Virus record (IMG/VR): IMGVR_UViG_3300020119_000270
Span: 1 to 36,908 of that record
Source: a virus
Direction: 5' to 3' (one strand)
Length of the DNA: 36,908 nucleotides
The notes under the pieces are model-generated. The model had not been told where the DNA came from. It was given only the letters and a program-made list of their open reading frames with translations, and ran no database searches. Positions 1 to 36,908 of this stretch are shown piece by piece. The translations under genes were made by a program, and so were the position numbers. How positions within the stretch are numbered: position 1 is the stretch's first letter; the number at the start of each line of letters is the position of its first letter.

Positions 1-403
1 CATAGCTTGTCACAAGCGTTGATCCTGAATCAAAAGAGCCGGAATAAGTAAGTGCGCCCGTGTAATCTAATAGATTAAATCCAATAATAGGAGATACCCC
101 AGTAGTATACCTAGGCCCTGTACCAAAAAGAAGATCAAGATAATCGCCATCGGTTTCAATTGAGATCCTGTTCTCAGTCCCGCCTGAAATGGTTCTATCA
201 GCTGTGACTGTGTATCTATGATCTGGATCAACGGATTGCATAGCTCTTGAGATCTCTGTCATTAAAGATGAGAGTGAATAATATCCAAGCCTTAATGTCG
301 CAAGCAAGATAGTGCCTGCGATTTCTACTCTAAAATCAAGCGAACTATTGAGTTCGGTGATCTGGTATCCGTAAAGGAACTTACTTCTCTCAGTTAGTGC
401 CAT
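1..403 (-). CDS. Distal tail protein, N-terminal part (cut by window start)
   Basis: An ATG at 403 directly abuts the stop codon of the tape measure gene. The frame stays open for 134 codons to base 1, so the gene is partial. The product begins MALTERSKFLYGYQ and has a beta-rich stretch with LLFGTGPR and PIIGFNLLDYTG. Position right after the tape measure is where distal tail proteins are encoded. The fragment at the other window end (36548-36908) looks like the matching C-terminal half. Adding a single base at the join would give one continuous protein of about 254 residues. Function is inferred from position and general character. Confidence 0.72.
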   Translation of the reverse strand, partial: MALTERSKFLYGYQITELNSSLDFRVEIAGTILLATLRLGYYSLSSLMTEISRAMQSVDPDHRYTVTADRTISGGTENRISIETDGDYLDLLFGTGPRYTTGVSPIIGFNLLDYTGALTYSGSFDSGSTLVTSY

Positions 404-2629
404 TTAAGCATTTCCTCCGCCGATTTTACGGACGCTAAAGTCTGTTGCATCGAGAGAGGACTGCAGAAGCTCAGTCATCTTGACTCGTGATTCGTTGTTC
501 TCAAAATAATGTCCTTGAACAACGATCTGTACGTTTTTAGTTTGGATCTGATCTTGTTGATCTCGACTCGTTGAGCGTGGGTCAGTTAATGCTTTGTCAC
601 TTCCCATGGAAGAGTCTCCGCCGCCGCCACCTGCGCCACCTGCGCTCATGCCAACGCCAGGTCCATTTGCCTTTGATTTAAGGTATCCGCCGAACGCTAC
701 GAGCGCAGCACCCCCTGCTACCTTTAGTGGATTAAGCTCAGGTAAGCCTGCCATCATAAGAACAGTACCTTCGGCAATGGCTACATCTCCAAGCATCCCG
801 AAGATGAATCCTCTAGCTGCTTCAGATGCAGATTTTGATCCCGATCCCCAGGCAGTTAGGGCTGCAACGGCATTGGTTTGGAAAGCCCCAAAAGCCCTGG
901 CACCTGCTGCTTGAAATGTGCCCATTGCAATGGATTGTCTCATTGCAGCTGATTCAAACCCTCTTGCAAATGAGTCAACAGCGTTTGTGCCCTCGCGTGA
1001 ATAGCGCTCTAAGGCTTGAAGCTTTTGCTGTTGGAGCTGATCTTCTAAGAACTGCTGCTCAGCAATGTTTGCACGCTTGAGATCTTGCATCTCTTGTTCT
1101 TTTTGAACTTCAGTTAAATCCGCATTGCCCTTGATCATGGCCATCTGCATCTGAAAGTTTTGCTCTAGAACAATCTGCTCATCGTGATGGATTCGGGCAA
1201 CCTCTTCAAGTGAGTTTGCTTGAGACATCTCAGCTTGAGACATCTGCATTTTCATCTGAAGCTTTTGAACTTCTAAGTTCTGCTCAACTTGAGCTACCTC
1301 TTCTGCCTTCTGCTGACGATTCTTGTTAGTTGAGTTATTGATCTCTTGAATCTTTTGAGCCGATTGTTCTTCGGCTAGCTCCATTTGCTTTAATCGGTCT
1401 ATATTTTGCAATTGAGCTGATTGAGCAAGGCTTTGCTGTTGCGCTATTAACTGCTGCCGCATTGCAAGCATATCGCGATTAAATGCCAGTTCGTTATCGG
1501 CTTCAGCCTTCTTATCGACTAACCCACCACCGGTGGTATCAGCCTTAACCTTAGGGCCTGCCTCGATGGTTGCTTGATCCTTTGCTTCTGATTCTGCTTT
1601 GAACTTTGCACTTGCCTTCTCGGCCTCTTCTAGCTGAATGCGATAGGCCGCAAGCTTCTCTTTCATCTTGTCTATGCCAGAACCCATGACCGCATAATCA
1701 GATGAACCTTCAGCAAACTTTGACTGCTTCATTTGAGCTGCGCGAATCTCAAAAGCTAGCATGCTCACTTGTTTTTGAAGACGTTCAGCCTTAGCTGTAG
1801 CTTGCTCTGCTGAGTTTCCGAAGGTTTCAAGCATCGAGTTCTTGAGATTGTCGACCTGAAACTTCAAAGCTGTGACCCCGTTTAGAACGGTGCCACCAAA
1901 GAGTTTTTCAAAGGCAAGAGTAGCAATCTCTGCCATCTCTTTTAGAGTAACTTTTAGCTGAGTCCAGACGTTGGTTACCTTTTTAACGCCTCCGACAGTT
2001 CCTTCAAACTGCTCATTTCCCTTTTCAAGAACAGCATTCATTAAGGCTTGCTGTTTTGCTGTCTGAGACAATGCATTTGCAGCAAGACCATTGGCTGCAG
2101 CGAAGTCTTTGTAGGCTTTTTCTGCATCAACAATCAAACCAAAGTTTGATTTAAGGCTTCGAGTCATGCCAGTTGATATGGCTTGATTAAAAGTTTCAAA
2201 GTTCTGAACTAGATCGCCACCGAAAACAGATGTCGCTTGACGCGCAAGATCCATTACTTCTGAAATGCGTGAGGCTGCTTGCCCGAGTTCAACCACAGCT
2301 TTTGTGCCGGATCTAAGTAGATCGGTATTTTCAATCAAACCTCCAGAGGCTTTCTCCAGAGATTCTTTTAGCTCATTGCCGGCAAGGCCTGCCATTTTAG
2401 CTAGCGAATAGAAGTTAGCTTCTACTTGTTTTACGGCTTCAGCTTCGATCGTGAGATCAAGGGCAGTCTTAACGCTATAATAAGCTGCAGCAAGAATACT
2501 AGAGACTGCGGCTACGTTTACGAGTGCGCTCTCTAGCCCTTTGACTGAGTCAACGGATTCAGTAATGGCTTTAGCAAATTCAGTGTTATCTAAATCTAAG
2601 ATCCAACTTAATTTATTATCTTCGGCCAT
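404..2629 (-). CDS. Tail tape measure protein
   Basis: This 741-residue protein is the longest gene on the tail-assembly side. It follows the tail chaperone pair, the classic place for the tape measure, which sets tail length and is ejected with the DNA. The central part (about residues 380-560) is rich in Gln, Glu, Lys and Met with long coiled-coil-like helices. A hydrophobic stretch lies near residues 610-660, followed by a Gly/Ser-rich segment. No peptidase or transglycosylase motif is visible. AAGGA lies about 6 bases before the ATG. At roughly 1.5 angstrom per residue the predicted tail is about 110 nm, which fits a siphovirus. Confidence 0.9.
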   Translation of the reverse strand: MAEDNKLSWILDLDNTEFAKAITESVDSVKGLESALVNVAAVSSILAAAYYSVKTALDLTIEAEAVKQVEANFYSLAKMAGLAGNELKESLEKASGGLIENTDLLRSGTKAVVELGQAASRISEVMDLARQATSVFGGDLVQNFETFNQAISTGMTRSLKSNFGLIVDAEKAYKDFAAANGLAANALSQTAKQQALMNAVLEKGNEQFEGTVGGVKKVTNVWTQLKVTLKEMAEIATLAFEKLFGGTVLNGVTALKFQVDNLKNSMLETFGNSAEQATAKAERLQKQVSMLAFEIRAAQMKQSKFAEGSSDYAVMGSGIDKMKEKLAAYRIQLEEAEKASAKFKAESEAKDQATIEAGPKVKADTTGGGLVDKKAEADNELAFNRDMLAMRQQLIAQQQSLAQSAQLQNIDRLKQMELAEEQSAQKIQEINNSTNKNRQQKAEEVAQVEQNLEVQKLQMKMQMSQAEMSQANSLEEVARIHHDEQIVLEQNFQMQMAMIKGNADLTEVQKEQEMQDLKRANIAEQQFLEDQLQQQKLQALERYSREGTNAVDSFARGFESAAMRQSIAMGTFQAAGARAFGAFQTNAVAALTAWGSGSKSASEAARGFIFGMLGDVAIAEGTVLMMAGLPELNPLKVAGGAALVAFGGYLKSKANGPGVGMSAGGAGGGGGDSSMGSDKALTDPRSTSRDQQDQIQTKNVQIVVQGHYFENNESRVKMTELLQSSLDATDFSVRKIGGGNA

Positions 2630-2644
2630 GGCTATCCTTGCCTT

Positions 2645-3055
2645 CTACCTTCTGACTCCTGCGAATAATCCCTGCATCGTCTGAAGTCCTTGAGCTCCCT
2701 TGAGCTCTTGTGTTTTTTTAATCTGAGCATTATTTGATTCGACCTTAGCTCGGATATCATCAGCTTCTTTTTTTGCTGATGGGAACCGTGATTTAAAATC
2801 ATTCTGCAAAGTCAGAACCCATTCTTTTCCAAAGATCGATATTGCTCCAATATCTGCCTGATCTATTAGATCCATCGCCTTAATCTCCCTACACGACGAG
2901 AGAAGTGAGAAAAACCTAATGGCTGGCATTCTTAAAACATACTCATCCGAGACTCCGTAGAACTGACAGAACTCTGCAATCCACATAGAGGCCCGAACTT
3001 TAAATCCTAATGGGTTATCCTTGCTTCTTGAGGATTGTTTGCCATCTTTAGACTT
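2645..3055 (-). CDS. Tail assembly chaperone, frameshifted C-terminal domain (GT-like)
   Basis: This frame is open upstream of its first ATG (2986) all the way to an A AAA AAA slippery site in the preceding chaperone gene. A -1 slip there would fuse 149 residues of the upstream protein to 136 residues encoded here, giving about 285 residues. This is the G/GT arrangement of lambda-like and many other siphophages, where the minor fusion product loads the tape measure with tail tube subunits. The domain contains WIAEFCQFYGVSDEYVL and ends 15 bases before the tape measure start. No good ribosome binding site precedes the internal ATG, so expression as a fusion is more likely than separate translation. 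Confidence 0.8.
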   Translation of the reverse strand, partial: KSKDGKQSSRSKDNPLGFKVRASMWIAEFCQFYGVSDEYVLRMPAIRFFSLLSSCREIKAMDLIDQADIGAISIFGKEWVLTLQNDFKSRFPSAKKEADDIRAKVESNNAQIKKTQELKGAQGLQTMQGLFAGVRR

Positions 3056-3501
3056 TTTTTTTCATAGTCCACTTGAGTTTTGCCCATCACGCATTCGATG
3101 ATTTTTGTATAAAGAGCAACCACTTGTGAGTAATGCATCTTTTTTACTTGGGCATAACCAATTTTTGGTCTAACAATTGCCTCAAATATATCCCCATACG
3201 CACGAGCTAGTTCATCTTCTGATTTAATCTTGCCCTGCTTTAAGAGCTCAAGTCTGGCTAGTGCATTTGAAAATATCGTAAACTCTTCCATTGAAAGAGG
3301 AGAGATCGAATAGATCTTCCCATTCCATCTGAAATCAACTTCTCTTACTAAGAGCTCATCAAGATCAGAGATGATCTCTCCCTCATGATGGCGCCTTAGC
3401 CTTTTGAATAAAGAATTACGAGAGGGTGATCTACTTGCCATTAGATAAACCACCACTCCCGTAATAAAAACTCCCAAGAAAAACAAAAGTGCTCCAATCA
3501 C
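3007..3501 (-). CDS. Tail assembly chaperone (G-like), with N-terminal membrane segment
   Basis: 164 residues from a GTG start with AAGGA about 8 bases upstream. Residues 53-150 look like a tail assembly chaperone: a short beta region (REVDFRWNGKIYSI) followed by helices. It lies between the tail tube gene and the tape measure. Unusually, residues 3-21 form a hydrophobic helix (GALLFFLGVFITGVVVYLM) followed by Arg/Ser-rich sequence, like a membrane anchor. An alternative start at the Met near residue 21 would remove it but has no ribosome binding site. The nine-A run near the end carries the -1 frameshift site. Confidence 0.78.
   Translation of the reverse strand: MIGALLFFLGVFITGVVVYLMASRSPSRNSLFKRLRRHHEGEIISDLDELLVREVDFRWNGKIYSISPLSMEEFTIFSNALARLELLKQGKIKSEDELARAYGDIFEAIVRPKIGYAQVKKMHYSQVVALYTKIIECVMGKTQVDYEKKSLKMANNPQEARITH
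3055..3061 (-). promoter_or_regulatory. -1 ribosomal frameshift slippery site
   Basis: On the minus strand the chaperone reads GAA AAA AAA AGT. The last A of GAA plus the two AAA codons form the heptamer A AAA AAA in the right phase for a -1 slip. After the slip the frame is open for 136 codons to the stop at 2645. A 5-bp hairpin (ATCCT/AGGAT, 3017-3035) lies about 20 bases downstream. This is farther than the usual 5-9 bases, so its role is uncertain. Confidence 0.78.
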
Positions 3502-3526
3502 TAAAATTTCCTTTTCTAAATATTAA

Positions 3527-4366
3527 TCAAGCGTAGTTAGCGCCCGTCACAACGATTGTGAAACTATCTCCGATGATGAAATCAGTTGTTCCATCATTGA
3601 TAGTTAGATTGATTTTTGAACTGATAAATGGTGTGCCAACGATCGCATTTCCAAGAGCTCCACTTACGGAACCTGATACTTGGAACAGACCTGCATTGGT
3701 TGCAGAATGAACTGCTAACAAAGTAATCGTCTCTGCAATACCGCTTGCTGGAACAGAGATACCGCTTACAGTTCCATTTCCGGTGTTAGCGCCTGCAACA
3801 GCTGCTGCTGCTGATGCGTTAACAAGACCGATTGAAGCGTCACCGTACAAGAAAAATCTTGCAGGAGAAGCTGATCGGTCTGGGTAAACTCGCATTTCAA
3901 CAGTCAATACGCTTTGTTCTTCTGGACCATACTTCACTTCGCTTGCACTAGTTGCAACAGCTTTCCAAACCGTATAATCCTGGCTAAGATCTGTTATGTC
4001 TAATGCTTGTGGGTGAAGGTTGAGTAGTCCTGCAAGTGGGAGCAAATGCTGGCCGACTTGAGCATCGAAGTAAACGTTCTTACCGCTCATGCCACCATCG
4101 ATTAGTTTTGCATGCGGGAAAGCAACTTTCCAAAGATCTTTGTTTGCAATTTCGCAAAGATCAAACTTAACCATATACTCTTGTCCAGAGACAACAGAGT
4201 CAATCGGAGTAGATCCGAATTGATCACAAACGAGATCTGCTGTTTTGTTTTTAGCAGAGAAACTAACTCCACCTTTTGTTCCGCCTAAGTCTAAACCCTT
4301 ATAAGTAACAATCATTGGGCATAATTGAAAATCACCCCCATTGATCGTAGCTGATGAACCTGCCAT
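3527..4366 (-). CDS. Major tail tube protein
   Basis: 279 residues, placed just before the tail chaperone pair, as expected for the main tail tube subunit. The N-terminal half has features typical of tube proteins: a GDFQLC opening, LDLGGTKGGVSF, and a YMVKFDLCEI strand. The C-terminal part (about 185-279) is rich in Gly, Ala, Ser and Thr, like an added surface domain. A perfect AAGGAGG lies 6 bases before the ATG, one of the strongest ribosome binding sites here, which fits a highly expressed structural protein. It has its own 67-base upstream gap containing small hairpins. Confidence 0.85.
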   Translation of the reverse strand: MAGSSATINGGDFQLCPMIVTYKGLDLGGTKGGVSFSAKNKTADLVCDQFGSTPIDSVVSGQEYMVKFDLCEIANKDLWKVAFPHAKLIDGGMSGKNVYFDAQVGQHLLPLAGLLNLHPQALDITDLSQDYTVWKAVATSASEVKYGPEEQSVLTVEMRVYPDRSASPARFFLYGDASIGLVNASAAAAVAGANTGNGTVSGISVPASGIAETITLLAVHSATNAGLFQVSGSVSGALGNAIVGTPFISSKINLTINDGTTDFIIGDSFTIVVTGANYA

Positions 4367-4385
4367 GAAATCCTCCTTGAGATTC

Positions 4386-4434
4386 GTGAACCTCCAACCA
4401 TGGGGGTTCTATTGAAAATCTTTTCAGTTGTTAT
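4386..4434 (-). other. Small hairpins before the tail tube gene
   Basis: The gap upstream of the tail tube gene has GAACC...GGTTC arms around a CCATGG loop (about 4388-4409), with one C/A mismatch on the minus strand. A TGAAAA/TTTTCA inverted repeat follows (about 4415-4430). Neither is followed by a T-run. They may stabilise the mRNA segment for the tube protein. Confidence 0.35.
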
Positions 4435-4889
4435 TAGAATACCAAATATCGAATTTTGAACATCATTTTAATTGACCAAACATCCCGACCATCGCCTAAT
4501 TTCTCAGGCTTGCTCATCGACGTCATGTGGCATTTCTGAACGATGCCCACTAAATCAAGCTTTCGGTTGCAGAAAGAGTCCATGATCTGTGCACATGAGT
4601 CATACATATCGAAGATTCGACCTTCTATATCATCGTCATTTTGCCTCACGAAGGTCCTCTTAGTAAGAGTTACTTCGAAGTCTTGCTCAACGTTTAGCTT
4701 TTGATCGATAATATAGACCTGACTTGCATCGTATGGGTGCATATCAAAGGCTGATTCAAGAGATCTTAAATCGTTTAAGTTATCCGCATCAAACTGGAAG
4801 GGCATTTGGATAGCTTCTGCCCCTAATGCCGCTTTGATTAAGGCTTGCCCACTTTTTAGTACTTTAACGACGTTATGCTTTTTACTCAT
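4434..4889 (-). CDS. Probable tail terminator / tail completion protein
   Basis: 151 residues, overlapping the upstream neck/adaptor gene by 4 bases (ATGA) and preceding the tail tube gene. In siphophages this slot usually encodes the tail terminator that caps the tail tube and joins it to the head. The protein is mixed alpha/beta with a beta-rich C-terminus (DVWSIKMMFKIRYLVF), compatible with that fold. No catalytic or metal motif is visible. The assignment rests mainly on gene order and size. Confidence 0.55.
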   Translation of the reverse strand: MSKKHNVVKVLKSGQALIKAALGAEAIQMPFQFDADNLNDLRSLESAFDMHPYDASQVYIIDQKLNVEQDFEVTLTKRTFVRQNDDDIEGRIFDMYDSCAQIMDSFCNRKLDLVGIVQKCHMTSMSKPEKLGDGRDVWSIKMMFKIRYLVF

Positions 4890-6073
4890 CGTCTATACAC
4901 CGGAATTGAGCCCAAAAATCCTGGCTCTTTTTCAAATGAATCTAAGTCCTCTGATCTATCGATATCAAGACTTGCGGCATGATCAGGTCTTGTCATTTCA
5001 TAGCCCGTTGCCATGGCCTCAACGATCTTTCTCATCTCCTCATCTCTAGCAATGGGGGTGAGCAGAATTTCGATAGCCTTGTAAGAAGCACATATGAGCC
5101 ATTCATCTGGGACTTTAATTTGCTCTTCATAAGCAATGAGACCTGATTTAATAAGATGAGCAACTATTGCATCTTTTGCTAACTCATGCTGCGGCAGAAG
5201 AGTTGTTTGACCCTTGGGAAGATAATTCATGATCTCTGGATAGATCTGAGTAACCTTTCGATCATCGGAGAGAAGAAATTTGATTGCTTGGATGGCAATT
5301 GGGGATGCATCAACTGATAGAGTGAGGCGAATCCAATAGAGTTCTTCTTTTTTAGGCAGAGTTGATAATCCGGTAATACTAGAGGGTGGTTGTTTTGCCC
5401 ATTCAGGCTTTTCTTCCCACTGGATCCAGCCCGATTTATTGAGTCCATTTGTCTCATCTAAGATGTCATCAAAGGTTACCCATCCAGCTTGTGACCAATA
5501 TTCAAATCCTAGAGGACCTGAAAGGGATGGCTCTACTGCATATGCGCCAGCTTGTGTTTGTACGATCAGTGGAGTGATTGGCGCTAGCGAAACATCTACT
5601 AAAGTATTATTGATAACCGTTATTAAATTCTGTGGCTTGCCGCCATCAGAGCCTGTGAAGTGAAGTTCAAAGCCAACTGAAAAGTCTCCAGCCACTTCCA
5701 TGCCCGTGATTGGTATGATGGCATTTAGAGCTGCTTGAATATCGGTTGCATCTGAGTCAAATGCGATAAGCCCTGTATCGATGCTGTTAAATCTTAATTG
5801 AAAGTTCCCGCTAGTTGGAAGGGCTGAGAAACTTAGCTCTTGAACTTCGTCAATAGGTGCAGAGCCTGTGACTCCGGTGTTGCCTGTTAAGATCGATACG
5901 TATCTTGAGTTAAACTTATGGGGTTGGCCTATATAAAGAGCATCTTCTGCTGCAATCCATGCAGGGATTGTCGCCGCAGGGCCATCCCATGATCTGCACT
6001 GTTCAGTGAGATCACTTAGTGTCCCATTGTCAGAGAAGATCACGCGTGTTGATTTGGATCGAATTAAACTCAT
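4886..6073 (-). CDS. Neck/adaptor-like structural protein with embedded beta module
   Basis: 395 residues. Residues about 80-185 contain a beta module common in phage surface proteins: PTSGNFQLRF, then DATDIQAALNAI, then FELHFTGSDGG. The last 110 residues are helical (KDAIVAHLIKSGLI, EWLICASYKAIEIL) and resemble head-tail adaptor proteins of the HK97 gp6 or SPP1 gp15 type. The gene lies upstream of the tail terminator candidate, which fits a neck role. GGAG lies about 8 bases before the ATG. A fused adaptor plus surface domain is the best reading; the exact family was not recognised. Confidence 0.5.
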   Translation of the reverse strand: MSLIRSKSTRVIFSDNGTLSDLTEQCRSWDGPAATIPAWIAAEDALYIGQPHKFNSRYVSILTGNTGVTGSAPIDEVQELSFSALPTSGNFQLRFNSIDTGLIAFDSDATDIQAALNAIIPITGMEVAGDFSVGFELHFTGSDGGKPQNLITVINNTLVDVSLAPITPLIVQTQAGAYAVEPSLSGPLGFEYWSQAGWVTFDDILDETNGLNKSGWIQWEEKPEWAKQPPSSITGLSTLPKKEELYWIRLTLSVDASPIAIQAIKFLLSDDRKVTQIYPEIMNYLPKGQTTLLPQHELAKDAIVAHLIKSGLIAYEEQIKVPDEWLICASYKAIEILLTPIARDEEMRKIVEAMATGYEMTRPDHAASLDIDRSEDLDSFEKEPGFLGSIPVYRR

Positions 6074-6089
6074 CTCTTATCTCCATTTT

Positions 6090-6608
6090 TCATGTGGGAG
6101 TTATCCCGAGGAAGGCCTGTATTTTATTCTTAGCCGCATGGATCTTATCCGCAGTCACAAATGGGGCTAGATCAGATGGGATGTCTCCTGCTTCCAGAAG
6201 AGCTATCTCTTCAAGAGCTGCGTAAAGAGCTCCGTTTTGCAGATAATATCTCAAATCCCTAAAGTAATCTGCGACAGCCTTAGTTTTACCGGCTTGAACT
6301 ACGCCTAAGCTCATATGAGTTACAGCAGCATCGACAACCATTTGGCATCCAAATGCTGTTGCTTGATTAAGCTTTGCTATCGTAATCTGCCCAGCTGTTG
6401 GATTAAAGCTATGCTCATTAAGGGATGCCCAATAAGCCGATACTATTGCAGCATCAGCATCTGAGATGTCTGATAAAAATATCACACTTAGGTTTTGGTC
6501 ATTTGCAAATAGCCCATCAAAGTTAGAGCTAAGAGCCGATTTGAAATAAGCCCTAACCGTGTCTAAGTTTACCGAAAATGATTTCCAATCAAGGGCTATG
6601 GTATTCAT
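6090..6608 (-). CDS. Hypothetical structural protein (172 aa)
   Basis: The product is mostly helical with no known motif. It starts MNTIALDWKSFSVNL and contains ISDADAAIVSAYWASL and a GAALYAALEEIALLEAGD-like helix region. It begins just after the stop codon of the preceding fibre-like gene and is followed 16 bases later by the neck protein. Its location between head-decoration and tail genes suggests a virion or assembly role, but nothing in the sequence proves this. Confidence 0.5.
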   Translation of the reverse strand: MNTIALDWKSFSVNLDTVRAYFKSALSSNFDGLFANDQNLSVIFLSDISDADAAIVSAYWASLNEHSFNPTAGQITIAKLNQATAFGCQMVVDAAVTHMSLGVVQAGKTKAVADYFRDLRYYLQNGALYAALEEIALLEAGDIPSDLAPFVTADKIHAAKNKIQAFLGITPT

Positions 6609-6609
6609 A

Positions 6610-7143
6610 TTATTTCAACCTAACTGTCTTTAGAACCCGATCACTAAATCCTATTGTGCCGCCATTTGTACTTTTAAACTTTACATCAACGACCTGAACT
6701 CCGTTTAGATCAAATTGACCGTGAACTGCTGTGCCGACAGAAATTCTATTTAATGACACGGTAACTAAACCCCCAATAAGAGTAAGGTTACAGAAGATTG
6801 CTCGCTTGGTTTCCACCTGCAAAACATCATCGATATAAATCCCGTATTCTCCAGCTGCACTTGCACCATCGGTATAAATATCTGCATTAAATAAAACGAG
6901 ATACCTGCCAGGCTTAGGAGTTAGGGCCATTGAAGTAATTGTAGTAGGCGTTGAGCTACTAATCGTCACATCTCCTGTTGCAGTTGCGGTATAAGCTTCA
7001 AGCACTGGAGCTGATATCGCAACTGGATTATTCGTTGAATAAATCGCAAGAGCGGCTGTCCATATAGGTTCGGCTGTCCCATCCGGCATGGTCATTGTTC
7101 CAATCACTGCTGAGCTTGGATCTAAGATATTTCTAGTTTCCAT
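6610..7143 (-). CDS. Beta-sandwich fibre or decoration protein
   Basis: 177 residues from ATG 7143, which overlaps the stop of the glycine-rich gene by one base (TAATG). An in-frame ATG five codons earlier (7158) is possible but would lengthen the overlap. The sequence is beta-rich: Thr/Ser stretches, KPGRYLVLFNADIYTDG and GEYGIYIDDVLQVETKR. This resembles the C1q/TNF-like jelly-roll domains at the ends of phage fibres. It is the last of four fibre-like genes after the capsid gene. Receptor binding or surface decoration is inferred. Confidence 0.55.
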   Translation of the reverse strand: METRNILDPSSAVIGTMTMPDGTAEPIWTAALAIYSTNNPVAISAPVLEAYTATATGDVTISSSTPTTITSMALTPKPGRYLVLFNADIYTDGASAAGEYGIYIDDVLQVETKRAIFCNLTLIGGLVTVSLNRISVGTAVHGQFDLNGVQVVDVKFKSTNGGTIGFSDRVLKTVRLK

Positions 7144-8147
7144 TAGAGCACCGTCCATGAGCCAGTTCGGGCTGAATAAACTGAATAATGTCCAGACGAG
7201 CCTGCTGTCCCCGCGACTCCGGGGGAACCTATTCCAGTTGCAGTTCCTCCAGTACCACCTGCGCCACCTGCAACAGAGATTGTACCTAGAGTGACATCAA
7301 GCCCTATGATATAGATAAAGCCTCCGCCACCTCCGCCGCCTCCGCCTCCACCACCTGCGTTGCCGCTTACGGCGTTTCCACCGTTGCCGCCTACTCCGCC
7401 CTTAGCTGAGACCCCAAGAGAGCTTGTGTTTAAAAATGTATCTGCAAAGATAATGACTACACCACCACCGCCGCCTGATCCCGCGCCATCTCCGCCTGTA
7501 CCGCCACGACCACCACCGCCGCCTCCGCCGCCTTGTCCTGCGTCTTTATAAGACAGATTCATGGTGTGATCGCGTCGTACGATCTTTTCTGGGAAATAAG
7601 TATGAGCTCCGACTGTTCCGGCAAGACCGCCGGGAGATATCGTTACTGCCCCACCCGCACCACCAGCGCCACCGGCGCCACCGTACCCAGACCATGCAGC
7701 ACTAAGACCCCCTTGAACATGATCAGAAGGACCTCCGCCAACTCCGGCAAGACTTACGCCATAGTCAACACCTGGAGCCGCAGAACCGCCGGCACCTGTT
7801 ACCGTATTTCCAGTAGAGTTTCCGCCGGCACCACCTAAGTTTTGGATTACAGCTGATCCTGCAATTGAGCATGTGCCCCTTACATGAATGGCATACCCAT
7901 TGGCATTTATGATCGCGGTGCCCGTTAATGTCAGGGAATTATAAAACATCGTGTGAGTAAGTGTTGTCGTCCCGCTAGAGAGCGCGACATCGCCATCTGA
8001 TCCATCGCCTAAGAAGAGTGCAATGTTCGCAACCGTTATGAGCTCTTCGATAGCTGATTGAACATTGGTCGAGGCAAACCCATTAGTTGAATTATCAAAT
8101 GGTGTTGCTCTGGCGACAGCTGATGCGTTAAATATTTTACTTGCCAT
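7143..8147 (-). CDS. Glycine-rich fibre/adhesin-like protein
   Basis: About 334 residues from ATG 8147 (TAATG overlap with the previous gene); a GTG three codons earlier is less likely. An N-terminal NSTNGFASTNVQSAIEEL segment is typical of phage fibre proteins. Residues about 85-320 hold many glycine runs (GGAGGAGGAGG, GGGGGGGG, GGNGGN) separated by short beta segments. Such runs occur in glycine-rich phage adhesins whose runs pack as polyglycine helices. The plus strand is CCG/CCA-rich as a result, creating spurious open frames. It may be a head fibre or a receptor-binding adhesin. Confidence 0.65.
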   Translation of the reverse strand: MASKIFNASAVARATPFDNSTNGFASTNVQSAIEELITVANIALFLGDGSDGDVALSSGTTTLTHTMFYNSLTLTGTAIINANGYAIHVRGTCSIAGSAVIQNLGGAGGNSTGNTVTGAGGSAAPGVDYGVSLAGVGGGPSDHVQGGLSAAWSGYGGAGGAGGAGGAVTISPGGLAGTVGAHTYFPEKIVRRDHTMNLSYKDAGQGGGGGGGGRGGTGGDGAGSGGGGGVVIIFADTFLNTSSLGVSAKGGVGGNGGNAVSGNAGGGGGGGGGGGGFIYIIGLDVTLGTISVAGGAGGTGGTATGIGSPGVAGTAGSSGHYSVYSARTGSWTVL

Positions 8148-9346
8148 TATGGACACTCTAAAATTCTAAAGTTTCTATTAGTGCTAGCGCTCACTAGCCA
8201 GATCTGAAATGTACTATCAGCATCTATTGAAAACGTTAAAACTTGGTTGTTTGCAACTGGCGTCCCGCTTGAAACGGTCACCGTATTATCAAAGCCATAA
8301 TAAACGTTTGGATCAAGGACTGTGATCACTAGAAGTTTTCTGTTGGTAAGTCTTGCCCCGCCAACTTTTGCTTCAATAGCTACGTTTGCTGTAGTTGTAG
8401 CGATAGCACCTTGAGTTCCGCCATTTCTTAGGCCATCTACAACTTTTGCTTCTTTATTTGTAGTAACACCTTGAGTGTCGGTTCCATCACCAAGCTGAAC
8501 ATTCAGTGGTGCTGCAACGGTGCCGACTTCAGTACCTGCATTGTTTCTCAAATTAGAGTGAATAGCTCTTTGGGCTGTGATGCGAGCTACGGCTACCGCA
8601 TCTTCAGTCGCAGCCGTTGTGGATGTATCATCTAATTGCCCCATCATTGGGACACCCTTATTTAGGGTCGCATTTTGCGCGTGAGGGATATCATCGATTA
8701 TTTGAAGAGCTGTAATTTGTGTTGCTTGATTTGCGGCTGTAGCGGCTCCCGTGGGCAAACTTATGGTGCCTGAGATGTTGTTAATGTCCCAAGTTCCTGA
8801 CTGAGATGCCGGCTGCGGGGTTGTACCCGTGGGATCTGTGCGAAGTGGTGTCCCGGCAACGCCTATTTCTGACCCAGCATTGTTTCTTAAATTAGAATGA
8901 ACAGCTCTTTGAGCTGTAATCCTAGCCACTGCGACTGAGTCTTCCGTTGCCGCAATAGTTGCAGAATCATCTAATTGTCCCATCATTGGAACGCCTTTGC
9001 TTAAAGCGGCGTTCTGAGCATGAGGGATATCGTCAATAATCTGGAGAGATGTGATCTCCGTTGTTTGGTTAGCAGAGGTCGATGCCCCTGTGGGAAGGCT
9101 TACGGTTCCTGATACGTTAGTGATATTCCAAGTACCAGCCTGAGATGCCGGTTGCGCGGTAGTGCCCGTGGGATCGACTCTAGCGGGATTTGCAGCGGTT
9201 GCTATTTCAGTTCCGGCACTGTTTCTGAGATTGGTATGGAAGCCACCGGCCGTAGTGGCTTCCACATAAGTATCTTCGGTGCCAGTTGAATTAGATCCAA
9301 CGACCTTAACTGCTTGCGATGCTTTCTTTTCTTTTAGATCGGCCAT
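8147..9346 (-). CDS. Repetitive fibre-like structural protein
   Basis: 399 residues with AGGAAGG about 5 bases before the ATG. It carries two tandem copies of a 113-residue module (residues 58-170 and 171-283). Each copy contains DPTGTT.QPASQ, SGT.SLPTGA, IIDDIPHAQNA and GVPMMGQLDD, then HSNLRNNAG. A partial third copy (HTNLRNSAGTEI) lies near residue 37. The C-terminus is a beta domain (NRKLLVITVLDPNVYYGFDN). Such modules occur in phage virion surface proteins. The following gene overlaps it by one base. Confidence 0.6.
   Translation of the reverse strand: MADLKEKKASQAVKVVGSNSTGTEDTYVEATTAGGFHTNLRNSAGTEIATAANPARVDPTGTTAQPASQAGTWNITNVSGTVSLPTGASTSANQTTEITSLQIIDDIPHAQNAALSKGVPMMGQLDDSATIAATEDSVAVARITAQRAVHSNLRNNAGSEIGVAGTPLRTDPTGTTPQPASQSGTWDINNISGTISLPTGAATAANQATQITALQIIDDIPHAQNATLNKGVPMMGQLDDTSTTAATEDAVAVARITAQRAIHSNLRNNAGTEVGTVAAPLNVQLGDGTDTQGVTTNKEAKVVDGLRNGGTQGAIATTTANVAIEAKVGGARLTNRKLLVITVLDPNVYYGFDNTVTVSSGTPVANNQVLTFSIDADSTFQIWLVSASTNRNFRILECP
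8498..9175 (-). repeat. Tandem duplication inside the fibre gene (2 x 339 bp)
   Basis: The copies span 8837-9175 and 8498-8836. The protein period is exactly 113 residues, and many positions are identical between copies (for example IIDDIPHAQNA and VPMMGQLDD). The DNA differs at many third codon positions, so the duplication is not recent. Confidence 0.8.
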
Positions 9347-9361
9347 GGCACCTTCCTTAGA

Positions 9362-10126
9362 CTAAATTTCGTGACCTGAAATCGTAGCAAACACATCAAA
9401 TGGTTGTGCTTCGTCTTGGTTAGTTACGCTTACTCGTATTTTAGCGCCTGCAACTTGAGATACGATTTCTTTAAGATCAAATACTAAGTTCTTCATAATT
9501 GGGCTTGAGAACTGTGTGAATAAGCGTGTGAAAATGCCTGAAGCAACAGCCGTTTCAGCACTGACATCAACACGCATTGCACTCGATCCTGACGCCATGA
9601 CTTGAGAGAGCTTCAAGGTCTTAAGAGCAGTGACAGTATAATCAAAGTCAACGGTTGCATCGACTGCAACGTTAGCAGATGTGAACGGAGCATTTACTTC
9701 GGTTCCTTCATTGCCAACCAAAGTTACTGGCATTGGGTTTGCTTCGCTATAAGCAGCACCCAATTCGTCATGAAGCGAGACATCCATTGCATGAACGGTT
9801 GCAAGGGATACTGCAGTCACGTGTTTGATTTGATCTGAATCACCAGGAGTTGTTGCACGCTGAGAAACGATTACGCCCATGTTACCAGGCTTGGTGTTGT
9901 TCGTTGCGTGGTAAACGCCATCTGGAGTCAGAGCACCAAGTTCACTTACGCGAAGTACGTGATCTACGGCAGCTGGATCATTTCCATGCATTTCAACATG
10001 AAGGTTTTTATCTGAATCGATTTGGCCAAGCAAAGTTCCATCAACGCCGTCGGCTAGACGAGCTTTGAGTAATTCTTCGGCATCGCCTTTTGTCATCACT
10101 GGCTGTGGTTTTTTATAGTCACTCAT
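9362..10126 (-). CDS. Structural protein, head decoration or fibre candidate (254 aa)
   Basis: GGAGGGG lies 8 bases before the ATG, a strong ribosome binding site. The N-terminal half has the pattern DGTLLGQIDSDKNLHVEMHGND, similar in style to the neighbouring fibre protein. The C-terminal half is a predicted beta domain (VDATVDFDYTVTALKTLKLSQVMASG...MRVDVSAE). No enzyme motif is seen. It overlaps the upstream coiled-coil gene by 4 bases. Its place soon after the capsid gene suggests a capsid-attached protein; a tail role is also possible. Confidence 0.5.
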   Translation of the reverse strand: MSDYKKPQPVMTKGDAEELLKARLADGVDGTLLGQIDSDKNLHVEMHGNDPAAVDHVLRVSELGALTPDGVYHATNNTKPGNMGVIVSQRATTPGDSDQIKHVTAVSLATVHAMDVSLHDELGAAYSEANPMPVTLVGNEGTEVNAPFTSANVAVDATVDFDYTVTALKTLKLSQVMASGSSAMRVDVSAETAVASGIFTRLFTQFSSPIMKNLVFDLKEIVSQVAGAKIRVSVTNQDEAQPFDVFATISGHEI

Positions 10127-10314
10127 TTGTTATCCCCTCCGTGGGAGTTTATTTTGTTTTGTATTTCTTCACGTCGAATCATTTGAAGATTAATGTGGTC
10201 TTTAATGCGCTCGATCTCGGACAGCTTTTCTTCAATGGCAAGCTCTCTATCGCCGACTACGGCATCAATCCTTAAGAGCTCAACTTTGAGTTTTTTTAAT
10301 TCTAGTTTATCCAT
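10123..10314 (-). CDS. Small coiled-coil protein (63 aa)
   Basis: Highly charged, with a heptad-like pattern of Leu and Ile (MDKLELKKLKVELLRID ... IEEKLSEIERIKDHI), so it is probably one long helix or a coiled coil. It starts 5 bases after the previous stop and overlaps the next gene by 4 bases. A role as an assembly helper or fibre chaperone is possible but unproven. Confidence 0.55.
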   Translation of the reverse strand: MDKLELKKLKVELLRIDAVVGDRELAIEEKLSEIERIKDHINLQMIRREEIQNKINSHGGDNK

Positions 10315-10319
10315 AAACT

Positions 10320-10754
10320 TTAAGCCTCAATATAAATTAGATCGGCACTATAATCCTGAGCCACATCCTCTTCGTGAGTGACGTGCAAAGTAATGACTTG
10401 CCCTGCGGTTAGTTTTAAAAACTGAAACTTAAAAATAGCGTTTCTATCGTTCCATGCAGTTCGTCTTTGAGAGGCAAAAAGCCCATCGATCCGAAGTGTA
10501 TAGATCCCGTCAGCCGTTCCAGTAGCTGAGATATCCCCTATGTAGGTTTCGCCTGCACCGACAGTTAAATTGAGAAGCAGTGTGTCGCTATCTGCAGGTA
10601 CTGACGCAACGCTATTAGATAAAATTTGGCCCTTATAGAGGCCTGCAATTTGTGACGAATCACGAGATTCTAAAGTTCTAACGCATGTATCGCCTACTGA
10701 GTCTTCAACGAACTTATTATACTCCCGATCGCCTCGGTCTTTTGACAGAGTCAT
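10320..10754 (-). CDS. Hypothetical beta-rich structural protein (144 aa)
   Basis: The start at ATG 10754 forms a TAATG overlap with the upstream gene; a frame open further upstream (to 10799) overlaps it more and is less likely. The product begins MTLSKDRGDREYN and is rich in predicted beta strands (TLLLNLTVGAGETYIGDI, GQVITLHVTHEED). It may be a small capsid or fibre component by position. No family was recognised. Confidence 0.5.
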   Translation of the reverse strand: MTLSKDRGDREYNKFVEDSVGDTCVRTLESRDSSQIAGLYKGQILSNSVASVPADSDTLLLNLTVGAGETYIGDISATGTADGIYTLRIDGLFASQRRTAWNDRNAIFKFQFLKLTAGQVITLHVTHEEDVAQDYSADLIYIEA

Positions 10755-10954
10755 TAGAAGAGTCCCGTCCCAAGATACCCGGATGGATAGTACCAACAAA
10801 GATGCGGCTCTTTTTCACCTGCAGCATGTATAATGCAAACAATTGAGAGCTTCGCACCTGCCATGGCTTGAAGTTTTTTTATTTTTAGAGACAGCTCTTC
10901 AGCGGTTTTTGCTCTCACCACTAAAGGCACCATTTCGGATGCGCTCAAAGGCAT
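10754..10954 (-). CDS. Small hypothetical protein after the capsid gene
   Basis: 66 residues from ATG 10954 with GGAGG just upstream; a TTG three codons earlier also fits (to 10963). Residues include VRAKTAEELSLKIKKLQAMAGAKLSIVCIIH, an alpha/beta pattern. It is separated from the capsid gene by a strong 14-bp hairpin and is coupled to the next gene by a one-base overlap. No function was recognised. Confidence 0.45.
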   Translation of the reverse strand: MPLSASEMVPLVVRAKTAEELSLKIKKLQAMAGAKLSIVCIIHAAGEKEPHLCWYYPSGYLGTGLF

Positions 10955-10972
10955 GCCCTCCAAGGTTTGATC

Positions 10973-11015
10973 AATGAGAGATGCCGTATTCTAGGCATTG
11001 CCGGCATCTCTCATT
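10973..11015 (-). other. Strong 14-bp hairpin after the capsid gene
   Basis: A perfect inverted repeat with arms 10973-10986 and 11002-11015 (core GAGAGATGCCG / CGGCATCTCTC) and a 15-base loop. On the minus strand the second arm is followed by GATCAAAC, not a T-run, so this is not a classic intrinsic terminator. It probably marks mRNA processing or protects the capsid transcript from 3' decay. Confidence 0.75.
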
Positions 11016-11035
11016 AATCGACTAAAGACTAAGGA

Positions 11036-11875
11036 TCACGCAGTACCGATTTCTACGATGCGTTTTCCAGAATCAAGAATCTTTCCGCCATAGAGGTGGC
11101 TGATGCTCCAACGATCTGCAAGCATAGGGACGTCTCTGAAGTATTCAACTTTAGGCATAATCTGACGGCCCGAAGCTACTGCAGACTTGTGATAGAACAA
11201 GCTTCCTGCATCTGCGACTTGAGTCGAGAGCAAGAAAGTGAAGCCAAACAGTTTTCCGAATTCGCCATTTCGAAGTCCTGCAGCACTGCCTGCTTCGTTC
11301 ACACGTGTGAATTCTTGGATGCTCAAGATCGCAGCTTCATTGGCTGGGCTGATCAAACAACAACGCTCATCTTGTGGTACGTTTTGCTCATTTAAGCGCT
11401 GACGTGCCAAAAGAATGTCTGCTTTTGTAAGTGCAGTTCCAGATGCGAAAGCCAACTGATGATCTGGAGCAGCAGCGGATGCGCCTGCAGCCATGATGCC
11501 GATGAAATAGTTGTCCATTTCAACTGCCATGTCTTTTCCAGCTTGTTCCAAATACTGACCCATGACATCGATGTTCGATTGAACGCCAGCAATGTCTTCA
11601 ACCAAGAATTGAACAACTTTATGTTGGTTCAATACGAGATCGTCAGTTGATGCAACGTTGGTTTGAGCACTAACTGCAGTAGCAGCAACCTTGGTAGCAA
11701 CAGTGAACTTGCCGATACGTGGGATCTTTAAAGTATCCATCCCAGGACCTGCAGGATAATCAGTGATCGTTCCAGGAACGACTACGTTTGCAACTAGAAC
11801 CATTTGAACTTGTGAAGAAACTAACTGCTGAATCGTTGCCGATACAGAAGACTTCTGTGTAATAACATCAGCCAT
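11036..11875 (-). CDS. Major capsid protein
   Basis: 279 residues, in the canonical place after the scaffold gene. Features fitting an HK97-fold coat protein: an amphipathic N-terminal helix (SATIQQLVSSQVQMVL), the DTLKIPRIGKF strand, and DMAVEMDNYFIGIMAA, a likely spine helix. Then come ADILLARQRLNEQNVP and RCCLISPANEAAIL (P-domain), and a C-terminal segment with FRDVPMLADRWS. The ribosome binding site AAGGAGG is near perfect and sits in the loop of a small TACCC/GGGTA hairpin (11882-11896). No clear protease is encoded nearby, so coat processing may not occur. Confidence 0.85.
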   Translation of the reverse strand: MADVITQKSSVSATIQQLVSSQVQMVLVANVVVPGTITDYPAGPGMDTLKIPRIGKFTVATKVAATAVSAQTNVASTDDLVLNQHKVVQFLVEDIAGVQSNIDVMGQYLEQAGKDMAVEMDNYFIGIMAAGASAAAPDHQLAFASGTALTKADILLARQRLNEQNVPQDERCCLISPANEAAILSIQEFTRVNEAGSAAGLRNGEFGKLFGFTFLLSTQVADAGSLFYHKSAVASGRQIMPKVEYFRDVPMLADRWSISHLYGGKILDSGKRIVEIGTA

Positions 11876-11933
11876 GATGTTTACCCTCCTTGGGTATTAG
11901 ATTTATGTCCGTGTTTATATTGCGTTTGAAAGG

Positions 11934-12644
11934 CTACTCACCTCTAAGCTTTTTGTAGGCTTGAGCCCAAACGTCTTGCCGTTCTGATCCCGGCAATTTC
12001 CAAAAAGAATTCTGATCCACATCCCTAGGTCCTGATGGCCCCCCTGGAACTGCAGGGTTTACACTCACAGGCTTTGCTGAACGAAACAGATCAGGAAGCT
12101 CTTTTTTTACTTCCTCAACTAGACTGTCTGCACCGGACACTTCGAACTCAAAATCATCTGTTTGATTGATCGTTAGCATTTCCATTTTAGCTAGACGCAT
12201 GAGCATTTGAACGTTCGTGCATCCTGCTTTTTGGGCTGCTCCCTTGATCGTATCTTCAACTGATTTTCTGAGTAACTTTTTCTCAAGATTTTGAATCTTT
12301 GATTTATCTTGTTCCCAAAGCTCTTTGACTTTGCCTTCGGCTTCCATCTTGGAGCGCTTAATGAGATCAAGCTCTCGCTTATTCTCTAATGCTTTGCGCT
12401 TCCATTCCTTAGACTCATCAAGCAATCGCTTGTTAAAGTCCTCTTTGGGTTCTGAATCGTCTGCGCTTGGTTCATTCGAACTTGCGGCATCTGTTTCAGA
12501 CATATTTAGACTTTGGTTTTGGTTATCTTGAGCTTTGCCATCTGCGTTCGCAGCAGGCTTTGGAGCGTTCGCTCCCAGAATAGGTGTAGACACGTTTAGT
12601 CTTTCCTCCATGATAGGTGATTTCAATGCTGCGTCAACAACCAT
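11934..12644 (-). CDS. Scaffolding protein
   Basis: 236 residues, directly upstream of the capsid gene. The N-terminal 60 residues are disordered and acidic (SETDAASSNEPSADDSEPKED). Then comes a long charged coiled coil (about 65-140, KEWKRKALENKREL ... KSKIQNLEKKLL) and a C-terminal region with a Pro/Gly stretch and basic end (VWAQAYKKLRGE). This layout is typical of internal scaffolds that guide coat assembly and then leave. An alternative start at MEERLN (12611) is possible because neither has a clear ribosome binding site. Confidence 0.78.
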   Translation of the reverse strand: MVVDAALKSPIMEERLNVSTPILGANAPKPAANADGKAQDNQNQSLNMSETDAASSNEPSADDSEPKEDFNKRLLDESKEWKRKALENKRELDLIKRSKMEAEGKVKELWEQDKSKIQNLEKKLLRKSVEDTIKGAAQKAGCTNVQMLMRLAKMEMLTINQTDDFEFEVSGADSLVEEVKKELPDLFRSAKPVSVNPAVPGGPSGPRDVDQNSFWKLPGSERQDVWAQAYKKLRGE

Positions 12645-12692
12645 GTCGACGCATTATCTTGTCAGGGCAGTTAGAACACTAACCCTGATAAG

Positions 12693-13289
12693 TTATTTTT
12701 TCTTGTAAAACTTTCCAATAGCGTCATTGAGAGCATTCTCAATAATGCGGGTTAAACTTACTGCGGGTTCCTCTCCATCAATAGGTATCGTTGGCCTAAT
12801 TGGTTGACCATTAGCGCCAACTCTATGGCCTAGTTCTTTTTCATTAGATGCAGCATCAGAATATGAAATCTTGGGAACTAATCCCATAGAGCCCTTAACT
12901 GGATCGGCCTTCAAATGAGCCAGCATATTGCCAGTAAGCTTTAAGTTGACTGGACGCGTTCCTTTTTCTGGGAATTTCTTCTGCACTGAATAGGGATAGC
13001 CGCGCTTTTTAATATCTTTTGACTGCTCTCTCATGACCTTAGCGCCAACTTTATCGCCAGACTTAGATGCTTTGGTTGCGGCTTTTGATAAAACCTTTGA
13101 TCCTGTGACGGCTTTGTACTCAGGAAACCTTCCAAACTTTCTAATCGGTGAGATGCCCTTTGAAATGAGATCTTTCATCTCAGCTATGACTAAGTCTCCT
13201 AGCTTTTTAGCATCATCAGCGCCCATGAACCCCTTGTCTGGGATCTTTGGGAGCTTAAAGCTTGAGCTTCGCTTAAAGCTTGGTTTCAT
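12693..13289 (-). CDS. Virion morphogenesis-type protein, second copy
   Basis: 198 residues, basic. It shares an order of motifs with the preceding gene: a region of ISKGISPIRKFGRF type, then LTGNMLAHLK, then a C-terminal helical RIIENALNDAIGKF. This recalls the head-tail joining/virion morphogenesis proteins that enforce tail attachment. It overlaps the upstream gene by 4 bases (ATGA). The two adjacent genes look like an old tandem duplication. Family assignment is tentative. Confidence 0.55.
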   Translation of the reverse strand: MKPSFKRSSSFKLPKIPDKGFMGADDAKKLGDLVIAEMKDLISKGISPIRKFGRFPEYKAVTGSKVLSKAATKASKSGDKVGAKVMREQSKDIKKRGYPYSVQKKFPEKGTRPVNLKLTGNMLAHLKADPVKGSMGLVPKISYSDAASNEKELGHRVGANGQPIRPTIPIDGEEPAVSLTRIIENALNDAIGKFYKKK

Positions 13290-13807
13290 GTGTTCTCGCT
13301 ATCGTCAGAGCTTGAGTAGTTATCTTTCGAAGCATACTTCTCTACGATAGCATCTATCCCGGATTGGATAGACTTATTGAATGATTCTTTAGCCCCTGGG
13401 ATAAAGCGCCTCATTGGAAGGGCCGCATTTTCTCGACCTGTAAGCTTACAATGCCCGTCTGCTTTTTCGGCTTGGTCGCCCTCGATCGTGAGAGATACCA
13501 AAGATCCATCCACTTCGACATTAAGAGCGTCAAGCATATCTCCATGCAACTCAAGGTTAGGGTTCGTGTTACCAGCAATCTTCTTTTTCTCATTTTTGTA
13601 GTCACTGGATAGAGCTTTGAATTTTCCATACCCCGCAACCGGGCTTTTACCGTCACCTACAAAGCTTAGCACCTGCTCTTTGAGATAGTCTGCGATCTCG
13701 TTTGCAGCCTTATCTTTTAGGGCCGGGTCCTTAATCTTAACGTCTTCAAACGGGTCAAAGACATAGGACAAAAGATTGGGCTTATATGTGCTCTTTGGTT
13801 TTGCCAT
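13286..13807 (-). CDS. Virion morphogenesis-type protein, first copy
   Basis: 173 residues with the same motif order as its downstream neighbour: GDGKSPVAGYGKFKAL, then LELHGDMLDALNVEV, then GRENAALPMRRFIPGAKESF. Residues after 160 are an acidic Ser/Asp tail. GAGGG lies about 11 bases before the ATG. An extended -10 promoter sits about 25 bases upstream. Placement after the portal fits a head-tail connection role in the HK97 gp10 style, but similarity was only judged by eye. Confidence 0.6.
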   Translation of the reverse strand: MAKPKSTYKPNLLSYVFDPFEDVKIKDPALKDKAANEIADYLKEQVLSFVGDGKSPVAGYGKFKALSSDYKNEKKKIAGNTNPNLELHGDMLDALNVEVDGSLVSLTIEGDQAEKADGHCKLTGRENAALPMRRFIPGAKESFNKSIQSGIDAIVEKYASKDNYSSSDDSENT

Positions 13808-13831
13808 CCGATCTATTCCCTCTATTAACGC

Positions 13832-13840
13832 ATTATAGCA
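13832..13840 (-). promoter_or_regulatory. Extended -10 promoter before the capsid-assembly genes
   Basis: On the minus strand TGCTATAAT is present, a perfect extended -10 (TGN followed by TATAAT). A second TATAAT lies 8 bases upstream (13840-13845). No good -35 box is seen, which extended -10 promoters do not need. Transcription would start about 15-20 bases before the ATG at 13807. Confidence 0.5.
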
Positions 13841-13846
13841 TTATAC

Positions 13847-13909
13847 CCTAAATAGGGTGTCCCGAAGCGGCACGGCTCGGGACCACGCCGCTGGAGGGCT
13901 CAATGGCTG
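13847..13909 (-). other. GC-rich cluster of hairpins after the portal gene
   Basis: Three inverted repeats lie in a 124-base gap: ACCCTA/TAGGGT, GTCCCGA/TCGGGAC with an 11-base loop, and GGCTCA/TGAGCC with a 5-base loop. An alternative AGCGG/CCGCT pairing overlaps the middle one. The stretch is far more GC-rich than its surroundings. No T-run follows, so it is not a simple terminator. It may be an mRNA processing element. Confidence 0.5.
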
Positions 13910-13931
13910 AGCCATGCCTAACCTTCCATGG

Positions 13932-15641
13932 TCATGCGTCTGCTACCGCAGTCTCCCCGGCTTGAGCTTCGTTAATTTGTTCGGCTTGTCTAGATGTTGG
14001 ATCTGGAGGAATAGGAGGCGGAGCTCCTGCTGCAGATCCCGCACCTGGTGCTTGTCCTGGCATTGACCCCATAGCTCCCATCATATCTTGCGCTGATTTC
14101 ATTCGATCCATGGCTTCTTGATCTATGTCTTTAAGCTTTTGATCGATTTGATCGTCAGTTAGGTCGGGATAGAGCTTTTTCATCGCATCTTGCCTTGTCA
14201 TGAGCCTTAGGCCCATAAGCGATTGCACAACGCCTATTCGTTCCTGCTCTGATTCGATTGGCTTTACTTCGCTAAATGTAATCTGTGGGTCGAAATCATC
14301 TGAGAACTTACCCAATGCATAGGCCTCATCACTTAGTCCTAGGTCGCCCATACCAACGTCATATAGTCTGTTGTGCCATGTCTTGATCACATCCCAGAGA
14401 TCCTTCTCCGTTGCCATCATCGCAGGCTTATCCTCTTCTCTAGCTTCAAGAGTATCTGCCATTTCAATGAGAGCATGAAACCCAGAGGAGAAGCTTTGAG
14501 ACTTCATTGCCCCACCAATGGAGCTTGGATTCATATCATTAGTCGATAGTAGGAGTGCAAGTAACTCACTTAGCAGGTCCTTATATTGATCAAGGTTTGA
14601 CGATGATGATTTGTAATCAATAGAAGGGGTCGGGCCATCTTTATTCTGCTTAAGCCAGATAGCTTTATTGACGCCTATGACAAGCTTAGTTGGCTCTTCC
14701 TCGCTTACGACAGTTAAGATAGCAAACCCTTGGTGCTTTGCGATGCTCATCACGTCAGTCCAGCCAGATTGAATGGCCATAGTGAGATCAATTAGATCTT
14801 CGCCTTGAACTTCCCATGGCTCATTGTCACGGTCTTTAGCAAAGTTCACAATGGGTTTACGTCCGAGTCCATGCTCATCGGATTCTTGATCAGGCATTAA
14901 GATCTTGTTCCCATCTCCATTGGTCGTGAAATGGTATTTATCAGACCAGAAAATGCATTGCCTTGATTGGTCCGAGTTGTGCTCGTTAGATGCTACAAGG
15001 TCACTTGAACCTTGGGTGTAACCCACGTTCTTTGAGTAGCCCTGGCGACCGGTAGCGCTTGGGATATCATCACTTGCAAAGAGTCTATGCTCTTCGACAA
15101 ACGCATTAAGCACATAGGTGTCAATTTTACAGCGATCTATCCTATTTGGGACAATCGAATAGAGATAGCTTGGGATGACCGAGGCTTTAAGTGAGCCCTT
15201 GCCATCGGGAAGCACATAAATGATGCCGTTGCAAAGAAGTGAGAAATATCTATTTGCCTTCTGCATTACTTGATTGATGTCTAATTCATCAACATAGAAA
15301 TCCATCAGGGCCTGATCAGAATCAAGATCTGTCCTTCTAACCGGAGGCTTTCTAAACAGAGATGATCTCTTATTGATGATCTTCTTTAGCAAATTGATTG
15401 GAACAAGTCGCATCTCATCGATTGCGTCTTCATTAAACTCGCGTCTGATCTGCTCTAATAAGAAGCGCTTGCCGCCGTCTTTGTAAACCAGGTGGCGCTT
15501 TAGGGCTTCGGCTCTACGCGTAACTTCAGACTGCCCTTTAATCTCAGCTAAGATCTTATCAATGGCTCGCGGCTGATTGATATCGATCTCGCCATATTCG
15601 TTGGTTAACCCTGTTTTATCTAAGTCTTGAACCGAATCCAT
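13932..15641 (-). CDS. Portal protein
   Basis: 569 residues, right after the large terminase, the usual place for the portal. It has the sequence style of SPP1/HK97-type portals: an N-terminal helical region with FLLEQIRREFNEDAIDE and LLKKIINKRSSLFRKPPVRR, a central wing, and a long helix near residues 480-500. A Gln/Pro/Ala-rich tail follows (MGAMGSMPGQAPGAG, PPPIPPDP). GGAGG lies 6 bases before the ATG. The portal forms the ring through which DNA enters and leaves the head. Confidence 0.85.
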   Translation of the reverse strand: MDSVQDLDKTGLTNEYGEIDINQPRAIDKILAEIKGQSEVTRRAEALKRHLVYKDGGKRFLLEQIRREFNEDAIDEMRLVPINLLKKIINKRSSLFRKPPVRRTDLDSDQALMDFYVDELDINQVMQKANRYFSLLCNGIIYVLPDGKGSLKASVIPSYLYSIVPNRIDRCKIDTYVLNAFVEEHRLFASDDIPSATGRQGYSKNVGYTQGSSDLVASNEHNSDQSRQCIFWSDKYHFTTNGDGNKILMPDQESDEHGLGRKPIVNFAKDRDNEPWEVQGEDLIDLTMAIQSGWTDVMSIAKHQGFAILTVVSEEEPTKLVIGVNKAIWLKQNKDGPTPSIDYKSSSSNLDQYKDLLSELLALLLSTNDMNPSSIGGAMKSQSFSSGFHALIEMADTLEAREEDKPAMMATEKDLWDVIKTWHNRLYDVGMGDLGLSDEAYALGKFSDDFDPQITFSEVKPIESEQERIGVVQSLMGLRLMTRQDAMKKLYPDLTDDQIDQKLKDIDQEAMDRMKSAQDMMGAMGSMPGQAPGAGSAAGAPPPIPPDPTSRQAEQINEAQAGETAVADA

Positions 15642-15653
15642 TCGGCCTCCAGT

Positions 15654-16940
15654 TTATTTTTTATTCCATCCATCAAATCGCCCAAAGGTATTGATCTCTG
15701 GGGTCGCGTGACGTGGGTCGTGCCGATTAATAAAGTAATACCGAGCGCAATCCATAGCGTCATCGTCCTTTTTAATCGGAAGTTCATTTACGATTTGCCC
15801 ATCCTTCTCGGGATAGGAGTAATTTCTGATACCATCTAATGATTTTGGGCATTTAGTTTCATCAATGACGAAATTTCTCTGCCCAAGCCCATTTTTAATC
15901 CACGATCTCATGACACTAACACCATAAGTTATCGCACTCGATGAATAACGAAAGCTTACGTTATGCTTTTCCTTAAACCAACGGATATTGGAATAACCCG
16001 ATTGCTCTCGCTCTTGATTCCCTGCGATATCGCAATACCAATGAGTTATTTTATATCCTTTAGATACTATTCTATCCCATAGCTGCTCTAATGTGATCTT
16101 AGATCCCACAATCTCATCAAATAATGTCACTCTCTTTGACCGTGGATCGTATTGAAAGAACAAAGCGGCCATGGGATGGGTCCATCCCCAATCGATACAA
16201 ACCGATGTCTCAAGGGCTGGGTTATAGACATACCCTTTGATCACGTTACCCTCATCGAAATCATCATAGACAAGGTTTGATCCAGGAACGTTCCAATCAA
16301 GCTCAAACATCTGACGATAGGTCTTTGGATCAAGAGTCTCTTTTAATCTCTGAAGCTCTTTTCTTGAGATGTGTGGATTGTCAGCCGTGGTCCATTCAAA
16401 TACTTCGGTCCCTTCCATCGGACGATCTTTAAAGTATTTCCAAGCCCAGTGATTCTTTGGGTTCTGATACTGAACTCCAAGAGAGCCAGTGCACCAAATG
16501 TACCCTACACTATCTGCAACTCGGGCCATCACCTCTAAGAAGGTCTGCTCATTCATCTGGAATATCTCATCAAGCCAGGCCCAATAAAGCTTCTGTCCCT
16601 CTAGGCGGGATGGCTTATCAGCGCTCATCCCTAAGATCTCTGATCCATTCTCAAAGACGATCTTGTTATTGGTCTTATGATGCGTTTGAACGAAGTCCTT
16701 AGAATAGAGCAGGAACTTCTTAAGCGATAGATTTCGAAGCATATCAGTAGTTGGGGCAATGATGGCCCCAAGATATGGATCAACAGCCGGGTACTGATAA
16801 CCTATCTTTTGCTCAGAGAATTTGATCGCTTCAATAGCTCCCGATTCAGTCTTGCCACCACGTTTTCCAGCCAGGGCTGCTCTTATCCGTGCTTTAGATA
16901 GATGAAACGGGATCTGCTTATCAAAAGCTTTATAGCGCAT
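15654..16940 (-). CDS. terL: Terminase large subunit
   Basis: 428 residues. The Walker A loop AGKRGGKT is at 24-31 and Walker B LYWAWLDE at 118-125. The nuclease domain has conserved acids at D250 (CIDWGW), D304 (YCDIAG) and a C-terminal DDDAMDCARYY at 392-402. This enzyme uses ATP to pump DNA into the head through the portal and cuts the genome. Its start overlaps the previous stop by one base (TAATG). Family and role are clear; the packaging type (cos or headful) cannot be told here. Confidence 0.95.
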   Translation of the reverse strand: MRYKAFDKQIPFHLSKARIRAALAGKRGGKTESGAIEAIKFSEQKIGYQYPAVDPYLGAIIAPTTDMLRNLSLKKFLLYSKDFVQTHHKTNNKIVFENGSEILGMSADKPSRLEGQKLYWAWLDEIFQMNEQTFLEVMARVADSVGYIWCTGSLGVQYQNPKNHWAWKYFKDRPMEGTEVFEWTTADNPHISRKELQRLKETLDPKTYRQMFELDWNVPGSNLVYDDFDEGNVIKGYVYNPALETSVCIDWGWTHPMAALFFQYDPRSKRVTLFDEIVGSKITLEQLWDRIVSKGYKITHWYCDIAGNQEREQSGYSNIRWFKEKHNVSFRYSSSAITYGVSVMRSWIKNGLGQRNFVIDETKCPKSLDGIRNYSYPEKDGQIVNELPIKKDDDAMDCARYYFINRHDPRHATPEINTFGRFDGWNKK

Positions 16941-17260
16941 TACTTGTCGTCGACAAGTACTCTTGTCTGATCCGGATTAGACCTATCGATCACGTCTTTA
17001 TACTCATCTAGCCTCTTTAAGATCGTATCTGCATACCCTTCGATTGTGTCTTCTATAAAGCGTTTAATGATATCCCTATTTAAGGCAACCCCTTTAGACG
17101 CAAAATACATATCCATTGCTATGATCTTATTTTGAGTCATCTCAAGATACTTATTAAATAGGGCAGGGGTTAACAGATAGCGTAAGGCGGCGGGATATGG
17201 GACGAGCATCCGAGATAAATAATCTTTCGCGATTGGCTCAATGTCGGACCTAAAGATCAT
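16940..17260 (-). CDS. Hypothetical protein in the packaging operon (106 aa)
   Basis: The product is mostly helical, with patterns such as PAALRYLLTPALFNKYLEM and DTILKRLDEYKDVIDR. It lies between the PhaR-domain gene (4-base overlap) and the large terminase (1-base overlap), so it is translated with them. A packaging or regulatory role is possible. No family was recognised. Confidence 0.55.
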   Translation of the reverse strand: MIFRSDIEPIAKDYLSRMLVPYPAALRYLLTPALFNKYLEMTQNKIIAMDMYFASKGVALNRDIIKRFIEDTIEGYADTILKRLDEYKDVIDRSNPDQTRVLVDDK

Positions 17261-17541
17261 ACGACCCTCAATTTCAAGATCATATTCCCTACCGTCCCAT
17301 ATTGTCTGATTACAGAGGCAAGCTCTGATGGTGATGAGGTTCTAGTAATTTTATTGAAAGCTATCTGGAGGAATATCCTGTCGGTGATATCGGTCTGAGT
17401 CTTGTTGTCGATCACGACGATGTTCTCACCATGTCTAACCCAGAGCTCTATGTCTCTAATGTTACAGGTCTGAGATAATGCTTTTGAATAAAGTTTTCTG
17501 TTTGCGTACTTATAAATGAAATGAGTCGGTCCATTGGCCAT
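17257..17541 (-). CDS. PhaR-type DNA-binding domain protein
   Basis: 94 residues. Residues 8-60 match the N-terminal DNA-binding domain of polyhydroxyalkanoate regulators (PhaR, PHB_acc_N): a KYANRKLY motif, then helix NIRDIELWVRHGEN, then VVIDNKTQTDIT and a RIFLQIAF strand/helix. In bacteria this domain binds DNA near phasin genes and polymer granules. Here it stands alone with a short C-terminal tail (PSELASVIRQYG) and sits within the packaging operon. GGAGG is 11 bases before the ATG. It may be a phage transcription regulator or may interfere with host polymer control. Confidence 0.75.
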   Translation of the reverse strand: MANGPTHFIYKYANRKLYSKALSQTCNIRDIELWVRHGENIVVIDNKTQTDITDRIFLQIAFNKITRTSSPSELASVIRQYGTVGNMILKLRVV

Positions 17542-17573
17542 AACTTAAAGAGCCTCCATACTCTTTTTAAGTC

Positions 17574-17816
17574 TCAGTGCAGTAATTCTCCGTTCATATT
17601 CAAAGCCTTCTCGATGAGTTCCTTTTCGATGAGCCTTGCACAACTGCTGCAATAATCTACATCAACGTAACACAGGCCCCGCTCATCGCAATGCCGACAT
17701 GACCAAAAATGAGTTGTCTCAGCGGCCATTAACTGGAACTTGTGTTCAAGCAAATCCGCTCTATTGAAACTCCTTTTTGTAATATGCGAATCTTTCTTCA
17801 ATTTAACCTTTTTCAT
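17574..17816 (-). CDS. Small zinc-finger protein (80 aa)
   Basis: Basic N-terminus (KKVKLKKDSHITKR) followed by cysteines at C40, C43, C49, C56 and C59, consistent with a zinc-binding knuckle. The start overlaps the small terminase stop by one base (TAATG), so translation is coupled. The likely role is nucleic-acid binding or protein contact in packaging or regulation. Confidence 0.55.
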   Translation of the reverse strand: MKKVKLKKDSHITKRSFNRADLLEHKFQLMAAETTHFWSCRHCDERGLCYVDVDYCSSCARLIEKELIEKALNMNGELLH

Positions 17817-18205
17817 TACTCTTTAGGTTCAATGCCTTTGCCAGAAAGATCAATAATAAGTTTAGATTGTGCCTTAGAATCGCCATCAGCGCCGGTTTGA
17901 ATAGAAATCCCGCTAACATCTTTCCAGTTTGCCCTACATTTAAGCCAGAAGATCATTGCCGTGACATTGCCTTTATCTACTGCAGCTTCAAAGAGCGCTG
18001 TAGACATTTTACGCTCAGCTTCTGCACGTCCTTTTAATAACGCGCATTGCAATTTCTCGTTTTTCTTAGCTTCCATCTCAAAGGCTCTCTTAGATCTGCC
18101 CTTGATTGCCGCTATCTTATCTACGGTTAATCCAAGGCCTGACATGACTGCGATTTCATCTAAGTCTTTTTGAGTGAGCGGAGTAAGTCTTGTTCCCTTA
18201 GGCAT
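17816..18205 (-). CDS. terS: Terminase small subunit
   Basis: 129 residues. The N-terminal half looks like a helix-turn-helix (LTQKDLDEIAVMSGLGLTVDKIAAIKGRSKRAFE). A typical small-terminase core follows: KGRAEAERKMSTALFEAAVDKGNVTAMIFWLKCRANWKD. It recognises the packaging start site on phage DNA and hands it to the large terminase. It is first but one in the packaging operon, with three small genes between it and the large subunit. No ribosome binding site is obvious. Confidence 0.82.
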   Translation of the reverse strand: MPKGTRLTPLTQKDLDEIAVMSGLGLTVDKIAAIKGRSKRAFEMEAKKNEKLQCALLKGRAEAERKMSTALFEAAVDKGNVTAMIFWLKCRANWKDVSGISIQTGADGDSKAQSKLIIDLSGKGIEPKE

Positions 18206-18219
18206 GGGTTAGCCTATGG

Positions 18220-18447
18220 TTATTTGATCCAACGATCTGATTTTTTGTTACGTCGACGCGCATCCTTGCCATCTACTTTAACCTTTTCTAGCTCCGTCTG
18301 CAGCGTTCGCTGAGTTGAAGCCTCCGCTTTAGCGGATTGCTTTGTTTGCTTTTGGCAGGATTGGCAATAGAGTTTGTCTTCACTTGCAGCGCGATTAAAC
18401 TCGCTGCGACATTTCAAGCATCGTGCTGACAAAGATCTATCCCCCAT
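18220..18447 (-). CDS. Zinc-ribbon small protein (75 aa)
   Basis: Cysteines at C10, C13, C28 and C31 form a CxxC...CxxC zinc ribbon. A basic, Lys/Arg-rich tail follows (KDARRRNKKSDRWIK). It is the first gene behind the promoter near 18.5 kb and precedes the small terminase by 14 bases. It may bind DNA or RNA. Function is unknown. Confidence 0.5.
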   Translation of the reverse strand: MGDRSLSARCLKCRSEFNRAASEDKLYCQSCQKQTKQSAKAEASTQRTLQTELEKVKVDGKDARRRNKKSDRWIK

Positions 18448-18475
18448 CCATGGGTTTATTAATTTACTATTAAAT

Positions 18476-18505
18476 ATTTAAACACTCTAGACCAAGTTGT
18501 GTCAA
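18476..18505 (-). promoter_or_regulatory. Promoter of the packaging/head operon
   Basis: On the minus strand a perfect -35 box TTGACA (18505-18500) is followed after 17 bases by TTTAAA (18482-18477), a 4/6 match to TATAAT. Transcription would start near 18470, about 20 bases before the zinc-ribbon gene. The -35 box lies just inside or upstream of the divergent RusA gene. Confidence 0.55.
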
Positions 18506-18519
18506 ACTCTTCGATAACC

Positions 18520-18912
18520 ATGGATGGATTGCTTATCGAATTTAGAATTCAAATCGAGCCAAAGCCTAAAGGCAGGCCACGGTTTAATTTTAACTCTCGG
18601 CATGCATATACGCCTGAAGACACTCGCAGCTACGAAACGGATCTCAAGTGGCTATTGGGCCCGCACAGACCGACGGAGTTACTGGAAGGTCCTCTACAGC
18701 TCGCCTTAGAATTTGGTCTTGTACGACCCAAATCTAACCGGCTTAAGTATCCAAGCGTGAAACCCGATCTCGACAACTTCGAGAAAGCGGTTATGGATGC
18801 CATGGAAGGCATCTTCTTTAAAAATGACTCTCAGATCATCGCGAAATTTTCAACAAAAGTATGGACCCCCGCAGCTCCATATATCCAAATTCGCATTCAA
18901 TCCCTCCCTTAA
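18520..18912 (+). CDS. RusA-type Holliday junction resolvase
   Basis: 130 residues from ATG 18520; a GTG at 18499 would add 7 residues. It is the only convincing plus-strand gene. It has EPKPKGRPRF near the start, then YTPEDTRSYE, and the catalytic signature KPDLDNFEKAVMDAMEG with D83, D85, K89, plus D103 in KNDSQI. These match the spacing of Asp70, Asp72, Lys76 and Asp91 in E. coli RusA. The enzyme cuts branched DNA made in recombination, so packaging meets unbranched DNA. It is divergent from the packaging operon and convergent with the phosphoesterase gene. Confidence 0.88.
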   Translation: MDGLLIEFRIQIEPKPKGRPRFNFNSRHAYTPEDTRSYETDLKWLLGPHRPTELLEGPLQLALEFGLVRPKSNRLKYPSVKPDLDNFEKAVMDAMEGIFFKNDSQIIAKFSTKVWTPAAPYIQIRIQSLP

Positions 18913-18999
18913 CAGAGGTTATTGGACCCCGGCCACCATAAATCCGAAGATAGGCCATGGGAACCATCCTTCAATGGATATACGCCCTGCTTTTTGCAA

Positions 19000-20199
19000 T
19001 TATTTTCTAGTATAGATCTTCCCATCAATCATCACATGATCGCCTGTAATGATGTGGTGTTCCGGGGATACGGAGTCTTGGATTTTATCGGTATCGATTG
19101 TGACGAATAGAAAGGAGTTTACAGCATCATCCATGCCATCGGTATATTCCATCCTGGTTTGTGCAGCACATCCAGTTGTGGTCCAGGTCATTTTTCCCAT
19201 GGGTAAGGACGCAAAAGTATTTTGATGAGGGTGGTGAGTGTGACCTGACGTGCCTGACACTCCAAGCTTAAGATTCTTAAAGTGGCTGCAAGCAAACCGA
19301 TCATAATAGATCTGGAAATTTTCATTAAGCTCCTCTTTTATGTCGGTGTTCCTGAAGGCCGATAGATCCACTTTAGCGATCAGATTGATCTCAAACTGCT
19401 TTAGGCCAAATACGTCAGCTAGAGATAGGCCCATGACGTCTGAGAGCAGGGTTCTGATGTGGGGAGTCTTGTCTGCAAGCACTTTAATGATGCGCCAGTC
19501 ATGGTTTCCGATGATAAAATCGATTTGAGCATTAGGGCACGCGAGCCTTAAGGGGGCTAGGATCTTGTCATGGACGAAGTTGAACCTTTTTTTGATATCA
19601 AAGGTTCTAGGATCTATCTGATATTTAGAGAATTCCGGGTTATCAAATAGGTCTCCATTAAGAACAATCAGATTTGGCTGTCTATTTTTACAGACATCTA
19701 GAAAGGCGCCAAAGACGAACTGATCAAGCTCTTCGTCATGGAGATCAGAGATTACTGCGATCTGTCGAAACCTTCCTTTTTCAGATCTTGTCTGAGTATA
19801 TTTCCCATGCCAGGGAAGGATCTCTTCTTTATAGAAGTTTCGATAGTGATCAAGGGATGCATGCTTTGCAATTTTCCTCTCAAAGGCATGCTGATCGCGG
19901 GTTAGCTCAAGTTTCGCTTGTCGTTTAAACTCATGAAATGTGCCTGCCCACTGGTTCCAGGTCGAGTCTGAGTATTTACCGTGATGCCTATAGAAGTTTC
20001 TAGAGATCACTTTGAAGGGGTTTAAGTCTTGAACACGCCTTAGATCAGCAATGCAGCTCTCTTTAGTGGCTTTGGGATCAAACTTTTTTGCCTTCTCAGA
20101 TATCAGAGCGAGCTCGCCTTGAGACAATCTAGGTTTAGATGGCTCGTCTTTTTGTCGACTAAGTCTCTTAGCTTGCTTGCTCTTTTTTTCCACTAACAA
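19000..20199 (-). CDS. Calcineurin-like metallophosphoesterase with N-terminal domain
   Basis: 399 residues from TTG 20199; a GTG at 20193 is an alternative. Metal-binding motifs: ISDLHDEE (D152, H154), NGDLFDN (D183), GNHD (231-234) and SGHTHHPH (318-325). The N-terminal 130 residues are basic and contain FYRHHGKYSDSTWNQWAGTFHEFKRQ, a short helical unit that may bind DNA. The family hydrolyses phosphodiesters or phosphate monoesters; in phages it is often linked to DNA processing, and the substrate here is unknown. It is the last gene of the leftward run and has a 200-base leader with hairpins. Confidence 0.82.
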   Translation of the reverse strand: MLVEKKSKQAKRLSRQKDEPSKPRLSQGELALISEKAKKFDPKATKESCIADLRRVQDLNPFKVISRNFYRHHGKYSDSTWNQWAGTFHEFKRQAKLELTRDQHAFERKIAKHASLDHYRNFYKEEILPWHGKYTQTRSEKGRFRQIAVISDLHDEELDQFVFGAFLDVCKNRQPNLIVLNGDLFDNPEFSKYQIDPRTFDIKKRFNFVHDKILAPLRLACPNAQIDFIIGNHDWRIIKVLADKTPHIRTLLSDVMGLSLADVFGLKQFEINLIAKVDLSAFRNTDIKEELNENFQIYYDRFACSHFKNLKLGVSGTSGHTHHPHQNTFASLPMGKMTWTTTGCAAQTRMEYTDGMDDAVNSFLFVTIDTDKIQDSVSPEHHIITGDHVMIDGKIYTRK

Positions 20200-20285
20200 A
20201 AAGTTTACATGAGTTTAGAAATAGGCAATTAAATTTCTTTTATTTAATCAAGATCATTTGTCGCTGGCTTAGGCAGGAGATATAT

Positions 20286-20356
20286 CCGCCTCCCCGAGAT
20301 ATGATTCACTAGATCTAAGGGAGGCGGGGCTTCTTAAGTGGAGACCCCACTAAGAA
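20286..20356 (-). other. Two strong hairpins in the phosphoesterase leader
   Basis: The first hairpin in the direction of transcription spans 20331-20356: arms TTCTT(A)AGTGG and CCACTAAGAA, 10 bp with one bulge and a 5-base loop. The second has 9-bp arms CCGCCTCCC (20286-20294) and GGGAGGCGG (20319-20327) with a 24-base loop. Neither is followed by a T-run on either strand. Together they could form a regulatory leader or a small RNA. Confidence 0.6.
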
Positions 20357-20406
20357 ATTGTAGAAAGAAAGCAACCGTTAGTGATTATTATATTAGAGCT
20401 TAAGAT

Positions 20407-20435
20407 TTTATAGATTAGGCGTGAGATGAAATCAA
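20407..20435 (-). promoter_or_regulatory. Promoter upstream of the phosphoesterase leader
   Basis: On the minus strand TTGATT (20435-20430) and TATAAA (20412-20407) are separated by exactly 17 bases. These match sigma-70 boxes at 4/6 and 5/6 positions. The start site would be near 20400, giving a roughly 200-base leader that carries two strong hairpins. Confidence 0.55.
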
Positions 20436-20463
20436 TGACTTAGTCGTTCAGGTATTGGGTAGT

Positions 20464-20658
20464 TTATTGATCGTAGCGATCTTTCTCTTTTTCTAACCCA
20501 ATGAATATAGGGATAAGCCCAAACGCTGAAAGCAAACAAATGATGCCTGATAAAAAGGCACGTACCGAGTGTGAGTCATTAACCATCCAGGCCGCGACTT
20601 GCCATAACAGGAAGGTTAAGAACAATAATCCCACGATTATACCTAAGAAGATTTTCAT
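20464..20658 (-). CDS. Small two-span membrane protein (64 aa)
   Basis: Two hydrophobic stretches (residues about 3-25, LGIIVGLLFLTFLLWQVAAW, and about 35-53) and a charged C-terminus (GLEKEKDRYDQ). It overlaps the upstream gene by 4 bases. It lies in a run of tiny genes between the basic protein and the phosphoesterase. It might be a holin-like or superinfection protein, but nothing specific identifies it. Confidence 0.5.
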   Translation of the reverse strand: MKIFLGIIVGLLFLTFLLWQVAAWMVNDSHSVRAFLSGIICLLSAFGLIPIFIGLEKEKDRYDQ

Positions 20659-20837
20659 TTGACCTTCTTATCGAATTGACCCTCATCGATCCAGAAAAAT
20701 TCCTTATCTATGAGTGGACCAAGCGCTAGCTTACAAACAAGGCATGTGACTTTGGATGCCTTGTCCGTGATCATGATCGGATACCGCTTAGGCTGGCATC
20801 TCTTCTTAGCTATGAAGGGAAGGTAGTGATAGATCAA
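20655..20837 (-). CDS. Small hypothetical protein (60 aa)
   Basis: It starts with TTG in a TTGA overlap with the previous stop. It contains VTCLVCKLALGPLIDKEFFWIDEG, a CxxC element that might bind a metal. A shorter version from ATG 20774 is possible. No family was recognised. Confidence 0.4.
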   Translation of the reverse strand: MIYHYLPFIAKKRCQPKRYPIMITDKASKVTCLVCKLALGPLIDKEFFWIDEGQFDKKVK

Positions 20838-21022
20838 GATGTAAGCGCCTCGGCCTTACGGATGATTATACAGCCCTCACAGGTGCAAAGGTCTGAGTAG
20901 CTATGGCACTTTAGATTATCGCTTATATGCTTTTTTAAAATAGAGATAGCTTCTCGATACTTTGAGAGAGCTACCTCTGATTCGGTTTTTTTAGGTTTGC
21001 TTAACGAGGTCTTCTTGGTCAT
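20834..21022 (-). CDS. Small hypothetical protein (62 aa)
   Basis: Basic N-terminus (TKKTSLSKPKKTE), a helix, then a Cys cluster (KCHSYSDLCTCEGC) that may bind zinc. GAGG lies just before the ATG. It follows the basic 106-residue protein by 6 bases and overlaps the next small gene by 4. Function is unknown. Confidence 0.45.
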   Translation of the reverse strand: MTKKTSLSKPKKTESEVALSKYREAISILKKHISDNLKCHSYSDLCTCEGCIIIRKAEALTS

Positions 21023-21028
21023 GCCTCA

Positions 21029-21349
21029 TTAAACAGCAGAACTCTGTGTCGTAACAGCAGAAACTTTACGACGTCTAACCGCAGTCTTAGTCGTTGGCGT
21101 CTTAGCCACGACCAAGAAGCTCTTTGGGGCTGTGCGCAGTAAACGTGCGATTAAGCCACTAACAACTTTTGCTTCTTTAAGTACTACGCTTCGAACATTC
21201 TTTGGTACATCGGCACGGTCAATGCCTGTGATGAATTTTGAGATGAACTTTTGAGCAGATGAAAGCTCACGAACATAACGTTTAACTAATGCGTGATTAT
21301 TCTTAGATCCAGAAGTCGTATTTGATGATGCTGTTTTTTTGTTTGCCAT
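21029..21349 (-). CDS. Small basic protein with lysine-rich tails (106 aa)
   Basis: The N-terminus (MANKKTASSNTTSGSKNN) and C-terminus (TPTTKTAVRRRKVSAVTT) are unstructured and basic. The middle is helical (KRYVRELSSAQKFISKF, KNVRSVVLKEAKVVSGLIARLL). This is the style of histone-like DNA-binding proteins, but no known family was matched. It has a strong AAGGAG ribosome binding site that lies in a small hairpin. It follows the sigma factor gene. Confidence 0.5.
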   Translation of the reverse strand: MANKKTASSNTTSGSKNNHALVKRYVRELSSAQKFISKFITGIDRADVPKNVRSVVLKEAKVVSGLIARLLRTAPKSFLVVAKTPTTKTAVRRRKVSAVTTQSSAV

Positions 21350-21358
21350 TTTATAGTC

Positions 21359-21373
21359 TCCTTAATTTAAGGA
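21359..21373 (-). promoter_or_regulatory. Hairpin over the ribosome binding site of the basic protein
   Basis: On the minus strand TCCTTAAATTAAGGA folds into a 6-bp stem with a 3-base loop. The 3' arm holds the AAGGA of the ribosome binding site. Flanking AGT/ACT could extend it. It could reduce translation until opened by ribosomes or a protein. Confidence 0.45.
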
Positions 21374-21408
21374 ACTATCTTATTTTCTTTGGTTTAACAC
21401 CTGATTAT

Positions 21409-21951
21409 TCAGCTTTGCTCAAGTACCGTTTTTAAATTCTCAATCAAGGCCTTTAAGATCTCGCCTATTCTTGGTTCACTTAATCCGAAGCACTGCGAAA
21501 GCTCTTTGCCGTTTAAGCCCACCTTAAAATACAAATATAGCATTGCCCTTTCTCTCTCAGATAGCTTATCCATGCGTTCGATCAGCCAATAGAAAGGGTC
21601 CGTATCAATATGAGTATGCTTATCAGGGATCAAATTAAGAGCGTGTCCATCACCATGGCCAAACGAGGCCTTCGATTTGTCTGCGTAAACAGAGTGACTG
21701 TGGGAATTCAGCAATACCTTCTTCGCAGATTTTTCAAACCTACCGAACTCGAGCCTTAAGATATCGATGAACACATGATTGCAGTTTCTATTTTGGCCCT
21801 TAGCCTTAGAGATGATGAACTCTTGGGCAAGATCATCGGTTAGATGAGGGAAGCCTAAGTTCTTTGCTACCTTCTGAGCGATAGCCTTACATTTTTCGAC
21901 CTCATCTTTTGGGATATCAATCCAAGCTGGGACGTCCTTGTCTTTTGCCAT
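21409..21951 (-). CDS. Phage-encoded sigma-70-like factor
   Basis: 180 residues. Residues about 15-75 resemble sigma region 2 (HLTDDLAQEFIISKA, VFIDILRLEFGRFEK). Residues 128-176 are a clear region 4 helix-turn-helix: DKLSERERAMLYLYFKVGLNGKELSQCFGLSEPRIGEILK. The linker has an unusual His-rich stretch (NSHSHS, GHGDGH, DKHTHID). It probably steers host RNA polymerase to phage promoters. The start has no ribosome binding site and lies inside the previous gene, so translation is probably coupled. Confidence 0.75.
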   Translation of the reverse strand: MAKDKDVPAWIDIPKDEVEKCKAIAQKVAKNLGFPHLTDDLAQEFIISKAKGQNRNCNHVFIDILRLEFGRFEKSAKKVLLNSHSHSVYADKSKASFGHGDGHALNLIPDKHTHIDTDPFYWLIERMDKLSERERAMLYLYFKVGLNGKELSQCFGLSEPRIGEILKALIENLKTVLEQS

Positions 21952-22091
21952 GAGAGAAAAGTAACACGGGCCGGTATCAAAGGATTACTATTCTTCCTCG
22001 GCTTATAAACTTTGATAGATCCACTAGCGATGCTAATCCTAAGTTCAGAGGAACAGTTAGGACATTTGCCACCTATTTTTTTATCTATCAT
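21867..22091 (-). CDS. Small CxxC protein overlapping the sigma gene
   Basis: 74 residues. The N-terminus has KCPNCSSELRISIA, a half zinc-ribbon. It starts in a 4-base overlap with the lipoprotein gene and runs 85 bases into the sigma gene in another frame. The first 40 residues look genuine; the last 30 may be read-through. A natural zinc-ribbon/sigma fusion disrupted by a frameshift is an alternative. Confidence 0.45.
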   Translation of the reverse strand: MIDKKIGGKCPNCSSELRISIASGSIKVYKPRKNSNPLIPARVTFLSWQKTRTSQLGLISQKMRSKNVRLSLRR

Positions 22092-22294
22092 GGATCGATC
22101 ACCTCAAAATTCGTTACGCACTGATATAAATGTCCATCCTCACATTCGGTTAAATATACACATCCCCCAGAATAATAGATATTGCAGTCAACTCTCTTAC
22201 CGTTGGAAAGTATTACGTGATCTTTTGATCTTGAGCAGCCGACGGCTGACAATCCAATTAAAAGCATTGTCAATAAAAGTTCCACGTAGAACAC
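22088..22294 (-). CDS. Small lipoprotein (68 aa)
   Basis: GTG start at 22294 with AGGAG 8 bases upstream; a longer version from a TTG at 22315 lacks support. Residues 1-19 form a signal sequence (FYVELLLTMLLIGLSAVG) with the lipidated Cys at 20. The mature part has four more Cys (DCNIYYSGGCVYLTECEDGHLYQC), likely in disulfides, which suits the periplasm or outer membrane. It follows a single-span membrane protein by 4 bases. A role in lysis or in blocking superinfection is possible. Confidence 0.6.
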   Translation of the reverse strand: MFYVELLLTMLLIGLSAVGCSRSKDHVILSNGKRVDCNIYYSGGCVYLTECEDGHLYQCVTNFEVIDP

Positions 22295-22298
22295 TTTG

Positions 22299-22412
22299 TT
22301 ATCTCCTAGTCGCAATGATTACAAGAGCCGCTATGGCTGCGGCCACAACCCCCCAGACGGCTGTAAATAGAATAAAGAAGGTTAGCATCTCCTGATGGCT
22401 AGAACTTGTCAT
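22299..22412 (-). CDS. Tiny single-span membrane protein (37 aa)
   Basis: MTSSSHQEMLTFFILF... with one hydrophobic helix over residues 9-34 and a basic end (TRR). Its stop lies 4 bases before the lipoprotein start, and AGGAG for the latter lies at its end. It overlaps the upstream 55-residue gene by 14 bases. It is too short to assign; a holin-type or anti-holin role is possible. Confidence 0.45.
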   Translation of the reverse strand: MTSSSHQEMLTFFILFTAVWGVVAAAIAALVIIATRR

Positions 22413-22566
22413 GGGATGGCTCTTTTAGTTGCCCCAGAAGGTTCTTTGTCACTAGCAAGATAATGAATAGAGAGATGAATGTTGGGTTTCTCGTTGATCC
22501 ATAAGTCATAAGCAATCCTATCAGCATAGCCATATAGGTTAGCCAGGTTATATTTTTGAATATCAT
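22399..22566 (-). CDS. Tiny two-span membrane protein (55 aa)
   Basis: Starts MIFKNITWLTYMAMLIG and has two hydrophobic stretches (about 7-24 and 29-43), then a charged tail (GQLKEPSHDKF). It overlaps the 37-residue gene by 14 bases. It is separated from the RepO-like gene by an AT-rich gap of about 110 bases with no clear terminator. Function is unknown. Confidence 0.42.
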   Translation of the reverse strand: MIFKNITWLTYMAMLIGLLMTYGSTRNPTFISLFIILLVTKNLLGQLKEPSHDKF

Positions 22567-22677
22567 ATCTAGGATAAAACCATCTTCTAGGGGTTTATGT
22601 CTTCGTTTCTTTTCTCAAAAAATATAAAAATCTAAGATTAATATGTTTGATAATACTTCTCCGTACAAAAACTTTTA

Positions 22678-23202
22678 CTAGGGGGTAGTTAAAATATTAA
22701 ACCCCATCCTTTGCAGTCCAGTCGCCTCAATTGAGTTAATCTTAATTTGAGATGAGATCGTTTGAAGTCCCTGCTTCCACGACATAAGCTTCGGTTCATT
22801 GGCACTTTTGTTCACAATGGTATTAATGATCTTTTCTGTGACAAACTCCATCATCCGTTTAAACTTATTTGGCGAGAGCAGCTTTCGGCTGATTTGATAA
22901 ACATTAGACAGATTCTCTTTTGGCTTATTTGGGTTTTTGCGTGTCCATCGAACAATATGCCCAAGCTTTTCTAATATATTTAAATACTTAAACACCGTTG
23001 GTCTCGACCATTTGAGATCGATTTGCAGCGTCTTGATGCTTGGGAAGGCGCAAGGCATACGATTAATTAAATCTGTTAACAGTTGAAAGGCTCTGGCGGG
23101 AAGCCTCTCTGGACCACTCGCCAGGGCTCTCCTGCGATCAAGATATGCGTATTGCGAAGCTTGCGTTTTTTCATTTTTCTTCCGACTAAATCCAATATTC
23201 AT
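22678..23202 (-). CDS. Winged-helix replication protein (RepO-like)
   Basis: 174 residues from ATG 23202 with GGGGA upstream; a TTG ten codons earlier is less likely. Residues about 35-95 form a winged-helix domain: PARAFQLLTDLINR, CAFPSIKTLQIDLKWSRPTVFKYLNILEKLGHIVRW. This is the style of phage and plasmid initiators that bind the origin and recruit host helicase. The C-terminal half is basic with no motif. No primase, helicase or polymerase was found, so host proteins would do the synthesis. It could also act as a transcription regulator. Confidence 0.6.
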   Translation of the reverse strand: MNIGFSRKKNEKTQASQYAYLDRRRALASGPERLPARAFQLLTDLINRMPCAFPSIKTLQIDLKWSRPTVFKYLNILEKLGHIVRWTRKNPNKPKENLSNVYQISRKLLSPNKFKRMMEFVTEKIINTIVNKSANEPKLMSWKQGLQTISSQIKINSIEATGLQRMGFNILTTP

Positions 23203-23293
23203 CTGAATCCCCAAACTGTTGAATGACCCCAAGACTTGCAGATCAAAGTTATTGTTAAGAAATTACGCAGTGAATTATTTTTAAGATTTACGC

Positions 23294-23324
23294 TTGACGT
23301 GGGTTGGGAAAAAAAGGATATAGT
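23294..23324 (+). promoter_or_regulatory. Plus-strand promoter of the small RNA
   Basis: TTGACG at 23294-23299 (5/6) and TATAGT at 23319-23324 (5/6) lie on the plus strand. The spacing is 19 bases, longer than the ideal 17, which weakens the call. The start site would be near 23331. Confidence 0.45.
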
Positions 23325-23330
23325 GAGCAC

Positions 23331-23480
23331 GTCCTGTCCACGTTGAAACTTGTTGATTTGTCGTCCTTAAGTTTCATTAAAGCGAAATTCAGAAAAATAA
23401 AGCGATCCGAAATTTCAAAATTAGATAACCCTGCTCTCTTCAAAACTTCAAGTTTTAGAGAGAGCAGGGTTTCTTTTTAT
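23331..23480 (+). ncRNA. Candidate plus-strand small RNA (about 150 nt)
   Basis: The transcript would run from a promoter at 23294-23324 to a strong intrinsic terminator at 23427-23480, against the direction of nearly all genes. It contains no ATG. A first stem TGAAACTT/AAGTTTCA (8 bp, about 23343-23376) encloses a roughly 17-base loop, an A-rich linker follows, and the terminator stem ends it. It lies in the gap between the zinc-binding protein and the RepO-like gene. The function is unknown: it could be an antisense or trans-acting regulator of phage or host RNA. Confidence 0.55.
23427..23480 (+). terminator. Very strong intrinsic terminator
   Basis: The arms AACCCTGCTCTCT (23427-23439) and AGAGAGCAGGGTT (23459-23471) pair perfectly over 13 bp. 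The loop itself folds (AAAACT/AGTTTT). A T-rich run follows (TTCTTTTTATTT). On the minus strand the hairpin is not followed by T, so it acts on plus-strand transcripts only. Confidence 0.85.
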
Positions 23481-23513
23481 TTACTATTTGTAAAATCACG
23501 TGGTGTCTTTTTG

Positions 23514-24005
23514 CTACCATGTAATTTTTACATACCAATCACTGTACGGGATTCCCCAAGTAGGCCATGCCTCTGGACGCAATCTTCCCTTCTGACACGA
23601 GCATCTAAAAGTATAAGTATAAAGCTTACCATCGGTGGCCTGTACGGCGCCACTGCCATGGCAATCTGAGCAGCCTGATCCCTGGCTTATGAAGACCTGC
23701 TTCTTTTGATTTTCTTCTATTTTGAGCCCATTTGTAGGGGTTTGGGGGGGCTCTGTGATTATGGGTGGGCGCTTTAGTTTCTCTGACTCAATCTTTTTTA
23801 GGGCTCGTCTGAAGTCTGTGACGATCGGTAAAATCAACTTTGACTGTAATTCTAAATCCACAATAATACTAAATTGTACCGATGTAAGATTCTTAAATTC
23901 TTGGAAGATGAAGTCACGCCGCGACAACGTGTAATAATCCTCACCCTTTACTTTAAACTTCTCTACGATCTTATTGATTTCATTATCGAACTCACCTCTG
24001 TCCAT
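23514..24005 (-). CDS. Zinc-binding protein of the replication block (163 aa)
   Basis: The N-terminal 80 residues are helical and charged, followed by a Pro-rich linker (PPIITEPPQTP). Then comes a DnaJ-like zinc site CSDCHGSG...FRCSC (C112, C115, C135, C137). It lies between the ERF-linked genes and the RepO-like gene. A DNA-binding or helicase-loading role is possible by position only. Confidence 0.55.
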   Translation of the reverse strand: MDRGEFDNEINKIVEKFKVKGEDYYTLSRRDFIFQEFKNLTSVQFSIIVDLELQSKLILPIVTDFRRALKKIESEKLKRPPIITEPPQTPTNGLKIEENQKKQVFISQGSGCSDCHGSGAVQATDGKLYTYTFRCSCQKGRLRPEAWPTWGIPYSDWYVKITW

Positions 24006-24062
24006 GAGGCGATTGTGGCCTGAATCAAAATGTAAGTAAATTACATCGAAGAAACCTTAACT

Positions 24063-24293
24063 CTATTTAGAGTTATTAACTTTCTTTGGCCTCTTGCGTA
24101 AGATTTTCTTCTTTGGTTTCTCGCAAACCAGAGAATGGACAGCAATTGAGGTATGAAAACCTTCTTGATCTAGATGTTCTTGCATCATTTCAGCGCTATC
24201 TTTGTCGTTAAACCCGTAGCTCAACGTCGCAATAACAACGAATTTTGGGTGCCCGCATTTGAGTTTTGGCCCAAGCTTTGTCTTAGATTTCAT
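24063..24293 (-). CDS. Small basic hypothetical protein (76 aa)
   Basis: ATG 24293 overlaps the ERF stop by 4 bases (ATGA); an earlier in-frame start (24311) is less likely. It has KCGHPKFVVIATLSYGF, then an amphipathic helix (DSAEMMQEHLDQEGF), and a Lys/Arg-rich tail (KPKKKILRKRPKK). It may assist the annealing protein. No family was recognised. Confidence 0.5.
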   Translation of the reverse strand: MKSKTKLGPKLKCGHPKFVVIATLSYGFNDKDSAEMMQEHLDQEGFHTSIAVHSLVCEKPKKKILRKRPKKVNNSK

Positions 24294-24934
24294 GTTTGAA
24301 ACTCTATCCACTGATTTAGTTTAACTAGATCTTGAGGTGAGAGATCAGCACTTTTTTGTTTACCCGTAAGCTCAACAATAATGCCTCGAGCCTCATCATC
24401 GTTTAACTTTAAGTGTTCAGTTAATCTTTTCCAAACACCGGTCACTGTGTGAGTTTCTATTGTCCCGGCAACTGGAGGTTTAATCCCAACGACTACCGGA
24501 GGTTTTACTACAGGCTTGCGATCATCTTCTTTTTTAGGTCGACCGATACTACCTTCTCCATCATCATCTTCGTCTGCTACCTGAGACATAAGTGCGCTGA
24601 GCCCAAACCTTTTTGCATAGGAGACTGCACTGCCCATCCCTTGCATGTTTTGTTTATCTAAGATTAGTGGGAACCCACCATCTGATAGCCATTGTCCAGA
24701 GCAGTGAATAAGGCTCGTTATGATCATGGTTACGTCGCCAACAGTCGAGATCGATTGGACAAGAGCTATACCATTTTTACTTAACGGTTCTCTAACCGAA
24801 TCAACCACAGAGGTAAGAGAGGCATATTTGCTTTTGAAGTGCGAATTTACCTTATCAAATACCGCAGGTTTCATTTCTCCTTGCGCCTTCGCTAGAGCTG
24901 TCGCCAGTAAATCAATATGTTCACTTGTCTTCAA
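24290..24934 (-). CDS. erf: ERF-family single-strand annealing protein
   Basis: 214 residues. The ERF core is clear: LLATALAKAQGEM, then NSHFKSKYASLTSVVDSVREPLSKNGIAL, and SYAKRFGLSALMSQVADEDDDGEG (105-128). ERF proteins anneal single strands in phage recombination and genome circularisation. After residue 130 there is a Pro/Lys linker, then a helical C-terminal domain (EARGIIVELTGKQKSADLSPQDLVKLNQWIE). It pairs functionally with the RusA resolvase. It overlaps both neighbours by 4 bases. Confidence 0.88.
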   Translation of the reverse strand: MKTSEHIDLLATALAKAQGEMKPAVFDKVNSHFKSKYASLTSVVDSVREPLSKNGIALVQSISTVGDVTMIITSLIHCSGQWLSDGGFPLILDKQNMQGMGSAVSYAKRFGLSALMSQVADEDDDGEGSIGRPKKEDDRKPVVKPPVVVGIKPPVAGTIETHTVTGVWKRLTEHLKLNDDEARGIIVELTGKQKSADLSPQDLVKLNQWIEFQT

Positions 24935-25125
24935 GATTTGTACTCCTTTAATGCTTGTTTAAAGGCCCACATATTTAGCTCTTTTTCATTTACATTGCTA
25001 TGTTTTGCTATGGCTTTTGCAAAGATTTCTTCTTGAAGACCCAATATTTTGTTAAGATTTCTTGCTTGTTTCTTATGATGCTCGATTGCAATAAAATCAA
25101 TCCAATTGTCTGAATCGTCTGCCAT
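24931..25125 (-). CDS. Small helical protein before ERF (64 aa)
   Basis: Start at ATG 25125 (MADDSDNWIDF) chosen because AAGGG lies about 9 bases upstream; the frame is open further upstream to 25236 but that part looks unrelated. It is helical throughout (EHHKKQARNLNKILGLQEEIFAKAIAKH). It overlaps ERF by 4 bases. Function is unknown. Confidence 0.5.
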   Translation of the reverse strand: MADDSDNWIDFIAIEHHKKQARNLNKILGLQEEIFAKAIAKHSNVNEKELNMWAFKQALKEYKS

Positions 25126-25252
25126 GTTTTTTAACCCTTCTTTTCTCTTTATTAGTACTGCGAACGGCTTTGTACATATGGGGTTTTGGCATGACCCAAG
25201 ACGTAAGATCAATGATCTTTTGGATGGACCATTCAAAGAGATTTTGGATCAT
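25097..25252 (-). CDS. Small basic protein (51 aa)
   Basis: ATG 25252 follows an AGGAAG ribosome binding site closely. The product begins MIQNLFEWSIQKIIDLTSWV and ends with a very basic stretch (KEKRRVKKHGRRFRQLD), so nucleic-acid binding is possible. It overlaps the next gene by 29 bases in another frame. Confidence 0.42.
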   Translation of the reverse strand: MIQNLFEWSIQKIIDLTSWVMPKPHMYKAVRSTNKEKRRVKKHGRRFRQLD

Positions 25253-25281
25253 ATCTTCCTGTCCGTGATTAAGGGCAACGA

Positions 25282-25313
25282 TTAGTAACTAAAAGATGGG
25301 GTTTTGTTACTAA
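25282..25313. repeat. Inverted repeat, possible operator or hairpin
   Basis: TTAGTAAC (25282-25289) and GTTACTAA (25306-25313) are perfect 8-base arms around 16 bases that include AAAA and TTTT. It covers the end of the 33-residue gene and lies upstream of the 51-residue gene. It may bind a repressor or form an RNA hairpin. Confidence 0.45.
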
Positions 25314-25411
25314 CAAAAAGAGAAATGAAAGAGATATTTCATCATTGTTGCCGCAATGATAATTCCGATAGCCATTAAAAAACCATTAAGTACGGGTTGT
25401 AGATTATTCAT
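25310..25411 (-). CDS. Tiny single-span membrane protein (33 aa)
   Basis: ATG 25411 overlaps the previous stop by one base (TAATG). The product has a hydrophobic span (residues about 10-30, GFLMAIGIIIAATMMKYLF). The TAATG coupling supports it being real. Function is unknown. Confidence 0.48.
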   Translation of the reverse strand: MNNLQPVLNGFLMAIGIIIAATMMKYLFHFSFC

Positions 25412-25632
25412 TATGAGGCAAGGTCTATCATATCGAGCAAATCAGCAAGATTAGTTGCGTCTTTCTCAAAGACTTCCAATAATAAAGCTACACCCAATAA
25501 ACACTTCTGTTCCTCAACTGACGAAACGAAGCTTGTTTCTTTACGTAAAAAGTCCTTAATTATCGAAATTTTAACAGATAGCTCAACAGCAAGACCGTGG
25601 CATTTGGCTAGTTCTGTTTGAATACGTTCCAT
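25411..25632 (-). CDS. First gene of the early block, hypothetical (73 aa)
   Basis: Helical, with no motif (MERIQTELAKCHGLAVEL ... LLLEVFEKDATNLADLLDMI). Its ATG lies only a few bases downstream of the predicted start site of the promoter at 25644-25671, so it may be translated from a nearly leaderless mRNA. It is followed by the 33-residue membrane protein with a one-base overlap. Confidence 0.5.
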   Translation of the reverse strand: MERIQTELAKCHGLAVELSVKISIIKDFLRKETSFVSSVEEQKCLLGVALLLEVFEKDATNLADLLDMIDLAS

Positions 25633-25643
25633 TATTATGGCCT

Positions 25644-25671
25644 AATAAACTAAGTTTACACGCCATGTCAA
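25644..25671 (-). promoter_or_regulatory. Promoter of the early (recombination/replication) block
   Basis: On the minus strand TTGACA (25671-25666, perfect) and TTTATT (25649-25644, 4/6) are 16 bases apart. The expected start is near 25637, about 5 bases before the ATG at 25632. It separates the lysis genes from the early genes. Confidence 0.55.
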
Positions 25672-25686
25672 TGGATTAAGTGAGGA

Positions 25687-26010
25687 TTATTTCTTACCCT
25701 TAGTCTCGCTCCAGGTGCGGGTTTCGATGGTTTTTACCGTCTCTTTAACCTCACCCAAAACTGAGAGAACCCTATCGCGGTTAAGATCGCTTCGCTCTAT
25801 TGCTTCTTTATGTCGCTGTTCAATGGTGTTCATTAAAAGATTATTTTGTTCTTTCACCCAAGACACCTGAGCAAATGTATTAAATGCCCAAATAACGACG
25901 CCAGTAACAAGCATCCCGGTAGTAATTAGAGGGGTTAATTCCTTTAAAATACTTGTCTCTTTGTTTGAGTCTTTGAAAGTTATTCTTCGTCTCATAATAA
26001 GAATAATCAT
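25687..26010 (-). CDS. Single-span membrane protein with helical tail (107 aa)
   Basis: A transmembrane helix at about 29-49 (PLITTGMLVTGVVIWAFNTFA) and a charged helical C-terminal half (EQRHKEAIERSDLNRDRVLSVLGEVKETVKTIE). Membrane anchor plus periplasmic coiled coil is the layout of inner-membrane spanins and some holins. It is in the lysis region. Start at 26010 or 25995. Confidence 0.5.
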   Translation of the reverse strand: MIILIMRRRITFKDSNKETSILKELTPLITTGMLVTGVVIWAFNTFAQVSWVKEQNNLLMNTIEQRHKEAIERSDLNRDRVLSVLGEVKETVKTIETRTWSETKGKK

Positions 26011-26024
26011 ATCATAAATAACTC

Positions 26025-26426
26025 TTATTGAAGCGAGCCCCTTTCTCTATCTTTATCCATTTGATCTTCAACATCACGTGCTTCTCCTGATTCTTGTTTA
26101 GCGGATGTGAGCATCCTATCTAAAGACGCTGCGACAATTTCGTTGAACAATTTTTGATCTAAGATAAACTTCTCATCTTTTTCTCTGGCTCTTTTTTTGG
26201 CCTCGAATACCTCTCCTAGAATTAGAACCACAAGAGATACAGTCTTTGCTACAAGCCCATTGGTGAAGATGGATAGAACCAGTCCTCCCCAATCAAATGA
26301 AAGAGCGGAGGTGGCAACAGCGGGCACGTCAGAGATTGATTCCGTTCCCATCATGTCACTGGTTTTTGGCTCTTGTTTTTTCTCTTCTGGAGGCTCTGGT
26401 AAATCCTTTTCAGTTTTTTCCGACAT
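26025..26426 (-). CDS. Membrane protein of the lysis region (133 aa)
   Basis: An acidic Pro/Lys-rich N-terminus (KDLPEPPEEKKQEPK), a hydrophobic region at about 46-72 (GGLVLSIFTNGLVAKTVSLVVLI) and a charged C-terminus. It overlaps the upstream lipoprotein gene by 17 bases, with GAGG close before its ATG. It could be a holin or anti-holin. Confidence 0.48.
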   Translation of the reverse strand: MSEKTEKDLPEPPEEKKQEPKTSDMMGTESISDVPAVATSALSFDWGGLVLSIFTNGLVAKTVSLVVLILGEVFEAKKRAREKDEKFILDQKLFNEIVAASLDRMLTSAKQESGEARDVEDQMDKDRERGSLQ

Positions 26427-27030
26427 AGCCTCGTGCCCCCGTGGTCATCTTAAAAATATGCCCATCTTGGGTCCAGTTCCAAACAAAGTTTGAGTCATCA
26501 GCGCTAGTATAAAGTGGAGTGTAATTTGCTTTAAGGATTCTAAGTCTTATCTCACCTTCTGCCCATGATGCATGATCCTTTCCATCCTTGTCTAGCCAAT
26601 GGATCTCCATTTGGATGGGCCAGAAGCCTCGATCATTTGGATCGAAGTGATCTTTTTTGATCAAATCCTTCCATAGAATTTTAGCAGTAGTTTGCCCACG
26701 AGGTATTTTGCCCCCCAGGGCTACTGTTCCTGATGGGAAATAGATCTTATAAAATACACACGAATCTTCTTTGCAGATGGCAGGAGGTGCAATGATCTGC
26801 ACTGACTCAGTAGTAACTGGACCTTCACGCATTCGACAGTATGTGTAGCCAGAGATTGGCTGGTTTCCACATCCTTCAATGAAGATCGTATAGTCGTTTG
26901 CTTCTAATGCGCCTATTTGGGTATCGGCTATTACACCGACCCTGGAGCATGAGTTTGCTCCAAGGAGGGTGATATAGAGACATATCCATGCGCAAACCCT
27001 AAGAGCGTTTGAACGTAGATTTGATTTCAC
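26410..27030 (-). CDS. Secreted lipoprotein-like protein (206 aa)
   Basis: The N-terminus has basic residues then a hydrophobic stretch (ALRVCAWICLYITLLGANSC) with a likely lipidated C28, although Asn in the lipobox is unusual. The mature part is beta-rich with Cys pairs (EGCGNQPISGYTYCRM, AICKEDSCVFY) and Trp-rich segments (WNWTQDGHIFK). It overlaps the holin-like gene by 4 bases. It may act at the outer membrane in lysis. Confidence 0.5.
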   Translation of the reverse strand: MKSNLRSNALRVCAWICLYITLLGANSCSRVGVIADTQIGALEANDYTIFIEGCGNQPISGYTYCRMREGPVTTESVQIIAPPAICKEDSCVFYKIYFPSGTVALGGKIPRGQTTAKILWKDLIKKDHFDPNDRGFWPIQMEIHWLDKDGKDHASWAEGEIRLRILKANYTPLYTSADDSNFVWNWTQDGHIFKMTTGARGYVGKN

Positions 27031-27374
27031 TTCGCATCCGGTTGAATGATTGCGTCGTCAGCTTTTTTCGGAAGAGGAATGGTGCTGAATCTGTTTAGGA
27101 TTGGAAATAGCTTTCCTTGACTAAAGTCAGTGACCTTTGATTCATTTACTTTTAAGAACTCGGCGACTTTTGCCAAAAACCCAAGGCCTGGGATTGCAGC
27201 TAGTGCTGAGAAGAAAAGTACAAATGCATGCCAAAGAGCAACAAATGGGCTCACAAGACTTGCTAGAACGCCACAACCAACAACCAATGCTCCCAATATC
27301 TTTAAGATAATCGGTACGTGTTGAAGTGCTGGGGAGCTCAAAAGCATGACGATGAAATTTAAAACTGGATCCAT
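27027..27374 (-). CDS. Holin-like membrane protein (115 aa)
   Basis: GGAGG lies 9 bases before the ATG. Two hydrophobic helices (about 22-45 and 45-70, KILGALVVGCGVLASLVSPF, LWHAFVLFFSALAAIPGLGF) are followed by a charged tail (PKKADDAIIQPDAK). It is next to the endolysin gene, which fits a holin. Holins have little sequence conservation, so this rests on topology and position. Confidence 0.55.
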   Translation of the reverse strand: MDPVLNFIVMLLSSPALQHVPIILKILGALVVGCGVLASLVSPFVALWHAFVLFFSALAAIPGLGFLAKVAEFLKVNESKVTDFSQGKLFPILNRFSTIPLPKKADDAIIQPDAK

Positions 27375-27449
27375 ATTAATAATCCTCCGTGATTAGTTGA
27401 TATAAGGTCCTTCAATTGTATTTAATGCCTTGCTAAATGAAACTTAAAT

Positions 27450-27986
27450 CTAAGCTATCGTTGCTCCAGGCTTGACTCCTCTGACTTGATCAAGTCTTGC
27501 CCACACGGTTTTAAGACCGTGAGTTTCAAGCAGAGGTTTTAAATCTTTCAGTGTGAGCCCATATGTTAATTGGAGATGAGGACGATCAATAGATTTTGAT
27601 GACCAATTCCCGCCCCATTCAAGCCCAAAACCTTTTGCCGTGGTTGCGAACTGGTCCCAAAGAAGTGCTGCATGTTTTGCTCTAAATGGATCTAAATCTT
27701 CTGGATTCGGGTAGGGATCAGGTCCTTTGAAGCAAAAATCAGCAGCAATCCCGTATTCGTGAAAAGAAGTCCCTGGCATAGCATGAGTGACCACGAGTTT
27801 TGGGTTCGTCACTACCCAAGCGCCATTAATGATCTCGCGGCCCTGACTCCAGACCTTGAGCTGTCTCTCGTGAGACCTCAGCCCTTCGGTTAGTCTCATC
27901 TCAGTATTAAAATACTCTTTCATATTCGATAACACTCGAATCACTCTGACTTGGAAATCTGGATAGAGCTCAAATTCTTCAATCAT
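27450..27986 (-). CDS. Endolysin, M15-family peptidase
   Basis: 178 residues. The zinc-binding signature of M15 L-alanyl-D-glutamate or D-Ala peptidases is present: SFHEYGIAADF with H76 and D83, and DRPHLQ with H137. EGLRSHERQ (34-42) is the upstream substrate-binding part. There is no signal peptide, so release through a holin is expected. The enzyme cuts the peptide of peptidoglycan at lysis. It overlaps the collar protein gene by 4 bases. Confidence 0.88.
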   Translation of the reverse strand: MIEEFELYPDFQVRVIRVLSNMKEYFNTEMRLTEGLRSHERQLKVWSQGREIINGAWVVTNPKLVVTHAMPGTSFHEYGIAADFCFKGPDPYPNPEDLDPFRAKHAALLWDQFATTAKGFGLEWGGNWSSKSIDRPHLQLTYGLTLKDLKPLLETHGLKTVWARLDQVRGVKPGATIA

Positions 27987-28582
27987 GTTTTGATCATCAT
28001 CATAACAAAGGCGTTTTTAGGTCTAGTCTCAACGCTATTGCCTCTAGGTGTGGTCTGATTATCAAAGTTAATTGATGGTTGACCTGCCCATGAAGGAGAT
28101 GCGCCTGATGCACCCCCTGATTGCGCTGGGATACCGTGAGAATGTTGTTGGAAAGCATCTGCCTGATATGAACCAACTTCTTGTGGGAGACCTGATCCGA
28201 GCGGTGCTCTTGCTGCTTGATCAGGGTCACGTCCTGAATCCCCGACATCTGTCTGGGATTGCATTCGTGGGAAGAGACCTCGAAAGTCTGGGACTTGGAA
28301 GTCAGTTAAGCCTGGGGTTCCCCAGTAGTCTCCGATTGCGGCATACAGCAATGCGTAATCTACTTTAACAAGCCTTCTCCCGTCACAAGGAATATAACCC
28401 GTTGGTACGTTTGCTTCAGGGCCTGCAAACATGCTGATCTGTCCTGGAGGGACTGGATAGCGTGCTGTGAGGTAGTTTGCTACTGCGCCGAACTTCTGAA
28501 AAGTTGCTTCACTCACTGGAGATTTGAAGTCTGTTTCTTCTACAAAAATTCTCTCTAATGATTCTGTGACTTCTGTTGCCAT
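27983..28582 (-). CDS. Phage tail collar domain protein
   Basis: 199 residues. Residues 46-107 form a collar domain: PPGQISMFAG, PTGYIPCDGRRL, YALLYAAIGDYWGTPG and FQVPDFRGLFPRM. The C-terminus is Gly/Ser/Gln-rich and ends with TRPKNAFVMMMIKT, also typical. Such proteins form fibre tips. AGGAG lies 6 bases upstream of the ATG. It follows the large tail tip gene. Confidence 0.82.
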   Translation of the reverse strand: MATEVTESLERIFVEETDFKSPVSEATFQKFGAVANYLTARYPVPPGQISMFAGPEANVPTGYIPCDGRRLVKVDYALLYAAIGDYWGTPGLTDFQVPDFRGLFPRMQSQTDVGDSGRDPDQAARAPLGSGLPQEVGSYQADAFQQHSHGIPAQSGGASGASPSWAGQPSINFDNQTTPRGNSVETRPKNAFVMMMIKT

Positions 28583-28594
28583 TGTATTCTCCTA

Positions 28595-31159
28595 TTAAAT
28601 GAACCTGTAAAATCCGCCTGTATCAGGGAATGATAACCCAGAGGCGTAATATGTATTGTCGACGATAAACCCTAGATCAGTATTGATCGTAACTACTCCT
28701 AAGGTCTCATCGACAGCCGTGATAATCACTTCAATGCTCTCATATGAATAGTTAATGGTGTGAATTCTTGCCCTGCCGTTAACTTTAAACTTATCAATAT
28801 CTCCAAGAGAAACTGTGAACTGAGTATTTGTCGATCCCGATACGATCTGAACCCTTGGAGAAAAAAAGCAGTGAATCTGTTTGTAGATTGAATTGATAAT
28901 CTTTTTAGGAGAATCCGGATAATCAGGAATCTCTAATATGAGATCAGCAGCTGGAGCCGAGACAAGGCCATCGACATAGATCTTGTAAATGTTTGCCCGA
29001 TCAATTGATAGAAGTGAGATTGCGATATCGGTTGTGAAATCTTTTGACCTAATTCGCCCCGCTTGTCCCATATAGTCTTCCCACTTACGGGACTCATTGC
29101 CCGGGTATTTTACCCCAAAGCTATCTTTGATAATGATGTAATTTGTAGTTGATCCGATATCCAAAAGAGAGCTTGGAGATACAACAGCAAACCTATCGCT
29201 AACGTCCGCATTGATCCCCGATATAACTGAGAGCTGTGCGTTGCCATCTTTGATATTTAGATTTCTATCTACAACTTCAAATAACTTAACGCCTAATCCA
29301 CGGTCTCCAGTTTCAAAGTTTGCAATCTTAAGGGCATCATTTTCATCTTGAAGTGCAATGACATCGCCTGATTCAATCTGGCAGCCTATCTCCCAGTTAA
29401 CCTTGCAATCAATCATTGTTGCTGCACGTTTATATCTCTGTAAAAGCGCTTGAGCTCTGCGTTCAAATAGCTCATTAGTTCCAAGGGACGTTTTTGCCCC
29501 ACGAGATTTAATGGGTAAGCTAGTTGATACGCCGATAAGCCCCACTGATTCGATATCTACGTATCTTAGAAAGCTTGTGGCCTTACCGTTATCGTCATAA
29601 TCGTATTCAAAGCTTATTTCGTTAAAGAACTTTCTAAGATTAAGCCCACGTTTTGGCTTAATGTTTTGCGGATCAAGAATGTTTGTCTCATTTAAAAATA
29701 GAAGCTTCTCACCACTAATAGGAGGCTTTGTGTATCCAAGGGAGAGCTTTCCTTGCTTAGTTAAGCTATATGCAGCAAGTGGCAGCATTAACTCTGTTTC
29801 GATGAATGATTTACACGCTTCAGGTGATGAGATTAAGAATTGAAATGAGTTTCTCTCATCACTTAAGAAGTCGCCTTTAATATCTAAGTGCGTTTGAACG
29901 TCCACATCTTCGGGAGTTAGGATGTTCCCGCACGTCACTGGATACACATCAAACTGTGATCTAAGAGATAGTGTTGCTGTCGTTGGATATTCGGCCGTTA
30001 GGGTCCCGAAGACGAATATGATTCTATTTTGTTGATCAAAGAGGTTTGCAAATCTTTCAATCCGGTAAGTAGTATTATTCCCCGGCGCGGCACTCCCGGC
30101 GATGGTGATATAGTCGCCTTCGGTTAGTCCATATTCAGCCTTGGCATCGATCCTGTTTGGCAGAATAATAGCATTTGGCTGTGTGAGAAGAAATGGATCA
30201 AAGGTTTTACCGATGGATGAGATCTCTACATCAGAGATATATGGGCCATTAAAACCAGAGAGCATCATCTTAAGAGCTAGATCAATCCCATGATCAGTGA
30301 TCTCAACTACTGCCTGAACATCATCTCCCAGCATGTGATCAACAGCTGTAGTCCCACGAGCTCCACGGATGAGTCCTGTGAAGCCTCCTTCTCCTGCAAT
30401 CCCAAGAGGTCCATACTCTAAATACTCATCGCCCATCTTAAGGAAGGTCCTGATCCCTGTCCTTTTGTTTGCTAGGATATTATACGTTCCGTCTGGGTTC
30501 CACGGTCTTCCTGTATCGTATGTTCCATCTGGGCCTAATATTTGGGCATGGAAATCAACCGTAGATAAAACAGCCATTGCTGTATCAGTACTTGTTATGT
30601 CTTCTGCAAGCTTTGTCTTAGCGGAAAGGAAAGTATTTGATTTGCGTTTAAGGTTTGGATCAGAGAACTCAATCTGTGTTTTACCTGATAGATCCTGGAC
30701 AGCTGATACGTAGCCACGGAAGATCACAACGAACTCTTCAGAAAAGGCTATCTCTTCATATCCCATCCAGATCTTAACCGGAGCGCCTAAGATCTCTGGG
30801 ATGATCACCCCTGGAGATAACAGCTGCGTGATGTATCCATCGATATCGGCAAACACCATACTCATCGTTGAGATTGATCCACGGCCTTGCTCTGGTTCAA
30901 GCTTTTGAGAAATATTAATTGATGATGAATCAATCATTAAGCAGGGTCTAACACCATCTAATGGGCGAAGGCCGCCGTATACAATTCCTGGATCACCGTA
31001 TTTTATTGGGTTCCCATTGATCTTATCCCCATATCTGATCCGGGTAAATAAAGGGCGATTGCTCAATAGATCAGCACCTTCAATCTGAACAACGATTGAA
31101 ATATTTTTGACCGATGAATCATTGAAGAGCAAATATTTGTCTGGAAACTGTTGCGGCAT
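28595..31159 (-). CDS. Tail tip / baseplate hub protein
   Basis: 854 residues, the largest protein here. The first 180 residues are beta-rich, with SISTMSMVFADIDGYI and VVIFRGYVSAVQDLSG, typical of tail hubs. The middle has YLEYGPLGIAGEGGFTGLIRGARGT, found in phage tail proteins, and GCQIESGDVIALQDEN. The C-terminal part has a beta-rich domain. It lies between fibre genes and the endolysin. It probably forms the central tip that contacts the cell. Exact family not proven. Confidence 0.72.
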   Translation of the reverse strand: MPQQFPDKYLLFNDSSVKNISIVVQIEGADLLSNRPLFTRIRYGDKINGNPIKYGDPGIVYGGLRPLDGVRPCLMIDSSSINISQKLEPEQGRGSISTMSMVFADIDGYITQLLSPGVIIPEILGAPVKIWMGYEEIAFSEEFVVIFRGYVSAVQDLSGKTQIEFSDPNLKRKSNTFLSAKTKLAEDITSTDTAMAVLSTVDFHAQILGPDGTYDTGRPWNPDGTYNILANKRTGIRTFLKMGDEYLEYGPLGIAGEGGFTGLIRGARGTTAVDHMLGDDVQAVVEITDHGIDLALKMMLSGFNGPYISDVEISSIGKTFDPFLLTQPNAIILPNRIDAKAEYGLTEGDYITIAGSAAPGNNTTYRIERFANLFDQQNRIIFVFGTLTAEYPTTATLSLRSQFDVYPVTCGNILTPEDVDVQTHLDIKGDFLSDERNSFQFLISSPEACKSFIETELMLPLAAYSLTKQGKLSLGYTKPPISGEKLLFLNETNILDPQNIKPKRGLNLRKFFNEISFEYDYDDNGKATSFLRYVDIESVGLIGVSTSLPIKSRGAKTSLGTNELFERRAQALLQRYKRAATMIDCKVNWEIGCQIESGDVIALQDENDALKIANFETGDRGLGVKLFEVVDRNLNIKDGNAQLSVISGINADVSDRFAVVSPSSLLDIGSTTNYIIIKDSFGVKYPGNESRKWEDYMGQAGRIRSKDFTTDIAISLLSIDRANIYKIYVDGLVSAPAADLILEIPDYPDSPKKIINSIYKQIHCFFSPRVQIVSGSTNTQFTVSLGDIDKFKVNGRARIHTINYSYESIEVIITAVDETLGVVTINTDLGFIVDNTYYASGLSFPDTGGFYRFI

Positions 31160-31175
31160 CCGTGCCCCTTTTTAA

Positions 31176-31874
31176 TTATTCAGGCCAAAGTCTAACAAAA
31201 ATGTGATCTGGATTATTATAATACATCGTCATGATCCTTTTAAAGGAACCATAATAAGTCTTAACCCTTCGCCTCCATAAAAATATCCCAATGTCTATTA
31301 ATGGATCTTTCCCATCAAGACACTGAGTTATCATATAGGTTAAGCGCTTACCGCCTGCATCGTCCATCTGAGTATATGCATTAGCTACGATTGAGACAAA
31401 AAGAGATATCGTATCCCAAAGAGTTGGCTCTTCGTTTGCGCAGAACATATAAAAAGCTATATGCCATGGTTTTGCAATGCCGGTATAATACCACTTACCT
31501 GTATTGCTCAAATTCCAACCATGGGTCATGCCGTAATGGCAAAGCTCAAACCTGTGATACGTCGCAAGAACAGTGCTAGCTAAACATATCCCAATTAAAT
31601 CATCATGAGTGATCTCATCATTTGGGACTATGCCATCAGGTAAGATCTTTTTATTATAACAACCCTTATGAGATGTTGTTACTCTGTCCATGACCTCGTC
31701 AAATGACTTAGCGTCTTTTGCGGCATCTAACTTCCCCCAAAGCTTTAGAAACAAAAATGCAAGCCCTGTTTCAGTCTCTGGGTTTCCCTCTTCTCCAGCA
31801 CGTGCGTGATTTGATCTTCCCATGAATCCGAATTCATCAAACCAAGGGATTAGATCTTCACGCACATCACTCAT
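31176..31874 (-). CDS. Conserved-looking hypothetical protein (232 aa)
   Basis: Mostly helical, with many aromatic residues and motifs such as NHARAGEEGNPETETGLAFLFL, TTSHKGCYN and EITHDDLIGICLAS. The pattern of buried aromatics recalls alpha/alpha barrel enzymes, but no catalytic signature was recognised. It sits between the fibre genes and the tail hub and overlaps the small lipoprotein gene by 4 bases. It may be a virion-associated protein. Confidence 0.45.
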   Translation of the reverse strand: MSDVREDLIPWFDEFGFMGRSNHARAGEEGNPETETGLAFLFLKLWGKLDAAKDAKSFDEVMDRVTTSHKGCYNKKILPDGIVPNDEITHDDLIGICLASTVLATYHRFELCHYGMTHGWNLSNTGKWYYTGIAKPWHIAFYMFCANEEPTLWDTISLFVSIVANAYTQMDDAGGKRLTYMITQCLDGKDPLIDIGIFLWRRRVKTYYGSFKRIMTMYYNNPDHIFVRLWPE

Positions 31875-31990
31875 AGGGGATCACATATATATAAATTATA
31901 ATTTGCTGATTTATCGCAATTTTGAACTATTACTTTTTTATGGCTGCAAGAGACCAATATAAAGGCAAAAATAATTAATAGAGCTTTCAT
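31871..31990 (-). CDS. 39-residue lipoprotein in the tail gene cluster
   Basis: ATG 31990 with GGGA upstream. The product is MKALLIIFAFILVSC followed by 24 residues. The lipobox LVSC is perfect, with lipidated C15 and Ser at +2, which favours the outer membrane. The mature part has two more Cys. It overlaps the next gene by 4 bases (ATGA). It is reminiscent of phage T5 Llp, a lipoprotein encoded beside the receptor-binding gene that blocks the receptor, but it is shorter. Confidence 0.6.
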   Translation of the reverse strand: MKALLIIFAFILVSCSHKKVIVQNCDKSANYNLYICDPL

Positions 31991-31997
31991 ATCAAAA

Positions 31998-32342
31998 TTA
32001 TTCCCAAGTTAAAGTAACCTTTTTTATACCAGGATCATCAACTTGACCGCTAGAAATTAGATTAAATAACGCTTCGGCGGAGGCTGCAGATTTAAGATGG
32101 CATCCGAATCCTTGAAGACCCTCTAAAATAATTTCTTTAAATGCTTGGAGCTCAGAGTCTAGATATTCCTCATTTTCTCCAATGATAATCATATAGAGAA
32201 TCCTTCCATCTATATTTAGATTCATAGCCACGATCTCATATTTAATATCTATCCCTTGAAACCCACGGTCGAGATGATCGCTCGGCATAATAAGTAGACC
32301 CTGGTGACGTATAGGTCTAAGAGATACAAAAAATTTAAGCAT
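31998..32342 (-). CDS. Hypothetical protein (114 aa)
   Basis: An alpha/beta protein with strands such as DIKYEIVAMNLNI and GRILYMIIIGENEEY, and a helix SELQAFKEIILEGLQGF. It overlaps the upstream gene by 8 bases. No family was recognised. Its place suggests a helper of the fibre genes. Confidence 0.45.
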   Translation of the reverse strand: MLKFFVSLRPIRHQGLLIMPSDHLDRGFQGIDIKYEIVAMNLNIDGRILYMIIIGENEEYLDSELQAFKEIILEGLQGFGCHLKSAASAEALFNLISSGQVDDPGIKKVTLTWE

Positions 32343-32967
32343 CTTGATCCACCTTTTTTGCTTCTAGCAAAAGCTTCATTATAGTTTGCTCTTTTTGAGA
32401 TTGTGTAATTAATTTTATTTCTTCTTGTGCAGATATAGGATCAATACCAATTTGCCTTAACGATGTAGCTGTTCCGATATCTATACGACCGGAAGATGCG
32501 ATCTCAATTTGGGCTTCCATTGCGAACCTCTTGCTCCAATAGGCCTTCTCACCGTTTTCAAATTGTTCTCTTGTAAATTTAGGCAATGCTTTAAAAACTT
32601 GATAATAATCATTTAGCTCTATCATCGCATCATCAATGAGTTTTTGATTATTATTTAAATTCCACTCTTTTTCTTCAAGATCAATTTGCATACGTTCTAA
32701 TTCAAATCCAGATGCTGATTCCATATTCAGCAAAATCTCTTTAATATCTATCAAAATCCTTTTGGTTAAAAACCTTGCCGCCATAAGATTATTTATTTTT
32801 CCGTCAGCCTGCAAAAGGGCATGCCTATAATCTCTTTCATCCGTTATATGAGGGATAGATAAATAAATATTCTGAAAGCTTGATTGATTAAATGGTACGT
32901 TATGTGCCGCCTCTTTAATTTCATCAACGATGCTCTGATCTATTTTTTTTAAAGTTATCTCTCTCAT
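32335..32967 (-). CDS. Helical protein after the kelch-like fibre gene (210 aa)
   Basis: Almost entirely helical and charged, with a coiled-coil segment (about 85-125, ELERMQIDLEEKEWNLNNNQK). It shares a one-base overlap (TAATG) with the fibre gene. A fibre assembly chaperone is a reasonable guess from position and coiled coil. Confidence 0.45.
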   Translation of the reverse strand: MREITLKKIDQSIVDEIKEAAHNVPFNQSSFQNIYLSIPHITDERDYRHALLQADGKINNLMAARFLTKRILIDIKEILLNMESASGFELERMQIDLEEKEWNLNNNQKLIDDAMIELNDYYQVFKALPKFTREQFENGEKAYWSKRFAMEAQIEIASSGRIDIGTATSLRQIGIDPISAQEEIKLITQSQKEQTIMKLLLEAKKVDQDA

Positions 32968-34379
32968 TATATTTGAAACCCTATTAGATTATATTTAGTT
33001 GCACTTAAAGCTTGGGATAACGTTGAAAATGTTTCACTAGAAAAAGGCATCGCCTGAATTGTGCTAAATGCAGTACCGGCGTCATTTATTGCTCCGCCCA
33101 CATATCCCTTTGCTGTGCTTGATGATCCAGAATTCAATATTGTAACCGAAGCGAGAGTCGAACCTAAAAGTCCCGTTGTTTCTCCAGAAAATGTTAGAGT
33201 ACGGACGTTTGCTGTTCCAGCTCCTGTAGTTCCGTTTATTTCTCCGCCATTCAAATATCCTTTAAGAGTAGAATTTGTACAGCTCGCCCGGCCTGTTGCT
33301 ACACCAAGCGTCCCGGAAGTAGTCGTTGCGGTTTCTCCTGAGTAGGTAAATGCATCAATGCTGGTAAACAAAGTATCTGTTCCACTTACAAGGCCGCCAC
33401 CCATATTAAATCCCTTAAGGATCCCGCTAACTCCATTGTCGCAGTTACCGGCCGATTTTGAGATAGTAGCCGAAAGTGTTGAGGTAGCTTCACCGGAATG
33501 GACAAGTGCCATAATCGTATTTCGCCCAGAACCACTCGAATTAATCAGACCGCCTAATACAAAGGTTTTGACGCTGCTGGAAACTCCTGCGGCTTGCATC
33601 GAAGCTAGAGTCAAAACGCTAGAAATAGTAGAAGTCCCTTCGGTTGCGAATACTAAGGCTTTAATCGCAGTGGTTCCGGCACTGCTTCCAGATAAATTCC
33701 CACCGATTGCATATCCCTTAGAAGAGGACTTACCAGCCGTTCCATATTGATTTACCGCAGGCCAAACAGAAGTAAATGCACCGTCCAGGGTTTCGCTTGA
33801 ATATAAGAGTTTATCAATTGAGGTCGTAACAGCACTTCCATTATTCCCGCCAGCGAAATAAGAAGCCGTACTTCCTTGAAATGTATATTGACTAACGTCA
33901 ATCAACCCCTGTGAATTGACAACTTCAAACTCGGTATTAGCGACCGTACAAATCAATGTGACACAACTTCTATAATGATTTGACGAGATGCTACCCCCTG
34001 GACCAAGTAAACTTGAAAGTGTGTCTCTTATTATTTGTTGGCTCACACCTTGGCTTATGGTCCATCCTCCCAATCCTACTCCCACAATATATATTAATGA
34101 GTTTTTAGCGGCTGTGCTTGGAAGAGTGAACGTTACAAGAGAAGCGTTATTTGCAAAATAACCATGATTTACAGCTAAAGTTTGAGAAGTTCCAGTGACG
34201 TCAGTCCAAGAAATTCCACCGGACAAATCACCTGCAACGATTGCAGCAGACAGTGTCTTATTTAATCCAGAGGCTGATACATAAATATTAGTATCGTTTA
34301 AGAGTTGGGCTGCTGTGCCCCCAGCGGTGACAAGTTCTGCCGCTGTTTTAAAATCTTCATTCTGCAGTTTTGAACTCAT
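32967..34379 (-). CDS. Kelch-like repeat tail fibre, receptor-binding candidate
   Basis: 470 residues with AAGGAAGG upstream of the ATG. The N-terminal 160 residues include FTLPSTAAKNSLIYIVGVGLGGW, a segment seen in phage fibre proteins. From about 165 to the end there are six repeats of about 47 residues. Each has a KGY..GG or similar turn followed by a strand and FSGET or HSGEA. Six such repeats fit a beta propeller. Receptor recognition is likely. Confidence 0.65.
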   Translation of the reverse strand: MSSKLQNEDFKTAAELVTAGGTAAQLLNDTNIYVSASGLNKTLSAAIVAGDLSGGISWTDVTGTSQTLAVNHGYFANNASLVTFTLPSTAAKNSLIYIVGVGLGGWTISQGVSQQIIRDTLSSLLGPGGSISSNHYRSCVTLICTVANTEFEVVNSQGLIDVSQYTFQGSTASYFAGGNNGSAVTTSIDKLLYSSETLDGAFTSVWPAVNQYGTAGKSSSKGYAIGGNLSGSSAGTTAIKALVFATEGTSTISSVLTLASMQAAGVSSSVKTFVLGGLINSSGSGRNTIMALVHSGEATSTLSATISKSAGNCDNGVSGILKGFNMGGGLVSGTDTLFTSIDAFTYSGETATTTSGTLGVATGRASCTNSTLKGYLNGGEINGTTGAGTANVRTLTFSGETTGLLGSTLASVTILNSGSSSTAKGYVGGAINDAGTAFSTIQAMPFSSETFSTLSQALSATKYNLIGFQI

Positions 34380-34391
34380 AAAATTCCTTCC

Positions 34392-34640
34392 TTAATTTTT
34401 CTTCACATACCAGGCAAATACTTGTCTGCCTGTTGCGGGAGCAGATGTAAAAGTTACAGTCGTCCCTGAAATGCTGTAATCCGTTGTCTGCACTTGAGGA
34501 ATTCCGTTTAAAAGCACAATCACTGCAGCAGATGAATGAGGAGTACTTGGGAGCGTAAAAGCGGTTGTTGAACCGTTTCCAGCACCAAGCACTCCTTGAT
34601 CAAAAATAGCTGCAAGGTTTTTACCCTTTAGCCTCGCCAT
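34392..34640 (-). CDS. Short tail-fibre module protein (82 aa)
   Basis: A single compact beta module: GNGSTTAFTLPSTP, AVIVLLNGIPQ, TDYSISGTTVTFTSAP and FAWYVKKN. The same pattern (VLNG, DY, GTT.TF..AP) occurs near the middle of the 332-residue tail protein and, more loosely, at the end of the 280-residue one. GAAGGA is the ribosome binding site. It probably decorates the tail. Confidence 0.55.
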   Translation of the reverse strand: MARLKGKNLAAIFDQGVLGAGNGSTTAFTLPSTPHSSAAVIVLLNGIPQVQTTDYSISGTTVTFTSAPATGRQVFAWYVKKN

Positions 34641-34653
34641 TTAAATTCCTTCT

Positions 34654-35496
34654 TTAGTATGCGTAGTTCGCTACAATTTTATCCGTTGCAATAAGTGCAG
34701 ACGCGCCACCCGTTGCTAGATCTCCTGCGAACGTTACGCGAGTTACGCCACCAACAGTTGATAGCGTGTAATCAGTGCCTGGCTCTTGTTGAAGACCGTT
34801 AAAAGTCAAAACAAGAGAGTTTGATTTAATAAGCTGAGCTAGGTCTTTGTATTGGTTTGTTATATCGCCGCCACTCATCGTCAGAACTTCTTGAGAAGGA
34901 GTGATTGAAAATGGAATTGGTGTTTGCGAGAACACAAGTGCTGTCGTATTTAGCGTTATTGGATCAGCAGTTGTTAGTACCCAACGTTTAAGGGCATTCA
35001 CTGTTCCTTCAATTGAATCAACGCTTAAGCCTTGAGTGACCTCGCCCGATACATCAGCATCAGTTGAACGAGTCAAAGCATAGGTTGTTCCAATGCCAGA
35101 GACCACATAGATGCCGTTTTCAAGAGCACTAGTTTGGTTCTTTAACAGAACTCTGTCAGCGTTAACCATGGTTACGCCGTCAATCGTAAGAGTAGCACCA
35201 CCTGTTAGAGCAAGATTGGCAGTGGATGCAACACGTACTGCATCTTTTGGATCTTTAAGACCTGATACGATACCTGCAACATAACCAACAGTTGCGAAGT
35301 CATTGTTTCCGGATGGTGTACCCGTTGTTTGTGGCACTGTTGCGAATTCAATAATGTCAGAACCGTTGACTCGCATTGAACTTACATCAGCTGAATCTGC
35401 AGCATTGCGCCATTTGAGATAGGTGTTGTTTTCACCGCGAAATTTCGTCGTTCCGACTGCGTTAGATGCAATATTCTTTTTTTGTAGTTGAGACAT
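34654..35496 (-). CDS. Tail fibre / baseplate protein (280 aa)
   Basis: Contains a widespread phage tail module: VRVASTANLALTGGATLTIDG, DRVLLKNQTSALENGIYVVS and LTRSTDADVSGEVTQGL. The N-terminus has GNNDFATVGYVAG, typical of the start of fibres. The C-terminus resembles the short LNG module (LVLTFNGLQQEPGTDYTL). AAGGAAGG upstream is strong. It lies in the fibre cluster after the distal tail gene. Confidence 0.6.
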   Translation of the reverse strand: MSQLQKKNIASNAVGTTKFRGENNTYLKWRNAADSADVSSMRVNGSDIIEFATVPQTTGTPSGNNDFATVGYVAGIVSGLKDPKDAVRVASTANLALTGGATLTIDGVTMVNADRVLLKNQTSALENGIYVVSGIGTTYALTRSTDADVSGEVTQGLSVDSIEGTVNALKRWVLTTADPITLNTTALVFSQTPIPFSITPSQEVLTMSGGDITNQYKDLAQLIKSNSLVLTFNGLQQEPGTDYTLSTVGGVTRVTFAGDLATGGASALIATDKIVANYAY

Positions 35497-35526
35497 GAGT
35501 TTTAGGGCCTTCCTTGGTTAAATGAA

Positions 35527-36525
35527 TTAGAAGTAAGATATAATGAGTTGATCACCTGAAGCAAGAAATCCATCTAGCCCCAAAGATGTCCAATCTACTT
35601 TGTTTCCAAGAACAATATAATCTGTTCCATAGACCTGATCTACGCCGCCAACAGCACTGACTTGAACGCTCAAATAGTTAGTTGGCATGTTGCTTAGTGT
35701 TAAGAATTTATCTGAGATATTTAAAGCCGACACGATTGGATATTCAACATATTCAACCGGAACGGTGGGACTGGCTAAATCTCCAGAGGCAACATAGAGA
35801 TACCAACAATAAAAAAGTTGGCCAATAGCCGGTGGGGTTACGAACGTGATTGTCGTACTAAAGATGCTCCATTCGGACTGCTCTACGACTCGTCCGTTAA
35901 GTACGATAAGCACACCCTTATCGGATAGTGGGAGTCTGGAGAGAACAAAATCAGTGTTTGATCCGTCAATTAATCCTGCCGGAACTTCTTGCTCAACGCC
36001 AATCTCAGAACCAGTAGCAGAGCCTTCCCCGATACGAGCGCTCTTTCCAGAACGGAGAAGAGAATTATCCCAGAATAAAAGAGCTGTTCCAACGCGTGTA
36101 CACACTCTGAAAATATTTCTGCCCGCAGGCAAGCTCGAAAGAACGACCGGAGAAAGATTAACATTGGCAGTCCTATTTAGAGTGACATAAACACTGAACC
36201 CATCAGGGATCACCATAGGAAAGTATGCAGCAAGAATTGTGTTTACGAACCCAGTATCTTTCATCGTAATTAAAATATCTTCTGGGCTATCAAGGCTTGT
36301 CCCATCAAATGATACTTTTTGATGAGTTGCTGTTGTGATGAAAATCTTAGCATCTGCATAGGCATCGTTAATAGCGCCCTGCATATTTGATAGAGTAGGT
36401 CCCGAGGCGGGATCGCTGCTCAAGAGGTCAATTATACCGTAAATTTGATCGTCTGTATGACGGTCAACCTTAGCATCGTTTGTTATGGTTTGATTGACCG
36501 GCTGGCCGTCTATAATTGAGCCCAT
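35527..36525 (-). CDS. Tail/fibre protein (332 aa)
   Basis: Beta-rich. It has a middle module (about residues 183-250) of the type GSNTDFVLSRLP, VLIVLNGRVVEQSEW and TITFVTPP, shared with the 82-residue protein. The C-terminus has a related VQVSAVGGVDQVYGTDYIV segment. AAAGGA lies 10 bases before the ATG. It follows the distal tail gene, so it is probably the first of the fibre or baseplate proteins. Confidence 0.58.
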   Translation of the reverse strand: MGSIIDGQPVNQTITNDAKVDRHTDDQIYGIIDLLSSDPASGPTLSNMQGAINDAYADAKIFITTATHQKVSFDGTSLDSPEDILITMKDTGFVNTILAAYFPMVIPDGFSVYVTLNRTANVNLSPVVLSSLPAGRNIFRVCTRVGTALLFWDNSLLRSGKSARIGEGSATGSEIGVEQEVPAGLIDGSNTDFVLSRLPLSDKGVLIVLNGRVVEQSEWSIFSTTITFVTPPAIGQLFYCWYLYVASGDLASPTVPVEYVEYPIVSALNISDKFLTLSNMPTNYLSVQVSAVGGVDQVYGTDYIVLGNKVDWTSLGLDGFLASGDQLIISYF

Positions 36526-36547
36526 GTCTTAAGTATCCTTTCAAATT

Positions 36548-36908
36548 TTAGGTCGGAGATACCCTTAAGGTTATCTCACCTGATTGCCAAAGACCTGGCA
36601 TCATCGGTAATAATTCTTTCCATTTAAACCCCATTCCATGAGGATCTTCTGATGTTTTCTCAAAGGTCACATCATAAAACACAGTAGGGTTTGTTATTTC
36701 AGGGACAAACTCAAACCTTCTTTGAAGAATTGCCCAATCTGTAAAGGTTTGCCACTCGGATTCGACCTTAGCCGTCGGTTCATAATGAAATTCAATTGTA
36801 ATGAACCTTTGAATGGAAAAAGTAATGGCTTCCTTTGCTCCGTTTGCTGCAACGTTACTAGATCCGAAGGCCTTCTTATTCATCGTTGGCGGCACATAAT
36901 TCTTTGCC
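36548..36908 (-). CDS. Distal tail protein, C-terminal part (cut by window end)
   Basis: The frame is open to the last base; starts inside the window (GTG 36895, ATG 36883) are possible but lack a ribosome binding site. The product contains PPTMNKKAFGSSN, EFHYEPTAKVESEW, LQRRFEFVPEI and KELLPMMPGLW. It looks like the continuation of the fragment at 1-403. The two fragments together have 764 bases, one short of an exact number of codons. Alternatively it is a separate 111-residue protein. Confidence 0.62.
   Translation of the reverse strand, partial: AKNYVPPTMNKKAFGSSNVAANGAKEAITFSIQRFITIEFHYEPTAKVESEWQTFTDWAILQRRFEFVPEITNPTVFYDVTFEKTSEDPHGMGFKWKELLPMMPGLWQSGEITLRVSPT

Follow-up and report, generated by a model that had tools for sequence, protein, structure and literature searches.

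A candidate OOP-like antisense transcription unit beside the replication initiator gene of a little-known phage

The anatomy of the sequence gives good support to a predicted plus-strand non-coding transcription unit lying among the replication genes of a phage. It is best read as an OOP-like unit that would act on the replication operon as an antisense RNA or through convergent transcription, and we think, with somewhat better than even confidence, that such a unit stands beside the replication initiator gene. In favour of this reading, the sole strong terminator of the window faces against the operon; against it count that neither a homologue nor covariation was found, and that the promoter spacer is 19 nt.

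Results

Genome setting

The window, by which we mean the whole stretch of DNA that was analysed, comprises the 36,908 bases of a virus record. All of its recognised genes are on the minus strand except one, the gene for a RusA-like resolvase; the initial annotation had noted that the unit runs opposite to nearly all genes. The unit lies in a 311-nt non-coding gap (23203-23513) flanked by an open reading frame (ORF) of 163 amino acids and the gene for a lambda-O-like replication initiator; the ERF gene is on the same strand as these two and slightly upstream of them. The sequence elements themselves, with their strands and positions, and the identities of the initiator and of ERF were observed directly (Table 1). 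The initiator also matches a DnaD-like helicase loader (1e-6) and, weakly, HTH_36, and its more likely start is the ATG at 23202, which follows GGGGA, rather than the TTG listed at 23232. Family searches with the 163-aa ORF returned zero matches. Elsewhere in the window, the minus strand at 21409-21951 encodes a protein of 180 aa that has a sigma-70 region 4 domain, and late or middle promoters may therefore deviate from the host consensus. Two 300-nt direct repeats, 71% identical, were also seen at 8505-9143, within a minus-strand gene (8147-9346).

Table 1. Elements of the putative transcription unit and neighbouring genes, in window coordinates
Feature	Position	Strand	Details
RusA-like (Holliday junction) resolvase	18499-18912	+	sole recognised gene against the general direction
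Replication initiator, lambda-O-like	22678-23202	-	phrog_391 'replication initiation O-like', E 8e-10
Inverted repeat, left arm	23259-23295	+	two iteron-like SCGWAAWT sites, reverse
Sigma-70-like promoter of small RNA (predicted)	23294-23324	+	TTGACG 23294-23299, 19 nt, TATAGT 23319-23324
Proposed non-coding RNA, ~150 nt	23331-23480	+	predicted start 23331-23332; no ATG
Internal hairpin of RNA (predicted)	23344-23376	+	UGAAACUUG...UAAGUUUCA
Inverted repeat, right arm	23380-23416	+	two SCGWAAWT sites, forward
Intrinsic terminator	23427-23480	+	13-bp perfect stem and inner stem, then TTTCTTTTTATTT
163-aa ORF	23514-24005	-	CxxC...CxC cysteine cluster resembling a zinc-binding motif; 3' end faces terminator
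ERF single-strand annealing protein	24290-24934	-	PF04404, E 6e-17; phrog_2324

A strong terminator against the operon

At the level of sequence, the terminator is firmly established. Its perfect 13-bp stem, which the initial annotation had described, is formed by AACCCTGCTCTCT and AGAGAGCAGGGTT (23427-23439/23459-23471) and followed by TTTCTTTTTATTTAC, and an inner stem prolongs the hairpin to 22-nt arms that are 91% matched. Only on the plus strand does a strong T tail follow. No other intrinsic terminator of the window comes near its score d of +24.3; apart from one weak site it alone scored clearly above zero in the window scan, and no minus-strand site reached 0 or more. It is also the best combination of hairpin and tail in the window (-30 kcal/mol). 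No perfect stem of at least 13 bp with a T tail occurred in 40 dinucleotide shuffles of the window, and the maxima of the d-scan in 12 shuffles were no higher than 18.6. Read on the minus strand, the identical hairpin scores -8.7, and this strand specificity speaks against a mere bidirectional terminator of the operon. We counted 46 strong terminators in 0.94 Mb of fetched phage sequence; 6 of them lie antisense between co-directional genes, including that of the window and that of contig G001 (see below); such an arrangement is unusual, not unique. As a separate observation, a perfect 14-bp hairpin at 10973-11015, immediately beyond the 3' end of the minus-strand gene for the major head protein (11036-11875), has a T tail on neither strand and is possibly a stabiliser or processing site of an mRNA 3' end.

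A predicted promoter upstream of the terminator

The promoter-like pair proposed by the initial annotation is present about 100 nt upstream of the terminator, preceded by an A/T-rich UP-like stretch (about 23272-23290). Its spacer is suboptimal in length, which is why a scan with a fixed spacer of 16-18 nt missed it. In a weight-matrix scan of both strands it ranked 17 among 73,744 positions and first among the plus-strand sites of the gap, whereas the minus-strand candidates there rank low (196 and 218). Only 10 plus-strand sites score as well, approximately one per 3.7 kb, so that the chance of finding one within ~150 nt upstream of a given terminator is ~0.04. The predicted promoter is thus good, not exceptional.

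The upstream part and the -35 element align at 81% over 42 nt with a promoter of an rRNA operon in one Bdellovibrionota genome, and a second match of the motif lies in front of an Hsp20-looking gene in Bdellovibrionota genomes. We do not claim that the promoter is modelled on an rRNA promoter shared across the phylum, as the motif is no more frequent in Bdellovibrionota than a reversed control; the likeness is therefore only a hint about the host.

The predicted transcript

In agreement with the initial annotation, the region 23325-23480 contains no ATG, and the four TTG codons in it have no preceding Shine-Dalgarno sequence. A plus-strand TTG frame of 121 aa (23304-23669) was discarded as a coding candidate: it has no family, crosses the terminator and is antisense to the 163-aa ORF. 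The ~150-nt RNA is predicted to fold with -42.6 kcal/mol (z -5.5), which is owed mostly to the terminator, and without the terminator z is about 0. The 8-bp stem noted earlier, UGAAACUU/AAGUUUCA, is indeed found near 23344-23376, with modest significance (z -3.0 for the 41-nt piece alone). The initial annotation had recognised no known phage RNA family, and our Rfam search gave zero matches at or above the gathering threshold in the window; the best sub-threshold matches reached 24.7 bits against a threshold of 67 and 23.6 against 40.2. Among the other minus-strand phage transcripts, the longest complementarity to the RNA was 10 nt, which is the level expected by chance.

Search for relatives

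None of the searches, which covered viral contigs, phages, plasmids, Rfam and 369 Bdellovibrionota genomes, gave a homologue of the gap. The blastn searches comprised the gap against phages and plasmids and a wider 5-kb query against phages, and the DNA search of the 369 genomes gave short, mostly A/T-rich matches. Exact-pattern matches in viral contigs were set aside, since they lacked the terminator hairpin and the surrounding RNA sequence. Searches through the initiator, the 163-aa ORF or a 206-aa ORF led to no relatives: tblastn with the initiator gave one weak partial match, and the 369 Bdellovibrionota genomes gave two marginal initiator matches. Phages related through TerL have kept neither the initiator nor the 163-aa ORF where these were searched for, and relatives found through ERF carry no clear equivalent of the small-RNA unit.

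One contig, G001, with a TerL 57% identical to that of the window, has its strongest plus-strand terminator (8627-8656, d 21.2) directed against the operon of early genes, directly behind ERF. The likeness is positional only: there is no sequence similarity, the neighbours differ and the plus-strand promoter candidates are weak. The 698-nt stretch behind ERF in this contig (L070:7962-8659), which has no ORF of at least 60 aa and ends in the strong plus-strand terminator, could hold an unrelated RNA. On its opposite strand, this contig likewise contains a frame with weak likeness to RusA (L070:13190-13750).

A further TerL, 46% identical to that of the window, is encoded by a contig of a Halobacteriovoraceae metagenome-assembled genome (MAG; PASP01000003.1), the DNA of which is identical over 19.5 kb to an IMG/VR contig (L057). 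This identity suggests that the contig is a prophage and that some members of the phage group have Bdellovibrionota hosts. Together with the likeness to an rRNA promoter, the Halobacteriovoraceae relative gives a hint about the host of the phage studied here.

Discussion

Terminators normally follow genes of their own strand. Here there is no recognised plus-strand gene within 4.5 kb before the terminator but there is a plus-strand promoter candidate close upstream of it, and a short plus-strand transcript is therefore the simplest account. The initial annotation had offered several functions for such an RNA, of which regulation of the replication genes is the best reading because one of the neighbours is an O-like initiator. 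According to this model, RNA polymerase would start at the promoter, make the non-coding RNA and stop at the terminator, while the early operon (ERF, the 163-aa ORF and the O-like initiator) would be read through the gap on the minus strand. The weakness of the minus-strand promoters in the gap fits such read-through from upstream. If the operon is read through, the RNA, which would end about 35 nt short of the stop codon of the 163-aa ORF and start about 130 nt from the initiator ATG, would be fully complementary to the operon mRNA between these two genes. Duplex formation with cleavage by RNase III, interference by convergent transcription, or both, would then lower or time the expression of the initiator and hence replication, and the strong terminator would keep antisense transcription out of the ERF operon. 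We infer the firing of the promoter, the passage of operon mRNA across the gap and the regulatory effect from this arrangement.

The closest parallel is OOP of phage lambda, an antisense RNA of 77 nt that terminates on its own and is directed against the early operon next to O (PMC3349717), and in lambda the activity of the promoter pO tunes both pR transcription and replication (PMC3985674). As a control, the terminator scanner used here recovered lambda tO on the strand opposite cII and O, with a score of 29.6. In both phages a short non-coding RNA (here predicted) lies opposite the early or replication operon, between an upstream operon gene and the gene of an O-type initiator, and has its own promoter and its own strong intrinsic terminator, lying towards the upstream gene; in the phage studied here, promoter and terminator are recognised by sequence only. 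Unlike OOP, the RNA proposed here is about 150 nt long and lies wholly within the gap, without reaching into the 3' end of the ORF upstream. That upstream position is taken by cII in lambda and by an ORF without family match here, and ~129 nt separate the predicted start from the initiator ATG, whereas 2 bp lie between O and the -10 element of lambda pO. Neither blastn against phage records nor Rfam revealed sequence homology with known oop genes. The layout is thus like that of an OOP unit and the RNA probably works like one, but, since sequence homology and coding overlap were both looked for and not found, we do not class it as an oop gene.

In plasmids, the copy-number ctRNAs of pT181 and its relatives (RF00242) are antisense RNAs that face the leader of an initiator gene and carry hairpins and an intrinsic terminator. 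The RNA proposed here resembles them in these predicted traits, and any attenuation of the leader would be hypothetical here. The Rfam score against RF00242 (18.2, gathering score 56, E 7.4) is at the level of chance.

The gap also contains a 37-nt imperfect inverted repeat (27 of 37 positions), which flanks the predicted start site of the small RNA and whose score was reached in none of 300 shuffles. One may consider that the gap is a replication origin or an operator, in which the O-like initiator, or a repressor, binds the inverted repeat with its four iteron-like SCGWAAWT sites; the plus-strand promoter would then be autoregulated or would activate the origin by transcription, and the RNA would be a by-product. 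Four of the nine SCGWAAWT sites of the window fall in the gap, which adjoins the initiator gene, and they form two oppositely oriented pairs, with about 25-nt spacing, around the start site; moreover, lambda replication is under the control of transcription close to ori and of the activity of pO (PMC3985674). However, the motif was chosen after the sites had been seen and an unbiased count of repeats is not above shuffles, a GC-skew turn was not seen at the gap, and the iterons of lambda itself lie inside gene O. We regard an origin or operator as unlikely, though worth keeping in mind.

The same repeat could be the outer helix of a structured RNA of ~220 nt (about 23255-23480), a compact three-way junction followed by the terminator, rather than part of a plain antisense unit. 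The helices would be P1 (23259-23295/23380-23416), P2 (23296-23303/23337-23344) and P3 (23345-23352/23368-23375), the promoter would have to lie further upstream, and the promoter candidate at 23294-23324 would be inside the RNA. Consistent with such a structure, P1 beats all 300 shuffles, most helix pairs have a predicted probability near 1, with zero unpaired bases between P1 and P2 and between P2 and P3, and there are 6 G-U pairs on the plus strand against 2 on the minus strand, although G-U pairs are favoured by composition too. The fold statistic is modest (MFE z -2.1; 7 of 200 shuffles as good, p about 0.035), and the minus strand folds almost equally well (z -1.75). Furthermore, the mismatches in P1 are mainly A-A and A-G and not wobble pairs, no relatives were found in which to look for covariation, and no good plus-strand promoter lies upstream of 23259, while a good one sits inside P1/P2. 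A ~220-nt structured RNA is thus distinctly unlikely in our judgement, and we consider it very unlikely that the unit represents a new phage RNA family of this size, with a zero-linker three-way junction and a terminator beside the initiator gene, which would bind the initiator or a host protein and not act as an antisense RNA.

Alternatively, the terminator could merely insulate, stopping stray or distant plus-strand transcription, for example from rusA, from entering the ERF operon antisense, with no dedicated small RNA. A plus-strand gene is indeed present upstream (18499-18912), and terminators lying antisense between co-directional genes are no great rarity (6/46). Yet 4.5 kb and many minus-strand genes separate the end of rusA from the terminator, and the top-ranked plus-strand promoter candidate of the gap is just upstream of the terminator, so that we find pure insulation highly improbable.

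The initial annotation had also raised the possibility of an RNA anti-CRISPR. Known Racrs imitate both the sequence and the structure of CRISPR repeats (PMC10651486), and the RNA proposed here resembles them in being a small phage RNA with its own, here predicted, promoter. The CRISPR-repeat-like sequence, however, is no longer than about 8 nt (GTTGAAAC) and is mostly the 5' arm of the RNA's own hairpin, and no Rfam CRISPR direct-repeat family was matched at E up to 10, so this suggestion gains no support. Its two companions, targeting of host mRNA and mimicry of a host RNA, found no support either.

The regulatory interpretation is plausible and has been made more precise, and the unit is most likely an ordinary antisense regulator in a little-known phage. 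If this is confirmed, OOP-like antisense units beside an O-like initiator would not be confined to the lambdoid phages of enterobacteria: the phage studied here has, among its TerL relatives, a prophage-like contig of a MAG from the Halobacteriovoraceae, a family of predatory bacteria. Confirmation would also suggest that phages repeatedly use opposed transcription in the replication region to time their replication.
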